Shown here in pieces: positions 1-64,000 of a DNA stretch of 64,000 bases. Source of the DNA: Georgenia muralis (GTDB lineage Bacteria > Actinomycetota > Actinomycetes > Actinomycetales > Actinomycetaceae). The number at the start of each line of letters is the position of its first letter. Positions within the stretch are counted from its first letter, which is position 1. Position numbers and translations under genes: made by a program. The notes beneath the pieces are model-generated. The model ran no database searches. It was not told the origin of the DNA and worked only from the letters and a program-made list of their open reading frames with translations. The DNA is taken from the NCBI RefSeq assembly GCF_003814705.1, contig NZ_RKRA01000001.1:1860001-1924000 (forward strand), read 5' to 3'.

Positions 1-767
1 TGGGAGAGGTAGCCGTCCTCCACCCAGCCGCGGACCATGGCGAAGCCGTCGGTGAGCGCCTGCTCGTCGAGGTCGGAGTAGTCGAAGCCCTGGCTGGTCA
101 GCCACGGGTAGGCCTGCCACTCGCCCTGGGACTGGGGCAGGCCCGAGAGGGTGATGCCCTGGTAGCCGGCCTCGGTGGCGGCCGCCATCGCGGCCTCGAG
201 CTCCTCGATGCTCGTCGGCGGCTCGACGCCGATCTCCTCGAGGATCTCGGCGTTGTACCACAGGCCCAGCAGGTTGACGTAGCCCTGGACGGCGTAGACG
301 TGGTCGTCCATGCCGTGGATGACCGAGTCGGGGAACTGGTCCGCGTCGGCGAACCCGTCCCACTGCTCCTCCATCGGGGCAAGGGCACCGGCGAGGGCGA
401 GGGTGCTCCACTCGGCGCCGTTGAAGACCACGATGTCCGGCCCGGTCTCCTGCCCGGCGGCGGAGATGACCTTGGAGTTCATCTGGTCGTAGGGGACGTA
501 GACGTTCTCGACGGTGACCCCCTCGTGGGTCTCCTCGAACTTCGCCGCGTAGTCGTCCATGAGCTTGACCTGGTTGTCGGCGCTGAAGTAGTGCCACACC
601 GTGACGGTGCCGTCGCCGCCCGCGCCGTCGGCGGTGGCGCCGCCGTCCGCCGTGGCGCCGGGCTCGGTGTCGCCGCCGCCGCAGGCGGCGAGGACGAGGG
701 CTGTGGCCGCGGCCGCGCCGATGACGGCGACGTGCCGGGTGCTGCGGTTCTGAGCGGAGTTCCTCAC
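1..767 (-). CDS. Sugar-type ABC transporter solute-binding lipoprotein (partial, 3' end off window)
   Basis: Family 1 extracellular solute-binding protein, the ligand-capturing lipoprotein of a carbohydrate-type ABC importer. The GTG start follows a strong AGAAGGAGA ribosome site 5 nt upstream; an ATG just upstream in the wrong frame hits a stop at once. Residues 1-29 form a lipoprotein signal with lipobox LAAC (lipidated Cys29), then a Gly/Ala/Asp-rich linker and the start of the mature domain (TVTVWHYFS..., then NGAEWSTLALAG). About 255 codons are visible and the C-terminus lies beyond base 1. It is divergent from a LacI regulator, with a LacI-type operator between them, so carbohydrate-responsive repression is likely. 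The permease genes would lie outside the window; the actual sugar cannot be told. Confidence 0.88.
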   Translation of the reverse strand, partial: MRNSAQNRSTRHVAVIGAAAATALVLAACGGGDTEPGATADGGATADGAGGDGTVTVWHYFSADNQVKLMDDYAAKFEETHEGVTVENVYVPYDQMNSKVISAAGQETGPDIVVFNGAEWSTLALAGALAPMEEQWDGFADADQFPDSVIHGMDDHVYAVQGYVNLLGLWYNAEILEEIGVEPPTSIEELEAAMAAATEAGYQGITLSGLPQSQGEWQAYPWLTSQGFDYSDLDEQALTDGFAMVRGWVEDGYLS

Positions 768-837
768 GACATCTCCTTCTGACCCGCTTCCTCGCGGGTG
801 TCGTCCCGGACGATCTGGCACGGTTCCGAAACTGATC

Positions 838-849
838 GAAACCGCTTTC
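838..849. promoter_or_regulatory. LacI-family operator in divergent promoter
   Basis: The 12-mer GAAACCGCTTTC is a near-perfect inverted repeat (GAAA.CG.TTTC) centred on CG, the hallmark of LacI/GalR operators. It lies in the 169-bp gap between the solute-binding protein and the lacI-type gene, so it can serve both promoters. Function is inferred. Confidence 0.6.
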
Positions 850-936
850 TGTACCGTAGGTGTGTGAGGTGGCACACGTCAACCACGTTGTCGATCTGTT
901 ATGTTTCGGCCAGGATCCGGTCTGGGGAGGCGCACG

Positions 937-1968
937 GTGAGCACCGTTGAGAACGCGCGGGCGAAAGCGGTGACGCTGCGCGACGTCGCGCGGGCCGCGG
1001 GCGTCTCGCTCTCCACCGCGTCCAAGGCCCTCAACGGCCGGGCGGACGTCCGCCCCGAGACCCGCCGGCGGGTGGCCGAGACCGCCGAGCGCCTCGCCTT
1101 CCGGCCCAACGCCGCCGCGCAGCTCCTCCCCACCGGCCGTACCGGGACGGTCGGACTCATCACGAGCGACCTCGAGGGCCGCTTCTCCATCCCGATCCTC
1201 ATGGGGGCCGAGGACGCCGCGGGCGCGGGGAAGATGTCGGTCTTCCTGTGCGACGCGCGGGACGACACGATCCGTGAGCGCTACCACCTCGAGGCCCTGC
1301 TCAGCCGCCGGGTGGACGGCATCATCGTCGTCGGCAGCCGCACCGACCCGAGACCGTCGCTGGGGCACGACCTCCCCGTCCCCGTGGTCTACGTCTACGC
1401 GCCGTCGGACTCCCCCGAGGACCTCTCCCTCGTCCCGGACAACGTCGGGGCGGGCCGGCTGGCCGTCGAGCACCTGCTGGCGACGGGACGGCGCCGGATC
1501 GTCCACATCGCCGGCGACCCCACGTACGCCGCCGCCCGCGACCGCGTGGAGGGCGTGACCGCGGCTCTTGCCGAGCACGGCCTCGACCTCGTCGGTGGTC
1601 GTCCGCCCGCCTACGGGGCCTGGTCCGAGGCGTGGGGACGGACCGCGGCACGGGCCCTGCTCGAGGCGGAGCCGGACGTCGACGGCGTCGTCTGCGGCAG
1701 CGACCAGATCGCCCGCGGGGTGCTGGACGCGCTCAAGGACCTCGGCCGGCGCGTCCCGCAGGACGTGGCGGTCGTCAGCTTCGACAACTGGGAGATCCTC
1801 GCGACGGGGTCGGTCCCGCAGCTGACGAGCGTCGACATGAACTTCGAGTCGCTCGGCCGGATGGCCGCCCGGCGGCTGTTCGCCGCGGTCGACGGCACCC
1901 GTGAGCGCGGCACCCTGACCCAGCCGTGCCGCCTGGTCGTCCGGGGCTCGACCGTCGTGGGTGCCTGA
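937..1968 (+). CDS. LacI family transcriptional regulator
   Basis: DNA-binding repressor/activator of the LacI/GalR family, 343 aa. The N-terminal HTH and hinge are clear: residues 13-60 hold TLRDVARAAGVSLSTASKAL and the RRRVAETAERLAFRPN hinge. A periplasmic-binding-protein-like effector domain follows to the C-terminus (VGLITSDLEG, VDGIIVVGS, VCGSDQIARG, VVSFDN). I chose the GTG at 937 because GGGGAGG lies 6 nt upstream; an in-frame ATG at 901 would add 12 residues but has no comparable site. It is divergent from the sugar-binding lipoprotein and probably controls it. The effector is unknown. Confidence 0.9.
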   Translation: MSTVENARAKAVTLRDVARAAGVSLSTASKALNGRADVRPETRRRVAETAERLAFRPNAAAQLLPTGRTGTVGLITSDLEGRFSIPILMGAEDAAGAGKMSVFLCDARDDTIRERYHLEALLSRRVDGIIVVGSRTDPRPSLGHDLPVPVVYVYAPSDSPEDLSLVPDNVGAGRLAVEHLLATGRRRIVHIAGDPTYAAARDRVEGVTAALAEHGLDLVGGRPPAYGAWSEAWGRTAARALLEAEPDVDGVVCGSDQIARGVLDALKDLGRRVPQDVAVVSFDNWEILATGSVPQLTSVDMNFESLGRMAARRLFAAVDGTRERGTLTQPCRLVVRGSTVVGA

Positions 1969-1974
1969 GCCGGC

Positions 1975-3105
1975 TCAGGCGAGGGCGCGCGCGAGGATCT
2001 CGGCGAACCGGTTCGGGTCCTCCAGGTGGGGGCTGTGCCCGACGCCGGGCAGGACGATCTCCTCGTAGGCGCCGCCGGCCGCTGCGTACCGGTCCAGGAC
2101 GGCGCGTGTCTGGGTGACCATCGGCTGGGCGGGGTAGGCCTCCTCGCCGGGCCATCCGGGGACGGCCCCCATCGCGCCGAGGTGACCGATGTCGAGCAGC
2201 GAGGTGTCGGAGACGATCGCGTCGGCGTCGCCGCGCACCCACGTCACCGGGCCGACGCCCACGGCGCCGGCGAAGGCGCTGACGTCGAAGTACCGCGGTG
2301 ACAGGGCGTTGTTCATGCCGGTGGTCCCCGGTGCCGTGCCGGGCCAGTTCGCGCTGGGTACCGCCGGGCCGGGGTAGTGGTGCTCGCCGGTGCGCGTGGA
2401 CAGGACCGAGTCCAGGAGGAGGTCCTCGTCCTCGAGCGCCGTGCCCGGCACGACGTAGAGCGACCGGAACACCGACAGCGGCGACGAGGCACGAGCGGCG
2501 CCGCGCTCTCCCGCGGCGAGCGCGGCCACGAACTCGGGGTTGGCGGTCCCGCCGCCCGACCCGGCGAAGTCGGGCCAGCACGGGCGGCCCTCCGGCCCGG
2601 CGGTGCCGCCGAAGCCGTACGGCGACATCGGCGCCTCGAGCAGGACCGGCCCGACGAGGTCCGGCCGGTCGATCGCCAGCTGCATGACCGCGCCGGCGCC
2701 GGCGGAGTGTGCGACGAACGCCGCCCGGGTGATCCCCAGCGTGTCGAGGAGGGCGGCGAGGTCGTCGGAGAAGTCCCGCATGCCCCGGGTGGCGTCCACC
2801 GGCAGCGGCTCGGAGTCGCCGAAGCCGCGCAGGTCGGGCGCCAGCCCGCGCCAGCCGTCGGGGAGCCGGCCGAGCAGGTGGTGGAAGAACGCGGAGGAGG
2901 AGCAGTTGCCGTGCACGAGCACGACCGTCCCCAGGTGACCCACCTCAGCGGGGTCCGCCGGCCCCGCGCCGCCCGTCCGAGCCGGGTCCGCCGGCCCCGC
3001 GCCGCCCGTCCGAGCCGGGTCCGCCGGCCCCGCGCCGCCAGGCGCGGACTGGCGCACGTGGACCCGCCCACGGGCCGTGGTGACGTCGCGCTCGATGATC
3101 TCCAT
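1975..3105 (-). CDS. Alpha/beta hydrolase with N-terminal repeat insertion
   Basis: Alpha/beta-hydrolase fold enzyme, 376 aa, last gene of the 3-hydroxybutyrate-type operon. The oxyanion region VLVHGNCSSS, the nucleophile elbow VAHSAGAG (Ser nucleophile, with Ala replacing the first Gly of GxSxG) and the C-terminal catalytic His in GVGHSPHLEDP are visible. Residues of about 20-55 are an odd insertion made of three copies of an 11-residue unit (AGPADPARTGG), encoded by a 33-bp tandem repeat. It begins 6 bp downstream of the thiolase stop, so it is co-transcribed. A role in cleaving an ester or oligomer substrate for the pathway is inferred; the family alone does not give the substrate. Confidence 0.82.
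   Translation of the reverse strand: MEIIERDVTTARGRVHVRQSAPGGAGPADPARTGGAGPADPARTGGAGPADPAEVGHLGTVVLVHGNCSSSAFFHHLLGRLPDGWRGLAPDLRGFGDSEPLPVDATRGMRDFSDDLAALLDTLGITRAAFVAHSAGAGAVMQLAIDRPDLVGPVLLEAPMSPYGFGGTAGPEGRPCWPDFAGSGGGTANPEFVAALAAGERGAARASSPLSVFRSLYVVPGTALEDEDLLLDSVLSTRTGEHHYPGPAVPSANWPGTAPGTTGMNNALSPRYFDVSAFAGAVGVGPVTWVRGDADAIVSDTSLLDIGHLGAMGAVPGWPGEEAYPAQPMVTQTRAVLDRYAAAGGAYEEIVLPGVGHSPHLEDPNRFAEILARALA
2951..3039 (-). repeat. 33-bp in-frame tandem repeat inside hydrolase gene
   Basis: Two identical 33-bp units (2951-2983, 2984-3016) and a third partial unit (3017-3039). The period is a multiple of three, so copy-number change would add or remove 11 residues without a frameshift. It lies between the start of the hydrolase and its first conserved fold element. 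Confidence 0.9.
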
Positions 3106-3111
3106 GGTGGC

Positions 3112-4320
3112 TCAGCTCTCCAGGAGCAGGGCCTCGCCCTGGCCGCCGCCGCCGCACAGCGCGACACCGGCGCGGGCGTGGCCGCTGCGGTGGACCTGGT
3201 GGACGGCGTGGACGAGCAGGCGGGCGCCGGAGGCACCGATGGGGTGCCCCAGCGAGATCCCGCCGCCGTGGGGGTTGACGCGCGCCGGGTCGGCGCCGAG
3301 CTCGCGCGTGGAGTGCACGACGACGGCCGCGAACGCCTCGTTGATCTCCACGAGGTCGAGGTCCGCGACCGTCCAGCCCTGCCGCTCGAGCGCGCGGTCC
3401 AGGGCGCGGGCGGGCTGGGCGTGCAGGGAGGTGTCGGGGCCGGCGACCTGCCCGGCGGCGCGCAGGGTCGCCAGCACGGTCCAGCCCTGCTCCCGGGCGC
3501 GGCCCCGGGTGGTCAGGACCAGCGCGGCGGCGCCGTCGGAGATCTGCGACGCGTTCCCGGCCGTGATCGACCCGGTGGGACTGAACGCCGGGCGGAGCCG
3601 GGCCAGGGTCTCGGTGGTGGTGTCGGGCCGGATGCCCTCGTCCCGCTCGACCACGGTCTCGCCCTTGCGGCCGGTCACCGTGACGGGGACGACCTCGTCG
3701 TCGAAGACGCCCTCGTCCCACGCCCGGGCCGCCCGCTGGTGGGAGGCGGCCGCGACGGCGTCCTGGTCCTCCCGCGTGACGGGGTAGGTGGAGGCGTTCC
3801 GGGCGTCGGTGGCCAGGCCCATCGAGCACGACTCGAACGCGTCGGTGAGGCCGTCGTGGGCCAGGTGGTCCACCGCGGTGACGTCGCCGTAGGTCCAGCC
3901 CGAGCGGGAGCCCAGGAGCAGGTGCGGGGCGCGGCTCATGGACTCCATGCCCCCGGCCACGACGACGCCGGCCTCGCCCGAGCGGATGAGCCGGGCGGCG
4001 TCGATGACGGCCGTGAGGCCCGACAGGCAGACCTTGTTGACCGTGGTCGTGTGCGCCGACCAGGGCACGCCCGCCCCGATCGCGGCCTGGCGGGCGGGGT
4101 TCTGCCCGACCCCCGCCTGGAGGACCTGGCCCAGGATGACGGCATCGACCGCCTCGGGTGGGACGCCGCCCCGGGCGAGGGCCCCGGCGACGGCGACCGA
4201 GCCGAGCCCGGTCGCCGCCACCTGGGCCAGGGCGCCGTTCAGGCGTCCCTGCGGGGTGCGGGCGGCCCCGACGACGACGACGTCGAGGTCGCTGGCGGGT
4301 GACGTCGCGGCGGTGCTCAT
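3112..4320 (-). CDS. Acetyl-CoA C-acetyltransferase (thiolase)
   Basis: Thiolase, 402 aa, the usual length. It thiolytically cleaves acetoacetyl-CoA to two acetyl-CoA (or runs the reverse condensation). The nucleophilic Cys98 is in NKVCLSG; His359 in [12 protein letters not shown] and Cys389 in ALCGGGGQG complete the active site. Its start overlaps the stop of the upstream CoA-transferase beta subunit by 4 bp (ATGA), showing translational coupling. With 3-hydroxybutyrate dehydrogenase and CoA transferase upstream, acetoacetyl-CoA is the most likely substrate. A beta-ketoadipyl-CoA thiolase is the main alternative, but no aromatic-pathway genes are present. Confidence 0.93.
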
Positions 4321-4970
4321 GCGAGGACCTCCAGGGTGTCCGGGACGGTGAGAGGGGCATCGGTGCGGGCGGCCACGTCGTCGGCGCTGACGCCGGGCGC
4401 GACCTCGACGAGGACGAGGCCGGTGGGGGAGACGTCGATGACGGCGAGGTCGGTGATGATGCGGTCGACCACACCCCGGCCGGTCAGCGGCAGGGTGCAG
4501 CGCCGGACGATCTTCGCGTCGCCGTTCCTCGCGTTGTGCTCCATGAGCACGATGACCCTCCCCGCGCCGTGGACGAGGTCCATCGCCCCGCCCGGGCCCT
4601 TGACCATCTTCCCCGGGATCATCCAGTTCGCCAGGTCCCCACCGGCGGAGACCTGCATCCCGCCGAGGATCGCGACGTCGATCTTGCCGCCGCGGATCAT
4701 CCCGAAGGACGTGGCCGAGTCGAAGAACGCCGCCCCGGGCAGGGTCGTCACGGTCTCCTTGCCCGCGTTGATGAGGTCAGGGTCCACGTCAGCCTCGAGC
4801 GGGTACGGTCCCACGCCGAGGATGCCGTTCTCCGACTGCAGCACGACCTGACGCCCGGGGGGGACGTAGTTGGGCACCAGGGTGGGCAGCCCGATGCCGA
4901 GGTTGACGTAGGCCCCGTCGGTCAGCTCCGCCGCCGCCCGGGCGGCCATCTCCTGCCTCGTCAGCGCCAT
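4317..4970 (-). CDS. scoB: 3-oxoacid CoA-transferase, subunit B
   Basis: Beta subunit of a type I CoA transferase, 217 aa. The active-site Glu47 that forms the glutamyl-CoA thioester lies in SENGILG, preceded by [13 protein letters not shown]; the C-terminal half has [15 protein letters not shown] and [12 protein letters not shown]. The likely reaction is acetoacetate plus succinyl-CoA giving acetoacetyl-CoA plus succinate, in complex with the alpha subunit encoded just upstream (stop and start share one base, TGATG). Sequence alone does not separate it cleanly from 3-oxoadipate CoA-transferase (PcaJ); the neighbouring 3-hydroxybutyrate dehydrogenase favours acetoacetate. Confidence 0.9.
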
Positions 4971-5776
4971 CAGCTCGCCCCTCCCTCGCGCACGGTGCGC
5001 TTCTCGATCCGCTTCTCGGTCCCGGGGCCGACCTCGACCACCCGGTGGACGTAGATCCCGGGCAGGTGCACGCGGTCGGGGTCGAGGTCGCCGGGCTCGA
5101 CGAGCTGCTCCACCTGGGCGACGCACACCCGGGCCGCCGTCGCCGCCAGCGGGTTGAAGTTCCGGGCCGCCTTGTTGAACACGAGGTTGCCGTGCCGGTC
5201 CCCGACGGCGGCGTGGACGAGGGCGAAGTCGGTGGTGATCGCCTCCTCGAGCACGTAGTCGCGCGCCGCGCCGCCGACGGTGAAGGTCCGCACCTCCTTG
5301 GCCTCGGACGCCACCGCCACCGCCCCGGCGCCGTCGTAGCGGCGGGGCAGCCCGCCCTCGGCCACCTGGGTGCCCACCCCGGTGGGGGTGAAGAAGGCCG
5401 CGATGCCGGCCCCGCCGGCGCGGAGCCGCTCGGCGAGCGTGCCCTGCGGGACGAGCTCGACCTCGAGCTCGCCGGAGAGGAACTGGCGCTCGAACTCCTT
5501 GTTCTCGCCCACGTAGGACGCGGTCATGCGGGCCAGCCGGCCGGCCCGCAGCAGCACGCCCAGGCCCCAGTCGTCCACGCCGCAGTTGTTCGAGACCACC
5601 CGCAGGCCGGCCGCGCCCTGGGCGAGCAGGGCCTCGATGAGCGCCACCGGGTTGCCCGAGAGCCCGAACCCGCCGACCGCCAGCGAGGCGCCGTCGCCGA
5701 TGTCGGCCACCGCCTCCGCGGCCGAGGCCACCACCTTGTCCAGGCCGCGCGGGGGCGCGGGGGTCGTCCTGCTCAT
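4970..5776 (-). CDS. scoA: 3-oxoacid CoA-transferase, subunit A
   Basis: Alpha subunit of the same CoA transferase, 268 aa. The glycine-rich CoA-binding stretch GGFGLSGNP is at residues 35-43, followed by [13 protein letters not shown] and the FFTPTGVGT and [10 protein letters not shown] motifs typical of the family. The start ATG at 5776 sits in a 4-bp overlap with the upstream hydrolase stop. It pairs with subunit B to activate acetoacetate with CoA. Confidence 0.9.
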
Positions 5777-6735
5777 CGTCGAGCTCCTTCCAGCTGGTGG
5801 GAGACGTGCTGCGCCACGGCGCCGGCCCCGGCCGTGCCCATGATGATCGTGTAGTGGTTGACCCCGGGCACCTCGGCGGTGCGCAGCGACGGCAGCCGGG
5901 CCGCCCACCGCTCGACGTGACCGGCGTCGTACAGCGGGTCGCCGTCGAGGAGGCCCCGGGGGGCGCGCAGGAACAGGGCCGGGGCGGTCAGCGCGTCCAG
6001 GGCCGGCAGGAGCGAGGCCCCGGTGACCAGCTCACGCTGGTCACCCGTGACCGCCTCGAGGCGCGACGTCGGTCGCAGCCCGCCGCCGTCGGCCGGCTCG
6101 AGGTCGTAGTCGAAGTAGCGCCGGAGGTCGTCGGCGCTCGCGCGGGCACCGGCGCCGTCGGCTGCGTCGGTCGCACCGGCTGCGTCGAGCCGGTCGGGGA
6201 CCGATGGCCCGTCGAACGCGCCGGCGAACGCCGGGTGGGCGCGCCAGAAGTCGTGGTAGGCGCGCTCGTCCTGGAAGGTCATGGCCAGCCGGGCCGCCGC
6301 CGGACCGAGGACCGCACGCATGAGCGTGTCGGGGTCGGCGCCGGCGGGGACCTCCAGCGGCAGGCCGCCGTCGACCAGGACGAGGGAGGTCACCAGCTCG
6401 GGACGGCGGTAGGCGAGGACGACGGAGGCGAAGCCGCCCATCGAGTGCCCGACCAGGACGACCGGCCCGGCGCCGAGGTGGTCGACGAGGGCGGCGAGGT
6501 CGTCCGCGTGCCGGGCCATCCCGAACGGCCCCGGCAGGTGGTTGCTGCGGCCCCGCCCCCGCAGGTCAGGGGCGACGACGCGCACGCCCGGCAGGACACC
6601 CGCCAGCCAGCCCCAGGCCCGGTGGGTGGCGGTGATGCCGTGGACGGCCAGGACCGTGGGGGCGTCGTCGTCGCCCCATACCCCGGCGTGGAGGAGGCCG
6701 CCGTCGACGGCGACGTCGAGCTGTCGGTACCTCAT
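5773..6735 (-). CDS. Alpha/beta hydrolase
   Basis: Alpha/beta hydrolase, 320 aa. Visible elements: oxyanion loop [14 protein letters not shown], nucleophile elbow [27 protein letters not shown] near the acid position and [10 protein letters not shown] with the catalytic His. It lies between 3-hydroxybutyrate dehydrogenase and the CoA-transferase genes with 4-bp overlaps on both sides, so it is firmly part of the operon. I infer an esterase releasing a hydroxy acid, such as a 3-hydroxybutyrate oligomer or ester hydrolase, but no motif proves this. Confidence 0.85.
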
Positions 6736-7484
6736 CGGGCGTGCCACCCCCCGTCGATGAGGTACGACGCACCGGTGGCCATGGCGGCGTCCGGGCCGAC
6801 GAGCCACAGCACGAGGGAGGCGACCTCCGCGGGCTCCACGAGGCGCTTGACGGACTGCTCGGTGAGGAGGACGCGCTCGAGCACCTCGTCCTCGCTGATG
6901 CCGTGGACGCGGGCCTGGTCGGCGATCTGCTTCTCCACCAGGCCGGTGCGCACGTAGGCGGGGTTGACGCAGTTGCTCGTCACGCCGTGCCGGGCGCCCT
7001 CCAGGGCGGTGACCTTGCTCAGGCCCTCCAGGGCGTGCTTGGCGGTGACGTACGCGGACTTGAACGGTGACGCCACGAGCCCGTGCGCCGAGGAGATGTT
7101 GACCACCCGGCCCCAGCCGCGTGCGTACATGTGGGGCAGGGCGGCCCGGACGAGGAGGAACGGCGCCTCGACCATGAGCCGCTGGATGCGGCGGAAGTCC
7201 GCCGGGGCCAGGTCCTCGATCGGGCTGACCACCTGGATGCCCGCGTTGTTGACCAGGACGTCGGCCTCGAGGCTGAGGTCGTCCAGCGCGGCGGTGTCGT
7301 CGAGGTCGACCACCCAGCTCTCGCCGCCCACCTCCTCCGCGACGGCGCGGGCGGCGCCGCCGTCCCGGTCGGCGACGACCACGTGGGCGCCCGCCGCGGC
7401 GAGCGCGCGGGCGCAGGCGGCCCCGATGCCGGCGCCGCCGCCGGTGACCAGGGCCCGGCGCCCGGCGAGGGTGGGGGTGCTCAT
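6732..7484 (-). CDS. bdhA: 3-hydroxybutyrate dehydrogenase (SDR family)
   Basis: Short-chain dehydrogenase, 250 aa, oxidising 3-hydroxybutyrate to acetoacetate with NAD+. Cofactor motif TGGGAGIG (residues 14-21), NNAG (79-82), catalytic Ser in NISSAHG and Y145-x3-K149. The long stretches GLVASPFKSAYVTAKH, VEKQIADQA, GISEDEV and KRLVEPAEVASL closely match known bacterial 3-hydroxybutyrate dehydrogenases rather than generic SDRs, as does the ending DGGWHAR. It is linked by 4-bp overlaps to the TetR gene upstream and the hydrolase downstream. This gene fixes the likely substrate class of the whole operon. Confidence 0.92.
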   Translation of the reverse strand: MSTPTLAGRRALVTGGGAGIGAACARALAAAGAHVVVADRDGGAARAVAEEVGGESWVVDLDDTAALDDLSLEADVLVNNAGIQVVSPIEDLAPADFRRIQRLMVEAPFLLVRAALPHMYARGWGRVVNISSAHGLVASPFKSAYVTAKHALEGLSKVTALEGARHGVTSNCVNPAYVRTGLVEKQIADQARVHGISEDEVLERVLLTEQSVKRLVEPAEVASLVLWLVGPDAAMATGASYLIDGGWHAR

Positions 7485-8176
7485 GGGGTTCCTCCGAGGA
7501 TGGGGGGACGAGGGGTGCGGTGCGGGGCGAGGGCCCGCTCGACGAGGAGCATCGCGGCGTCGAGCACGGCCTCGGGGACGCCGTCCGGGTGCGGTCCGCC
7601 CGCGCGGGGCGCGCCGGTACCCCCGGCGGGGCCGGTCCCGTCCGGCCGGGCGCCGTCGCCCCAGAGCACCCAGCGCATGCCGACCATCTCCCCGACCCCC
7701 ATGAGGGCCCAGGCGGCCACCTCGGGGTCGACGTCGGCGCCGATCTCGCCGCGGCTGCGTGCCGCACGCAGCCCGGCGACGTAGCCGGCGGCGATCCGCT
7801 CGTAGTGCAGCCGCAGCACGTGCGGGGCGACGAACTCCGCCTGGCGCATGATCCGGTACAGCGCCGGGTTCTCGGCCGTGAACCGGAAGAACGCGCGGAA
7901 CCCGGCCCGCTCGGCGGCGAGGCGGTCCCCCGCGGCGGAGGAGGCGGCCAGCATGGCGCGCCGGACCCGGGAGTTGAGGTCCTTGGCGACCTCCTCGAAG
8001 ACCTCCTGCTTGGAGGAGAAGTAGAGGTAGAACGTGCCCTGGCCCACCCCGGCGGCCTCGGTGATCTTCACGATCGAGGCGTCGTGGTAGCCGTGGCCGG
8101 CGAAGACCTCGGTCGCCACCTCGAGGATGCGGGCGCGGGTGCGGGTGCCGCGCTCGGTGCGGGGGACGGCGCTCAT
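7481..8176 (-). CDS. TetR family transcriptional regulator, inside the operon
   Basis: TetR-type regulator, 231 aa. N-terminal HTH: RARILEVATEVFAGHGY, then ASIVKITEAAGVGQGTFYLY and FSSKQEVFEEV. The C-terminal ligand domain (GFRAFFRFTAENPALYRIM) resembles regulators that bind acyl-CoA-like ligands. It lies between the acyl-CoA synthetase and the dehydrogenase genes with ATGA overlaps on each side, so it is probably autoregulated and controls this operon in response to a pathway intermediate. That role is inferred from position. Confidence 0.9.
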   Translation of the reverse strand: MSAVPRTERGTRTRARILEVATEVFAGHGYHDASIVKITEAAGVGQGTFYLYFSSKQEVFEEVAKDLNSRVRRAMLAASSAAGDRLAAERAGFRAFFRFTAENPALYRIMRQAEFVAPHVLRLHYERIAAGYVAGLRAARSRGEIGADVDPEVAAWALMGVGEMVGMRWVLWGDGARPDGTGPAGGTGAPRAGGPHPDGVPEAVLDAAMLLVERALAPHRTPRPPILGGTP

Positions 8177-9693
8177 CGTCGGGCCTCCCGGAGGGAGCGG
8201 CGGCGCACCTTGTGCAGGGGGGTGCGCGGCAGGGCCTCGACGATGCTGAACGTGCGCGGCGCCTTGAACGCGGCGAGGTGCGCGCGGCAGTGCGCGGTGA
8301 GGGTCTCGGCGTCGAGGTCGTGCCCGGCGGCGGGCACCACGTAGGCGTGGCCCACCTCGCCCCACCGCCGGTCGGGCACCCCGACGACCGCGACCTCCGC
8401 GACGGCCGGGTGCCCGGCCAGGACCGCCTCGACCTCGGCGGGGGAGATGTTCTCCCCGCCCGAGACGTACATGTCCCCGAGCCGGTCGACGACGCTGAGG
8501 TAGCCGGCGTCGTCACGGGCGACGAGGTCGCCGGTGTGCAGCCAGCCGTCGCGCAGGACGGCGGCCGTCGCGTCGGGGTCGCGGAAGTACCCGGCGAAGA
8601 CCGCGGGCCCGCGCACGAGCAGCTCGCCGCGGGCGGGACCGTGGAGGAGCTCGCCGGTCGCCGGGTCGGCGACGGCGACGTCGACGTGGGGGTAGGGCGT
8701 CCCCACGGAGCCGGGGTGCCCCGCGGCGTCGGCGGGCTCCAGCGCGAGGACGTTGGGGGAGGCCTCGGTGAGCCCGTAGCCCTGGACCACGGGCACCCCC
8801 CGGTCCGTCCACGCCGCGAGGACGTCGGCGGGCATGGCGGCGCCGCCGGTGACGACCCGGGTGAGACCGGTCAGGTCGGTCCCGGCGAACCCCGGGTGCT
8901 CGGCCATGAGCCGGTAGGTGGTGGGCACGCCCATCATCGTGGTGACCCCGCGGCCCAGGAGCCCCAGCGCGCGGCCGGCGTCGAACTCGCCCTCGACCAC
9001 CACCGTGGCGCCGTGCCACCAGGCCAGGAGCGGCTGGACGTTCCAGCCGCCCACGTGGAACTGCGGCAGGACGGCCAGGACGACGTCGTCCTGGGTCAGG
9101 GGTGCGACCCCGGCGAGGGAGAGGTTGGTCCAGAAGCAGTTGGCGTGGCTGAGCGGCACGGCCTTGGGTGTGCGGCCGGTGCCGGAGGTGTACACGAGCA
9201 GCAATGGGTCGTCGTCGCGGGGCGGGCGCTGCGCGAGGGCCGGTGCGCCGTCGCCCCGGTGGGGCCCGGGGACGTGCTGCTCGACGCCGTCACGGCCCAG
9301 CAGCTCGACCGGGGGGACGGTCTCGAGCAGGGCGAGCGCGGCCCGCGCGGCGTCGGCGCGGGGGGCCTCGACCAGGACGAGGGCGGGCCGGGAGTGGAGC
9401 AGCTGGTGGGCGAGCTCCTCGGCGCTCAGGCGCCACGAGAGCGGGACCAGGACGAGGCCGGCCTTCGCGCACGCGAAGAAGGCCACCACGTGGTCGGTGG
9501 AGGACCGGGTGAGCGTGGCGAGCCGGTCCCCGGTGCGGTACCCGGCCCGGACCAGGCGCGCGGCGAGGGCGGCGGCGCGCTCGTCCAGCTCGGCGTAGGT
9601 GGTCTCGTGGCCGTCCGCGACGACGGCGACGGCCTCGGGCCGCCGGCGCGCCCGGTCCGAGGTCCAGCGGCCGAGGGTGTGCAGGTCGCTCAC
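8173..9693 (-). CDS. Acyl-CoA synthetase (AMP-forming ligase)
   Basis: ANL-superfamily acyl-CoA ligase, 506 aa, converting a carboxylic acid, ATP and CoA to acyl-CoA via an acyl-adenylate. Motifs: P-loop-like YTSGTGRTPKAVPL, QGYGLTEASP, DGWLHTGDL and the C-terminal catalytic Lys in RTPLHKVRRR. GTG start; the upstream permease stop overlaps it by 4 bp. It could activate imported 3-hydroxybutyrate, acetoacetate or another short acid, parallel to the CoA-transferase route. Substrate not determinable by eye. Confidence 0.9.
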   Translation of the reverse strand: MSDLHTLGRWTSDRARRRPEAVAVVADGHETTYAELDERAAALAARLVRAGYRTGDRLATLTRSSTDHVVAFFACAKAGLVLVPLSWRLSAEELAHQLLHSRPALVLVEAPRADAARAALALLETVPPVELLGRDGVEQHVPGPHRGDGAPALAQRPPRDDDPLLLVYTSGTGRTPKAVPLSHANCFWTNLSLAGVAPLTQDDVVLAVLPQFHVGGWNVQPLLAWWHGATVVVEGEFDAGRALGLLGRGVTTMMGVPTTYRLMAEHPGFAGTDLTGLTRVVTGGAAMPADVLAAWTDRGVPVVQGYGLTEASPNVLALEPADAAGHPGSVGTPYPHVDVAVADPATGELLHGPARGELLVRGPAVFAGYFRDPDATAAVLRDGWLHTGDLVARDDAGYLSVVDRLGDMYVSGGENISPAEVEAVLAGHPAVAEVAVVGVPDRRWGEVGHAYVVPAAGHDLDAETLTAHCRAHLAAFKAPRTFSIVEALPRTPLHKVRRRSLREARR

Positions 9694-10859
9694 GCGAGCT
9701 CCTCGAGCCGGCGCCGCTCGGCGCTCTCGCGCGCGGCGCGGTCCTTCTCGGCGCTCGCCCGGGCGCGGGCCGGCCGGCCGGCGAGGCGCTCCGCCGCTCC
9801 GGCGATGCCGCCCGGCATGAACAGCACGACGAGGATGAACAGGGTGCCGAGGATGAACAGCGGCTCGCTGAGCGGGACGTGCAGGACCGGCGGGAGCGAC
9901 GCGACGACGTCGGAGGAGGCGAACGCGCTGAGGCGCTGGTCGAGCAGGGTGTACACCACCGCGCCGACGATCGCGCCCCACCGTGACCCCACGCCGCCGA
10001 GGACCACCATGACCAGGACCGTGATGGTGAAGTCCGCCGAGGTGATGGCCGGCACCGCCTGGGACTGCAGCAGCAGGTAGACCATGCCGACCACCGACGC
10101 CAGCGCGGCGGCGATGACGAACGTGAGCAGCCTGATGAGGAACGGCTGCTGCCCGATGACCCGCACGCGCATCTCGTTCTCCCGGGTGGCCTCGACCACG
10201 TGCCCGGCGCGCGAGCGCTGCGTCCACGTCACCACGACGTACACGGCCACGAGTGCCGCGAGGGCCACCCAGAACATGTTCCGGGTGTTGACGACCCCGA
10301 CGAGGGCGTCGGGCACGTTGTCCGTGCGCGGCGCGACCCCCTCCTCCCCGCCGGTCACGCCGCCGGTGTTGCGGCGGACCAGGACGTTGCCGGCCTGGGC
10401 GAAGGCGAGGGTCACCATCGCGAACGACACCCCGCTGACCCGCAGCGAGATCGCGCCGACGACGTGGGCGAGGACGACCGTGCCGGCAAGGACGACGGCG
10501 GCCGCCGTCAGCAGGGGCAGGTCCGTGCGGGACAGGACGATGCCCAGGCCGTAGGCCCCGGCCGCGAAGTAGAGGGCGTGGCCGAAGCTGAGCATGCCCG
10601 CGACGCCGTAGAGCAGGTGGTAGCTGAGCGCGAGGGCCGCGAAGATCAGCGACAGCGTCATGAGGTGGAGGCTGCCCGGGGTGTACGTCGGGCCGGGCAG
10701 CACCCCGGGCAGGGAGATGTTCAGCAGCGGCAGGACGGCCACGGCGGTGACCGCCGCGACGCCCACCGCCCACGCAGGGACGCGGCGTCGGGTGCGTGCG
10801 GCGGGTGCCGGCGCCGGCTCCGCCGTGCGGGCCGGGGCCTGCCGGGTGGGGACGCTCAT
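9690..10859 (-). CDS. livM: Branched-chain-type ABC transporter permease LivM
   Basis: Integral membrane permease, 389 aa, with about ten hydrophobic segments after a Pro/Arg-rich cytoplasmic N-terminus. Typical LivM motifs are seen: LSYHLLYGVAGMLSFGHALYF, VSGVSFAMVTLAFAQAG and VVLGGVGSRWGAIVGA. The C-terminal 40 residues are a charged cytoplasmic tail. It pairs with LivH; the two genes overlap by 4 bp. In this operon it probably moves a hydroxy acid or ester rather than an amino acid. Confidence 0.93.
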   Translation of the reverse strand: MSVPTRQAPARTAEPAPAPAARTRRRVPAWAVGVAAVTAVAVLPLLNISLPGVLPGPTYTPGSLHLMTLSLIFAALALSYHLLYGVAGMLSFGHALYFAAGAYGLGIVLSRTDLPLLTAAAVVLAGTVVLAHVVGAISLRVSGVSFAMVTLAFAQAGNVLVRRNTGGVTGGEEGVAPRTDNVPDALVGVVNTRNMFWVALAALVAVYVVVTWTQRSRAGHVVEATRENEMRVRVIGQQPFLIRLLTFVIAAALASVVGMVYLLLQSQAVPAITSADFTITVLVMVVLGGVGSRWGAIVGAVVYTLLDQRLSAFASSDVVASLPPVLHVPLSEPLFILGTLFILVVLFMPGGIAGAAERLAGRPARARASAEKDRAARESAERRRLEELA

Positions 10860-11728
10860 GCCTTGGCTCCCATCAGCCCGCTCGGGCGCACGAGGAGGAC
10901 GACGGCGAGGGCGAGGACCGCGATGAGGTCGCCCACCCCGAGGTAGTAGTTGGCGAACTGCTGCGGGACCGCCACGAGGAGGGCGGCGACGGCCGCGCCG
11001 CCGAGGGAGCCGAGGCCGCCGATGACGGTGACGATGAACGCGAAGATCAGCAGCGTCGCGCCGAGGTGCGCCGAGACGTAGCCGTAGTACTGGGAGGCGA
11101 GGACCCCGCCGAGGCCGGCGGCCGCGCCGCCGATGGAGAAGACGAGGGTGAACGACCTCCGCACGTCGATGCCCAGCGCGGTGACCATCGCCCGGTTCTC
11201 CACGCCGGCCCGGATGACCAGGCCGTAGCGCGTGTGCCTGAGGAAGAGCAGGAGGCCGGCGAGGACGGCGACCGCGACCGCGATGGCGAGGAAGCGGTCG
11301 TTGGGGATCCGCGCACCGAGGAGCTCCGTGGTGCCGGCGAGCCAGCCCGGCCCGCTGATGAAGATCGCGTCGGTGCCCCACACCCCCTCGAAGAGGGCGA
11401 CCGTGACCAGCCCGAGGCCGACCGTGACGAGCACCTGCTCGATGTGCCGGTTGTACAGGGGCCGGATGAGGAGCAGCTCGGTCAGCGCCGCGACCGCGGC
11501 GCCGGCCAGGGTCCCGACGACCATCGCCAGGAGGAAGCCGGTCCAGGTGTCGGGCCCGAGCCGCCGGGCGACCTCCCAGCCGGCGAAGGCGCCGAGCGTG
11601 AGGAAGGAGCCGTGGGCGAAGTTGAGGACGCCCATGAGGCCGTAGATGAGGCTGAGCCCGGACGCGACGAGGAAGTACAGCGCGCCGAGGCCGATCCCGG
11701 TGACCAGCAGCAGGACGACGGTGCTCAT
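10856..11728 (-). CDS. livH: Branched-chain-type ABC transporter permease LivH
   Basis: Membrane permease of the LivH family, 290 aa. Motifs: GLGALYFLVASGLSLIYG, GVLNFAHGSFLTLGAF, VENRAMVTALGID and VIGGLGSLGGAAVAALL. Eight or so membrane segments. It is the first of the two permease genes in transcription order, coupled by 4-bp overlaps to livF upstream and livM downstream. Confidence 0.94.
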   Translation of the reverse strand: MSTVVLLLVTGIGLGALYFLVASGLSLIYGLMGVLNFAHGSFLTLGAFAGWEVARRLGPDTWTGFLLAMVVGTLAGAAVAALTELLLIRPLYNRHIEQVLVTVGLGLVTVALFEGVWGTDAIFISGPGWLAGTTELLGARIPNDRFLAIAVAVAVLAGLLLFLRHTRYGLVIRAGVENRAMVTALGIDVRRSFTLVFSIGGAAAGLGGVLASQYYGYVSAHLGATLLIFAFIVTVIGGLGSLGGAAVAALLVAVPQQFANYYLGVGDLIAVLALAVVLLVRPSGLMGAKA

Positions 11729-12461
11729 CGGGTGCTCCGCTCGGCGGTGGTGGGGGTGGTGGGTGCGTGCTCGGCGTGGACGCCGAGCAGGCGCAGGACG
11801 GCCCCCGCGTCGGCGAGCAGCTCGGCGGCCGGACCGGTGTGGACGACCCGTCCGGAGTCCACGACGACGACGTCGGCGGCGAGCCGCTCGATCACCGGCA
11901 GGTTCTGCTCCACGAGGAGGACCGGGACCGTGCGGGCGGCCTCCTCGAGCGCTTCCGTGACCTCGGTGACGATCTTCGGCGCGAGGCCCTTGGTGGGCTC
12001 GTCGACGAGGAGGAGCCGGTTGTCGTTGAGCAGGGCCCGAGCCAGGGAGAGCATCTGCTGCTGCCCGCCCGAGAGCGTCCCGGCCCGCTGGCCCGCCCGC
12101 CGCACGAGGTCGGGGAAGAGCCGCTCCACGAGGTCCCGGCGCGGCTTGGCGTCGCGCTCGGCCAGCCGGAGGTTCTCGGCGACCGTGAGGGTGCCGAAGA
12201 CCTCCCGGTCCTCCGGGACGTAGCCGATGCCGCGCCGGACGATCCGGTGGGTGTCCTCCCGGTCGATCCGGACGCCGTCGAGCACCACGGTCCCGGTCCG
12301 GCTGATGAGGCCCATGACCGCCTTCATCGTGGAGGTCTTGCCGACCCCGTTGCGCCCGAGGACGGCGGTGACGCCGGTCGCCGGGACGGAGAACGTGATG
12401 TCCTCGATGACCTGCTGGCCGCCGATCGAGGCGGAGAGGTGCTCGACCTCGAGGATCGCGG

Positions 12462-12465
<4 letters not shown>
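11725..12465 (-). CDS. livF: Branched-chain-type ABC transporter ATP-binding protein LivF
   Basis: ABC ATPase, 246 aa. Walker A GRNGVGKTS, signature LSGGQQQMLSLA, Walker B LLLVDEPTKGLAP and the H-loop region VLLVEQNLPV. The GYVPEDREVFGTLTV segment is characteristic of LivF. It powers the LivHM channel together with LivG. Confidence 0.94.
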
Positions 12466-13220
<755 letters not shown>

Positions 13221-13295
13221 GGGGAACCTCTTCCGCGGTGCTGCGTGGCTGTGAGGTGGGCGGGTGCCCGGGCGGTCCGCCCGGGCACCCGGATG

Positions 13296-14531
13296 TCACT
13301 GCGCCGCAGCCTCGGGCGGTGCCACGTCCTCGCCGGCGACCTCGGCGACGAGCTCCGGGGCCCACCCGCCCGCGCCGTCGGAGACCAGCCGCGTCTGGAA
13401 CATCGGCTGGATGAGCGCGTGGTCGCTCTCGCGGATCGCGTACGCACCCTTGGGCCCGTCGAAGCTCCAGCCCTCGAGCGCGGCGATCATGGCGTCGACG
13501 TCGCTCGCGCCGCCGGCCTCCTCGATGGCGTGGACGATCATCTGGGCGGCGACGAACCCGTCGGGGGTGAACAGGTCGGGGGTGCCGCCGGCCGCCTCGA
13601 CGTGCTCGATCATCGCGGTGTTGATCTCGTTGTCGGTCGCGCCGGGGAAGTAGTGGTTGAGGAAGTCGATCTTCTCCGACGCCGCGCCGTACGCCCCGAA
13701 GGTCGAGGCGTCGCCCAGACCGGTGACCACCGTGATGTCGTCGAGCACGCCCTGCTGGTCCAGGGCCTGCCACATGGCGCCCGAGGTCGCGCCCGCCCAC
13801 GCCACGAACACCATGGTGGGGGCGGCGTCGCGGACCTGGGCGGCGAAGGGCGTGAACTCCGTGACGTCCTCGGGGACCATGACCGAGGTGACCTCGGCGC
13901 CCTTCCCGCCGAGGACGCCCTGGACGGCGGCGAGGTTGCCCTGGCCGAAGGCGTTGTCCTGGGCGAGGACGAGGACCTCCTGGCCCTCGACGTCGACGAA
14001 CGAACCGGCCGTGGCGACGTCCTGGAGGGACTGGCGGCCCGAGCGGAAGGTGTAGTCGTTGATGCCGCTGAGGGCGTCGGTGGCGGCGGGACCGGAGACG
14101 TAGAGGACCTTGTTCTGCTCCGCCTGCTCGGCCAGGGACAGGGCGATGCCGGAGGACGCGGTGCCGCCGATGATGGTGTACCCCTGCCCGATGAGGTCAC
14201 GCGCCTGGGTGACGGCGCGGTCGGTGTCGCCGCCGTCGTCCTGGAACTCGACGACGAGCTCGGCGCCGCCGACCTCGCCCGTGCCGTCCGTGGCGTAGTC
14301 GAGGCCGGCCTCGAACCCGTCGACGTACGTCTCGCCGTACGCGGCGAGCGGGCCGGTGGTCGAGGTGATGATGCCGATGTTGATCGGCTCGGCCTCGGTC
14401 TCCGTCTCGGCCGCGGCGCTGGTCTCGGCCTGGCCGCCACCGGTGTCGCTGGTCGAGGGGGCGCACGCCGCGACCGTCAGGACGCTCGCGACACCGAGGC
14501 TCAGTGCGAGGGACTTCTTCGTGACCCGCAT
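13296..14531 (-). CDS. livK: Liv-type ABC transporter substrate-binding lipoprotein
   Basis: Leu/Ile/Val-binding-protein family lipoprotein, 411 aa, first gene of the operon. Signal peptide MRVTKKSLALSLGVASVLTV with lipobox VAAC (Cys23), a Thr/Ser/Glu-rich linker, then INIGIITSTTGPLAAYGETY and the two-lobed Peripla_BP fold (VEFQDDGGDTDRAV, GGTASSGIALSLA). The ATG at 14531 has AAGGAAGGCGG 8 nt upstream. Family members bind amino acids, amides, short acids or aromatics; the operon context points to a hydroxy acid, its ester or its oligomer. Confidence 0.92.
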   Translation of the reverse strand: MRVTKKSLALSLGVASVLTVAACAPSTSDTGGGQAETSAAAETETEAEPINIGIITSTTGPLAAYGETYVDGFEAGLDYATDGTGEVGGAELVVEFQDDGGDTDRAVTQARDLIGQGYTIIGGTASSGIALSLAEQAEQNKVLYVSGPAATDALSGINDYTFRSGRQSLQDVATAGSFVDVEGQEVLVLAQDNAFGQGNLAAVQGVLGGKGAEVTSVMVPEDVTEFTPFAAQVRDAAPTMVFVAWAGATSGAMWQALDQQGVLDDITVVTGLGDASTFGAYGAASEKIDFLNHYFPGATDNEINTAMIEHVEAAGGTPDLFTPDGFVAAQMIVHAIEEAGGASDVDAMIAALEGWSFDGPKGAYAIRESDHALIQPMFQTRLVSDGAGGWAPELVAEVAGEDVAPPEAAAQ

Positions 14532-14699
14532 GAGTCCGCCTTCCTTGGGGTTGCACACCTCTCGACCTGAGAGGTGATTCAGGTGCCAGGCTGCCGGGCT
14601 CGCGCGGTGCTGTCGATGGCTCCGGTTCACACAATCATCGCGACAGTCATGTCACCTTGAGCCATGTGGCGACGTCTGGGCGGGGCTCCGGAGACGCCG

Positions 14700-14732
14700 A
14701 GGAGGGCCGGTCCGTGGCGGACCGGCCCTCCT
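14700..14732 (-). terminator. Perfect 15-bp hairpin, 3' of the His-rich repeat gene
   Basis: AGGAGGGCCGGTCCG pairs perfectly with its complement across a 3-nt TGG loop. It lies 57 bp past the stop of the minus-strand gene at 14789 and upstream of livK. There is no T-tract, as is common in high-GC actinobacteria. Confidence 0.7.
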
Positions 14733-14788
14733 GCTCGTTCTCCTCCGGCTGCGTGCGGTTCAGCGCGGGGCCTCGAGGTGTGCCCGGC

Positions 14789-15196
14789 TCACAAGCCGGT
14801 GCGCTCGCCACCCTCGCCGAAGCCGACGTCCGGCTCGCCGTAGGTGCTGCCCTGCCCCTCGTCGAAGCGCCCCTCGGGCAGCTCGGCCTCGACGTCGGAG
14901 GTGACCGCCTGGCCCTCGTCGAACCGGGCCTCGGGCAGCTCGGCCTCGACGTCGGAGGTCACCGCCTGGCCCTCGTCGAAACGCTCCTCGGGCAGCTCGC
15001 CCTCGAGCGGCGCCGTGGCCGCCTGCCCCTTGTCGAAGCGGTCGTCGTTGTCCCGGTCCGGCAGCCCGGTGGTGCCTGGCGTGTCCGCGCGGTGCCCGGG
15101 GTGGTCGTGGCCGGCGTGCGACCCGTGGTCGTGGCTGTCGTGGCTGTCGTGGGTCTCGTGGCTGTCGTGGCTGTCGTGGGTCTCGTGGTGGGTCAT
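14789..15196 (-). CDS. His-rich hydrophilic repeat protein of unknown function
   Basis: A 135-aa, highly polar protein I do not recognise as a named family. Residues 3-35 are His/Asp/Ser-rich (repeats of HDS and HETHDSHDS), a possible divalent-metal-binding tract. Residues of about 50-125 are four copies of a 19-residue unit of the form RFDEGQAVTSDVEAELPE, the middle two nearly identical. No Cys, no membrane segment, strongly acidic: likely intrinsically disordered. It follows the small MT0933-type gene by 13 bp on the same strand, so the two are probably co-transcribed. A desiccation/stress hydrophilin is plausible but unproven. The repeated structure and codon phasing support real coding. 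Confidence 0.7.
   Translation of the reverse strand: MTHHETHDSHDSHETHDSHDSHDHGSHAGHDHPGHRADTPGTTGLPDRDNDDRFDKGQAATAPLEGELPEERFDEGQAVTSDVEAELPEARFDEGQAVTSDVEAELPEGRFDEGQGSTYGEPDVGFGEGGERTGL
14850..15050 (-). repeat. 57-bp in-frame coding repeats
   Basis: Units of about 57 bp encode the 19-residue repeats of the hydrophilic protein; two neighbouring units differ at only a few bases, indicating recent duplication. Confidence 0.8.
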
Positions 15197-15209
15197 GAGG
15201 GTCTCCGGC

Positions 15210-15392
15210 CTACTCGTCGCCGATGCGCTTGTCAGCGGTGTCGACGCCCTTGTCGAGGTGCTCGTCGTACTTGCCACCGGTCCGCTCACCGATGAAGTCC
15301 GATCCCTTCTCCAGGGCGTCGTCGCTGTGCTGCTCGCCCTTGTCGCTGTCGAGGAAGTCCTTGGCCTTGCCGCCGAGGTCACCGATACCCAT
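15210..15392 (-). CDS. MT0933-type small hydrophilic protein (antitoxin-family annotation)
   Basis: A 60-aa acidic, Lys/Asp/Gly-rich protein. The pattern GGKAKDFLDSDKGEQHSDDALEKG and ERTGGKYDEHLDKGVDTADK matches the MT0933/Rv0909 small-protein family, often labelled antitoxin. No toxin partner is visible next to it, so the antitoxin label should be treated with caution; it also resembles CsbD-like stress proteins. The start has GGGAGGGACCCC directly upstream. Probably first gene of a two-gene unit with the His-rich repeat protein. Confidence 0.75.
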   Translation of the reverse strand: MGIGDLGGKAKDFLDSDKGEQHSDDALEKGSDFIGERTGGKYDEHLDKGVDTADKRIGDE

Positions 15393-15603
15393 GGGGTCCC
15401 TCCCTGGAGGTCGTGGCCGCGCCGGTCGGAGCGGCTGCTGCGAGCATGTCCCCACCCACCCACCCCCGCAACCGCTGGCCTGTCAGGCGTCATGACCGCC
15501 GCTCCGGTCCTGGCCTGGCTGCGGACCGCCGGCTGCTGTCCCGTCCTCGCTGGGACCGCCGGCTCCGGCCACCGCCCCTGCCTTCGGGTCTAGCGTGACG
15601 GGC

Positions 15604-17046
15604 ATGACGAACCTCCACGAGCTCAGCGCGCTCGACCTGGCGGCAGCTGTGCGCCGCGGCGAGGTCTCCCCGCACGAGGTGGTCCGGCACACGCTCGACC
15701 GGGCCCGCCGTCTGGGCCCGCAGGTGGGTGCCTTCGTACACCTCGCCGAGGAGCGTGCCCACGCCCAGGCCGGGGAGGCCGAGGAGCAGCTCGCCGCCGT
15801 CGGTGGCGCGGGCGACGGTCTCCCGCCGTTCCTCGGCGTGCCCGTGCCGGTGAAGGACCTCACGATGGTGGCCGGCCTCCCGTTCGAGGCGGGGTCCGCA
15901 GCGCTCGCCGGCTTCGTCGCCCCCGTCGACGACGGTGTGGTCACGTTGCTGCGGGCGGCCGGAACCCTCATGGTCGGCAAGACGACGACGCCCGAGCTCG
16001 GCCTGCCGCCCTACACCGAGCCCGACGTGGCGCCCCCGGCGCGCACACCGTGGGACCTGAGCCGCACGGCCGGTGGCTCGAGCGGCGGCGCTGCGGCCGC
16101 CGTTGCCGCCGGCATCGTGCCCGCCGCCCACGGCAGCGACGGCGGCGGGTCGCTGCGCATCCCCGCCGCCGCGTGCGGGCTGGTGGGCCTCAAACCCTCC
16201 CGCGGTCGGGTCTCGCACGGGCCTCACGGGGTGGCCGGATCGGGCCTGGCCACCGACGGGGTGCTCACCCGCACCGTGGCCGACGCCGCAGCCTTCCTCG
16301 ACGTCCTCGCCCAGCCCTGGCCGGGCGACCACTACGTCGTGCCCGGACCACGCACCTCCTTCCTCGAGGCGGCTCGCAGCGAACCGCGGGGGCTGCGCAT
16401 CGGTGTGCTCCTCGACCCCGTCGTGGTCGCCGACGCACCCGTGCACGCCGGTGCCCGCGCCGCCGTCGAACGGGCCGTCCGCCTCCTCGAGGGGCTGGGG
16501 CACCACGTCGCCGAGGCGCCCGTGCCGTTCCGCCCCGAGCAGTGGGACGCGTTCATGCCGCTCTGGTCCGTCGGGGTGCTCCAGGCCCCGGTCCCGCCGG
16601 AGCGCGAGGAGCTCCTCGTCCCGCTCACCCGCTGGATGCGCGAGATCGGCCGCTCGTTCACGGCGCTGGACCACGCCGACGCCGTCTCGGGGCTGCAGCG
16701 GCTCGCGCGGCAGACGGCTCTGGCCTGGTCGGCGTTCGACGTCGTCCTCTCCCCGACCCTCGCCCAGCCGCCGGTCGTCGTCGGGGCGATGCGTGACGAC
16801 GCCGATCCTGCGCGCGACTTCCAGGCCCAGAAGGCGTTCACCCCGTGGACGTCGCCCTGGAACATCATCGGAGCGCCGGCCATCTCGCTTCCGCTGCACC
16901 GCGAGGAGGTCGACGGCGTCGAGCTGCCCTTCGGCGTCATGCTCGGCGCACGGCTGGGACGGGAGGAGGTCCTGCTCGGGCTCGCGGCGCAGCTCGAGGC
17001 GGCCGACCCCTGGCCGCACTTCGCGCCGGGCTACCCGCACGACTGA
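15604..17046 (+). CDS. Amidase (amidase-signature family)
   Basis: Amidase-signature hydrolase, 480 aa, cleaving a C-N amide bond. The Ser-Ser-Lys triad is recognisable: Lys in PVPVKDL, cis-Ser in [12 protein letters not shown] and nucleophilic Ser in [14 protein letters not shown]. The [12 protein letters not shown] stretch and C-terminal [15 protein letters not shown] are typical. It may start at the ATG at 15604 or a GTG three codons earlier; neither has a clear ribosome site. The substrate is unknown; no GatB/GatC genes are nearby, so it is not the tRNA amidotransferase subunit. Confidence 0.9.
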
Positions 17047-17112
17047 GGACCTTGCTCGCAGCGTGTCCACCGCTGCACCCGTGGCTGGTTGCCCTGAGGT
17101 CAGCTGGTCGCG

Positions 17113-17182
17113 GTGCGCCCAGTCCGCTGGTGCTGAGTGCGCCCGGTCCGCTGGTGCTGAGTGCGCCCGGTCAGTTGGTGCG
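17113..17182. repeat. 24-bp tandem repeat, 2.8 copies
   Basis: Units at 17113-17136, 17137-17160 and a degenerate third, in the gap between the amidase and the small minus-strand gene. No coding signal seen. Confidence 0.85.
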
Positions 17183-17233
17183 TGGGGCGCCCCGTCCGCT
17201 GCGTGGGGCGCCGGGTTTGGTGCGGTGGCCCTC

Positions 17234-17416
17234 TCAGGCAGTCGCGGTGCCCTGCAGGTCGGTGGCGCCCTCGACGTGCTGCGACTCCTGGGGGCGGCCC
17301 TCGGCGTGCCGCACACTCTCCTCGGTCCGCTGGGCGTCCTCCTCGGCGGCGTGCGCGTGCGCCTTCTCCTGCTGCCACAGCTCCTTGGCCTTGCTGGCGA
17401 GGTCCTCGGTACTCAT
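17234..17416 (-). CDS. Small hydrophilic protein of unknown function
   Basis: A 60-aa protein beginning MSTEDLASKAKELWQQEK, with a predicted amphipathic/coiled helix followed by a Glu/Gln/His-rich tail. The start has a good GGAAGGGCGG ribosome site. Hydrophilic, no Cys and no membrane segment. The composition resembles general-stress small proteins (CsbD-like), and it is the third such gene within 2.7 kb. Function not recognised. Confidence 0.6.
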   Translation of the reverse strand: MSTEDLASKAKELWQQEKAHAHAAEEDAQRTEESVRHAEGRPQESQHVEGATDLQGTATA

Positions 17417-17513
17417 GGTCCGCCCTTCCTGTCGATTCGCTGAACGTATCCCGCACTCGCCTCGACCGCTCGTCCGGCGACTCCACCGCGCGCAGCCGGC
17501 GGTCCGGTCGGCT

Positions 17514-17553
17514 CGGCCCGTCGGCCCGTCGGCCCGTCGGCCCGTCGGCCCGA
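17514..17553. repeat. 8-bp tandem repeat, five copies
   Basis: Five contiguous copies of CGGCCCGT (the last ends in A). Too short and unspaced to be a CRISPR array. A related five-copy octamer array occurs at 25657-25696. Confidence 0.9.
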
Positions 17554-17928
17554 CGGCTCCGCTCGTTCAGCCGCTCCTCGCTCGCGCGTCGAGATGTGAG
17601 TTGTGGTTGTCCAGCGGCCCGATTCGCAGCAACTACGTCCAACTCGACGAAGCGGCGCGCCGTGTCGGAGAGCCGGCGATGGCGTGCTGCGGCCGCGACC
17701 GCGGCGGCGGCGACCTCACGTCCCGCTCCGGCGACGACGTCACATCCCGCTCCGGCCGCGCACGATGGAACTTTGTTGCGGTTCTCTGGCCCGGGATCGC
17801 CGCAACACGGTGACATCGCGCGCCGCGCATCCCGCATCGCTCACCGCCCGTCGCGCACCGTGTGGTGGAACGTCGCCGCCTGTCATGGCGCCCTGAACGG
17901 GACGGTCCTCCGACCCGTGCGCGACAAG

Positions 17929-17949
17929 GTTGAGCGGAATAGACTCAAG
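17929..17949 (+). promoter_or_regulatory. HAIR operator (HspR site) of clpB
   Basis: GTTGAGC-N7-ACTCAAG matches the HspR-associated inverted repeat CTTGAGT-N7-ACTCAAG with a perfect right half and 5 of 7 bases on the left. It lies 51 bp before the clpB start. In actinobacteria HspR bound to HAIR represses clpB and the dnaK operon and releases them on heat shock, so heat-inducible control is expected. Confidence 0.85.
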
Positions 17950-17999
17950 TTTGCGCAGGTTGATCTCTGCAGAACCGTTCCACCTGACCGGAGGTCCCC

Positions 18000-20633
<2,634 letters not shown>

Positions 20634-20649
20634 GCCGAGCGTCGTCCCG

Positions 20650-20688
20650 CAGAAGCTTCCGTCAGGCCCCGCCTGACGGAAGCTTCTG
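20650..20688 (+). terminator. Perfect 18-bp hairpin after clpB
   Basis: CAGAAGCTTCCGTCAGGC pairs base-for-base with its complement around a CCC loop, 16 bp past the clpB stop. No T-run follows. It is the longest perfect stem I found in the window. Confidence 0.8.
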
Positions 20689-20791
20689 TGTTCCGGTGCG
20701 GTGCCGTCGCGAGCCGGTGCAGGGAGCCGGTGCAAGGAGCCGGTGCGACGCCGGGTCTCGGCGCCGGGCGGGCTCGTGGCAGGCTGGCCGG

Positions 20792-21601
20792 GTGGAGATC
20801 TTCGACGTCCTGGACGAGCTCGACCACCCGGTCGCCGTGGTCGTGACCGACGCCGAGCGGGTGCTGGCCCGGCACGGCGAGACCGCCGAGCCCCTACGGT
20901 GGGCGTCGGTGACGAAGCTGATCAGCACGATGGCCTCACTCGTCGCCGTCCAGCGCGGGATGGTCGGTCTCGACGACCCCGCCGGACCGCCCGGAGCCAC
21001 CGTCCGGCACCTGCTCGCGCACGCGGCGGGCGTGCCCTTCGACGACGGCGCGGTGCTCTCCGAGCCGGGGAGGCGGCGGGTCTACTCCAACCGGGGCATC
21101 GAGCTGCTGGCCGAGCACGTCGCCGAGCACGTCGGCACCGACTTCACCACCTGGGCCGAGCAGACCGTGCTCGAGCCCCTCGGGATGGCCACCGTGCTCA
21201 TCGACGGCTCGCCCGCCCACGGCGCCGCCGGCTCCGCCGACGACCTCGCCCGGCTGGGCCGCGAGCTGCTCAGCCCCACCCTGCTGGGACCGGAGCTCTT
21301 CGCCGAGGCGACCCACGTCGTCTTCCCCGGCCTGTCCGGCGTCCTGCCGGGCTACGGCCGTCAGAAGACCAACGACTGGGGGCTGGGTTTCGAGATCCGC
21401 GACCACAAGACCCCGCACTGGACCGGTGAGAGCTCCTCGCCCGCCACGTTCGGGCACTTCGGCCAGTCCGGCAGCTTCCTGTGGGTCGACCCGGAGGCGG
21501 GCCTGGCGACGGCGTTCCTGTCCTCGCGTCCGTTCGGCGACTGGGCGGTCAGGGTCTGGCCGCCGCTCACCGACGCCATCCTGGCCGAGCACGCCCGCTG
21601 A
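20792..21601 (+). CDS. Serine hydrolase, beta-lactamase/transpeptidase family
   Basis: Serine beta-lactamase-fold protein, 269 aa. The SxxK motif is SVTK (in LRWASVTKLIST) and the YxN motif is in RRVYSNRGIELLAEHV. A C-terminal FGHFGQSGSFLWVDPE includes the HxG-type third motif. The GTG start follows no strong ribosome site. No signal peptide, so a cytoplasmic esterase or peptidase role is more likely than cell-wall or antibiotic hydrolysis. Confidence 0.85.
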   Translation: MEIFDVLDELDHPVAVVVTDAERVLARHGETAEPLRWASVTKLISTMASLVAVQRGMVGLDDPAGPPGATVRHLLAHAAGVPFDDGAVLSEPGRRRVYSNRGIELLAEHVAEHVGTDFTTWAEQTVLEPLGMATVLIDGSPAHGAAGSADDLARLGRELLSPTLLGPELFAEATHVVFPGLSGVLPGYGRQKTNDWGLGFEIRDHKTPHWTGESSSPATFGHFGQSGSFLWVDPEAGLATAFLSSRPFGDWAVRVWPPLTDAILAEHAR

Positions 21602-21638
21602 GCCCGAGCCCCGACCCGGTGGCCCCGACGGCTCACGC

Positions 21639-21696
21639 CGGTGCGCTGACCCGGGTCGCGACGGTCCGCTGACCCGGGTCGCGCCGGTCCGCTGAC
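21639..21696. repeat. 23-bp tandem repeat, about 2.5 copies
   Basis: Direct repeats of a unit containing CGCTGACCCGGGTCGCG in the gap between the convergent serine hydrolase and exonuclease III genes. Confidence 0.75.
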
Positions 21697-21719
21697 GTGG
21701 CCCGCGCGGGCGGCGCCGC

Positions 21720-22499
21720 TCAAGCGATGTCGACGATGACGGGCACGTGGTCGCTCGCGCCCTTGCCCTTGCGCTCGTTGCGGTCGATCTGCGCCCCGAC
21801 GACGTGCGCCGACAGCTCCGGCGAGGCGTGGACGAAGTCGATCCGCATGCCCTCGTTGCGGGGGAACCGCAGCTGCTTGTAGTCCCAGTACGTGTACTGG
21901 TCCACGTAGGGGCGTGTGACCTCGGTGAACCCGACGTCCTCCAGAGCACGGAAGGCCTCGCGCTCGGGCTCGGACACGTGGGTCGCGCCCTCGAAGACGC
22001 GCATGTCCCACACGTCCTCGTCCCGCGGGGCGATGTTCCAGTCGCCGACGAGGGCGATCTGGGCGTCCGGGTCGGCGCGCAGCCACTCCCGGGCCGCGTC
22101 CTTCAGCGCCGCCATCCACTCGAGCTTGTAGACGTAGTGCGGGTCGCCGAGCGTGCGCCCGTTCGGCACGTACAGGCTCCACACCCGCACCCCGCCGCAC
22201 GTGACCCCGAGCGCACGCGCCTCGGCCGCCGCCGGCTCGCCCCACGTCGGCATCCCCGGGAAGCCGACCTCGGCCTCGGCGACGCCCACCCGCGAGACGA
22301 CGGCGACGCCGTTCCACTGGCTCAGCCCGTGCGTGACCACCTCGTACCCCGCGGCCTCGAAGGGCAGGAGGGGGAACTGCTCGTCCGTGCACTTGGTCTC
22401 CTGCAGGGCCAGGACGTCGGTGCCGGAACGCTCCAGGAAGGCGACCACCCGGTCCACCCGGGTGCGGATGGAGTTCACGTTCCACGTCGCCAGTCGCAT
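21720..22499 (-). CDS. xthA: Exodeoxyribonuclease III
   Basis: Exonuclease III/AP endonuclease, 259 aa, base-excision repair. Start MRLATWNVNSIRTR; metal-binding Glu in LALQETKC; active-site residues in YVPNGR, VGDWNIAP and the terminal KGASDHVPVIVDI. Full length for the family. The ATG is unambiguous. Monocistronic, with a 26-bp repeat in its upstream region. Confidence 0.96.
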   Translation of the reverse strand: MRLATWNVNSIRTRVDRVVAFLERSGTDVLALQETKCTDEQFPLLPFEAAGYEVVTHGLSQWNGVAVVSRVGVAEAEVGFPGMPTWGEPAAAEARALGVTCGGVRVWSLYVPNGRTLGDPHYVYKLEWMAALKDAAREWLRADPDAQIALVGDWNIAPRDEDVWDMRVFEGATHVSEPEREAFRALEDVGFTEVTRPYVDQYTYWDYKQLRFPRNEGMRIDFVHASPELSAHVVGAQIDRNERKGKGASDHVPVIVDIA

Positions 22500-22554
22500 G
22501 GCGGTGACGTTACCGAACGCGACCGGCGGCCACCGCCCGGGCCGGGTGGACGGA

Positions 22555-22616
22555 GGACGGCGGCCCGGGACTGCGACCGGGGACGGCGGCCCGGGACTGC
22601 GACCGGGGACGGCGGT
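22555..22616. repeat. 26-bp tandem repeat in a divergent promoter region
   Basis: Two identical 26-bp units (22555-22580, 22581-22606) and a partial third between the divergent xthA and SDR genes. Confidence 0.85.
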
Positions 22617-22666
22617 CGGCGACGGCGGCCGGGCGGAGGGCGCGGCCGCGCACCTAGTCTGGCTCC

Positions 22667-23440
22667 ATGGGAACAGCACTGGTCACCGGCGCGACGTCCG
22701 GCATCGGCCTCGAGATCGCCTGGCAGCTCGCCGCCGCGCAGCACCGGCTCGTGCTGGTGGCCCGCTCCCTCGACCGGCTGGAGATGGTGGCCGAGCAGAT
22801 CCGGGCCGCCGCCGGGGTCGAGGTGGAGGTGCTGCCGGCCGACGTGGGCACCGTCGAGGGCCGGGACGTCGTCGTCGAGCGGCTCCGCCGGGCCGAGCGG
22901 CCGGTCGGGCTGCTGGTCAACAACGCCGGGTTCACCCCGGGGCAGTCCTTCGTCGGTGGTGACCTCGCCCTGGAGGAGGAGGCGCTGGACGTCATGGTCC
23001 GGGCCGTGCTCGTGCTGTCCAAGGCGGCGGCGGAGGCGATGGTGGAGCGTGGTCGGGGGGCGATCCTCAACGTCTCGTCGGTCTCGGCGTTCACCGTCAT
23101 GGGCACCTACGCCGCGGCCAAGGCCTGGGTCCTGACCTTCACCGAGGCCCTCGCCGCCGAGCTCAGGGGGACCGGGGTCACCGCCACCGCACTGTGCCCC
23201 GGGCTGGTGCGCACGGAGTTCCACGACCGGGCCGGGCTCGACGCCGCCGCCTGGCCGGAGGCCGGCTGGGTCGACATCGACCGGGTCGCCGCGGCGGGCC
23301 TGCGAGCCGTGCGGCGTGGTGACGTCGTCGTGGTGCCGTCGCTGCGCTACGCCACGCTCGCCACCGTGCTCCGGCACGCGCCGCGCGCGCTCGTGCGCGC
23401 CGTCGCCGGGCCGGGGACCAGCCGCCGCGCGATCGTCTAG
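22667..23440 (+). CDS. Short-chain dehydrogenase/reductase
   Basis: Classical SDR, 257 aa. Cofactor motif TGATSGIGLEIA (NADP-type), NNAGFTPG, NVSSVSAF, and the catalytic YAAAK in GTYAAAKAWVLTF; LCPGLVRTEFHDR near the substrate loop. This is the DltE/YqjQ-like SDR group; the substrate is unknown. It ends 30 bp before pyrE and may be co-transcribed with it. Confidence 0.88.
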   Translation: MGTALVTGATSGIGLEIAWQLAAAQHRLVLVARSLDRLEMVAEQIRAAAGVEVEVLPADVGTVEGRDVVVERLRRAERPVGLLVNNAGFTPGQSFVGGDLALEEEALDVMVRAVLVLSKAAAEAMVERGRGAILNVSSVSAFTVMGTYAAAKAWVLTFTEALAAELRGTGVTATALCPGLVRTEFHDRAGLDAAAWPEAGWVDIDRVAAAGLRAVRRGDVVVVPSLRYATLATVLRHAPRALVRAVAGPGTSRRAIV

Positions 23441-23470
23441 GACCGGTTCCCGCGCCGCTAGGCTTTCGGC

Positions 23471-24046
23471 GTGATGACCAACGACACCCCGCGCGCACAG
23501 CTCGCCGCGCTCGTCCGTGAGCTCGCCGTCGTCCGCGGCGAGGTGACCCTCGCCTCCGGGATCACCTCGGACTTCTACGTCGACATGCGCCGTGCCACGC
23601 TCCACCACGCCGCCGCGCCCCTCATCGGGCACGTCATGCTCGACCTCCTCGAGGAGGCCGGTCTCGGCGCGGGCGAGATCGACGCCGTCGGCGGCCTCAC
23701 GATGGGTGCGGACCCGGTGGCTACCGCCATCCTGCACGCCGCCGCGTCGCGCGGTCTCGACGTCGACGCGTTCGTCGTGCGGAAGGAGGCCAAGTCCCAC
23801 GGGATGCGCCGCATCGTCGAGGGCCCCGACGTCGCCGGACGGCGGGTCGTCGTCCTGGAGGACACCTCCACCACCGGGGGCAGTCCCCTGCAGGCCGTCG
23901 AGGCGCTCCGCGAGGCGGGCGCGGAGGTGGCGGCGGTCGCCGTCGTGGTCGACCGCAGCACCGGCGCCAAGGAGCGCATCGAGGCCGAGGCGAAGGTCCC
24001 CTACCTGTACGCCCTGGGTCTGGCCGACCTCGGTATCGAGGGCTGA
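23471..24046 (+). CDS. pyrE: Orotate phosphoribosyltransferase
   Basis: Transfers phosphoribose from PRPP to orotate to give OMP in pyrimidine synthesis; 191 aa. The PRPP-binding motif VVVLEDTSTTGGSPLQAVE is intact; the dimer-loop basic motif VVRKEAKSHGMRR and GLTMGADPVATAI are present. Start is either GTG 23471 or the adjacent ATG 23474. Convergent with the HAD gene, with a 9-bp hairpin between them. Confidence 0.94.
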   Translation: MMTNDTPRAQLAALVRELAVVRGEVTLASGITSDFYVDMRRATLHHAAAPLIGHVMLDLLEEAGLGAGEIDAVGGLTMGADPVATAILHAAASRGLDVDAFVVRKEAKSHGMRRIVEGPDVAGRRVVVLEDTSTTGGSPLQAVEALREAGAEVAAVAVVVDRSTGAKERIEAEAKVPYLYALGLADLGIEG

Positions 24047-24065
24047 CGGTCCGGCTCGAGCTCCC

Positions 24066-24088
24066 GTCCGCGGGGCCGGCCCGCGGAC
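24066..24088. terminator. Bidirectional hairpin between pyrE and the HAD gene
   Basis: GTCCGCGGG/CCCGCGGAC, a 9-bp GC stem with a 5-nt loop, centred between two convergent genes. Confidence 0.6.
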
Positions 24089-24110
24089 CGGGTCCCCGAC
24101 ACCAGGGTCG

Positions 24111-24884
24111 TCAGATCAGCTCGATGAGGTCGGCGATGGAGTCGCGGACCTCGCTCGGCCGGTACGGGTAGCGCTCGACGTCCTCGGCCTTCGTCGACCC
24201 GGTGAGCACGAGGTAGGTCCGCAGCCCGGCCTCCATGCCCGCCAGGACGTCGGTGTCCATCCGGTCCCCGATCATGGCGGTGGACTCCGAGTGCGCGTCG
24301 ATGCGGTTGAGCGCGGCGCGGATCATCACCGGGTTGGGCTTGCCCACGAAGTACGGCTCCCGACCGGTGGCCTTGGTGATGAGCGCGGCGACGGCGCCGG
24401 TCGCGGGCAGCGGGCCCTCGCTCGACGGGCCGGTGGAGTCGGGGTTCGTGGCGATGAACCGCGCCCCGCCCTGGATGAGCCGGATCGCCTTGGTGATCGA
24501 GGAGAACGAGTAGGTGCGCGTCTCGCCGAGGATCACGTAGTCGGGGTCGGTCTCGGTCAGGACGTAGCCCGCCTCGTGCAGGGCCGTGGTGAGCCCCGCC
24601 TCGCCGATGACGTACGCGCTGCCGCCGGGCAGCTGCTGGCTGACGAACGCGGCGGTCGCCAGCGCCGAGGTCCACAGTCGCTCCTCGGGCACGTCGATGC
24701 CGGACGCGCGGAGCCGCGCGGCGAGGTCACGGGCGGTGAAGATGGAGTTGTTCGTCAGCACGAGGTACGGCCGGCCGCTCTGGGTGAGCCGCTCGACGAA
24801 CTCCGCGGCCCCGGGCAGCGCCTGGTTCTCGTGGACGAGGACCCCGTCCATGTCCGTGAGCCAGTTCTCGATCGGCTCGCTCAT
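24111..24884 (-). CDS. HAD-IIA family phosphatase (NagD-like)
   Basis: HAD-superfamily hydrolase of the NagD/PNPase group, 257 aa. Nucleophile Asp and acid in LTDMDGVLVHE, motif II in LVLTNNS, motif III Lys in FVGKPNPVMI, and motif IV AMIGDRMDTDVLAG. The large C2 cap lies between motifs II and III. Such enzymes dephosphorylate small sugar phosphates or nucleotides; the exact substrate is unknown. Confidence 0.9.
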   Translation of the reverse strand: MSEPIENWLTDMDGVLVHENQALPGAAEFVERLTQSGRPYLVLTNNSIFTARDLAARLRASGIDVPEERLWTSALATAAFVSQQLPGGSAYVIGEAGLTTALHEAGYVLTETDPDYVILGETRTYSFSSITKAIRLIQGGARFIATNPDSTGPSSEGPLPATGAVAALITKATGREPYFVGKPNPVMIRAALNRIDAHSESTAMIGDRMDTDVLAGMEAGLRTYLVLTGSTKAEDVERYPYRPSEVRDSIADLIELI

Positions 24885-25011
24885 CGTCAGCTCCTGCGGC
24901 TCGGTGCGAGGCGGTGCGCCCCGGCGCCCGGCGACGCCGGGCCCACGCACAGACCTTAGCGACGACGGGGCCGCGTGCGCCGGGGTGCGCCGTCGCTGGC
25001 AGGATGGCCCG

Positions 25012-25650
25012 GTGCGCCCCGACCCCGCCGACCGCGAGGTGGGTGTCGGCCCGTGGCCCGGCGGGCCCGACGCCTGGCCGTCCGACCCCCGGCTCGACCC
25101 CGAGCTCCTGGCCGAGGGTGACCGCCGCAACGTCGTCGACCGCTACCGGTACTGGAGCGTCAAGGCGATCGTGGCGGACGTCGACGCCCGCCGGCACCCG
25201 TTGCACGTGGCCATCGAGAACTTCGCCCACGACATGAACATCGGCTCGGTGGTGCGCACCGCGAATGCGTTCGCCGTCGCGGAGGTGCACGTCGTGGGCC
25301 GACGGCGGTGGAACCGCCGCGGGGCCATGGTCACCGACCGCTACCTCCACCTGCGCCACCACCCGAGCGTCGCCGAGCTCCTCGCCTGGGCCGCCGCGGC
25401 GGGCCTGCCGGTCATCGGGATCGACAACGGGCCGGGCTCGGTGCCGATCGAGCACCGGCCGCTCCCGAGGGCGTGCGTCCTGCTCCTCGGCCAGGAGTCC
25501 GCCGGTCTGAGCGAGGAGGCGCTCGACGGCTGCGCGGAGGTCCTGCACATCACCCAGTACGGCTCGACGAGATCCATCAACGCCGGCGCCGCGGCCGCCG
25601 TCGCCATGCACGCGTGGATGCTGCAGCACGCGGGACCCGCCCCGGGCTGA
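25012..25650 (+). CDS. SpoU/TrmH family RNA 2'-O-methyltransferase
   Basis: SPOUT-fold RNA ribose methyltransferase, 212 aa, SAM-dependent. The three trefoil-knot motifs are present: motif 1 HDMNIGSVVRTANAF, motif 2 VLLLGQESAGLSEEA and motif 3 YGSTRSINAGAAAAVAMH. An N-terminal extension of about 60 residues precedes the fold. The GTG at 25012 lacks a strong ribosome site. Whether it modifies tRNA or rRNA is not decidable here. Confidence 0.9.
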   Translation: MRPDPADREVGVGPWPGGPDAWPSDPRLDPELLAEGDRRNVVDRYRYWSVKAIVADVDARRHPLHVAIENFAHDMNIGSVVRTANAFAVAEVHVVGRRRWNRRGAMVTDRYLHLRHHPSVAELLAWAAAAGLPVIGIDNGPGSVPIEHRPLPRACVLLLGQESAGLSEEALDGCAEVLHITQYGSTRSINAGAAAAVAMHAWMLQHAGPAPG

Positions 25651-25656
25651 GCCTCT

Positions 25657-25696
25657 CGACCGGGCGACCGGGCGACCGGACGACCGGGCGACCGGG
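25657..25696. repeat. 8-bp tandem repeat, five copies
   Basis: Five contiguous copies of CGACCGGG (third copy ends in A), just past the SpoU stop. Confidence 0.9.
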
Positions 25697-25853
25697 CTCG
25701 CTGCGAGGGCCTCGACCGCAGTCCCCGCCGCCCGACACCGACGGTTTGTGACCGCCCTCACCGCACCCCCGGGCCCCAGTGTCCTAGGCCCGGTGCGGGG
25801 TGTGGTGGGAGGATGGCTGGCGTACCGACGTCGTCGACCACAGGAGAGCAGCC

Positions 25854-26876
25854 GTGCCCATCGCAACCCCCGAGTCCTACGCCGAGATGATCGACCGGGC
25901 GAAGGCGGGCAAGTTCGCCTACCCGGCCATCAACGTCACGTCGTCCCAGACCGTCACCGCCGCGCTCCGCGGGTACGCGGAGGCCGAGTCCGACGGCATC
26001 ATCCAGGTCTCCGTCGGCGGCGCCGAGTACGCCTCCGGCTCCACCGTGAAGGACCGGGTGGCGGGCTCCCGCGCACTGGCGGCCTACGCCCGCGAGGTCG
26101 CGGCCGGCTACGGCGTCACCGTGGCCATCCACACCGACCACTGCGTCAAGGACAACATCGACTCCTGGGTGCGGCCCCTGCTGCAGCTCGAGGCCGAGGA
26201 GGTCGCCGCCGGCAGGCTCCCCACCTTCCAGTCGCACATGTTCGACGGCTCCACCGTCCCGCTGGACGAGAACCTCGTCATCGCCGAGGAGCTCCTCGAG
26301 CTCTCCCAGAAGGCACGCACGATCCTCGAGATCGAGATCGGCGTCGTCGGCGGCGAGGAGGACGGCCACGAGGCCGCCATCAACGACAAGCTCTACACCA
26401 CCGTCGAGGACGGCCTCGCCACCGTGCGGGCGCTGGGCACCGGCGAGCGGGGGCGCTACCTCACCGCGCTGACCTTCGGCAACGTCCACGGGGTGTACAA
26501 GCCCGGTGCCGTCAAGCTCCGCCCGGAGATCCTCGGCGAGATCCAGGACGCCGTCGGCAAGGAGGTCGGCAAGGACCGTCCGTTCGACCTCGTCTTCCAC
26601 GGCGGCTCCGGCTCCACCGCCGAGGAGATCGCCCTCGCGGTGGACAACGGCGTCATCAAGATGAACGTCGACACCGACACCCAGTACGCCTTCACCCGGC
26701 CCGTCGTGGACCACATGTTCAAGAACTACGACGGCGTCCTCAAGATCGACGGCGAGGTGGGCAACAAGAAGGCCTACGACCCGCGCGCCTGGGGCAAGAT
26801 GGCCGAGACGGGCATGGCGGCCCGCATCGTCGAGGCCTGCGAGCAGCTCCGCTCCGCCGGCACGAAGATGGCCTGA
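25854..26876 (+). CDS. fba: Class II fructose-bisphosphate aldolase
   Basis: Zn-dependent aldolase of glycolysis/gluconeogenesis interconverting FBP with DHAP and glyceraldehyde-3-phosphate; 340 aa, long (class IIA) form. Zn ligands in AIHTDHC and LTFGNVHGVYKPG, LVFHGGSGST for phosphate, and MNVDTDTQYAF. The GTG start at 25854 has AGGAGA 6 nt upstream. A strong terminator follows, so it is a single-gene unit. Confidence 0.96.
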   Translation: MPIATPESYAEMIDRAKAGKFAYPAINVTSSQTVTAALRGYAEAESDGIIQVSVGGAEYASGSTVKDRVAGSRALAAYAREVAAGYGVTVAIHTDHCVKDNIDSWVRPLLQLEAEEVAAGRLPTFQSHMFDGSTVPLDENLVIAEELLELSQKARTILEIEIGVVGGEEDGHEAAINDKLYTTVEDGLATVRALGTGERGRYLTALTFGNVHGVYKPGAVKLRPEILGEIQDAVGKEVGKDRPFDLVFHGGSGSTAEEIALAVDNGVIKMNVDTDTQYAFTRPVVDHMFKNYDGVLKIDGEVGNKKAYDPRAWGKMAETGMAARIVEACEQLRSAGTKMA

Positions 26877-26889
26877 CAGCACTGACGAC

Positions 26890-26931
26890 GGCGCCCGCCG
26901 CGGACCTTGGTCCGGGGCGGGCGCCTTTGTC
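26890..26931 (+). terminator. Intrinsic terminator of fba
   Basis: A 17-bp GC-rich stem with one mismatch (26890-26906 with 26909-26925) and a TT loop, followed by TTTGTC. Confidence 0.85.
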
Positions 26932-26941
26932 TCTGGCTGCG

Positions 26942-27343
26942 TCAGGCGGCGTCGGGCGGCCCGTCCTCCGGGAAGCCGGGGTCGGACTCGAGGACGTCGA
27001 TGACGTCCCCGATCCGGGTGACCTCCAGGAGGAACCGGACGACGTCGGGCGGCTGGATCATGGTGATGCGGCCGGGGGTGCGGTGGGCCAGGCGGGCCAG
27101 CATGGTCACGCCGGAGGAGTCCATGAAGGTGACGTGCCGGGCGTCGATCTCGACGGGCAGGCCGGCGCGCTCGGCGTCGGTGACCGCCTCCGTCAGCTCG
27201 CTGCTCAGCGCGACGTCGATCTCGCCGGAGAGGACGAGCCTGGTCCGGGTGGGCGAGACCATGACGTGCACCGAGCCGCTGTCAGTGCCCGCGGGGGGCA
27301 TCGGGGGCATCTCGCCGCCCGACGGGGGGGTAACCTCGCGCAC
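26942..27343 (-). CDS. STAS-domain anti-anti-sigma factor
   Basis: Anti-sigma factor antagonist (SpoIIAA/RsbV type), 133 aa. STAS fold from about residue 25 with RLVLSGEIDVALSSEL and the phosphorylatable Ser in VTFMDSSGVTMLARL. The GTG start has AAGGACA upstream. Ends in an acidic tail. It is divergent from a protein carrying both the PP2C phosphatase and the HATPase (RsbW-like) domains that act on STAS proteins, so it is a likely substrate of that protein. Confidence 0.9.
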   Translation of the reverse strand: MREVTPPSGGEMPPMPPAGTDSGSVHVMVSPTRTRLVLSGEIDVALSSELTEAVTDAERAGLPVEIDARHVTFMDSSGVTMLARLAHRTPGRITMIQPPDVVRFLLEVTRIGDVIDVLESDPGFPEDGPPDAA

Positions 27344-27438
27344 CGCCTGTCCTTTCTCCGTACCGCTAGCTGGATCCCGCCGTGCGTGGCGCCCGATCCC
27401 AGTGCATCGTAGGGGACGCTAGACGATCGGAGACGTTC

Positions 27439-29676
27439 ATGGTCAATCCCGCCGGCGGAGCGCACGCCCGCACCGGCTCCACCGACGCGCGCCCCGGCGC
27501 GCCCGGTCCGGACGCCGACCCCGGCGCCGACGACCTCCTCGACCTCACCCGCCTGCCCACCCCCGAGGGTGCCCGCCCCGGCTTCCGGGCCGACGAGTAC
27601 TGGGCGCTGACGGTTCTCAAGCAGATGCCGCAGGCGGTGGTGGTGCTGGCCAACCGGCCCGGCGGCCGGACGGAGATCGTGGCGGCCAACCAGGCGGTGA
27701 CGGTCCTCACCGGCTTCACCCGGGCGCAGATGATCACCGGTGCGCACGACCTGCGCGCCGTCGCGGGGGTCAGCCCCGAGAGCGAGCGGTCCATCGCCGA
27801 GGTGCTCGCGGCGGGGGAGGCGGCGGCACTGACGATGTCCGCCACCCACGCCGACGGCAGCCAGTACTGGGTGGCGCTGGAGCTCGCCCCGATGTCCGCC
27901 CACCCCAGCGAGGAGGACCTCTGGGTCGGCGTCATGCGCGACGTCTCCCTCGAGGTGGAGAACGCCCACCTCGAGCGTGTCCGCCTGGAGATGGAGCGCC
28001 GGGCCCGGCTGGGTCTGGCGCTGGTGGCCCGCGTCTCGGACCTGCTGCAGGAGACGGACGCGTCCGACGTGCTGCGCACCATCGCCGAGCTCCTCACGCG
28101 CCAGGTCGTCGCGTGGGCGGGGTTCTTCGTCCTGGGCCGCACCCTGCAGGAGGTCAACGGCACGAGTCCGGACCCGGCGGCGCCGGTCCCGCCGGAGCTC
28201 GACACGACGGGAGACCCGGTCCTGGAGCTCCTCCAGACCTTGCGGATGCGCACGGTCGAGCTCGCCCCGGACACCCCCGCGGAGGAGGGGACCGTCACCG
28301 CCCAGCTCCTCGCCCAGGTCGCCCCGCACCTGCGCGGCAACGACGACGCCGAGCAGAAGATCCTCGTGCTCCCCGTCCTCGGACGGCGTCGCACACTGGC
28401 GCTCCTGGTGGCCGTACCCCGGCACGTGCCGCCCGCGTTCGCCGACAGCGCGGACCTGGAGGAGCCCCCCGCCCTGCGTGACGAGACGGACACGGTCCTG
28501 GAGCTCGTCGCACGCCGGGTCGGCATGGCGATGGACAACGTCCAGCTCTACGCCCGCGAGCACCTCCTCGCCGAGACCCTGCAGCGGGCGATGCTGCCGG
28601 AGCAGGCCGACGTCGAGGGCCTCGAGGTCTGGACGTACTACGCGCCCAACGCCGAGCACGCCCAGGTGGGCGGTGACTGGTACGACGTCGTCAACCTCAA
28701 GGACGACGTCGTCGCGGTGGTGATCGGTGACGTGGTGGGCCACGACGTCGAGGCGGCCGCGGCGATGGGCCAGCTCCGCTCGGTGGTGCGTGCCTACGCG
28801 GCCGAGCTCGTCGACCCCGCGACCGTGCTGGGTCGCGTCGACAGCCTGGTCAACGGCATGCGCATCCCCCGGACCGCCTCGCTCGTCTACGCCACGCTGA
28901 CGCCGCGGGACGACGAGTGCTGGGACTTCGCCTACTCTCGGGCCGGCCACCTGCCGCCGCTGCGGGTCCGCAGCGGCGAGGTGACCACGCTCGACGGAGC
29001 CGGTGGATCGCTCGTCGGCTTCGGCACGGGCCAGCGCCAGACGGCGACGGTGATGGTCGAGCCCGGCGACGTGATCGTGCTGTACACCGACGGCCTCGTC
29101 GAGCGGCGCGACCGGACGATGCGCGAGGGCCTGGAGGCCCTCGTCGAGCTCTGCCGCAGCGTGCCGAGCATCGACGTGGCCGGCGTGGGGGAGGAGATCC
29201 TCCAGCTGGCCGACGCGCCCGAGGACGACGTCGCCATGGTCGTCATCCGCGTTCCCGGCGGTCCCGACGGTCAGGTCGACCAGGCGGCCCCGCGCCGCCG
29301 TCGCTGGCAGATGCCGGTGGACGCGACCTCGATCGGGCGCGCCCGCCACGCGGTGCGCAGGGCGTGCGCGACGTGGGGGATCGAGAACGTCGGTGCTGCC
29401 GAGCTCGTCGTCTCCGAGCTGATGGCCAACGCCGTCATGCACGGCTGGGGCCGGATCGGGCTGCGGCTGCAGGACACCGGCGACGGCCTGCGTATCGAGG
29501 TCGAGGACGCCAACCCGGCGCCGCCCATCACCCGGGAGCGTCACACCGCGCGGGTCGGCGGGTTCGGCATGCACATCGTCGACCGGCTGGCGGACTGGGG
29601 CTGGCGCCCCACGCCGGGCGGGAAGGTCGTGTGGGCGCGCCTGCGGTCGGAGCCCGCAGCCACCGAGGCCCGCTGA
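27439..29676 (+). CDS. PAS-GAF-PP2C (SpoIIE/RsbU)-HATPase partner-switching regulator
   Basis: Multidomain stress-signalling protein, 745 aa. Order: Pro/Ala-rich N-terminus; PAS-like sensor (about 50-170); GAF-like domain (about 185-370); SpoIIE-type PP2C phosphatase (about 390-605) with VGGDWYDVV, VIGDVVGHD, GHLPPLRV and VLYTDGLVERRD; and a C-terminal RsbW-like HATPase (about 620-745) with N-box ELMANAVMH, VEDANP and GGFGMHIVDRL. It can both phosphorylate and dephosphorylate STAS proteins in principle. Start: ATG 27439 after CGGAGA; an in-frame GTG at 27382 is possible. Related fused proteins control actinobacterial stress sigma factors. The partner sigma factor is not in the window. Confidence 0.9.
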   Translation: MVNPAGGAHARTGSTDARPGAPGPDADPGADDLLDLTRLPTPEGARPGFRADEYWALTVLKQMPQAVVVLANRPGGRTEIVAANQAVTVLTGFTRAQMITGAHDLRAVAGVSPESERSIAEVLAAGEAAALTMSATHADGSQYWVALELAPMSAHPSEEDLWVGVMRDVSLEVENAHLERVRLEMERRARLGLALVARVSDLLQETDASDVLRTIAELLTRQVVAWAGFFVLGRTLQEVNGTSPDPAAPVPPELDTTGDPVLELLQTLRMRTVELAPDTPAEEGTVTAQLLAQVAPHLRGNDDAEQKILVLPVLGRRRTLALLVAVPRHVPPAFADSADLEEPPALRDETDTVLELVARRVGMAMDNVQLYAREHLLAETLQRAMLPEQADVEGLEVWTYYAPNAEHAQVGGDWYDVVNLKDDVVAVVIGDVVGHDVEAAAAMGQLRSVVRAYAAELVDPATVLGRVDSLVNGMRIPRTASLVYATLTPRDDECWDFAYSRAGHLPPLRVRSGEVTTLDGAGGSLVGFGTGQRQTATVMVEPGDVIVLYTDGLVERRDRTMREGLEALVELCRSVPSIDVAGVGEEILQLADAPEDDVAMVVIRVPGGPDGQVDQAAPRRRRWQMPVDATSIGRARHAVRRACATWGIENVGAAELVVSELMANAVMHGWGRIGLRLQDTGDGLRIEVEDANPAPPITRERHTARVGGFGMHIVDRLADWGWRPTPGGKVVWARLRSEPAATEAR

Positions 29677-29696
29677 GGCTGGGCCGCTCCCGGGGC

Positions 29697-29800
29697 GCGC
29701 CGGGCGCTCACAGGACGCGCCGGGCGCTTGACGCTCACAGGACGCGCCGGGGCGCGCGTGACGCTCGCAGGACGCGCGCGGGACGCGCGCAACTCGCCTG
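29697..29800. repeat. Degenerate GACGCGC-rich tandem repeats
   Basis: Irregular repeats of the words acaggacgcgccggg and gtgacgctc, non-coding, between the phosphatase stop and the IS1380 element. Nothing else is seen in 29677-29889. Confidence 0.7.
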
Positions 29801-29894
29801 GTTCGCGAGCGCACCGGGAAGATCAGCCGGGTACGCGGGCGCGCGCGGAAGAATCAGCCGACCGGGCGTGACGCGACCTGGCGCGGCGCCTCAG

Positions 29895-31523
29895 CCCTGA
29901 TCCACCGGAGTGTTGAGCGTGGCGTAGAGCGAGAGAGCCCTTCTGGGCAGGGAAGATCTGGATTGCGACGTCTAGATCCGACCACCCGGAAGGGCACCTC
30001 GTAAGTGAAACCTTCTCACACGATTCGACCGGTCTTCGATGAGTCCAATTTGGTGTCGGCGGCGGGTCTGGTCCCGGCCTTGCGGCTGGCGGAGTCCGCG
30101 GGTTTGTACGGCCTGCTCGAGGGGTTGACGGTGCCCTCGCCCAACGCCGCGGTCAAGACGGCGAGTGTGGTCGGTGGGATGCTCGCCGGTGCGGACTGCA
30201 TCGATGACCTGGACCTGCTGCGCCATGGCGGGATGGGCCGGGTCTTCGACGGGGTCCGGGCACCGTCGACGCTGGGCACGTTCCTGCGCTCGTTCACCCA
30301 CGGTCACGTCCAGCAGCTCGACAAGATCAGCGGCGCGCTGCTGGCAGGGCTCGCCCGGAAGGTTCCCGCCCTGGTAAGCAGCGGCGCGGGGGCGCAGGAC
30401 ATCGCGTTCGTCGATGTCGACGACACGATCCGGGAGGTCCACGGCTACGCCAAGCAGGCCGCGGCGTACGGCTACTCCGGGGTCCGGGGCCTGAACGTCC
30501 AGCTCGCCACCCTGGCCACGGAGGTCGCGGCGCCGGTGATCGTGCGGGCCCGGCTGCGGCGCGGGAACGTCGCCTCGCACACCGGGGCCGGCCAGCTCCT
30601 CGCCCAGGCCCTGGGGACCGCCCGCGCCGCGGGTGTGAGGGGACCGGTGCTGTGCCGGGCGGACTCGGCGTACTACGGCCACGCCTTCGTCGCCACCGCC
30701 CTGCGCCACGGGGCGTGGTTCTCGGTGACGGTGCGGATGAACCCCCAGGCCAAGGCGGCCATCGCGGGCATCGGCGAGGACGCCTGGACCCCGATCAGGT
30801 ACCCGCACGCCCTCTGGGACGAGACCGAGCAGCGGTGGGTCTCCGACGCCGAGGTCGCCGAGGTCCCCTTCGTCGCGTTCACCCGTCGCCGCAAGGCCGA
30901 GCAGGTGACCTGCCGGCTGATCGTGCGCCGCGTCCGACGGCTCCAGCCCCTGGCCGGTGACGGCAGCGAGCAGGGCGAGCTGTTCGCGACCTACCGCCAC
31001 CACGCGTTCATCACCAACTCCGACCTGGACACCATCGAGGCCGACCAGCGTCACCGGGGGCACGCGATCGTCGAGCAGGTCATCGCCGAGCTCAAGGACG
31101 GGCCCCTGGCGCACCTGCCGTCCGGGAAGTACGCGGCGAACGCGGCCTGGGTGGCGATGGCGACGATCGCGTTCAACATCGCCCGCGCCGCCGCCGTCGC
31201 CGCCGACATGGCCACCGCCCGGTGGGCCACCCTGCGCCGGAAGATCATCAACGTCCCCGCCCGGATCGCCTCCACCGGCCGCCGGCTGATCCTGCACCTG
31301 CCCGCCCGCTGGGCCTGGGCCGAGCACTGGACCGCACTCCACACCGCCGCGACCGGGCCACCACCGGCCACCGCGTCCTGACCACCCAGCCCAACGGGCA
31401 CGACCCGAGGAACCCCACCGTGGAAGAGCCGGCACAGACCGGCAGCCCCACCACGCCCAACGACCCGCTATCCCGGACACGCCACCCGACCAGCGACCAC
31501 CCCGCCACGTCGGTGGATCAGGG
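29895..31523 (+). mobile_element. IS1380-family insertion sequence, complete
   Basis: Element of 1,629 bp bounded by perfect 13-bp inverted repeats CCCTGATCCACCG (29895-29907 and complement at 31511-31523; 16 of 18 bases match when extended). A 5-bp direct repeat CTCAG flanks it (29890-29894 and 31524-31528), consistent with a target duplication. It carries one intact transposase gene, so it looks recent and possibly active. The right-hand duplication contains the stop codon of the neighbouring STAS gene. Confidence 0.9.
30005..31381 (+). CDS. IS1380-family transposase
   Basis: DDE transposase, 458 aa, intact. Catalytic acids: Asp in FVDVDDTIREV, Asp in LCRADSAYYGHAF and Glu in VIAELKDGPLAHLPSG, the last followed by the family's conserved N-A-W region (AANAAWVAMATIAFNIAR). 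GTG start with a GGAAGGG site upstream. It fills most of the element. Confidence 0.93.
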   Translation: MKPSHTIRPVFDESNLVSAAGLVPALRLAESAGLYGLLEGLTVPSPNAAVKTASVVGGMLAGADCIDDLDLLRHGGMGRVFDGVRAPSTLGTFLRSFTHGHVQQLDKISGALLAGLARKVPALVSSGAGAQDIAFVDVDDTIREVHGYAKQAAAYGYSGVRGLNVQLATLATEVAAPVIVRARLRRGNVASHTGAGQLLAQALGTARAAGVRGPVLCRADSAYYGHAFVATALRHGAWFSVTVRMNPQAKAAIAGIGEDAWTPIRYPHALWDETEQRWVSDAEVAEVPFVAFTRRRKAEQVTCRLIVRRVRRLQPLAGDGSEQGELFATYRHHAFITNSDLDTIEADQRHRGHAIVEQVIAELKDGPLAHLPSGKYAANAAWVAMATIAFNIARAAAVAADMATARWATLRRKIINVPARIASTGRRLILHLPARWAWAEHWTALHTAATGPPPATAS

Positions 31524-31524
31524 C

Positions 31525-31881
31525 TCAGGCGTCGATGCGGCGCGAGCTCCCGCGCGGTGCGGCGCTGTCGCAGAGGTGCTCGTCGTCCATGCGGAACATG
31601 TCGAGCGCACCGCAGATCTCCAGGACGAAGCGCTCGCGGTCGTGGATGCCACGGAGGACGGTCGCGCCGCCCCGCTTGGCGGAGGCGTCCGCGAGGGCCA
31701 TGAGGAAGGCCGCGCCGGTGGAGTCCATGAACGTGACGCGGCACATGTCGATGACGAGGAGCTGGCGCCGGAGGCCGCTGACACGCGCGGTCACCTCGGG
31801 GAACTGGGCGCGCTCGGCGAGGTCCAGATCACCTGCGATCGCCACCGTGGCGGTCGTCGCCGACGCCGAGATCTCGATCAT
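31525..31881 (-). CDS. STAS-domain anti-anti-sigma factor (second copy)
   Basis: SpoIIAA/RsbV-type protein, 118 aa. TVAIAGDLDLAERAQF and VTFMDSTGAAFLMAL hold the phosphoacceptor Ser/Thr region. It differs clearly from the STAS protein at 26942, so it is not a recent copy. Its TGA stop lies inside the CTCAG/CTGAG duplication made by the IS1380 insertion and is therefore preserved. Before insertion it was convergent with the partner-switching phosphatase, so the three genes probably form one regulatory locus. Confidence 0.9.
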   Translation of the reverse strand: MIEISASATTATVAIAGDLDLAERAQFPEVTARVSGLRRQLLVIDMCRVTFMDSTGAAFLMALADASAKRGGATVLRGIHDRERFVLEICGALDMFRMDDEHLCDSAAPRGSSRRIDA

Positions 31882-32130
31882 GCCCGTGCTTCCTCTCCGT
31901 GCCACCCTGGTCGCGCCCACGCACCCGGGGGCACTCGGTCGCAGACACGACGCTAACCCGAACCGCGTCGAGATGCACACCGAGACTCGCTGGTGCACCG
32001 TTTCGGAACTGTTCGCGAACTGTGCCCGGCGGACGCCGCCCGGCGAGACGACGCCGCCCCGCGCCGTCCCGGGACGGTAGCCTCGTCGGGGCGCCGACCG
32101 GCGCTCGCGGGCGGGGAGAGGACGAGTCAG

Positions 32131-33417
32131 ATGCCAGCCGTGGTGGTCGTCGGGGCGCAGTGGGGCGACGAGGGCAAGGGCAAGGCGACCGACCAGCTCG
32201 GCTCGCGCGTGGACTACGTCGTCAAGTACAACGGGGGCAACAACGCCGGCCACACGGTCGTCGTCGGCGACGAGAAGTACGCCCTCCACCTCCTCCCCTC
32301 GGGCATCCTCAGCCCCGGCTGCACGCCGGTGATCGGCAACGGTGTGGTGGTGGACCTGGAGGTGCTCTTCCAGGAGATCGAGGGGCTGGGCGCGCGCGGT
32401 GTCGACACCTCACGCCTGCTCGTCTCGGCCGACGCGCACATCATCCCCTCGTACAACCGCACCCTCGACAAGGTCTCGGAGCGCTTCCTCGGCAAGCGTC
32501 AGATCGGCACCACCGGTCGGGGGATCGGGCCGACCTACGCGGACAAGATGAGCCGGGTGGGCCTGCGCATCCAGGACCTCTTCGACGCCTCGATCCTGCG
32601 GCAGAAGGTCGAGGGCGCGCTGGCGCAGAAGAACCAGCTGCTCGTCAAGGTCTTCAACCGACGCGCGGTCGACGTCGACGAGGTCACCGACGAGCTCCTC
32701 GCCTACGCCGAGCGGGTGCGCCCGATGGTCGCCGACACCTCCCTGGTCCTCAACGACGCCCTCGACGCCGGCCGGACGGTCGTCTTCGAGGCCGGCCAGG
32801 CCACGATGCTCGACGTCGACTTCGGCACCTACCCGTTCGTGACCTCGTCCTCGGCGACGGCGGGCGGCGCCTGCACCGGGTCCGGGGTCGGACCCACCCG
32901 CATCGACCGGGTGGTGGGCGTGCTCAAGGCGTACACGACCCGGGTCGGCGAGGGCCCCTTCCCCACCGAGCTCGACGACGACATGGGGGAGTTCCTGCGC
33001 AAGACCGGCGGGGAGTACGGCACCACCACCGGGCGGCCGCGGCGCACCGGCTGGTACGACGCCGTCGTTGCGCGGTACGCCACCCGCGTCAACGGCCTCA
33101 CCGACCTCGTGATGACCAAGCTCGACGTCCTCACCGGGCTCGAGAAGGTGCCGGTGTGCGTGGCCTACGACGTCGACGGCGTCCGGCACGACGAGATGCC
33201 GGCCGACCAGAGCTCGTTCCACCACGCCCGCCCGGTGTACGAGGAGCTGGACGGGTGGTGGGAGGACATCTCCCACGTGCGCCGGTTCGAGGACCTGCCC
33301 GAGAACGCCCGCCGGTACGTCCTCGCCCTCGAGGAGATGAGCGGCACGCGGGTCTCCTCGATCGGGGTGGGCCCGGACCGTGAGGCCACGATCGTCCGGC
33401 ACGACCTGCTGGACTGA
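32131..33417 (+). CDS. purA: Adenylosuccinate synthetase
   Basis: First committed step from IMP to AMP: IMP + Asp + GTP gives adenylosuccinate. 428 aa, full length. [16 protein letters not shown] at the start (P-loop residues 13-19), [12 protein letters not shown] with the catalytic His, the [15 protein letters not shown] loop and the C-terminal [17 protein letters not shown] with a weak upstream GGGGAGAGGA. Monocistronic. Confidence 0.97.
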
Positions 33418-33553
33418 CGCGGTCCGCCGGTCCGGTGGCCCGGCGGTCCGTCTGCCCGTCTGCCTGCCCGCAGGCCCGCCGGAGCGCAGGCGCCGCCGGT
33501 CCGGGGGCCCGCCGGAGCGCGTTACCCCGTGGTGGTCCGTCCGGTCCACTGCC

Positions 33554-33626
33554 GCGTGACGCTCAGTCCTGCGGCCCACCGCCGGCGTGACGCTCAGTCC
33601 TGCGGCCCACCGCCGGCGTGACGCTC
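33554..33626 (-). repeat. 31-bp duplication of the regulator gene's 3' end
   Basis: Two exact 31-bp copies (33554-33584, 33585-33615) and the start of a third. The true stop codon of the regulator lies in the second copy at 33594-33596; the first copy repeats the final coding bases and stop beyond the gene. Confidence 0.9.
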
Positions 33627-35075
33627 GAGGAAGGCGTAGACCGCGGCGTCGTCCACCCCGGGGTAGGTGCCCGAGGGCAGCGGCGAGAGGACGTGGGCGT
33701 GCATCTTCGCGCTCGGCCAGGACTGCTCCCGCCAGCGCTCGGCCAGCGAGGGGTCGGGCCGACGGCAGCAGGACTCGTCGGGGCACGACGACGCCGCTCG
33801 CCGGGTCGTCTCGCGCCCCCGGAACCACTTCGCGTGGGCGAACGGCACCCCCAGCGTGATGGAGAACTCCGCGTCGGTGCCCGTCCCGGTCTGGGTGCTG
33901 CACCAGTAGGTCCCGGCCGGGGTGTCGGTGTACTGGACGAACTCGTTGGTGCGTGAGCGCCGCTCGAACGCCGCCCGGGCCGCCCACCGCCGGCACAGGG
34001 GCTGGCCCTCGATGGTGCCGGTGGCGTCCGTCGGCAGCGGCACTCCGTCGTTGGCGTAGCCGCGGTGGAGCGAGCCGTCGTCGTTGGCCCGGATGAAGTG
34101 GGTGGGGATGCCCAGGTGCGCGGTCGCGAGGTTGGTGAAGCGCTGGGCCGCCGAGTGGTGCGTGACCCCGAACGCGTCGCGGAAGTCCTCCATCGACAGG
34201 TCCTTCGCGGCCTTCTTCCGCTCGAGGAAGTCCGTCGCGGCGAAGCGCGGGACGAGGCACGCGGCGGTGAAGTAGGCCAGCTGCTGGCGCTGGCGCAGGA
34301 AGTCGCCGTAGTCCGCGGGGTGGGCGAACCGGAACAGGCGGTGGGCCATCGCCTGGAGCGCGAGCGAGCGCAGGCCGTACCCACCCGGGATCGAGGCGGG
34401 CGGGAGGTAGATGCGCCCGTTCTCCAGGTCGGTGACGGTCCGGGTGGAGCGGGGCAGGTCGTCGACGTGGATGATCGTGAACCCGAGCCGGTCGGCCATC
34501 TGAGAGACCATGTGGTGCGTGAGCGCGCCACCGCTGTAGCCCACGGACCGCACGAAGTCCTCGGCCATCTCCTCGATCTCGGGGACGTAGTTGTCCCGGG
34601 CCTGCATCTCCAGGCGCAGCTCCGTGTTGATGCGCCGGGCCTCCTCGGGGGTCGCGATCGACGCCAGGGCGCGGCGCTCGAGCTCGCCGTGGAGCGCCAC
34701 GAGCGACTCCAGGGCGTCCATCGGCAGGCGCCGCCCCGGGCGCACCGGCGCGACGCCGAGGCTCGCGAAGAGGGGGCTGCGCTGGGCCCGCTCGAGGGCG
34801 ATCTCGAGGGCGGCGCGCCGGTCCGGTGGCGGCTCGGGCGCGAGGAGGTCGGCGGGGGAGGTGCCCAGGGCGTCGGCCAGGGCCGTGAGGAGGGACAGGC
34901 GCGGCTCGCGCCGGCCGTTCTCCACGAGGGAGAGCTGGCTCGTCGTCGACCCGACGGTCTCCGCCAGCCGGCTGAGCGTCAGACCACGGGCGGTGCGGGC
35001 ATGGCGGATCCGCCGCCCCAGGACCAGCGGATCGGCCGGGTTTCTGGGAGCCTGGGAGGAGGGTTCGGTGGGCAC
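33594..35075 (-). CDS. ramB: XRE/IrrE-type regulator of acetate/propionate metabolism (RamB family)
   Basis: Short-chain-fatty-acyl regulator family, 493 aa. N-terminal Xre HTH (about 17-72: [19 protein letters not shown]... [11 protein letters not shown]), central ImmA/IrrE-like domain ([14 protein letters not shown], a degenerate HExxH) and the C-terminal DUF2083 part with Cys clusters ([22 protein letters not shown]). The GTG start is divergent from pckG with 126 bp between. RamB homologues repress or activate acetate and glyoxylate-cycle genes; control of gluconeogenesis here is inferred. A RamB-box-like sequence lies between the two genes. Confidence 0.88.
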
Positions 35076-35085
35076 CGTTTGACGG

Positions 35086-35109
35086 TACCGAAACTTTTGC
35101 TGTTTTTAC
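35086..35109. promoter_or_regulatory. Possible RamB box in ramB-pckG divergent promoter
   Basis: The AT-rich stretch GAAACTTTTGCTGTTTTT resembles the corynebacterial RamB box (AAACTTTGC core) with an extra T. It is the most AT-rich spot in the gap and lies 12 bp from the regulator start. Match judged by eye only. Confidence 0.4.
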
Positions 35110-35201
35110 GCCACTGTCCGCTTGATGAGGAGCTGGAAATGGGCCCAGAGTTGAACCAGGCCGCGAGAACGCGCCAGGACACGACCTCGGAGGACAGCAG
35201 C

Positions 35202-37043
35202 ATGACCATCACGGACCCGGATGCCCGGACCGCAGCGACCATGAGCGGGGCGGAGATCACGGACGAGGCGCTCGCCGCCTGGGTGCGTGAGATCGCCGAG
35301 CTCACGCAGCCGGACGCCATCCACGTGTGCGACGGGTCACAGGAGGAGTACGACCGCCTGACCGACGAGCTCGTCGAGGCAGGGACGTTCATCCGCCTGG
35401 ACGAGAGCCGACGGCCCCGCAGCTTCCTCGCGCGCTCCGAGCCGTCCGACGTCGCGCGGGTCGAGTCGCGCACGTTCATCTGCTCGGAGAAGGAGGTCGA
35501 CGCCGGCCCCACGAACAACTGGGTCGACCCGGCGCAGATGCGCGCCGAGCTGGCCGAGGTCTTCGCCGGGTCGATGCGCGGGCGCACGATGTACGTCGTC
35601 CCGTTCTCCATGGGCCCCGTGGGTGGTCCGATCTCCCGTGTCGGCGTCGAGCTGACCGACTCGCCCTACGTCGTCGTCTCCATGCGGATCATGACGCGCA
35701 TGGGCGCCGAGGCCCTCGCCCAGGTCGGGCGCGGCGCCGACTGGGTCCCGGCGGTGCACTCGGTCGGCATGCCGCTCGTCGACGACGACGGGCTGCGCCG
35801 CGAGGACGTCCCGTGGCCCTGCAACGACACCAAGTACATCGTCCACTACCCCGAGACCCGCGAGATCTGGTCCTACGGCTCCGGCTACGGCGGCAACGCG
35901 CTCCTGGGCAAGAAGGCCTACGCCCTGCGGATCGCCTCGGTCCTCGGCCGGGACGAGGGCTGGCTCGCCGAGCACATGCTCGTCCTGAAGATCACGGGGC
36001 CCGACGGCCGGGTCTACCACCTCGCCGCGGCCTTCCCGTCGGCGTGCGGGAAGACCAACCTCGCCATGCTCCGGCCCACCATCCCGGGTTGGAAGGTCGA
36101 GACCATCGGCGACGACATCGCGTGGATGCGCCCCGGCGAGGACGGCCGTCTCTACGCCATCAACCCCGAGGCTGGCTTCTTCGGCGTGGCGCCGGGCACG
36201 GGCGAGATGACGAACCCGACGGCGGTGGCGGCCCTGGAGCACGACGTCGTCTTCACCAACGTCGCCCTCACCGACGACGGTGACGTCTGGTGGGAGGGGC
36301 TGACCGACGAGGTGCCCGCGCACCTCACCGACTGGCAGGGGCAGGCCTGGACGCCGGACTCCGGCCGGCCGGCCGCCCACCCGAACTCGCGCTTCACCGT
36401 GCGCGCCGACCAGGCGCCGTCGATCGCCCCGGAGTGGGAGGACCTCGGCGGCGTGCCGCTCGACGTCATCCTCTTCGGTGGGCGTCGCGCCACCAACGTC
36501 CCGCTCGTCGCGGAGTCCTTCGACTGGGAGCACGGCGTCTTCATCGGGGCGACGGTGTCCTCCGAGCAGACGGCGGCGGCCGAGGGGGCCGTCGGTGCCC
36601 TGCGCCGCGACCCCTTCGCCATGCTGCCGTTCTGCGGGTACAACATGGCCGACTACTGGGGTCACTGGCTGGCGATGGGGGAGCGCCTGGGGAGCCACGC
36701 TCCGCGGATCTTCCAGGTCAACTGGTTCCGCAAGGGGGCGGACGGCTCCTACCTCTGGCCGGGCTTCGGGGACAACGCGCGCGTCCTCGAGTGGGCGCTG
36801 CGGCGTGTCAACGGCGAGGTCGACGCCGTCGAGGCCCCCACCGGCCGGCTCCCGCGCCCGCAGGACCTCAACCTCGAGGGCCTGGAGCTCACCGACGAGC
36901 AGCTCGAGGCGCTCTTCGCGGTCGACCGGGCGAGTTGGCTGGCCGAGGCCGACCTCACCGAGGAGTACTTCGCGCAGTTCGGTGACCGGCTCCCTGCCGA
37001 GATGACGCGTCAGCTCGACCAGCTGCGGGCGCGCCTGGGCTAG
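35202..37043 (+). CDS. pckG: Phosphoenolpyruvate carboxykinase (GTP)
   Basis: GTP-dependent PEP carboxykinase, oxaloacetate + GTP to PEP + CO2 + GDP, the entry to gluconeogenesis; 613 aa, normal length. P-loop with the reactive Cys in [12 protein letters not shown] (about 280), [22 protein letters not shown], and the GTP-class signature [15 protein letters not shown] at 35202 follows GGAGG 7 nt upstream; earlier in-frame ATGs lack a site. Divergent from the RamB-type gene. It makes sugars from the acetyl-CoA that the window's catabolic operons would yield via the glyoxylate cycle and oxaloacetate. Confidence 0.97.
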
Positions 37044-37201
37044 GTGTAATGACCGGCCAGGTTGGGGCCGGTGCGCCCGATGTGACGGTGCGCCCGATGT
37101 GACGGAGCGAGCGATATGACTGGGCGCCCGTTGTGACGGTATGGCGGATCGGGGTCGAGTACGAGCAGCCACAGCGTCACAACGCCGTGCCCGTGCCTCG
37201 C

Positions 37202-37245
37202 CCGGTGGTGGGTGCCGGACGCCGTCGGCCGGCGCCCACCACCGG
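37202..37245. terminator. Bidirectional terminator between pckG and DUF2249 gene
   Basis: A 17-bp stem CCGGTGGTGGGTGCCGG with its complement (one G-U pair), 10-nt loop, midway between convergent genes. Upstream at 37070-37140 are imperfect repeats of GCGCCCGATGTGACGG. Confidence 0.8.
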
Positions 37246-37250
37246 CGCTC

Positions 37251-37526
37251 TCAGCGGCGGGTCAGCCGCAGGCGCCAGGCCTCGGGTCCCTCCTCGAGGT
37301 AGGCCACCTCGAAGGCGCCGGGCTCGCGCTGCTCGACCTGGGCGAGCAGGGGCAGCGGGTTGTGCGGCGCGACGAGGTCCATGGCCCCGCCCGGCGTGAT
37401 CGCGGACAGCGCACCGAAGACGGTCGCATGCCGGATCGCGTGCGGAACGGCGCGCACGTCGAGGGCGGGCACGGCGTCGTCGTGCCCGCAGTTGCAGGCG
37501 TGGGTCTCGGTGATCTCGAGCGACAT
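37251..37526 (-). CDS. DUF2249 domain protein
   Basis: Small protein of 91 aa with a TusA-like DUF2249 fold: [39 protein letters not shown] and AWRLRLTRR. An N-terminal CNCGHDD motif may bind a metal or thiol. AGGAGGA precedes the ATG. DUF2249 proteins often accompany haem/NO or nitrate-respiration genes, but none is next to it; function unknown. Confidence 0.85.
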   Translation of the reverse strand: MSLEITETHACNCGHDDAVPALDVRAVPHAIRHATVFGALSAITPGGAMDLVAPHNPLPLLAQVEQREPGAFEVAYLEEGPEAWRLRLTRR

Positions 37527-37671
37527 GGGTCCTCCTGGGTTGGCGTCCCACCTACGATAAGCAAGAAGAATTCCGTGATAAAGCGGCCGGTCGCGTGCGC
37601 CGTCCCTGGAGGCGGTCTCAGGGTCGCGCCCGCGCCGCCCGCGCCCGCGAGCGCCCAGTAGGGTGCGGTGC

Positions 37672-38949
37672 GTGAGGATCCTGCTGATCGGGTCGGGCGC
37701 GCGCGAGCACGCCCTGGCCCGGACCCTGGCCCGAGACCCCCGCACGACCGAGCTGGTCGTCGCTCCCGGCAACCCGGGGACCGCCGGGGTCGCCACCAGC
37801 CTCGAGCTGGACATCCTCGACGGGCACGCCGTCGCCGCAGCGGCCGTGGGCATGCGCGCCGACCTCGTGGTGGTCGGCCCCGAGGCGCCCCTCGTGGCCG
37901 GCGTCGTCGACGCGGTGCGCGCTGCGGGCATCCCGTGCTTCGGGCCGAGCCGGGAGGCCGCTCGGCTCGAGGGCTCGAAGGCGTTCGCCAAGGAGATGAT
38001 GGCCGCTGCCGAGGTGCCCACGGCGCTGGCGCACGTGTGCACCGACCTCGAGCAGGTCGCGGCCGCCCTGGACGCCTTCGGCGCGCCGTACGTCGTCAAG
38101 GACGACGGCCTCGCCGCCGGCAAGGGGGTCGTCGTCACCTCCGACCGGGACGAGGCCCTCGCCCACGCGATCGCGTGCCTGGCCAAGGACGGCGGTGACG
38201 ACGCCACGCAGGGGGTCCCCGCCGTCGTCGTCGAGGAGTTCCTCGACGGCCCGGAGGTCTCCCTCTTCTGCATCAGCGACGGGACGGCCGTGGTGCCGCT
38301 CGAGCCGGCCCAGGACTACAAGCGTCTCGGCGACGGCGACGCCGGTCCCAACACGGGCGGCATGGGGGCGTACTCGCCGCTGCCCTGGGCGCCCGCGGAC
38401 CTCACCGAGCAGGTGCTGGACCGGGTCGCGCTGCCCGTGGTGGCCGAGATGGCCCGACGCGGCACCCCGTTCGTCGGGCTGCTCTACTGCGGGCTCGCGC
38501 TGACCTCGCGCGGGCTGCGGGTGGTGGAGTTCAACGTCCGCTTCGGCGACCCGGAGACCCAGGTCGTCCTCGCCCGGCTCACCTCCTCCCTGGCCGACCT
38601 CCTCCTCGCCGCGGCCACCGGGCGTCTCGCGGAGGTGGACGAGCCCCGGTGGTCCGGCGGCGCCGCCGTCACCGTGGTGCTCGCCGCGCACGGGTACCCC
38701 GGGCAGGTGCGCAAGGGTGACGTCATCACGGGCGTCGAGGACGCCGAGGCTCTCGACGGGGTCCACGTCCTGCACGCGGGGACGTCGCTCGACGGCGCGG
38801 GGAACCTCGCCGCTGGCGGCGGTCGGGTGCTCAGCGTCGTGGGTGAGGGCCGAGACCTCGCCGCCGCCCGCGAGCGGGCCTACGAGGGCGTCGCCCGGAT
38901 CAGGTTCGACGGCGCTCAGCACCGCACGGACATCGCCGCCGGTCGCTGA
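37672..38949 (+). CDS. purD: Phosphoribosylamine-glycine ligase
   Basis: Second step of purine synthesis, phosphoribosylamine + glycine + ATP to GAR; 425 aa. ATP-grasp protein: ILLIGSGAREHALA, VVGPEAPLVAG, VVKDDGLAAGKGVVV, GPNTGGMGAYSPLP and EFNVRFGDPETQ. GTG at 37672 begins the conserved N-terminus; an in-frame GTG lies three codons earlier. First of the purD, purC, purS, purQ series seen over 6.5 kb. Confidence 0.96.
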   Translation: MRILLIGSGAREHALARTLARDPRTTELVVAPGNPGTAGVATSLELDILDGHAVAAAAVGMRADLVVVGPEAPLVAGVVDAVRAAGIPCFGPSREAARLEGSKAFAKEMMAAAEVPTALAHVCTDLEQVAAALDAFGAPYVVKDDGLAAGKGVVVTSDRDEALAHAIACLAKDGGDDATQGVPAVVVEEFLDGPEVSLFCISDGTAVVPLEPAQDYKRLGDGDAGPNTGGMGAYSPLPWAPADLTEQVLDRVALPVVAEMARRGTPFVGLLYCGLALTSRGLRVVEFNVRFGDPETQVVLARLTSSLADLLLAAATGRLAEVDEPRWSGGAAVTVVLAAHGYPGQVRKGDVITGVEDAEALDGVHVLHAGTSLDGAGNLAAGGGRVLSVVGEGRDLAAARERAYEGVARIRFDGAQHRTDIAAGR

Positions 38950-39120
38950 AATGCTGCCGGCCGCGGCCACCCGGCCGCCGGGCCCCGCCCCGCCCCGTCG
39001 AGCTGGGGGTTGTTGCTGCCGTGGACCGGCCGGGAACGACCACAAGCCACTACTCGACGCGCCGCGTGGGCAGCGCGGCGTGCGTATCAAGGTCCGCCGT
39101 CCCCCGGGAGGCCGGATGCC

Positions 39121-39154
39121 GACGGCCGGCCACCCCGCGGGGTGGCCGGCCGTC
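39121..39154. terminator. Bidirectional terminator between purD and gnd
   Basis: Perfect 16-bp stem GACGGCCGGCCACCCC with its complement and a GC centre, 22 bp past the gnd stop and on the purD 3' side. Confidence 0.8.
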
Positions 39155-39176
39155 GCACGCGCGCGCCCGGACGAGG

Positions 39177-40631
39177 TCAGTCCTGCTGCTCCTCGCTGCG
39201 GTCGCCGGACCACAGCGTGTGGAACGTACCGGGCCGGTCGACCCGCTGGTAGGTGTGGGCGCCGAAGAAGTCGCGCTGCGCCTGGACGAGCGCGGCCGGG
39301 AGCCGGTCGGCCCGCACGCCGTCGTAGTACGCCAGCGACGAGGCGAACGCCGGGGTCGGGACGCCGTTGAGGGCGGCCTGCGCCACGATCCGGCGCCAGG
39401 CGGCCACGCCGTTGCCCACCGCCTCGGTGAAGTACGGGGCGGCCAGCAGCAGCTGCAGGTCGGGGTTCTCCTCGTAGGCCTCGGTGATGCGGTTGAGGAA
39501 GCGGGCACGGATGATGCAGCCGCCGCGCCAGATGCGGGCCATGGCGCCGCGGTCGATGTCCCAGCCGTTCTCCGCGCTCGCGGCGGCGATCTGGTCGAAG
39601 CCCTGCGAGTAGGCCACGACCTTCGAGGCGTAGAGCGCCTGGCGCACGTCCTCGATGAACCCGGCGCGGTCGGTCACCTCCCAGGTGCCGGCGTTGGCCG
39701 GCAGGACGCCGCGGGCGGCCTCGCGCTGCGGGACCGAGCCGGACAGGGCGCGGGCGAAGGTGGCCTCGGCGATCCCCGTGATCGGCACCCCGAGGTCCAG
39801 GCCGTTCTGCACCGTCCAGCGGCCGGTGCCCTTCTGCTCGGCGCGGTCCATGACGACGTCGACGAAGGCGTTGCCCGTGTCGGCGTCGGTGTGGGCGAGG
39901 ACCTCGGCGGTGATCTCGATGAGGAAGGACTCCAGGTCGCCCCGGTTCCACTCGGCGAAGATCTCGCCGATCTCCGCGGCCGAGGCGCCCAGACCCTGAC
40001 GCAGAAGGTCGTAGGCCTCGGCGATGAGCTGCATGTCGGCGTACTCGATGCCGTTGTGGACCATCTTGACGAAGTGCCCGGCGCCGTCGGGGCCCACGTG
40101 GGTGCAGCACGGCACGCCGTCGACCTTGGCGGAGATGTCCTCGAGCATCGGGCCGAGACGGTCGTAGGACTCCTTGGTGCCGCCGGGCATGATCGACGGG
40201 CCCAGGAGCGCGCCCTCCTCGCCGCCGGAGACGCCGGACCCGACGAAGTGCAGGCCCTTGGCGCGCAGGGCGTTCTCCCGGCGGATGGTGTCGGGGAAGT
40301 GGGCGTTGCCGGCGTCGACGATGATGTCGCCCGGCTCCATCACGGCGGCGAGCTGGTCGATGACGGCGTCGGTGCCGGCCCCGGCCTTGACCATGATGAC
40401 GGCCACGCGCGGGCGCGAGAGCGAGGCGACGAAGTCCTCGACCGACTCCGACGGCACGAACGTCCCGTCGTCGCCGTGCTCGGCCACGAGCCTCTCCGTC
40501 TTGGCGAAGGAGCGGTTGTGGACGGCGACCTTGTAGCCGTGGCGTGCGAAGTTGCGGGCCAGGTTCGAGCCCATGACCGCCAGGCCGGTGACACCGATGT
40601 CGGCGACGCCGACGGGCTTCTCGCTTGCCAT
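39177..40631 (-). CDS. gnd: 6-phosphogluconate dehydrogenase, decarboxylating
   Basis: Oxidative pentose phosphate pathway: 6-phosphogluconate + NADP+ to ribulose-5-phosphate + CO2. 484 aa, long homodimeric type. IGVTGLAVMGSNLARN cofactor fold with VHNRS, GSGVSGGEEGA, catalytic HFVKMVHNGIEYADMQ and C-terminal YYDGVRADRLPAALVQAQRD. ATG at 40631 with GGAGGAACAC. Supplies NADPH and ribose for the purine genes around it. Confidence 0.97.
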   Translation of the reverse strand: MASEKPVGVADIGVTGLAVMGSNLARNFARHGYKVAVHNRSFAKTERLVAEHGDDGTFVPSESVEDFVASLSRPRVAVIMVKAGAGTDAVIDQLAAVMEPGDIIVDAGNAHFPDTIRRENALRAKGLHFVGSGVSGGEEGALLGPSIMPGGTKESYDRLGPMLEDISAKVDGVPCCTHVGPDGAGHFVKMVHNGIEYADMQLIAEAYDLLRQGLGASAAEIGEIFAEWNRGDLESFLIEITAEVLAHTDADTGNAFVDVVMDRAEQKGTGRWTVQNGLDLGVPITGIAEATFARALSGSVPQREAARGVLPANAGTWEVTDRAGFIEDVRQALYASKVVAYSQGFDQIAAASAENGWDIDRGAMARIWRGGCIIRARFLNRITEAYEENPDLQLLLAAPYFTEAVGNGVAAWRRIVAQAALNGVPTPAFASSLAYYDGVRADRLPAALVQAQRDFFGAHTYQRVDRPGTFHTLWSGDRSEEQQD

Positions 40632-40791
40632 GTGTTCCTCCAGGTTCTCGGATCGATCCGGTGAAACCGTACGCGGTACCCGCGCGGACGTGCGCGGCTG
40701 TGCCATCAGTTGCCCGGGGCCGCCGGGTGCCCGTGAACGCCGCGACGGTCACCGCCGACGGCGCGCGGCGGACCCTGCCAGGATGACCCCC

Positions 40792-41709
40792 ATGAGCATC
40801 GACGGCGGCGCAGCGCCCGTGCTGGCGGGATGGACGCACACCTACTCCGGCAAGGTCCGAGACCTCTACGTCCCCTCCGACGAGTCCTCGCACGCGGGCG
40901 GCGACGTCGTCCTGGTCGTCGCGTCCGACCGCATCAGCGCCTACGACTACATCCTCCCGACGACCATCCCCGGCAAGGGCCGGATCCTCACCGCGATGAG
41001 CCTGTGGTGGTTCGACCAGCTCGCCGAGGTCGTGCCCAACCACGTGGTCTCCCTCGACGTGCCCTTGGAGGTGCGTGGCCGGGCGATGATCTGCCGGCAG
41101 CTGCGGATGTACCCGGTGGAGTGCGTCGTGCGCGGATACATCACCGGCTCGGTCATGACCGAGTACCGGACCTCCGGCACGGTGTGCGGGCTGGCCCTGC
41201 CACCCGGACTCGAGGAGGGGGCCCGCCTGCCGGAGCCGATCTTCACCCCGGCCGCCAAGGCCCAGGTCGGCGAGCACGACGAGAACATCACCTTCGAGGA
41301 GACCGCTCACCGGGTGAGCCTGCCCATCGCCCGCCGCCTGCGGGACCGCACCCTCGCCGTCTACCGCCGCGCGGCCGAGATCGCGGGGGAGCGGGGCATC
41401 ATCCTGGCCGACACCAAGCTCGAGTTCGGTGCGTCCCTGCAGCCCGGCGAGCCGGTCATCGTCCTTGGCGACGAGGTGCTGACACCGGACTCCTCGCGCT
41501 TCTGGCGCGCCGAGGACTGGGAGCCGGGCCGGACCCAGACGAGCTACGACAAGCAGTTCGTCCGCGACTGGCTCACCTCGCCGGCGTCCGGCTGGGACCG
41601 CCGGGCGGGGACGCCGCCACCTGCGCTGCCGCGCGAGGTGGTCGAGCGCACGAGCGAGCGCTACGTCGAGGCCTACGAGCGCCTCACCGGACGCGTCCTG
41701 GAGGCGTGA
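40792..41709 (+). CDS. purC: SAICAR synthetase
   Basis: Phosphoribosylaminoimidazole-succinocarboxamide synthase, CAIR + Asp + ATP to SAICAR; 305 aa. Begins with the typical YSGKVRDLY, then ASDRISAYDYILPT, VVRGYITGS, and ILADTKLEFG. ATG 40792 has AGGA at a good distance; ATG 40783 in frame is an alternative adding three residues. Confidence 0.96.
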   Translation: MSIDGGAAPVLAGWTHTYSGKVRDLYVPSDESSHAGGDVVLVVASDRISAYDYILPTTIPGKGRILTAMSLWWFDQLAEVVPNHVVSLDVPLEVRGRAMICRQLRMYPVECVVRGYITGSVMTEYRTSGTVCGLALPPGLEEGARLPEPIFTPAAKAQVGEHDENITFEETAHRVSLPIARRLRDRTLAVYRRAAEIAGERGIILADTKLEFGASLQPGEPVIVLGDEVLTPDSSRFWRAEDWEPGRTQTSYDKQFVRDWLTSPASGWDRRAGTPPPALPREVVERTSERYVEAYERLTGRVLEA

Positions 41710-41729
41710 GAGCGGCCGAGCCCCTGACC

Positions 41730-41760
41730 AGGGGAAACCTACGCAAACGTAACTTCCCCT
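41730..41760. promoter_or_regulatory. Nested inverted repeat between purC and the desaturase
   Basis: AGGGGAA...TTCCCCT encloses a TACGCAAACGTA palindrome. It could form a hairpin ending purC or be a TetR-type operator controlling the desaturase 81 bp downstream. Direct observation of symmetry; function inferred. Confidence 0.5.
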
Positions 41761-41840
41761 GTCGTGCCGGCCGGATCCGTGCCACACTCGGTGACAGCGC
41801 CCGTTCCCGGGCCTGTGCGGCCCACCGGTCGCGCCCCTCG

Positions 41841-42959
41841 ATGACAAGGCGGCGGCCGTTGAGCCAGACCCTCGAACCCACGCGCACCCCGTCCCCGCGC
41901 ACCCCCGGTGCGGCCCGCCGGCACCAGGTCAGCGACTTCACCGCGCTGACCGCCAAGGTGCAGGAGGCCGGGCTCATGCGGCGCGCGTACGGCTACTACT
42001 GGGCCAAGCTCATCGGCCTGACCGTGGCCGGGCTGGCGCTCATCGCCGTGTTCGTGGTCGTGGGTGACTCGTGGTGGCACCTCGTCACCGCCGCCGTGCT
42101 GGCCGTGCTCCTGACCCAGGTCGCGTTCGTCGGTCACGACGCCGCGCACCGCCAGATCTTCGTGTCCGGCAAGTGGAACGAGTGGGTCTCCCTCATTGTC
42201 ATCAACCTCTACGCCGGGATGGGCCTGGGGTGGTGGCAGCGCAAGCACAACAAGCACCACGCCGCACCGAACAAGGCCGGTGCCGACCCCGACGTCGAGC
42301 CCGGCGTCCTCGCGTACACCCCCGAGGACATCGCGGCCCGCAAGCACCCCGTCACCCGGTGGCTCGGGCGCAAGCAGGGCTGGTTCTTCTGGCCGCTGCT
42401 CCTCCTGGAGGGCGTCAACCTCCACGTCCAGGGCCTCAAGCGGGCGCTGGGCCGCGACGAGGTGGTCAAGCGTCGCGGAGTCGAGATCGCCTTCATCACC
42501 GTCCGCCTCGTCGGTTACGTCACGCTGGTCTTCCTCGTGCTCTCGCCCGGCAAGGCCGCGGCGTTCATCGGGCTGCAGCTTGCGATCTTCGGCCTGTACA
42601 TGGGGCTGTCCTTCGCCCCGAACCACATCGGCATGCCGATGGTCGCGCCGGACGTGAAGATCGACTTCCTCCGGCGCCAGGTGCTCATGAGCCGCAACAT
42701 CTCCGGCGGGCGCGCCGTCGACACCTTCATGGGCGGGCTGAACTTCCAGGTGGAGCACCACCTCTTCCCCTCGATGGCTCGGCCCAACCTGCGCAAGGTC
42801 GCGCCGATGGTGCGCGAGTACTGCGACCAGCTGGGTGTGCGCTACACCGAGACCACCCTCGTCCAGTCCTACCGAGCGGTGGGGACCTACCTCAACCAGG
42901 TCGGCCGCGGCGGCCTCGACGTGTGGGCCTGCCCGCTCGCCGTCCAGTACCGGGTGTGA
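41841..42959 (+). CDS. Membrane fatty-acid desaturase
   Basis: Acyl-CoA/acyl-lipid desaturase, 372 aa, a di-iron membrane enzyme (DesA3/Delta-9-like). The three His boxes are HDAAH, HNKHH and QVEHH. Hydrophobic segments flank them (LIGLTVAGLALIAVFVVV, WHLVTAAVLAVLL and others). A start at ATG 41841 lacks a good ribosome site; a TTG at 41859 has AAGGCGG upstream. A ferredoxin reductase partner is not adjacent. Probably adjusts membrane fluidity; the palindrome upstream suggests lipid-responsive control. Confidence 0.92.
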   Translation: MTRRRPLSQTLEPTRTPSPRTPGAARRHQVSDFTALTAKVQEAGLMRRAYGYYWAKLIGLTVAGLALIAVFVVVGDSWWHLVTAAVLAVLLTQVAFVGHDAAHRQIFVSGKWNEWVSLIVINLYAGMGLGWWQRKHNKHHAAPNKAGADPDVEPGVLAYTPEDIAARKHPVTRWLGRKQGWFFWPLLLLEGVNLHVQGLKRALGRDEVVKRRGVEIAFITVRLVGYVTLVFLVLSPGKAAAFIGLQLAIFGLYMGLSFAPNHIGMPMVAPDVKIDFLRRQVLMSRNISGGRAVDTFMGGLNFQVEHHLFPSMARPNLRKVAPMVREYCDQLGVRYTETTLVQSYRAVGTYLNQVGRGGLDVWACPLAVQYRV

Positions 42960-43190
42960 CGGCGACGCGCCGCCCCACCCCCTGAGCCCGTCGGCCGGCT
43001 GCGGATCACCGCGACCGGCCGTCGGCTTGTCCGCTGCCCGGCCTCGTCCTGCCGCCCGCTCGCCACGCCGGCGTGGCCCCGACGTCTGCTCCGCGCCTCC
43101 CGCGCCGCCCGTGGACACCCGGACCGGGTGGTGCGCCGCGGCGGCTATCCTGGAGGCGCCGCCGTCCGCCACACGCCCAGGAGCACCGCA

Positions 43191-43451
43191 ATGGGACGCA
43201 TCGTCGTCGAGGTCATGCCCAAGCCCGAGATCCTCGACCCGCAGGGCAAGGCCGTGGCCCGGGCGCTGCCCCGGCTGGGCCTCGACCACTTCGCGGGCGT
43301 GCGCCAGGGCAAGCGCTTCGAGCTGAGCGTCGACGGCGAGGTCACCGGCGAGCTCCTCGACGCCGCCCGGCGGGCCGCCGAGACCGCGCTGTCCAACCCC
43401 GTCATCGAGGACGTCGTGGGGGTCTACGAGGTCGACGAGGCCGCCCGGTGA
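43191..43451 (+). CDS. purS: FGAM synthase, PurS subunit
   Basis: Small structural subunit of the three-part FGAM synthase (PurS-PurQ-PurL), 86 aa. Conserved [20 protein letters not shown] and [17 protein letters not shown] precedes the ATG at 43191. The stop overlaps the GTG start of purQ by 4 bp (GTGA). Confidence 0.95.
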
Positions 43452-44152
43452 ACGGCGCGCGGATCGGCGTCGTCACCTTCCCCGGCAGCCTCGACGACCG
43501 CGACGCCCAGCGGGCCGTCCGCCTCGCGGGCGCCGAGCCGGTCGCGCTGTGGCACGCGGACGAGGACCTGCGCGGCGTCGACGCCGTCGTCCTGCCCGGC
43601 GGCTTCTCCTACGGCGACTACCTGCGCTGCGGGGCCATCGCCCGCTTCGCCCCCGTCATGGGCGAGGTCGTCGCCGCGGCCGAGACGGGCCTGCCGGTGC
43701 TGGGCATCTGCAACGGCTTCCAGATCCTGTGCGAGGCGCACCTGCTGCCCGGCGCCCTCATCCGCAACGACCACCAGCTCTTCGTGTGCCGCGACCAGGA
43801 CCTCCGAGTGACGAGCACGTCCACGGCGTGGACGTCGGACCTCGAGCTCGGCGAGGTCATCACGGTCCCGCTGAAGAACGGCGAGGGCGGCTACGTCGCC
43901 GACGAGGACACGCTCGACCGGCTCGAGGGGGAGGGACGGGTCGTCTTCCGCTACGAGGGCGGCAACCCCAACGGCTCCCTGCGTGATATCGCCGGGATCG
44001 CGAACGCCCGCGGCAACGTCGTCGGGCTCATGCCCCACCCCGAGCACGCCGTCGTGCCCGGCTTCGGCCCGGACGAGCCGGGCCGCCCGCGCGCGGGCAC
44101 CGACGGGCTGCGCCTGTTCACGTCCGTCCTCGGTTCGCTCGTCAGCCGCTGA
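43448..44152 (+). CDS. purQ: FGAM synthase, glutaminase subunit PurQ
   Basis: Class I glutamine amidotransferase, 234 aa, supplying ammonia to PurL. Nucleophilic Cys in [11 protein letters not shown], His/Glu in MPHPEHAV, plus [15 protein letters not shown] at the start. GTG start coupled to purS. purL is not seen downstream; the next gene is ald on the other strand. Confidence 0.96.
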
Positions 44153-44203
44153 GCTGAGCGTCGCCGCTGCCCGGCGCCTGTCGCGGGCCCGGGGTCGCGG
44201 TCC

Positions 44204-45322
44204 TCAGCCGCGGACCACCGCGGCCGGGTCGACCGCGTCCATGCCGTGCGCCGCGGCGACGGCGGCGTTGGTCACGGCGCCGTCATGGGTGTTGAGGCCG
44301 TGCGCCAGCGCCGGGTCGGCGCGCATCGCGTCACGCCAGCCGCGGCCGGCGAGCTCGACCGCGTAGGGCACGGTCGCGTTGGTGAGGGCGTAGGTGGACG
44401 TGTGCGGCACGGCGCCGGGCATGTTCGCCACGCAGTAGAACACCGTGTCGTGGACGCGGTAGGTCGGGTCGGTGTGCGTCGTCGGCCGCGTGTCCTCGAA
44501 GCAGCCGCCCTGGTCCACCGAGATGTCGACGACGACGGAGCCCGGCTTCATCCGGCCCACCTGATCGTTCGTCACCAGCCGTGGCGCCTTGGCCCCGGGG
44601 AGCAGGACCGCCCCGATGACGAGGTCGGCGTCGGCGATCGCGCGCTCGACCTCGTAGGAGTTCGAGGCGACCGTCTGGCAGTGGCCCTGGTAGATGGCGT
44701 CGGCGTGGCGGAGCTTGGCGATGTCGCGGTCGAGGAGGAGGACCTCGGCCTGCATGCCCAGGGCGATCGCGGCGGCGTTCATCCCGGCCACCCCGGCCCC
44801 GATGACGACGACCTTCGCGGCGTACACCCCTGACACCCCGCCCAGCAGCACCCCGCGCCCGCCCTGGGCGCTCATGAGGGTGTGCGAGCCCACCATGGGC
44901 GCGAGCCGGCCGGCGACCTCGCTCATGGGGGCGAGCAGGGGCAGCGTGCGGTCGGTGAGCTGGACGGTCTCGTACGCGACGGCGGTGACGCGTCGGCGCA
45001 CGAGCTCCTCGGTGAGCGCACGGTCGGCGGCGAGGTGGAGGTAGGTGAAGAGCGTCTGTCCCGCGCGCATGCGGTGGTACTCCTCGGCCACCGGCTCCTT
45101 GACCTTGAGGATGAGGTCGCCGGCCTCCCAGACGTCGTCCGCGGAGTCGAGGATGGTGGCGCCCGCGGCGGTGAACTCGGGGTCCGGGATGGCCGACCCG
45201 GTGCCCGCGCCGGCCTCGACGACCACCTCGTGCCCCGCGCGGACGAGCTCGTGGGCCCCGGCCGGCGTGAGCGCCACCCGCAGCTCGGTGTCCTTGACCT
45301 CGCGCGGAACCCCAACCCTCAT
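44204..45322 (-). CDS. ald: Alanine dehydrogenase
   Basis: NAD-dependent oxidative deamination of L-alanine to pyruvate and ammonia; 372 aa, full length. MRVGVPREVKDTELRVALTP at the start, catalytic Lys in LKVKEPV and His in YLHLAAD, NAD fold VVVIGAGVAGMNAA, and SVDQGGCFEDTRPTTH. The ATG at 45322 follows AAGGGTG. Convergent with purQ. Confidence 0.96.
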   Translation of the reverse strand: MRVGVPREVKDTELRVALTPAGAHELVRAGHEVVVEAGAGTGSAIPDPEFTAAGATILDSADDVWEAGDLILKVKEPVAEEYHRMRAGQTLFTYLHLAADRALTEELVRRRVTAVAYETVQLTDRTLPLLAPMSEVAGRLAPMVGSHTLMSAQGGRGVLLGGVSGVYAAKVVVIGAGVAGMNAAAIALGMQAEVLLLDRDIAKLRHADAIYQGHCQTVASNSYEVERAIADADLVIGAVLLPGAKAPRLVTNDQVGRMKPGSVVVDISVDQGGCFEDTRPTTHTDPTYRVHDTVFYCVANMPGAVPHTSTYALTNATVPYAVELAGRGWRDAMRADPALAHGLNTHDGAVTNAAVAAAHGMDAVDPAAVVRG

Positions 45323-45487
45323 CGGACACACCCTTCGTCGTCGAAGCACCGCTGGGCGGCGTGCGTGGGGAAGTCTAGGGCCGGGCGTCGCTGCAGGTCA
45401 CCGGACGGGGCCGGGGCGCCCGTGCCATACTCTCGCCACGGCCGGGCCTCCACCCGGCGCGGCCCGGAGCGGCGAAGGAGCACCCCC

Positions 45488-46051
45488 ATGCCCGAGATCG
45501 ACGCCCAGCTCGGCGGCGAGTGGATGTTCGACCCGAGTCACACCAGGATCGGCTTCTCGGCCCGCCACGCGATGGTGACGAAGGTACGCGGCGCCTTCAA
45601 CGAGATCGACGGGCGCATGCACGTCGACGCGGACGACCTCTCGCGGTCGACCGTGACCGTGCGGCTCAGGACGGCGAGCGTGGACACGCGCAACGCCGAG
45701 CGGGACGCCCACCTGCGCAGCGCGGACTTCTTCGACGCCGAGCGGTACCCCGAGATCGTCTTCACCTCGACCGCGGTGGACGAGGTGGAGGACAACACGT
45801 GCATGGTCGCCGGCGACCTCACGATCCGCGACGTCACCAAGCACGTGGTCATCCCGCTCGAGGCCGTGGGCGTCCAGCGCGACCCCTCCGGGGCCCTGCG
45901 GGCGGGCTTCGAGGGCACCCGGCGGGTGAACCGCCGTGACTGGGGCCTGGAGTGGCAGGTCGTGCTGGACACGGGCGGGGTCCTCGTCTCGGAGAAGATC
46001 ACCCTCGAGTTCGAGATCTCCGCGGTCAAGATCGAGGACTACGGCAGCTAG
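45488..46051 (+). CDS. YceI family lipid-binding protein
   Basis: YceI-like lipocalin-fold protein, 187 aa, binding isoprenoid-type lipids. Typical WMFDPSHTRIGFSARHAMVTKVRG, FNEIDG, LRSADFFDAERYPEIVFTS and DLTIRDVTKHVVIPLE. No signal peptide, so cytoplasmic here. AAGGAG precedes the ATG. Its TAG stop forms the CTAG target into which an IS1182 element has inserted; the stop survives in the duplicated target. Confidence 0.93.
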   Translation: MPEIDAQLGGEWMFDPSHTRIGFSARHAMVTKVRGAFNEIDGRMHVDADDLSRSTVTVRLRTASVDTRNAERDAHLRSADFFDAERYPEIVFTSTAVDEVEDNTCMVAGDLTIRDVTKHVVIPLEAVGVQRDPSGALRAGFEGTRRVNRRDWGLEWQVVLDTGGVLVSEKITLEFEISAVKIEDYGS

Positions 46052-47939
46052 GAGAGCGCTGAACAAGGCGCTGTTTGCTGGTGGTGCGGGGTGAGGCTGG
46101 GCGGGCAGGTTGCCTCAAGGCCGTCTGGCGGCGGTCACAGCACCTGGCTGGACACGAGGTCGGGCCTGCCCGCGGGGCCCATTGTGTGCCCGGGGACCGC
46201 TGTGGGACCAGGCTGCGCGGCTGCTTCACGCGGTAGCCATCACCCAGGTCCCGCCGGTGCGCTGCAGACCGAGGGTGAGTAGGCGCTTGAGGTTGATGGC
46301 GGCGGCGCGATGGTGGAGCCAGTGGTCGTTCTTGGCGATCCCGCGGTAGCGGACCTTGCGGTTGCCGCGTGTGAGCCAGGCGATGGAGCGTTCGACCATC
46401 GGCCGCAGAGTGCGGTAGGTGTCCTGGAACCCGGGCTGCTGGGCTCGGGCGCGGTGGGCGCGCTGGAGCCCGTCGTGGGGGTGCAGGTCGAGCTTGCGGC
46501 CACGGGCCGAGGTCGTGCAGCGATCCCGCAGCGGGCAGCCGCGGCAGCCGGCCCCGAAGGTGACCTTCCGCTTGGGACTGATCGTGCGGGTCAGCCCGTT
46601 CGGGCAGGTCACGGTGCCGGCGGCCTCATCGACGGTGAAGTCCTCGAGGGTGAACCCGCCCGGGACGGCCGGGCGCAGGGGCCAGGGCTTGATGATCGCG
46701 GTGTGCCCAGCCGCCTCCAGGGCGGCCAGCGCCTCGCCGGTGCCGTAGGCGGAGTCGGCGAGGACCTCGACGGGGATCTGCCGGGCCGGTGCCTGCGGCC
46801 CTGCCATGGCCTGCGGGGCATCCTCGGCCTGTGCTGCGTCCTCGGCGGGCTCGGCGGACTCAGGAGACAGGGTGGTGTCCGCGGCCAGCAGGTCCGTCCC
46901 GACGCTCCCGTCGGCGGACTGCGGCCCGGCGGCCTTGGTCAGCTTCGTGGCGGTGAACAGCCCCGTCGTCGGCTCGACCACGACATGGGCCTTGAACCCG
47001 TTCCGGCGCTGGGCCACGGTCTTGTGCGCGTGGCGCGTCGCGGGATCGACGGTGGAGATCACCCGGTCGTAGGCCACCTTGCGCGCGATGCGCCAGCGCC
47101 CGTCCGTGCCGTCGGAGCCCTCAGCCGGCTCGACGTCCTGCCCGGCGACCACCGCCAACAAGGCCACCACCTGGGCCTCGTCCTCCTCCAGGGACCCGAC
47201 GTTCAGGTGAGCCAGCAACGCCAGCGCGTCGCTCACCAGGGCCGAGACGAGCTCGTCCCGCGCGCCGGGATCGTCCCAGGCGATCCGCGGCTTACCCGGC
47301 GAGGAGTAGTCGTGGCGGGTGCAGTGCGCGGCGACCAGCTCCTTGCCGCCGGTGACCTCCCGGGCGACCCGGCGGATCGCGGCGATCAGCTGGGTCACGG
47401 TGTCCTGGGTGGCGACCGCGTCCTCGAGCACCGTGGAGTCCAGCGCCCGCCGGTTCTTCCCGCGCAGCACCCCGGTCTCCATCACCACCGCGTTGACGGC
47501 CTCGAAGATCCGGTTCGGCCGTTCCGACGCCGCGAGGCGGCGGCGCCAGTACGTCAACGTCGTCGGGTGGAACGCCGGCGCCTGGACGCCCAGGCCGCAG
47601 GCCGCCTTCCACCGCAGATCAAACGCCACGGCCTCGGTGGCCTCCCGGTCGGACAGGCCATGCAAGGCCTGGAGCACCAAGACGGCGGCGACCACGTCCG
47701 CCGGCACCGACGGACGTCCCCGCGAGGAGCGGAACAAGTCCGCGAACATCTCCTCCGGGAACAACGTCAACCGCTGCTCGGCCAAGAACGCGAACACACT
47801 GCCCCGCTCGAGCAAGTTCCCGGCCATCGACTCCGCGTCGAACAGATCCCGCTGATCTCGCGATCGACCCTGCATAACCCCAAGCGTTCCCGAACCCGAC
47901 CCACACACCGGGCAAGGACACGCATTGTTCAGCGCTCTC
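46052..47939 (-). mobile_element. IS1182-family insertion sequence, complete
   Basis: 1,888-bp element with inverted ends GAGAGCGCTGAACAA at 46052 and its complement ending at 47939 (15 bases perfect). Flanked by a 4-bp direct repeat CTAG (46048-46051 and 47940-47943). Contains one intact transposase gene. The CTAG at the left holds the stop codon of the YceI gene. Confidence 0.9.
46226..47875 (-). CDS. IS1182-family transposase
   Basis: DDE transposase of 549 aa. N-terminal DUF772 region (FAFLAEQRLTLFPEEMFADL, GLSDREATEAVAFDLRW), catalytic Asp in ALDSTVLEDA, Asp in EVLADSAYGTGEAL and Glu in MVERSIAWLTRG; a zinc-type CRGCPLRDRC motif before the last acid. An Ala/Glu/Pro-rich linker of about 40 residues lies in the middle. 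ATG at 47875; the reading frame runs open further upstream, but that sequence is beyond the element. Confidence 0.9.
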   Translation of the reverse strand: MQGRSRDQRDLFDAESMAGNLLERGSVFAFLAEQRLTLFPEEMFADLFRSSRGRPSVPADVVAAVLVLQALHGLSDREATEAVAFDLRWKAACGLGVQAPAFHPTTLTYWRRRLAASERPNRIFEAVNAVVMETGVLRGKNRRALDSTVLEDAVATQDTVTQLIAAIRRVAREVTGGKELVAAHCTRHDYSSPGKPRIAWDDPGARDELVSALVSDALALLAHLNVGSLEEDEAQVVALLAVVAGQDVEPAEGSDGTDGRWRIARKVAYDRVISTVDPATRHAHKTVAQRRNGFKAHVVVEPTTGLFTATKLTKAAGPQSADGSVGTDLLAADTTLSPESAEPAEDAAQAEDAPQAMAGPQAPARQIPVEVLADSAYGTGEALAALEAAGHTAIIKPWPLRPAVPGGFTLEDFTVDEAAGTVTCPNGLTRTISPKRKVTFGAGCRGCPLRDRCTTSARGRKLDLHPHDGLQRAHRARAQQPGFQDTYRTLRPMVERSIAWLTRGNRKVRYRGIAKNDHWLHHRAAAINLKRLLTLGLQRTGGTWVMATA

Positions 47940-47978
47940 CTAGGCCCGCGGTCGCTGGCTGCGCCCCCGGCCGGTCGT

Positions 47979-48008
47979 CGGTCTGAGCTCCGGCCGGACC
48001 TCAGACCG
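47979..48008. terminator. Hairpin at the 3' end of the ABC-F gene
   Basis: CGGTCTGAG/CTCAGACCG, 9-bp stem with a 12-nt loop, overlapping the ABC-F stop codon. Before the IS1182 insertion it would have lain about 50 bp beyond the YceI stop and served both convergent genes. Confidence 0.6.
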
Positions 48009-49656
48009 TCTCGTCCGTGAGGCGGCCGGCGTCGAGGTGCCAGCGCCGGGTGGCGCGCACGTCGGCGAGCATGCGCCGGTCGTGCGTGACCAGCAGCAGG
48101 GTGCCGGCGAAGGACTCGAGCGCCTGCTCGAGCTGGACGATCGCGGGCAGGTCGAGGTGGTTGGTCGGCTCGTCGAGGACGAGGAGGTTGACCCCCCGCG
48201 CCTGGAGCAGCGCGAGCGCGGCGCGGGTGCGCTCGCCGGGGGAGAGGGACCCCGCGGGCCGCAGCGGGTGGTCCCCGCCCAGGCCGAACTTGGCCAGGAG
48301 GGTGCGCACCTCGGCGTCGGGCCAGTCCGGCAGCTCCTCGGCGAAGGTCGCCGCGAGCGTCCGGTCGCCGTCGAGGAGGGCGCGGGCCTGGTCCACCTCG
48401 CCCACCGCGACGCCGGCGCCGAGGCCGGCGCGCCCCTGCGACGGCTCCAGCCGTCCGAGGAGCAGGCCGAGGAGGGTGGACTTGCCCGAGCCGTTGGCCC
48501 CGGTGATGACGATCCGGTCGGCGTAGTCCACCTGCGCGGTGACGGGGCCGAGGGTGAAGGTCCCGCGGCGCACGACGGCGCCGTCGGCGGTGGCGACGAC
48601 CGCTCCCGAGCGGGGGGCGTGCGCGATCGACATGCGCAGCTCCCACTCCTTCCGGGGCTCCTCCACCGTGTCCAGACGCTGGATGGCCCGCTCGGACTGG
48701 CTGACCTTGGCCGCCTGCTTCTCGGTCCGGGCAACAGCGCGGGCCTTGATGTGCTTGTCGGAGTCGCGGGCCTTCCGCCGGGCGTTGCGGACGCCCTTGT
48801 CGACCCAGCCCTTCTGCGTCTGCAGGCGGTCGTTGAGGGAGCCGAGCCGGTCCTCGTACTCGTCGTAGGCCTCGCGGGCCCGGCGACGGGCCAGCTCGCG
48901 CTCCGCGAGGTAGGCGTCGTACCCGCCGTCGTGCACGCGCACCTGCCGCTGGGCCAGGTCCAGCTCGACAACGCCGGTGACGGTGCGCGCGAGGAACTCG
49001 CGGTCGTGGCTCACGACGACGATCGGCACCCTCGCCCCGGTGACGAACCGTTCGAGGCGGTCCAGGCCCGCGAGGTCGAGGTCGTTGGTCGGCTCGTCGA
49101 GGAGGAGCAGGTCGTAGCGCGAGAGGAGCAGGGCGGCGAGGGACGCCCGGGCGGCCTCGCCGCCCGAGAGAGAGGTGGTGGGGGTGTCGAGGTCGACCGT
49201 GAGGCCGACGTCGTCGGCGGCCGCGCCGGCACGCTCGTCCAGGTCGGCCCCGCCGAGGGCGAGCCAGCGTTCGAGGAGGCGGGAGTAGTCGTCGGCGGTC
49301 GCGTGGTCCTCGGGTCGCTCACCGAGGGCCTGGGCGGCGGCGTCCATGTCGGCTGCTGCCGCGGCGACGCCGGTGCGCCGGCGCAGCAGGTCCAGCACCG
49401 ACTCGCCGGGCCGACGCTCCGGCTCCTGGACGAGGTGCCCGACCGTGGCCGTCGGCGGGGCGAGCGTGATCGTGCCGTCGAGGTCCGCGCCGGTGGCGTG
49501 GCCGGCCAGGGCCGCCAGCAGGGTGGACTTGCCGGCGCCGTTCGCTCCGACCAGACCCCAGACGTCACCGGGGGCGATCGTGAAGGTGAGGTCCGCGAAG
49601 AGCCGGCGCGGCCCGCGGGCGGCGCCGAGGCCGGTGACGTGCATGGTGGCGGACAC
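48001..49656 (-). CDS. ABC-F family ATPase
   Basis: Soluble tandem ABC ATPase, 551 aa, no membrane segments. First cassette: GANGAGKST (37-45), LSGGEAARASLAALLL, LLLLDEPTNDLD; second: GANGSGKST (about 385), LSPGERTRAALALL, LLVLDEPTNHLD; the charged linker between them carries the ABC-F coiled coil. ABC-F proteins act on the ribosome (translation factors or antibiotic-protection factors); which of these cannot be told. GTG at 49656 gives the family's usual start SATMHVTGLGA; ATG 49644 is an alternative. Confidence 0.9.
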   Translation of the reverse strand: MSATMHVTGLGAARGPRRLFADLTFTIAPGDVWGLVGANGAGKSTLLAALAGHATGADLDGTITLAPPTATVGHLVQEPERRPGESVLDLLRRRTGVAAAAADMDAAAQALGERPEDHATADDYSRLLERWLALGGADLDERAGAAADDVGLTVDLDTPTTSLSGGEAARASLAALLLSRYDLLLLDEPTNDLDLAGLDRLERFVTGARVPIVVVSHDREFLARTVTGVVELDLAQRQVRVHDGGYDAYLAERELARRRAREAYDEYEDRLGSLNDRLQTQKGWVDKGVRNARRKARDSDKHIKARAVARTEKQAAKVSQSERAIQRLDTVEEPRKEWELRMSIAHAPRSGAVVATADGAVVRRGTFTLGPVTAQVDYADRIVITGANGSGKSTLLGLLLGRLEPSQGRAGLGAGVAVGEVDQARALLDGDRTLAATFAEELPDWPDAEVRTLLAKFGLGGDHPLRPAGSLSPGERTRAALALLQARGVNLLVLDEPTNHLDLPAIVQLEQALESFAGTLLLVTHDRRMLADVRATRRWHLDAGRLTDETV

Positions 49657-50101
49657 ACCGGAAGGGTACGCGGCCGGGCCGGCCGGCCCTGGTGCCGGGC
49701 ACCCGGCCGCGGCGGGATCGGGCACCGAACGACGCCGTACCGGCCCCGCGCCCGGTGGCGCGAATGTGAAACGAAACACACTCCGCCGCGCTCTGGTGGC
49801 ACCGGACAAGGGGGGCTGGCCGGGGGGTTGTCCGTCCGGTGACCGCTGCCTGAACACCGGGTGTCGAGCTGGTGGACGAGCCCGCCACGACCTTCTCCAC
49901 CGGTCGTCCACAGGGTTGTCCCCGGCTCTGTGTGTATGTGCACAAGCCTGTGGGTACTCGTGGTGGATAACTGGCCGCAGACACCCGTCGGGTGCTGCGC
50001 CCACCCCGGACCGACAGGGCGGGCGCAACCCCGACGACGTATCGGTGCACAACCGTTGCGACCCTCGGTGCGGGGCCCTGAGGACGCCCGGCGCGGGAGA
50101 C
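49657..50101. other. 445-bp intergenic region with DnaA-box-like 9-mers
   Basis: No gene seen. Three 9-mers match the DnaA box at 8 of 9 positions within 67 bp: TCGTCCACA (49904-49912), TGTGCACAA (49937-49945, reverse) and GGTGGATAA (49962-49970, reverse); weaker matches occur at 49828 and 49916. The segment is less GC-rich than its surroundings. Confidence 0.5.
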
Positions 50102-51022
50102 TCAGAGCGGCCGCACGGCCCCGGTGAGGTGGATCTTGCCCGAGCGCAGGCTCCAGGCGGTGTACGTGTCGCCCTGGGCCGCGAACGCCACGGTGGCGGG
50201 CAGGAGCACGGGCTTGCCGAACGTCGCGGTCCACTCGAAGCGGTCCCCGCGTCCGGGCACGCCCGCCAGTGCCCGGGCCGCGGTGTACATGCCGTGGGCG
50301 ATCGGCCGGGGGAAGCCGAAGAGCCGGGCGCCCAGGCGGCAGACGTGGATAGGGTTGCGGTCCCCGGAGACCTCGGCGTACCGCCTGCCGACGTCCGGCC
50401 CGAGACGCCACAGCGCCGTCGGGACGGCGGGGGGTCCCCCCCGCTCGTCCTGGGGCAGCGCTGGGGCGAGCGGCAGCCCCGCCGGGACGCGTCCGGTGGC
50501 GAGGTACGTCGAGACGCCGCGCCACACGACCGTGTCGGCAGGCCCGGTGCTGGCCTCGACCACGAGGTCGACCTGGGCGCCCTTGCGGTGCTCACGCGCG
50601 TCCTGGGCCCACGCCCGCACGGTCAGGCGTGTCCCGAGGTCGAGCGGGGCGAGCTGCTCGACGGTGTTGGCGAGGTGGATGAGGCCGAGGACCTGCAGCG
50701 GGAAGTCCTCCCGGACCATGACCGCCATCGCGAGCGGGAAGGCCAGCACGTGCACGTACCCGGCGGGGAGCCGGTCCGTGCCGGGCTCGCCCAGCAGGTG
50801 CTGGTACTCCGCCAGCGTGGCGACGTCCGGCCGGACGTCGTCGACCCGCAGCACGACGGGCGGCAGCCCGCCACGGGATGTGAGGTTCCGGGCCATCACC
50901 AGCGTGCGCGTGCGTCCCACGGCCTGGGCGTAGAGCCGGCTCAGGCGCGGCATCGTGGGGAGCACCTCCTCCCGGTAGGTCGCCGGACGCCGGGACGCCG
51001 CGCGCCCCCCGTCGCCGGTCAC
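50102..51022 (-). CDS. MaoC-like hydratase (HtdX type)
   Basis: Hot-dog-fold (R)-specific enoyl hydratase/3-hydroxyacyl dehydratase, 306 aa, double hot-dog. The hydratase-2 motif is YAEVSGDRNPIH followed by LFGFPRPIAHGMYTAAR; catalytic Asp and His in SGDRNPIH. GTG start overlaps the FabG4-like stop by 4 bp. In mycobacteria HtdX is likewise encoded next to fabG4. Likely hydrates/dehydrates acyl-CoA or acyl-ACP chains with the reductase next door. Confidence 0.87.
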   Translation of the reverse strand: MTGDGGRAASRRPATYREEVLPTMPRLSRLYAQAVGRTRTLVMARNLTSRGGLPPVVLRVDDVRPDVATLAEYQHLLGEPGTDRLPAGYVHVLAFPLAMAVMVREDFPLQVLGLIHLANTVEQLAPLDLGTRLTVRAWAQDAREHRKGAQVDLVVEASTGPADTVVWRGVSTYLATGRVPAGLPLAPALPQDERGGPPAVPTALWRLGPDVGRRYAEVSGDRNPIHVCRLGARLFGFPRPIAHGMYTAARALAGVPGRGDRFEWTATFGKPVLLPATVAFAAQGDTYTAWSLRSGKIHLTGAVRPL

Positions 51023-52410
51023 TGGCCGGTCTGCAGCTGCCCGCACACGCGGAGCACCTGCCCGTCGATCCCGCCCGCCTGCGGGGAGGCGAGGAAGGCG
51101 ATCGCCTCGGCGACGTCGACCGGCCGCCCGCCCTGCTGGAGGGAGCTCGCCCACCGCATGACCTGGCGAGGGACCGGCGGCACGCTGGCGGTCATCTCCG
51201 TCTCGATGAAGCCCGGCGCCACCGCGTTGACCGTCCCGCCGGCGTCCGTCAGGGAGCCCGCCAGGGCCCGGGTCATGCCGATGAGACCGGCCTTGGCGTT
51301 GGCGTAGTTGGTCTGGCCGCGGTTGCCGGCGATGCCGGAGGTGGAGGCCAGGGAGATGACTCGCGGCGCCGTCGATGCCGAGCCGAGCACCCCGGGCCGG
51401 GCGAAGGTCTCGTTCATCCGCAGCGGGGCGGTGACGTTGACGGCGGTGAGGTCGTCGAACTTCTCGGCCGACATGTTCGCGAGAAGCTTGTCGCGCAGGA
51501 TGCCGGCGTTGTGGACGACGACGTCGAGGTGCCCGTAGCGCGAGCGCGCGACGTCGAGGATGCGCGCGGCGGCGTCCTCGGCCGTGATGTCGAGCTGGAG
51601 GGCGACGCCGTGCACCTCGTTCATCACCGATGTGAGCGACTCCCCGGCGGCGGGGACGTCCACGCCCAGCACGTGGGCGCCGTCGCGCGCGAGGACACGC
51701 ACCACCTCCGCGCCGATCCCGCGGGCGGCTCCGGTGACGACGGCGGCCACCCCGGTGAGGGGGCGGGCCCAGTCCGCCGGCTCCGAGCCGGCGCCCGAGA
51801 CCACCGCGAGGAGCTGGCCGTCGACGAACGCGGAGCGGGCCGAGAGGAAGAACCGCAGCGCCCCGCGGACGGACGGCGCGCGGACGTCGACGTCGTCGGC
51901 CAGGACGACGCCGTTCGCCGTCGCCCCGTTCCGCAGCTCCTTGGCGACCGAGCGGACGAAGCCGTCCACGCCCGCCCGCGCGGCCGCGACCGCCGGGGCG
52001 AGGTTCGTCGTCGCGTCCGGGCCCGGGGCCCGGCGGGAGAGGGAGACGACCCGGGCGCCCGGCGCCAGCGAGCGCAGCACGGAACCGAGCTGCATGGCGG
52101 GCGCGGACAGGGCGGCGGGGTGGGGCAGCTCGGTGAGGACCAGGACGACGGCGCCCCAGCGGGCGTGGTCGGGCAGCCGTGCGTCGCGGTGGACGTCGAG
52201 GTCCCAGGCGAGCAGGCCCTCGGCGACCGTGTCGGCGTCGGCGGTGGAGGCGTCGTCGGACAGGACGAGCACCGGCCCGGGGGTCAGCGGCCGGTCGACT
52301 GACGTCGGGTCGGTTCGCCGCAGCCGCGCGGGCCGGGGGAGGCCGAGCTTCTTGGCGAGCTGCTGGGCGGGGCCGGGTGCGCCGACGAGCTTGGCGTAGG
52401 TGTCGCTCAC
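51019..52410 (-). CDS. fabG4: High-molecular-weight 3-oxoacyl reductase (FabG4 type)
   Basis: Two-domain SDR, 463 aa, about twice a normal FabG. Residues 1-200 form a divergent flavodoxin-like N-domain; the C-terminal ketoreductase has TGAARGIGAEV (about 224), HNAGILRDKLLANM, Ser in LASTSGIAGNRGQ and YANAK. It reduces 3-oxoacyl-CoA/ACP with NADH in characterised FabG4 proteins. Linked by 4-bp overlaps to the thiolase upstream and MaoC gene downstream. Confidence 0.9.
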   Translation of the reverse strand: MSDTYAKLVGAPGPAQQLAKKLGLPRPARLRRTDPTSVDRPLTPGPVLVLSDDASTADADTVAEGLLAWDLDVHRDARLPDHARWGAVVLVLTELPHPAALSAPAMQLGSVLRSLAPGARVVSLSRRAPGPDATTNLAPAVAAARAGVDGFVRSVAKELRNGATANGVVLADDVDVRAPSVRGALRFFLSARSAFVDGQLLAVVSGAGSEPADWARPLTGVAAVVTGAARGIGAEVVRVLARDGAHVLGVDVPAAGESLTSVMNEVHGVALQLDITAEDAAARILDVARSRYGHLDVVVHNAGILRDKLLANMSAEKFDDLTAVNVTAPLRMNETFARPGVLGSASTAPRVISLASTSGIAGNRGQTNYANAKAGLIGMTRALAGSLTDAGGTVNAVAPGFIETEMTASVPPVPRQVMRWASSLQQGGRPVDVAEAIAFLASPQAGGIDGQVLRVCGQLQTGQ

Positions 52411-53750
52411 GCTGCCTCCAGGATCATGGTGACGACCTGGCCGCCGGCCGCGCAGACCGAGATGAGTCCGCGGGCGGGGGAGCCGGGGCGGACCTCGGAC
52501 TCGTCACGCTCGTGCAGGAGCTTGGCGAGCGTGCCCACGATCCGGCCGCCCGTGGCGGCGAAGGGGTGGCCGGCCGCGAGGGAGGAGCCGGTGACGTTGA
52601 GGCGGGAGCGGTCGATCGTGCCCACCGCACCGTCACGGCCGAGCCGGGTGCGGCCGAAGTCCTCGTCCTCGAGCGCGGCCACGGTGGCCAGGACGGTGGC
52701 GGCGAAGGCCTCGTGGATCTCGACGTAGTCGAAGTCCTCCAGGCGCATGCCGGTGCGGTCGAGCAGGGCGGGGATGGCGTAGGCGCCGCCCATGAGCAGG
52801 CCCTCCTCGCCGGCGACGAAGTCCACGGCCGCGGCCTGGGCGTCGACCACGTGGGCCAGGACCGGCAGGCCGCGCTGGGTCGCCCACTCGTCCGAGGAGA
52901 GCAGGACGACCGACGCGCCGTCGGACAGCGGGGTGGAGTTGCCGGCGGTCATGGTCGCCGCCGGACCCTCGGGCGTGGCGGTCCGGGCGCCGAAGACGGG
53001 CTTGAGCTTGGCGAGCTTCTCCATCGAGGTGTCCGCGCGCAGCGACTCGTCGCGCGTGAGCCGGCGGTAGGGCGTCATGAGGTCGTCGAAGAACCCGCGC
53101 TCGTACGCGGCGGCGAGGTTGGTGTGCGAGGCCAGCGCCAGGGCGTCCTGGGCCTCGCGGGTGATGCCCCAGCGGGCGGTCGTGAGGGCCTGGTGCTCGC
53201 CCATGCTCAGTCCGGTGCGCGGCTCGGCGACGTCGGGTGCGACGGGGGCGAGGTCGCGCGGCCGGATCGCCGCGAAGGCCTTGAGCCGGTCCGGGAGGGT
53301 CTTGGCGCGGCTGGCCCTGAGCAGTGCCTTGCGCAGGCGCTCGGAGACGACCACCGGTGCGTCGGAGGCGGAGTCGACACCGCCGCCCACGCCCACCTGG
53401 GCCTGGCCGAGGGCGATCTTGTTGGCGACGCCGACGATCGCCTCCAGGCCCGTGCCGCACGCGCGCTGGACGTCGTAGGCGGGGGTGTGGTGGTCCAGGG
53501 ACGAGCCGAGGACCGTCTCGCGGGTGAGGTTGAAGTCGCGGGAGTGCTTGACGACGGCGCCCGCGGCGACCTCGTCCAGCCGCTCGCCGGCCAGACCGAA
53601 GCGGGCCACGAGCCCCTCGAGGGCTGCGGTGAGCATGTCCTTGTTGGACGCGCCGGCATAGGCGCTGCCGGCCTTGCCGAACGGGATGCGGTTCGCCCCC
53701 ACGATCGCCGCGCGCTTCGCGGGGGTCTGCGGGGTGGGTGCTGAGGTCAC
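52407..53750 (-). CDS. Acetyl-CoA acetyltransferase (FadA2/FadI-type thiolase)
   Basis: Thiolase, 447 aa. Nucleophilic Cys in VQRACGTGLEA, the insertion-bearing middle region of trifunctional-beta-like thiolases, His in GSSLAAGHPFAATG and second Cys in LISVCAAGGQV. GTG start. First gene of a three-gene unit with the FabG4-like and MaoC genes, matching the mycobacterial fadA2-fabG4-htdX neighbourhood. Probably cleaves 3-oxoacyl-CoA. Confidence 0.92.
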   Translation of the reverse strand: MTSAPTPQTPAKRAAIVGANRIPFGKAGSAYAGASNKDMLTAALEGLVARFGLAGERLDEVAAGAVVKHSRDFNLTRETVLGSSLDHHTPAYDVQRACGTGLEAIVGVANKIALGQAQVGVGGGVDSASDAPVVVSERLRKALLRASRAKTLPDRLKAFAAIRPRDLAPVAPDVAEPRTGLSMGEHQALTTARWGITREAQDALALASHTNLAAAYERGFFDDLMTPYRRLTRDESLRADTSMEKLAKLKPVFGARTATPEGPAATMTAGNSTPLSDGASVVLLSSDEWATQRGLPVLAHVVDAQAAAVDFVAGEEGLLMGGAYAIPALLDRTGMRLEDFDYVEIHEAFAATVLATVAALEDEDFGRTRLGRDGAVGTIDRSRLNVTGSSLAAGHPFAATGGRIVGTLAKLLHERDESEVRPGSPARGLISVCAAGGQVVTMILEAA

Positions 53751-53879
53751 GTCGTCGTCCTCTTCCTGCCGGTGCGGTTTGCCTGCCGGGCGGGCCCGGC
53801 GGTCGCTGCGGTGCGGTCGTGGTGGGTCGGGACCTAGGTCCGTCGCCCGCCGTCGACCATTGCAGTACTCACAGTACCT

Positions 53880-53894
53880 GATACTGTCAGTATC
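53880..53894. promoter_or_regulatory. Perfect 15-bp palindrome abutting the tetR start
   Basis: GATACTGTCAGTATC is perfectly symmetric around the central T and ends one base before the GTG start of the TetR gene. Further CAGTAC half-sites lie at 53863 and 53872. A likely autoregulatory operator that also reaches the divergent thiolase promoter. Confidence 0.75.
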
Positions 53895-54827
53895 GTGATG
53901 CCTGTCACGGACCGCACCCCCACGCCCGGCGAGAGCTCCGCGTTCGCCGGGGGTTCCACCGGGGACGCCGGTGACTCCGCGCGTGCCGGCTCCGCCCGCG
54001 CCCACGGCCGCCCGACGCCTGACGGGCGCTCCACGCGCTGGGCCGGGCACCGCACCTCGCGGCGTGAGGAGCTCGTCCGGGCGGCGCGGCGGGCCGTGCA
54101 GCACGGCGGTCCGGACCTGTCGATGGACGAGCTGGCGGCGGCGATCGGCACCTCCAAGTCGATCCTCTACCGCTACTTCACCGACAAGACCGGCCTGCAG
54201 ACCGCTGTCGGCGAGGAGGTGCTCGGCCGGATGCGCATCGCCCTCGAGGAGGCGGCGGCAACGGCCGGGGGTCCGCGCGAGCGGATCTCGGCGATGGTTG
54301 CCGTCTACCTGGAGATGGTCGACCGCGCGCCTCACGTCTACACGTTCGTCACCCGCACCGAGGCCGCGTCCACCGCCGGGGCGCTGCGAGGGTTCGTCGC
54401 CGAGGTCGCGGACCTCGTCGTCGACTCGCTCCTGCCCGCCCTGCGCGGCGAGGAGCCGGGTGACGGTCCCGACGACGAGACCCTCGCCGTCGCCCACGTG
54501 TGGGCGGCCGGGGTCGTCGGGCTGGTGCGCGGCGCCGCCGAGCGCTGGATCGCCTCGCGGATCGACCGCCCCGGCGAGAGCGGGTCGGCGGTCGGCACGA
54601 CGGAGGTCGCGGCCCCCTCGGCGTCGGCAACCTCCTCGGGCGCGCCGACCTCGGGAGCTGTGCCGTCGGCGGGAGCGGCGTCGTCGTCGGCTGGTGCCGC
54701 GTCGACGCCGTCGGGTGCGGAGGGCGTCCTCGCCGAGATGAGCCGCGAGGAGATGACCGCCCACCTGGCCAACTGGCTGTGGGACGGAGCGGTCGGAGTG
54801 ACACGTCGCGCGCGACGGCGACCCTGA
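53895..54827 (+). CDS. TetR family transcriptional regulator
   Basis: TetR regulator, 310 aa, unusually long because of two tails: a 50-residue disordered N-terminus (GESSAFAGGSTGDAGDS) and an Ala/Ser/Gly-rich insert at about 230-280. HTH: RREELVRAARRAVQHGG, LSMDELAAAIGTSKSILYRY, FTDKTGL. Start GTG 53895 or ATG 53898; the operator touches the start and no ribosome site is seen, so the mRNA may be leaderless. Divergent from the thiolase operon, upstream of the acyl-CoA dehydrogenase; it probably represses both. Confidence 0.88.
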   Translation: MMPVTDRTPTPGESSAFAGGSTGDAGDSARAGSARAHGRPTPDGRSTRWAGHRTSRREELVRAARRAVQHGGPDLSMDELAAAIGTSKSILYRYFTDKTGLQTAVGEEVLGRMRIALEEAAATAGGPRERISAMVAVYLEMVDRAPHVYTFVTRTEAASTAGALRGFVAEVADLVVDSLLPALRGEEPGDGPDDETLAVAHVWAAGVVGLVRGAAERWIASRIDRPGESGSAVGTTEVAAPSASATSSGAPTSGAVPSAGAASSSAGAASTPSGAEGVLAEMSREEMTAHLANWLWDGAVGVTRRARRRP

Positions 54828-54886
54828 GACGGCGCGCTCCCAGAAGCGGGACCCGGACCACCGGGCCTGACCTTCGTCCACGAACC

Positions 54887-54981
54887 GACCGGCACCACGA
54901 GACGTGGACCGGCACCACCAAGACCCGACCGGCACCACCGAAGACCCGACCGGCACCACCGAAGACCCGACCAGCAACGAC
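54887..54981 (+). repeat. 20/21-bp tandem repeats ahead of the acyl-CoA dehydrogenase
   Basis: Four units beginning GACCGGCACCACC (54887, 54907, 54927, 54948) and a decayed fifth, in the 170-bp leader between the TetR stop and the next start. The last two full units are identical. Confidence 0.9.
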
Positions 54982-54997
54982 GCGAACCGGAGAACCG

Positions 54998-57199
54998 ATG
55001 AGCACCACGATCCCCACCAGCCAGAGCCCGGCGAGCAGGGCCGAGACCCTGCCCGCGAGCCCGGACGGCGGCGTCACCGCCGCCCCCCTCGAGCAGCTGC
55101 CCTCGGCCGCGACCCCGCCCAGCCCGGGCGTGACCCCGGTCGAGACCGGTGAGCGGATCGATGTCGCCGCGCTGGGGAAGATCCTCGACGGGCGCTGGTG
55201 GCAGCTGCGACGCGCCGCCCGTGACCTCGCCCTCGACCCCGATCTCCAGAAGATCGAGAGCCTGACCATGGAGGAGCACCGCGAGCGCGTCCTGGTGCAG
55301 TCCCGGCGGCTGGCGGCGATGGGCCTCGTCCACCGTGCCTACCCGCCGGAGGTCGGCGGCAAGGGTGACCCCGGCGGGAATCTCGCCGGCTTCGAGGAGC
55401 TGGCCGTCCTCGACCCGTCGCTGCAGATCAAGGCCGGCGTCCAGTGGGGCCTGTTCGGCTCCGCCGTCCTCCACCTGGGCAACGAGGAGCACCACCGCCG
55501 GTGGCTTCCCGGCATCCTCGACCTCAGCGTCCCGGGCTGCTTCGCCATGACCGAGATCGGCCACGGGTCCGACGTCGCGTCCATCGCGACGACCGCGACC
55601 TACGACGAGTCGACGGCGGAGTTCGTCATCCACACCCCGATCACCGCCGCACGCAAGGAGTACATCGGCAACGCCGCGCTCCACGGGGTGGCGGCGGTCG
55701 TCTTCGCCCAGCTGGTCACCAAGGGCGTGAACCACGGGGTCCACGCCTTCTACGTGCCGATCCGGGAGGAGCGGGCCGACGGCGAGATGCACTTCGTCGA
55801 CGGGGTCGAGGGCTCCGACGACGGGCTCAAGGGCGGGCTCCGCGGGGTGGACAACGGTCAGCTGTGGTTCGACCACCTGCGAGTGCCCCGCACGAACCTT
55901 CTCAACCGGTACGGGGACGTCGCGCCGGACGGCACGTACTCCTCGCCGATCTCCAGCCCGGGACGGCGGTTCTTCACCATGCTCGGCACGCTCGTCCAGG
56001 GTCGGGTCTCCCTGTCCGGCGCAGCGGTGAGCGTGTCGAAGATGGCGCTCGCGATCGCCGTCGCCTACGGCACCCAGCGGCGTCAGTTCACCGGTGCGGA
56101 CGAGCACAGCGAGGTCGTGCTCATGGACTACCAGCAGCACCAGCGCCGGCTGCTGCCTCTCCTGGCCCGGACGTACGCGGCGACCTTCGCGCAGAACGAG
56201 CTGCTCGACCGGTTCGACGAGGTCTTCTCCGGCAGGCACGACTCCGACGAGCACCGCCAGGACCTCGAGACCCTCGCGGCCGCGGCGAAGCCGATGACCA
56301 CATGGCTCGCGCTCGACGCGCTCCAGGAGGCGCGGGAGGCCTGCGGCGGCGCCGGCTACATGGCGGAGAACCGTCTGGTCGGCCTCCGGCAGGACATGGA
56401 TGTCTACGTCACGTTCGAGGGTGACAACAACGTCCTCCTCCAGCTCGTCGGCAAGCGTCTCCTCACCGACTACGGCCGGGAGATGGCGAAGGTCGACATC
56501 GCCGGCGCCGTTCGTTACGTCGCTGCGCGGGCAGCGGACATGACGCTGCACCGCACGCCGCTGCGCCGGGCCGCCCAGTCCGTCCTCGACACCGGTTCCC
56601 GGGCCCGCTCGGCCGGCCACCTGCGCGCCGCGGAGACGCAGCGCGAGCTGCTGGAGGACCGCGTGGAGTCGATGATCGCCGAGATCGCGACGGCGCTGCG
56701 GCCTGCGCGGCACGCCTCGCCGGTCGAGGCGGCCGCCCTGTTCAACGCCCACCAGCACGAGCTCATCGAGGCGGCGCGGTCGCACGCCGAGCTGCTGCAG
56801 TGGGAGGCCTTCACCGCCGCGCTGCCCACGGTGCGGGACCCTCGGACCCGGGAGGTCCTCACCACGCTCCGCGACCTCTACGGCCTCACGCTGATCGAGA
56901 AGAACCTCGCCTGGTACCTCATGAACGGGCGGATCTCGGGCCAGCGCGCGAAGACGGTGACGAGCTATGTCGACAGGCTGCTCATGCGGCTGCGCCCGCA
57001 CGTGAACGACCTGGTCGCCGCTTTCGGGTACAGCCCCGGTCACCTGCGCGCCACGATCGCCACCGATGTGGAGGCGGAGCGCCAGCGGGAGGCACGGGAG
57101 TACTTCCGCCACCAGCGTGCTGTCGGGCGCGAGCCCATCAACGAGAAGGAGCTCCACGCCAGCCAGCAGCGCTCGGGTCTGGCCGAGCCCGGAGCCTGA
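54998..57199 (+). CDS. Acyl-CoA dehydrogenase/oxidase family protein
   Basis: Flavoenzyme of 733 aa, closer in size to acyl-CoA oxidases than to standard 380-aa dehydrogenases. FAMTEIGHGSDVASIATTATYD is the FAD/substrate loop, followed by VQGRVSLSGAAVSVSKMALAIA, ACGGAGYMAENRLVGLRQDMDVYVTFEGDN-type C-terminal features (split here by eye) and an extra C-terminal helical domain. It catalyses the first alpha-beta oxidation of acyl-CoA. ATG at 54998 has GGAGA. Placed beyond the tetR gene opposite the thiolase operon, as FadE5 is near FadA2/FabG4 in mycobacteria. Confidence 0.9.
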   Translation: MSTTIPTSQSPASRAETLPASPDGGVTAAPLEQLPSAATPPSPGVTPVETGERIDVAALGKILDGRWWQLRRAARDLALDPDLQKIESLTMEEHRERVLVQSRRLAAMGLVHRAYPPEVGGKGDPGGNLAGFEELAVLDPSLQIKAGVQWGLFGSAVLHLGNEEHHRRWLPGILDLSVPGCFAMTEIGHGSDVASIATTATYDESTAEFVIHTPITAARKEYIGNAALHGVAAVVFAQLVTKGVNHGVHAFYVPIREERADGEMHFVDGVEGSDDGLKGGLRGVDNGQLWFDHLRVPRTNLLNRYGDVAPDGTYSSPISSPGRRFFTMLGTLVQGRVSLSGAAVSVSKMALAIAVAYGTQRRQFTGADEHSEVVLMDYQQHQRRLLPLLARTYAATFAQNELLDRFDEVFSGRHDSDEHRQDLETLAAAAKPMTTWLALDALQEAREACGGAGYMAENRLVGLRQDMDVYVTFEGDNNVLLQLVGKRLLTDYGREMAKVDIAGAVRYVAARAADMTLHRTPLRRAAQSVLDTGSRARSAGHLRAAETQRELLEDRVESMIAEIATALRPARHASPVEAAALFNAHQHELIEAARSHAELLQWEAFTAALPTVRDPRTREVLTTLRDLYGLTLIEKNLAWYLMNGRISGQRAKTVTSYVDRLLMRLRPHVNDLVAAFGYSPGHLRATIATDVEAERQREAREYFRHQRAVGREPINEKELHASQQRSGLAEPGA

Positions 57200-57202
57200 C
57201 GC

Positions 57203-57247
57203 GCTCGCCCGAGCCACGAGCCCCTGTGGCGGGTGGCTCGGGCGAGC
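57203..57247 (+). terminator. Terminator of the acyl-CoA dehydrogenase gene
   Basis: Perfect 15-bp stem GCTCGCCCGAGCCAC with its complement, 15-nt loop, starting 3 bp after the stop codon. Confidence 0.8.
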
Positions 57248-57384
57248 CGTTGGGGGCTCGGGGTGACGCGCGGGGTGCGTTGTGTCGCGATCCGTGTGCC
57301 GACGAGGTTCCTCTCCAGCGAGTCCGCCGCCGCGCCGTCGCTGCCTGCCGCCCAGCGACGACTCGATCGCGCGAGGATGACGGC

Positions 57385-58155
57385 GTGGGGGTCGCGGTGG
57401 TGGACGTCTGGTTCGTGGCCGCCGGCGTGGGTGAGCAGTGGTTGACCCAGCGCTCCACCGTCGACGCGCGCGGGCTGCCGGCCGAGCTGGACGCCGTCGA
57501 GGAGAGGCGCGCGCGCCGGCTGCGGCCCGACCGGCGAGCCGCCTTCGTGGTTGCACGCGTCATGCTGCGGCGAGTTCTCGGTGAGCGACTGGGCCTCGCG
57601 CCAGAGGCCGTGCCGCTCGTCGCGCGCTGCGAGCTGTGCGGGGAGGCACATGGGCAGGTCCATATCGAGGGGGTCGAGCGGCTGTGGGTCAGCGTGACCC
57701 GCAGCTCGGGTGTGCTCGCGGTCGCGCTGACCGACGCCGGACCGGTCGGTATCGACGTCCAGTCTGTTGCCTCCGTCGATGCAGCCCCGGTTGTGGACGT
57801 CGCGCTCTCACCTGGTGAACGACTCCAGGTCGAGGGCCTGGCGCCGGCTGAGCGGCCGGACGCCGTCGCCGCCGCCTGGGTGCGGAAGGAGGCGGCGCTG
57901 AAGGCGCTCGGGACGGGTTTGCGGCGCTCCCCCTCGGACCTCGAGATGATGCCGCTCGTCGGCGGTGCGGCTGTACGTGGTGTCCCCGATCTGCAGGTCG
58001 CGGACCTCGGTGTCGGGCCCGGGATCGTCGGCGCGGTCGCCGTGCTGCTGGGCGGTGTCGGTACGGGCGGTCCAGGAACGGACGAACGGCCGCGAGTCGA
58101 GGTACGGCCCCACGAGGGCGAGATCCTGCTGGATGCGGAGCAGCGCGATCAGTAG
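57385..58155 (+). CDS. 4'-phosphopantetheinyl transferase (Sfp type)
   Basis: Transfers phosphopantetheine from CoA to carrier proteins, 256 aa. Sfp-family landmarks: RRAAFVVARVMLRRVLGERL, WVSVTRSSGVLAVAL, Mg-binding VGIDVQSV, and AAWVRKEAALKALGTGL with the catalytic Lys-Glu. The C-terminal 60 residues are less conserved. GTG at 57385 after AGGA; other in-frame GTGs follow at once. Ends inside the 3' end of the DUF222 gene (7-bp convergent overlap). No polyketide/NRPS genes are here, so the carrier protein is unknown. Confidence 0.85.
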   Translation: MGVAVVDVWFVAAGVGEQWLTQRSTVDARGLPAELDAVEERRARRLRPDRRAAFVVARVMLRRVLGERLGLAPEAVPLVARCELCGEAHGQVHIEGVERLWVSVTRSSGVLAVALTDAGPVGIDVQSVASVDAAPVVDVALSPGERLQVEGLAPAERPDAVAAAWVRKEAALKALGTGLRRSPSDLEMMPLVGGAAVRGVPDLQVADLGVGPGIVGAVAVLLGGVGTGGPGTDERPRVEVRPHEGEILLDAEQRDQ

Positions 58156-60767
58156 GGCGGGGCGTCGTGGTCCGAGGGCGGGTCGGCGGGTGCGGCTCCG
58201 GGCAGCGGTGCTGACGTGGGTCGGTGGTGGCGGAGGTAGGGGGGTGTGTGGGGGAGCATGGTGATGGTGCCGTTGATCTGGCGTCGGTAGGCGTGTCCGG
58301 TGGGGGTGAGCCATTCGAAGATGCCGGGTTCGGGTTGGGCGACGGTGAAGATGCCGGCGGTTTTGATGGTGTGGTCGCGGGTGCACATGGGTCCGCCGTT
58401 GTGTGCGGCGGTGGGGCCGCCGTGGGCCCAGGCTTGGGTGTGGTCGTACTGGCAGCGGTGGGCGGGGGTGGTGCAGCCGGGGCGGACGCAGGTGCGGTCG
58501 CGTTGGCGGACGTGGTCGAGGAGGTCGGCGGGGGGCCGGTAGCGGGTGCGTCCGACGTCGAGGACCGCGCCGGTCAGGGGGTCGGTGACGATCCGGCGCC
58601 AGGTTCCTCCGGCGGCGAGGGCGCGGGCGACGTCGGGGGTGATGGGTCCGTAGCCGGCGAGGGTGGCGACGCCGGCGGGTGGGTCGTCGGGGAACTCGCC
58701 GGTCAGGGCGGGCGGGTCCTGCGGCGGGTCGGTGGTCGGTGGGTCGGTGGTCGGCGGTGACTCTGCGGGGTGGTCGGGGAGCTCGCCGGGCACCGTCGGC
58801 GTGTCCTGCGGCGGGTCAGACGTTGGCGTGGTGGTCGGTGGCGGCGTGGTGGTCGGCGGCGGGGCGCTGGTGGGTGGTGGGAGGAGGACGGACAGGGGGA
58901 CGTCGAGGCGGAGGTCGACCCGTGGGGGGTCGCCGAACCACTCGCCGTCGGCGGGGATGAGCAGGTGCAGCGGGGGCAGGCGGGGCCCGGGGTCCTGGGG
59001 GACCGGGCACCGGCACGTCGCCCCAGCCCCGACGGCCCTGGCCCCGACGCCCCCGGTCCCGATGGCCTCGCCCCCGGCGTCGGGTGCCCCGCGCCCGGGG
59101 TCCGGCCCGGCCCCGGGTGTGTGGGTGTCGGTGGTCGGTGGGGCTGCGTGGCCGTCGTCGCCGTCGCCGTCCCCGTGGTCGTGGTCGTGGTCGTGGTTGT
59201 GGTCGTGGGTGTGGGTGGTGGGGCGGAAGCGGCCGGTGATGAGGGCGAGGAGGATGTCGGCTCGGAGCTGGTCGGTGGTGCGGGTGTCGCCGGCGGCGCG
59301 GGCGGATTGGGCCATGTGGTCCAGGACGAGGTCGATCTGGACGCAGCTGGTGGCGGTGGTGATGGCGCTGATGCGGCCCATGCCGTCGGGTAGGGGTTGG
59401 GTGTGGGTGACGTGGCGGTGGCCGCGGGCGCGGTGGTGGCGGGCCTGGGCGTCGGTGGGGTCGACGGCGATGAGCTTGTCGGCGAGGTCGCGGACGAGCT
59501 GGGGGTGGGTGCGCCGGTCGGCCTCGGTGAGGATGTCGTGCTCGACCATCCAGGCCACGGGGGTGGGGCTGTGGTGGAGGGTGGCGACGATGGTGGCGGC
59601 CTTGCGGTAGTCGATCTCGCCGGCCTCGAGCCGGTCCCGGGTCTGGTGGAAGGACCGGGTCAGGCCCTGGCCGGTGGCGACGAGCTTGGCGGCGTCCTGG
59701 CGGGTGGTGGCCAGGCGTAGGGCGAGCTCTTCGGCGGTGCCGTCGATGGTCTTGGGGGCGGCCGCGCCGGTCTTGGCGTACATCACCGGTTCGGTGGCGA
59801 CGTGGGCGGCGGCGAGCGCGGCCCGTCCGGCGGACCAGGACTCCAGGCGTTTGTAGGCGGCGACGACCTCGACCTTGGCGAAGGGGGCGAGGGACTCCAG
59901 GTCGATCTCGTCCAGCAGCGCGGCGAGCTCGGGTCCTGGGGCCATGGAGGCCAGGACGTTCAGGGCGACCCCGAGGGTGGCCGCGTGCTCGGCGTAGACC
60001 TGCGCGATGACCTCCGCGATCGGCCGGTCCAACCGCCGCCGCCGGACCCGACCACCGTCCTCGTCAGCGTCAGCGTCAGCGTCAGATTCAACGTCAGATT
60101 CAACGTCGGCACCGGCACCGGCATCGGAGCCGGAGCCGGTGTCGGCGTCGGCAGTGGGGTCGTGGTCCTGGTCGTCGTGATCGAGGCGCGCGACGGAGCC
60201 GGACTCGGTGCCGGAGCCGGCGGCGGGGTCGGTGCCGGCGGCCGGGTCGGTGCCGGCGGCCGGGTCGGGGTCGGCGGCCGGGTCGGGGTCGGCGGCCGGG
60301 CCGGTGCGGGGGTCGGCGGCGGTGGTGGTGGGCTGGGGGAGGGTCTCGGCGACGGCCTGGTACCCGCCGGGGCCGAGGAGCTGGTCGAAGACGCCCTGGG
60401 ACCACCGGTTGCCGTCGTGGGCCCGCTCGGCCAGGCCCTTGAGACCGATCGCGGTCAGGGTCCGGGCCCGGGCGATGCGTTCCTCGGCCCGCCACTCCCG
60501 CTGCACCGCGATCAGGTGCTCGCACCCACCGTTGGTCAGCGCGTCGGCGTAGCAGCAGTACCCGCGCTCCCGCGCCTGCGCATCCCGCGCCTCGGCATCC
60601 CCGACCGGGCCGCCGCCACGCCCCGTGGGGTCCCCCGCCCGGGCCTGGCCGTCGCGGCCCGGGGCGTCCCCGGGCTCAGCGTCACCGTCGGGGGCCGCCG
60701 CACCGGGCTCAGCGTCGCGGTCGCGGGCCGCCGCACCGGGGTCCTGGTCCACCGCTCCCACCTCCAC
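58149..60767 (-). CDS. DUF222 / HNH endonuclease domain protein
   Basis: Large protein of the actinobacterial 13E12-like DUF222-HNH family, 872 aa. DUF222 lies at about 230-480 (LASMAPGPELAALLDEI, ARLATTRQDAAKLVATGQGL, RDRLEAGEIDYRKAATIVA). The C-terminal HNH nuclease motif is CVRPGCTTPAHRCQYDHTQ followed by NGGPMCTRDHTIKT. Between them and in the N-terminus are long low-complexity tracts: Asp/Ala/Pro repeats, a His-Asp tract (HDHNHDHDHDH) and Thr-Pro-rich linkers. GTG start at 60767, or the GTG at 60752 that has GGAGG upstream. Function unproven; these genes are often multicopy and may be selfish. Confidence 0.85.
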   Translation of the reverse strand: MEVGAVDQDPGAAARDRDAEPGAAAPDGDAEPGDAPGRDGQARAGDPTGRGGGPVGDAEARDAQARERGYCCYADALTNGGCEHLIAVQREWRAEERIARARTLTAIGLKGLAERAHDGNRWSQGVFDQLLGPGGYQAVAETLPQPTTTAADPRTGPAADPDPAADPDPAAGTDPAAGTDPAAGSGTESGSVARLDHDDQDHDPTADADTGSGSDAGAGADVESDVESDADADADEDGGRVRRRRLDRPIAEVIAQVYAEHAATLGVALNVLASMAPGPELAALLDEIDLESLAPFAKVEVVAAYKRLESWSAGRAALAAAHVATEPVMYAKTGAAAPKTIDGTAEELALRLATTRQDAAKLVATGQGLTRSFHQTRDRLEAGEIDYRKAATIVATLHHSPTPVAWMVEHDILTEADRRTHPQLVRDLADKLIAVDPTDAQARHHRARGHRHVTHTQPLPDGMGRISAITTATSCVQIDLVLDHMAQSARAAGDTRTTDQLRADILLALITGRFRPTTHTHDHNHDHDHDHGDGDGDDGHAAPPTTDTHTPGAGPDPGRGAPDAGGEAIGTGGVGARAVGAGATCRCPVPQDPGPRLPPLHLLIPADGEWFGDPPRVDLRLDVPLSVLLPPPTSAPPPTTTPPPTTTPTSDPPQDTPTVPGELPDHPAESPPTTDPPTTDPPQDPPALTGEFPDDPPAGVATLAGYGPITPDVARALAAGGTWRRIVTDPLTGAVLDVGRTRYRPPADLLDHVRQRDRTCVRPGCTTPAHRCQYDHTQAWAHGGPTAAHNGGPMCTRDHTIKTAGIFTVAQPEPGIFEWLTPTGHAYRRQINGTITMLPHTPPYLRHHRPTSAPLPGAAPADPPSDHDAPPY

Positions 60768-60900
60768 CTCGAACTGGTGTTCCCACCGTAGAGCCGGGGT
60801 ACGACATCGCCACCACGACTGTGGACACCACCCCCACCACGGCCCTGTGACAGGCGTAGAGAGTTCACGAAAATTGCCACTGCGCAGGTCAGCAACTTAG

Positions 60901-61120
60901 AGACTCCGTGGAGTCTCGCCGGGGCTCGCGAAGATGGTGCTCCGGTGGCGGTTGGCGCGATGCTGGCGGCGTGGGGGTGCCGACAGGGACACTGGTGGTG
61001 TTCGTCCCGGTAGACCCCGCGCCCTCTGTGGTGCCGTTGAGCCTGTAGGTCAGCATGGTGGCGGAGGGCCTCCACGGGAACCGTGGAATGTTGCCTTTGA
61101 GCACGAGCGTCAGACTTCGA
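60901..61120 (+). ncRNA. Candidate IS110 bridge RNA
   Basis: The leader of the transposase contains several perfect hairpins: AGACTCC-GT-GGAGTCT (60901-60916), GCCCTC/GAGGGC (61021-61026 with 61064-61069) and TCCACGG-GAA-CCGTGGA (61071-61087). IS110 recombinases are guided by a structured RNA from the non-coding end, so this is a good candidate. Boundaries are a guess. Confidence 0.4.
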
Positions 61121-61190
61121 AACACTCCCAGCCCTTCCCGGGACGAACGCACCGTTACTCCACCAAGGCGGATGAGGGGAAGTGGTCGGG

Positions 61191-62441
61191 ATGGAAGTCC
61201 TGCACCGGCGGTGCGCCGGGCTCGACGTATCGAAGAGGGACGCCAAGGTCGCGGTCCGGATCGCTGGAGGCGGCCGAGCGGGGGCGAAGTCGACCGTCAC
61301 GACGTGGGGAGCGACCACGAACTCGATACTCGCCCTGCGTGAGCATCTGATCACCGAGGCTGTCACGTGCGTGGTCATGGAGGCCACGAGCGATTACTGG
61401 AAGCCGTTCTACTACCTCCTCGAGGACGGCCCGTTCGAAGTGCTGCTCGTCAACGCCCGGCACGCCAAGAACATGCCGGGCCGCAAGAGTGACGTCTCCG
61501 ACGCGGCCTGGTTGGCGCAACTGGGCGCTCACGGCCTGGTGCGTGGATCGTTCGTGCCGCCGCCGCCGGTACGGGAACTGCGGGACCTGACCCGCACTCG
61601 CACGGCGCTGACCCGCGAACGCAGCCGCGAGATCCAGCGCTTGGAAAAGCTCTTGGAGGACGCCGGGATCAAGCTCTCCGCCGTCGCCTCGGACATCACC
61701 GGGGTCTCCGGGCGGGCGATGCTCGATGCGCTCATCGCCGGTGAACGGGATCCGGCCGTGCTGGCTGACCTCGCAAAGCGGCGCATGCGGGTCAAGATCC
61801 CCCAGCTCACCGAGGCGTTGACCGGACGCTTCAACGATCACCACGCCTTCCTTGCCCAGATGCATCTGGACCTGATCGATCACCACACCGAGGCCGTCGA
61901 CCTGCTCACCACCCGGATCGAGAGGATGATCGAGCCCTTTCGCCACGTCAGGGACCTGATCATCACGATCCCGGGCATCAGCGTGTTGGTCGCCGACGTC
62001 ATCATCGCCGAGACCGGAGCCGACATGGCCATCTTTCCCACTGCGGGACACCTGGCCTCCTGGGCCGGGACGTGCCCGGGATCGAACGAATCCGCCGGGC
62101 ACGTCAAGTCCACCAAGACACGCCCGGGCAATCCCTACCTCAAGGGGGCCCTCGGCATCGCGGCCATGGCCGCCGCGAAGTCCAAGAGCACCTACCTCGC
62201 GGCGAAGTACCGGCGCATCGCCACACGACGAGGCCCGATCAAGGCCCAGGTCGCACTTGAGCACGCGATGCTCGTCGCAATCTGGTACATGCTCACCAAC
62301 GACAACCCCTACCACGAGCCCGGAGGCGACTACTTCGTCCGACTCAACCCCGACAAGGCCAAGAACCGCGCCCTCGACCAACTCCGACAGATGGGCTACG
62401 ACGTCACCCTCTCACCCGCCCACCTGCCTATGGCCGGGTAA
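61191..62441 (+). CDS. IS110-family transposase (DEDD recombinase)
   Basis: RuvC-like DEDD transposase, 416 aa, intact. Catalytic acids Asp12 (AGLDVSKRD), Glu64 (VVMEATSDYW), Asp101 and Asp104 (RKSDVSDAAWLAQL). The C-terminal Tnp_20 domain has PGISVLVADVIIAETG and the Ser-containing CPGSNESAGHVKSTK motif. ATG at 61191 has GAGGGGA about 10 nt upstream; a GTG at 61182 is in frame. The 5' non-coding region is longer than the 3' one, as in the IS110 rather than the IS1111 group. Confidence 0.92.
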   Translation: MEVLHRRCAGLDVSKRDAKVAVRIAGGGRAGAKSTVTTWGATTNSILALREHLITEAVTCVVMEATSDYWKPFYYLLEDGPFEVLLVNARHAKNMPGRKSDVSDAAWLAQLGAHGLVRGSFVPPPPVRELRDLTRTRTALTRERSREIQRLEKLLEDAGIKLSAVASDITGVSGRAMLDALIAGERDPAVLADLAKRRMRVKIPQLTEALTGRFNDHHAFLAQMHLDLIDHHTEAVDLLTTRIERMIEPFRHVRDLIITIPGISVLVADVIIAETGADMAIFPTAGHLASWAGTCPGSNESAGHVKSTKTRPGNPYLKGALGIAAMAAAKSKSTYLAAKYRRIATRRGPIKAQVALEHAMLVAIWYMLTNDNPYHEPGGDYFVRLNPDKAKNRALDQLRQMGYDVTLSPAHLPMAG

Positions 62442-62544
62442 ATCTTCGCGTCAGACGGGTGTGGTGTGGTCGATGCGGGGCTACCGCGGCCGGCGCAGCA
62501 CACCTGCAGGTCACGGACGAACGCCGACCTCCGTCGTGGTCCGC

Positions 62545-63879
62545 CTATGACCCCGGAAGCGCCGGAAGCCGTGGGCGGTCGAGCCACGCGGTGAGGACGG
62601 CGTCGACGCGATCGGCCAGCGCCGGCCCGCCCTCCAGCTCGGCCCGATGGGCCGCGAGTGCGCGGAACTGTCCGGTGGTGACGGTGCCGTACCGGTGCCG
62701 ACCGGTCCAGGCCCGCAGCAGCTCGAAGAACGCCTCGTCACCGAGCGTCCGGCGGAGTGCGTGCAGCGTCAGTGCCCCCCGCTTGTAGATGAGATCATCG
62801 AAGATCCGCTCGGGGCCGGGATTGGAGACGACGAGGTCCTGGCCCGTGCCGCCCAGGCGCCGGTGCCATGCGCGGGCGAGCGAGTCGGCGCTCTCGCCAC
62901 CAGAGTGCTCGGACCACAGCCACTCGGCGTACGAGGCGAAGCCCTCGTTGAGCCAGATGTGCCGCCACGAGTCCACGGTGAGGGAGTTCCCGAACCACTG
63001 GTGCGCGAGCTCGTGCGGGACCAGGCGTGCGCCGTCGTCGTCGCTGAGGTGGTTCGAGCCGAAGACCGACATCCCCTGCGCCTCGACCGGGATCTCGAGC
63101 CGGTCGGCGGTGACGACGAGCGTGTACCCCGCGAACGGGTAGGGCCCGAAGACCTCCGTGAAGTAGGCCATGAGCTCGCAGTGCCGCGCGAGCAGCCGCT
63201 GCGCAGCTGCGCGGTGGGCCGCCGGCACGACCACCCGCTGCGGAACCGGCTGCTCTCCCAGCGCGACGCTCTCGTAGTTGCCGATCTGCACCGTGGCGAG
63301 GTACGTGGCGGTCGGGTGGCGCTCCTCGTAGACCCACGTGGTCGCCGAGGACCGCTCCTTGCGCGCGACCAGCTCCCCGTGCGCCAGGACGAAGAAGGGC
63401 CGGTCCACCGTCAGCGAGGTCCGGTAGGTGGCCTTGTCCCCAGGCCGGTCGTTGCACGGGAACCACGAAGGCGCCCCCGTCGGCTGGCTCGCGACCAGCA
63501 CGCCCTCCTCCAGCTCCTCCCAGCCCACCGGACCCCACGGGCTGTCCATGGGGACCGGCCGACCGCCGTAGCGCACCGAGACCTCGAGCAGTGCGCCGTC
63601 GCCGACCTCCTCCGCGAACCGCAGGACGAGCTTGTCGCCGCGGTGGCGGTAGCGCGTGAGCACGGCGCCACGCACCGCGACCTTCTCCACCGTCAGCCCC
63701 GCGAGGTCGAGGGCGATCTCCCGCATCTCCTCCCGTGTGCGCACGGTCAGCGTGGCGACGCCGACGAGCACGTTGGGCACCACCCGGTAGGTCAGGTCCA
63801 GGTCGTAGTGCTCGACGTGGATGCTCCCGCTCCCGTGCGCGGGCTCGTACCGGTCGGTCTCCTCGGTGCCCGCGCTCAC
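62545..63879 (-). CDS. M1 family metallopeptidase (short form)
   Basis: Zn aminopeptidase of 444 aa, about half the length of PepN because it ends after the thermolysin-like catalytic domain. N-terminal beta-saddle domain (about 1-230); the exopeptidase loop reads IPVEAQGMSVFG in place of GAMEN; Zn site HELAHQWFGNS (about 288) and WLNEGFASYAEW with the third ligand. GTG start after GAGAGGAGCC. No signal peptide. Short M1 proteins like this are common in actinobacteria; the substrate is unknown. Confidence 0.93.
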   Translation of the reverse strand: MSAGTEETDRYEPAHGSGSIHVEHYDLDLTYRVVPNVLVGVATLTVRTREEMREIALDLAGLTVEKVAVRGAVLTRYRHRGDKLVLRFAEEVGDGALLEVSVRYGGRPVPMDSPWGPVGWEELEEGVLVASQPTGAPSWFPCNDRPGDKATYRTSLTVDRPFFVLAHGELVARKERSSATTWVYEERHPTATYLATVQIGNYESVALGEQPVPQRVVVPAAHRAAAQRLLARHCELMAYFTEVFGPYPFAGYTLVVTADRLEIPVEAQGMSVFGSNHLSDDDGARLVPHELAHQWFGNSLTVDSWRHIWLNEGFASYAEWLWSEHSGGESADSLARAWHRRLGGTGQDLVVSNPGPERIFDDLIYKRGALTLHALRRTLGDEAFFELLRAWTGRHRYGTVTTGQFRALAAHRAELEGGPALADRVDAVLTAWLDRPRLPALPGS

Positions 63880-63930
63880 CGGCGGCTCCTCTCGTCGTCG
63901 GCACTGTCGTGGGTGGAACGTGGCCGGCCG

Positions 63931-64000
63931 GCCCTGTCGTCGGCACCCGCACGGCGGCCGGCCCTGTCGCCGGCACCCGCACGGCGGCCGGCTCCGTCGT
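63931..64000. repeat. 30-bp tandem repeat upstream of the M1 peptidase
   Basis: Two 30-bp units (63931-63960, 63961-63990) differing by one base and a partial third running off the window. A gene start upstream may lie beyond the edge. Confidence 0.85.

What the first reader, a model, noticed from the sequence alone, without database searches (positions are those of the whole stretch)
60850..61190. Candidate bridge RNA in the leader of an IS110 element
At least three perfect hairpins and an enclosing stem lie in the 290 nt before a DEDD transposase with all catalytic residues. IS110 recombinases use such a structured RNA with target- and donor-binding loops to choose sites. A high-GC actinobacterial version with an intact enzyme would extend this class.
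Basis: partly seen in the sequence, partly recalled or inferred. Interest (0 to 1): 0.55.

Follow-up and report, generated by a model that had tools for sequence, protein, structure and literature searches.

The report
Actinobacterial IS110 bridge RNA, swapped guides
This stretch encodes the guide RNA of an intact jumping gene, and it differs from the textbook versions because its two target-reading segments come in the opposite order, even though the RNA gene sits in the usual place.

Summary
The element spans about 60891-62454. It is an IS110-type insertion sequence with a second, 100% identical copy in the 4.14 Mb genome; the second copy's site is uninserted in related genomes. Its leader holds a conserved RNA (about 61000-61148). 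In 38 sequences 96.9% of pair cells are standard pairs, and 19 of 30 pairs change on both sides. Across 54 insertions the RNA tracks flanking and terminal DNA. RNA 61047-61051 matches the five left-flank bases before the core in 42 of 54 (8.4 by shuffling). RNA 61021-61025 is complementary to the right flank (at least 4 of 5) in 24 of 54 (8.6). RNA 61108-61111 matches the right end in 49 of 54 (25.6). RNA 61054-61055, a handshake guide, matches the left end in 48 of 54 (19.4). The core is AG. What is not textbook: the right-target guide precedes the left-target guide. That is the order reported for the IS1111 group, the reverse of IS621 and ISEc21, yet the RNA lies upstream of a 416-aa IS110-type transposase. 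The ends also carry an 8-10 bp subterminal inverted repeat, reported as an IS1111 hallmark. No right-donor guide was found. Nothing was tested experimentally.

The parts
60891..62454 (+). Whole IS110-type element, core AG at each end (60891-60892 and 62453-62454)
   Evidence: 100% identical second copy at G000:C1:1202276-1203845; flanks of copy 2 are continuous, without the element, in 7 of 7 loci fetched from other genomes of the genus
60900..60917 (+). Left-end hairpin (8 bp, loop GT)
   Evidence: Sequence. Relatives often have a hairpin of other sequence here, but only 19 of 64 rows exceed the 95th percentile of shuffles, so conservation as a structure is weak
60927..60936 (+). Left arm of subterminal inverted repeat, CGCGAAGATG
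   Evidence: Reverse complement of 62441-62450 with 1 mismatch; the 8-mer covaries between ends in 51 rows (3 of them one repeated site), z = 10.8, 0 of 2000 shuffles
61000..61148 (+). Conserved bridge RNA, bounded by an 11-bp enclosing stem 61000-61010/61138-61148; inner stem 61063-61069/61131-61137; hairpin 61072-61076/61082-61086; stem-loops 61030-61044 and 61089-61105
   Evidence: covariance model R1, which was built with this sequence in it, scores 152.8 bits here. Transcript ends not measured
61021..61027 (+). Right-target guide with core CU (61026-61027), 5' side of the target loop
   Evidence: Best 6-nt complement of the right flank in the whole RNA ends exactly at 61025, z = 5.2, 0 of 2000; next best non-overlapping site z = 3.0. 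At least 4 of 5 pairs in 24 of 54, 8.6 expected
61044..61053 (+). Left-target guide with core AG (61052-61053), 3' side of the target loop
   Evidence: Best 8-nt match to the left flank ends exactly at 61051, z = 13.4, 0 of 2000; next best site z = 4.3. All 5 core-proximal bases pair in 42 of 54, 8.4 expected
61054..61055 (+). Handshake guide of the target loop, equal to the first two bases of the left end
   Evidence: Both match in 48 of 54, 19.4 expected; z = 10.3 for 3 nt
61106..61113 (+). Left-donor guide with core AG (61112-61113), matches the right end
   Evidence: z = 12.1, 0 of 2000; next best site z = 5.2. All 4 core-proximal bases pair in 49 of 54, 25.6 expected
61191..62441 (+). DEDD recombinase (416 aa from ATG 61191; the ORF list starts at GTG 61182)
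   Evidence: PF01548 1e-24 and PF02371 6.7e-18; NF033542 'IS110 family RNA-guided transposase' 250 bits against cut-off 140; IS621 and ISCro4 chains found
62441..62450 (+). Right arm of subterminal inverted repeat, AATCTTCGCG; its first base is the last base of the stop codon

Best explanation
The leader encodes the bridge RNA (seekRNA) of a complete, recently mobile IS110-type element. Shown by sequence: a nested RNA with an outer stem, a target loop on its 5' side, then an inner stem enclosing a donor region. In the target loop, RNA ...CCCU-CU occupies the place that is complementary to the right target across relatives, and RNA UAGGUC-AG matches the left target (it would pair with the bottom strand). 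In the donor region, GCGUC-AG is identical to the right end of the element. Two bases after the target-loop AG equal the start of the left end, as a handshake guide would. Inferred: the RNA-bound recombinase makes a circle by joining right end, AG and left end, pairs target and donor through the RNA, exchanges strands at AG and inserts with one core copy and no longer duplication. Also inferred: the RNA keeps the IS621 polarity (5' guide ends in CU, 3' guide ends in AG followed by handshake bases), but the physical ends are swapped, so the 5' target guide reads the right flank. The transposase-plus-RNA cassette is thus inverted relative to the recombination site when compared with IS621.
For: Two identical copies with flanks that share CAGGTCAG and a G-rich right side; homologous sites of copy 2 without the insertion in the genus. 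Compensatory change in the stems and G-U over A-C asymmetry that fixes the strand. Scans over the whole RNA put the left-target guide, right-target guide, donor guide and handshake bases at mutually consistent cores, and counts agree in all 54 rows and in the 49 left after dropping five. Core covariation: the two rows with an AA core (L054, L055) have AA in the left-target guide and UU in the right-target guide core. The same convention applied to four E. coli IS621 copies finds the left-target guide in the 5' part of the RNA, as published (by eye, left side only; PMC11208158 passages). A related recombinase follows the RNA in 27 of 36 covariance-model matches, the window included. A partly independent set gives z = 6.3 for guide against upstream DNA.
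Against: No transcript or activity data. Predicted folding energy is not unusual. The right-target signal is the weakest: at least 4 of 5 pairs in 24 of 54, and the two copies here each pair only 3 of the 5 bases beyond the core. No right-donor guide complementary to the left end was found anywhere. Donor-loop handshake bases against the right target show no clear signal, although the window site itself fits. Shuffles do not keep relatedness: several sites away from the guides also reach 0 of 2000, with z up to 5.2, so z must be read against that background. Streptomyces elements are over-represented. The left-end boundary came from an alignment that included the flank.
Confidence: 0.9

Rival explanations
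1. A bridge RNA with the ordinary IS621 guide order; the swapped order is an artefact of strand or end labelling, for example because the functional RNA is the antisense strand.
For: Folding energy does not distinguish the strands, and the right-target signal is weaker than the left-target one.
Against: G-U against A-C counts 199 to 13 fix the sense strand, and about 130 to 13 without the one constant U-G pair. The same labelling applied to IS621 finds its left-target guide where published. No segment 3' of the left-target guide beats 61021-61025 as complement of the right flank.
Confidence: 0.07
2. A structured 5' leader that regulates transposase expression (attenuator or RNA-binding autoregulation), not a guide.
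For: The RNA ends about 40 nt before the start codon. Small RNAs and 5'-UTR structure regulate the IS110 member ISPpu9 (cited in PMC11208160, passage).
Against: A leader regulator would not match the host DNA flanking each insertion (42 of 54 against 8.4 expected). It could be an additional role.
Confidence: 0.03
3. Chance hairpins in GC-rich DNA of a decayed element.
For: Single-sequence fold z = -1.8.
Against: Compensatory covariation, intact catalytic residues, identical second copy.
Confidence: 0.01

Closest known systems
IS621 and its bridge RNA (PMC11208160: outline, passages, sections 12 and 21; PMC11208158: passages and section 7)
   Same: RNA in the left end upstream of the recombinase; target and donor guides; core included in the guides; 5' guide ends in CU and 3' guide ends in AG; handshake bases after the 3' target guide
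   Different: IS621 order is left guide, stem-loop, right guide in both loops (target loop residues 50-58 then 77-80). Here the right-target guide comes first. Core is AG on the transposase strand, not CT; recombinase 416 aa, not 326; the two parts share a nested outer stem; no right-donor guide found
IS1111-group seekRNAs, e.g. ISEc11, ISPa11, ISKpn4 (PMC11187229: abstract, passages, sections 6, 12, 13, 14)
   Same: Top-strand complement lies 5' of the bottom-strand complement; subterminal inverted repeat
   Different: IS1111 RNA usually lies downstream of a 330-350 aa transposase; here it lies upstream of a 416-aa one. The left repeat arm lies 35-44 bp inside the end
ISEc21 (IS110 type; PMC11187229, section 12)
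   Same: Upstream non-coding region giving the RNA
   Different: Reported order is bottom-strand match first; opposite here
ISArsp3-family element (Arthrobacter sp. FB24; label from the record's product name)
   Same: 65% identical transposase; the same RNA upstream, 117.9 bits, 1308-1461 of L143
   Different: Other guide sequence; no literature search was made for ISArsp3 by name
ISAar29 (one of six predicted bridge RNAs in PMC11208160 Extended Data Fig. 10c; legend only seen)
   Same: Possibly the same subgroup (a guess from its name, which suggests Arthrobacter)
   Different: Figure not held, so its guide order and relation could not be checked
ISKrh6 (Kocuria rhizophila; PMC12500396, passages)
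   Same: Actinobacterial IS110 element drawn with an upstream seekRNA region
   Different: Relation to the window's element not tested; the passages give no guides and leave its ends open

Membership tests
IS110 family transposases | DEDD RuvC-like N-terminal domain plus Transposase_20 domain with catalytic serine | tested here: met
   PF01548 and PF02371, NF033542 above cut-off, residues conserved. The motif reads S-A-G, not the S-G described for the family
IS110 family transposases | Insertion without target duplication beyond a short core | tested here: met
   Copy 2 flanks joined at one AG align through the site in 7 of 7 loci fetched from other genomes
IS110-type (IS621-like) bridge RNA | Long non-coding left end upstream of the transposase, short right end | tested here: met
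   About 300 bp before the gene, 13 bp after the stop codon
IS110-type (IS621-like) bridge RNA | Guides complementary to both target strands and to the donor | tested here: inconclusive
   Left target, right target and left donor met; right donor not found
IS110-type (IS621-like) bridge RNA | Left-target guide precedes right-target guide | tested here: not met
   61021-61027 precedes 61044-61053; order right then left
IS110-type (IS621-like) bridge RNA | No identifiable long subterminal inverted repeat | tested here: not met
   8-10 bp repeat that covaries across relatives
IS1111 group | RNA downstream of the transposase | tested here: not met
   RNA upstream, right end 13 bp. PMC11187229 section 6 lists a few exceptions within IS1111
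IS1111 group | Top-strand complement precedes bottom-strand complement | tested here: met
IS1111 group | Subterminal inverted repeats of 7-17 bp | tested here: met
   8-10 bp; left arm lies 35-44 bp inside the end
IS1111 group | Transposase of 330-350 aa in the IS1111 clade | tested here: not met
   416 aa, within the published 395-455 aa range of the IS110-containing subgroup. Size only: no tree with named members was made
Functional bridge RNA | RNA expressed, bound by the recombinase and reprogrammable | not testable with these tools
   Needs experiment

The most novel reading that the evidence does not exclude
The subgroup of long IS110 transposases (the 395-455 aa size class that includes founding IS110) uses a third bridge-RNA arrangement: RNA in the left end as in IS621, but guides in IS1111 order, with a subterminal inverted repeat and no separate right-donor guide. 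RNA position and guide order would then be independent traits, explained by inversion of the transposase-plus-RNA cassette relative to the recombination site while the RNA chemistry stays that of IS621.
Probability: 0.5. Interest if true: 0.62.

Novelty: new variant of a known kind. Interest (0 to 1): 0.5.

Why it matters
Published accounts link RNA position and, in one of them, guide order to the split between IS110 and IS1111. This element and its relatives break that link, so the order question becomes directly testable: does the recombinase read the opposite DNA strand as 'top'? Three guides, the core, the ends and an uninserted site are defined to the base, so it is a ready candidate for a programmable recombinase from high-GC bacteria with a different core (AG, or AA in two Nocardia copies).

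Tried and rejected
Rfam search of 58000-64000 gave no match at a gathering score, and nothing relevant below it. Folding energy did not help. The promoter scan found one weak site in the flank; no circle-junction promoter was looked for or shown. A right-donor guide was sought by complement of the left end at every RNA position; the best site (61045, z = 4.4) is no better than background hits, and the conserved GUUGC (61090-61094) fits the window's left end but is nearly constant while left ends vary, so it was not accepted. Donor-loop handshake: no clear signal. The third genome match (C1:9671-9740) is a copy of the DUF222 gene leader, not of the element. Caballeronia copies (of the four fetched, L139 and L142 were scanned and L139) lie beside an IS3 gene in the two that carry annotation; the RNA match is weak (24.7 bits) and missed the cut-off, so they were not used for guides. 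Two other multi-copy IS110 families in the genome gave no model match in the loci scanned (L127, L128, L131 of one; L135, L136 and L126 of the other), and their guide order was not worked out. The left-end hairpin is only weakly supported. No structure prediction and no tree were run.

Rows dropped: one search kept the best 80 of 166 loci. The leader alignment holds 72 sequences (window plus 71 relatives with at least 230 bases upstream). Four whose leader did not align (L041, L069, L082, L083) were removed, leaving 68. 66 had a usable left end and 56 both ends; L063-L065 are one site, which leaves 54. One search used 49, after leaving out L016 and L033 (left end not alignable) and L061, L066, L076 (right-end pattern off by one or two bases). 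One search gives both: 42, 24, 49 and 48 of 54, or 40, 22, 47 and 46 of 49. One search used 51 (the same five left out, the repeated site kept). In the partly independent set 34 of 36 matches were used: the window was left out, and L162 had too little upstream DNA. L159 has only N upstream and scored 0. L147 appears to be the same record as L013, and copies of one element from one genome are included, so the set is not fully independent.

Full report
Observation. The window holds a 416-aa DEDD recombinase at 61191-62441 (PF01548 1e-24, PF02371 6.7e-18; NCBIfam 'IS110 family RNA-guided transposase', 250 bits). Only 13 bp follow the stop codon before the element ends.

Ends and mobility. The genome has a second copy, 100% identical over 60885-62454; the first eight of those bases, CAGGTCAG, are left flank that both sites share. 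Right flanks read ACGGG and CGGGG after GTCAG. Joined flanks of copy 2 align straight through the site in 7 of 7 loci fetched from other genomes of the genus (eight others are held), in a gene whose translation I recognise, from memory and without a call, as resembling the LigD polymerase domain. For the window's own site the evidence is weaker: G005, the closest genome by that flank, lacks the element between the two neighbouring genes, but the nearest 40 bp of left and 54 bp of right flank do not align there, and GGTCAG|ATGGGCG is only seen by eye in the gap. Both ends share AG. That AG, not a neighbouring dinucleotide, is the core follows from relatives: bases on both sides vary, and two Nocardia copies have AA there.

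RNA. Relatives (80 loci kept of 166) keep the leader from about 60985 on. A structure derived by RNAalifold on 53 sequences was counted on an alignment of 38 of the same set of relatives that differ by more than 10%: 96.9% of 1137 cells paired (87.5% shuffled), 19 of 30 pairs with change on both sides (10.7), 121 double-change cells (32.5), 0 of 500 shuffles reaching any measure; sliding the partners drops pairing to 35-51%. The structure came from overlapping sequences, so sliding is a lenient control. G-U cells number 199 and A-C cells 13 in 68 sequences, so the RNA is read in the direction of the transposase gene; one constant U-G pair supplies about 68 of the 199.

Guides. For 54 distinct insertions, the window's included, I compared RNA positions with left flank, right flank, right end and left end, in both senses for the flanks. 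The best site for each of four comparisons falls where one consistent model needs it: left flank identical to RNA ending at 61051 (z = 13.4), right flank complementary to RNA ending at 61025 (z = 5.2), right end identical to RNA ending at 61111 (z = 12.1), left end identical to RNA 61054-61056 (z = 10.3); 0 of 2000 shuffles reach these (49 rows). Background sites reach z = 4.3, 3.0-3.3, 5.2 and 4.1 in the same four scans, some also with 0 of 2000, because shuffling ignores relatedness; the right-target margin is therefore the smallest. In all 54 rows: 42 pair all five left-target bases (8.4 shuffled), 24 pair at least four of five right-target bases (8.6), 49 pair all four donor bases (25.6), 48 match both handshake bases (19.4). 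In examples the right target fits over 7 bases including the core (L039 and L061, read by eye). Results against: right-target pairing is partial, the two local copies pair only 3 of 5 bases beyond the core, no guide for the left end of the donor appears, and the donor-loop handshake is not supported.

Order. The right-target guide is 5' and the left-target guide 3'. PMC11208158 (passages) gives IS621 as left guide (50-58) before right guide (77-80). PMC11187229 (abstract, sections 12 and 14) gives ISEc21, an IS110 type, with the bottom-strand match first and IS1111 types with the top-strand match first, and treats the order as a family difference. As a check on labelling, four E. coli IS621 copies were read the same way: left flank ATCAGGC-CT or ATCGGGT-CT matches ATCGGGCCT in the 5' part of the RNA; the right side was not checked (by eye). 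So the window's order is the IS1111 order in an IS110-type position. The polarity of each guide is unchanged: 5' guide ends in CU, 3' guide ends in AG followed by handshake bases. I infer that the recombinase sees the strand opposite to the transposase gene as 'top', that is, the cassette is inverted relative to the site.

Inverted repeat. RE AATCTTCGCG and LE CGCGAAGATG are reverse complements with one mismatch. The 8-mer covaries between ends in 51 rows (mean 6.8 of 8, 5.6 shuffled, z = 10.8), for example AACTCTCG/CGAGAGTT in L040. Both arms are inside the element, so shared ancestry adds to this number. [quoted passage not shown]

Spread. Covariance model R1 matches 24 of 345 genomes of the class. 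In 27 of 36 aligned matches, the window included, a related transposase follows (in L041 1500 bases away, in L149 only a 35-residue piece). Guides match upstream DNA in a partly independent set (34 rows, z = 6.3, 0 of 5000), driven by closer relatives and a few at about 50% protein identity such as L152 (12 of 12); for many distant members no clear match was found. The nearest element with a family label is ISArsp3-like (65% identity).

Literature. Six searches of the held open library listed no title or abstract on guide order in this subgroup, and the passages and sections read of four papers do not give it. Subscription papers and bioRxiv are not held, and Extended Data Fig. 10c of PMC11208160, which shows ISAar29, could not be seen. 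The variant may therefore already be drawn there.

Verdict. Most likely a real bridge RNA of a recently active element, and a new variant rather than a new kind.

Noticed in passing
G000:C1, loci L127-L134 and L135-L138: Two further multi-copy IS110 families in the genome (435 aa in 8 places, two of them with shorter frames; 454 aa in 4 places), with their own leaders. The loci scanned (L127, L128, L131, L135, L136, L126) gave no R1 match.
   Followed up: partly
G000:C1:1202276-1203845 (L002): Copy 2 sits in a conserved gene whose translation resembles the LigD polymerase domain (recognised from memory), so that gene is interrupted in this genome.
   Followed up: partly
window 58149-60767 and G000:C1:9671-9740 (L003): The DUF222 gene beside the element has a paralogue with about 92% identical DNA including its leader.
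   Followed up: no
L151, L153, L154, L157, L158, L165, L166: RNA-model matches with no related transposase in the 1500 bases downstream: solo RNAs, remnants or interrupted elements. L160 and L167 also lack one but have under 400 bases downstream.
   Followed up: partly
window 62067-62100 (recombinase residues 296-306): The C-terminal motif reads G..P....S-A-G instead of S-G; A in 78 of 80 relatives.
   Followed up: partly
window 61028: The base after the right-target core tends to be complementary to the last left-target base (43 of 54, 31 expected), either an RNA-internal CUG/CAG pair or an extra DNA contact.
   Followed up: no
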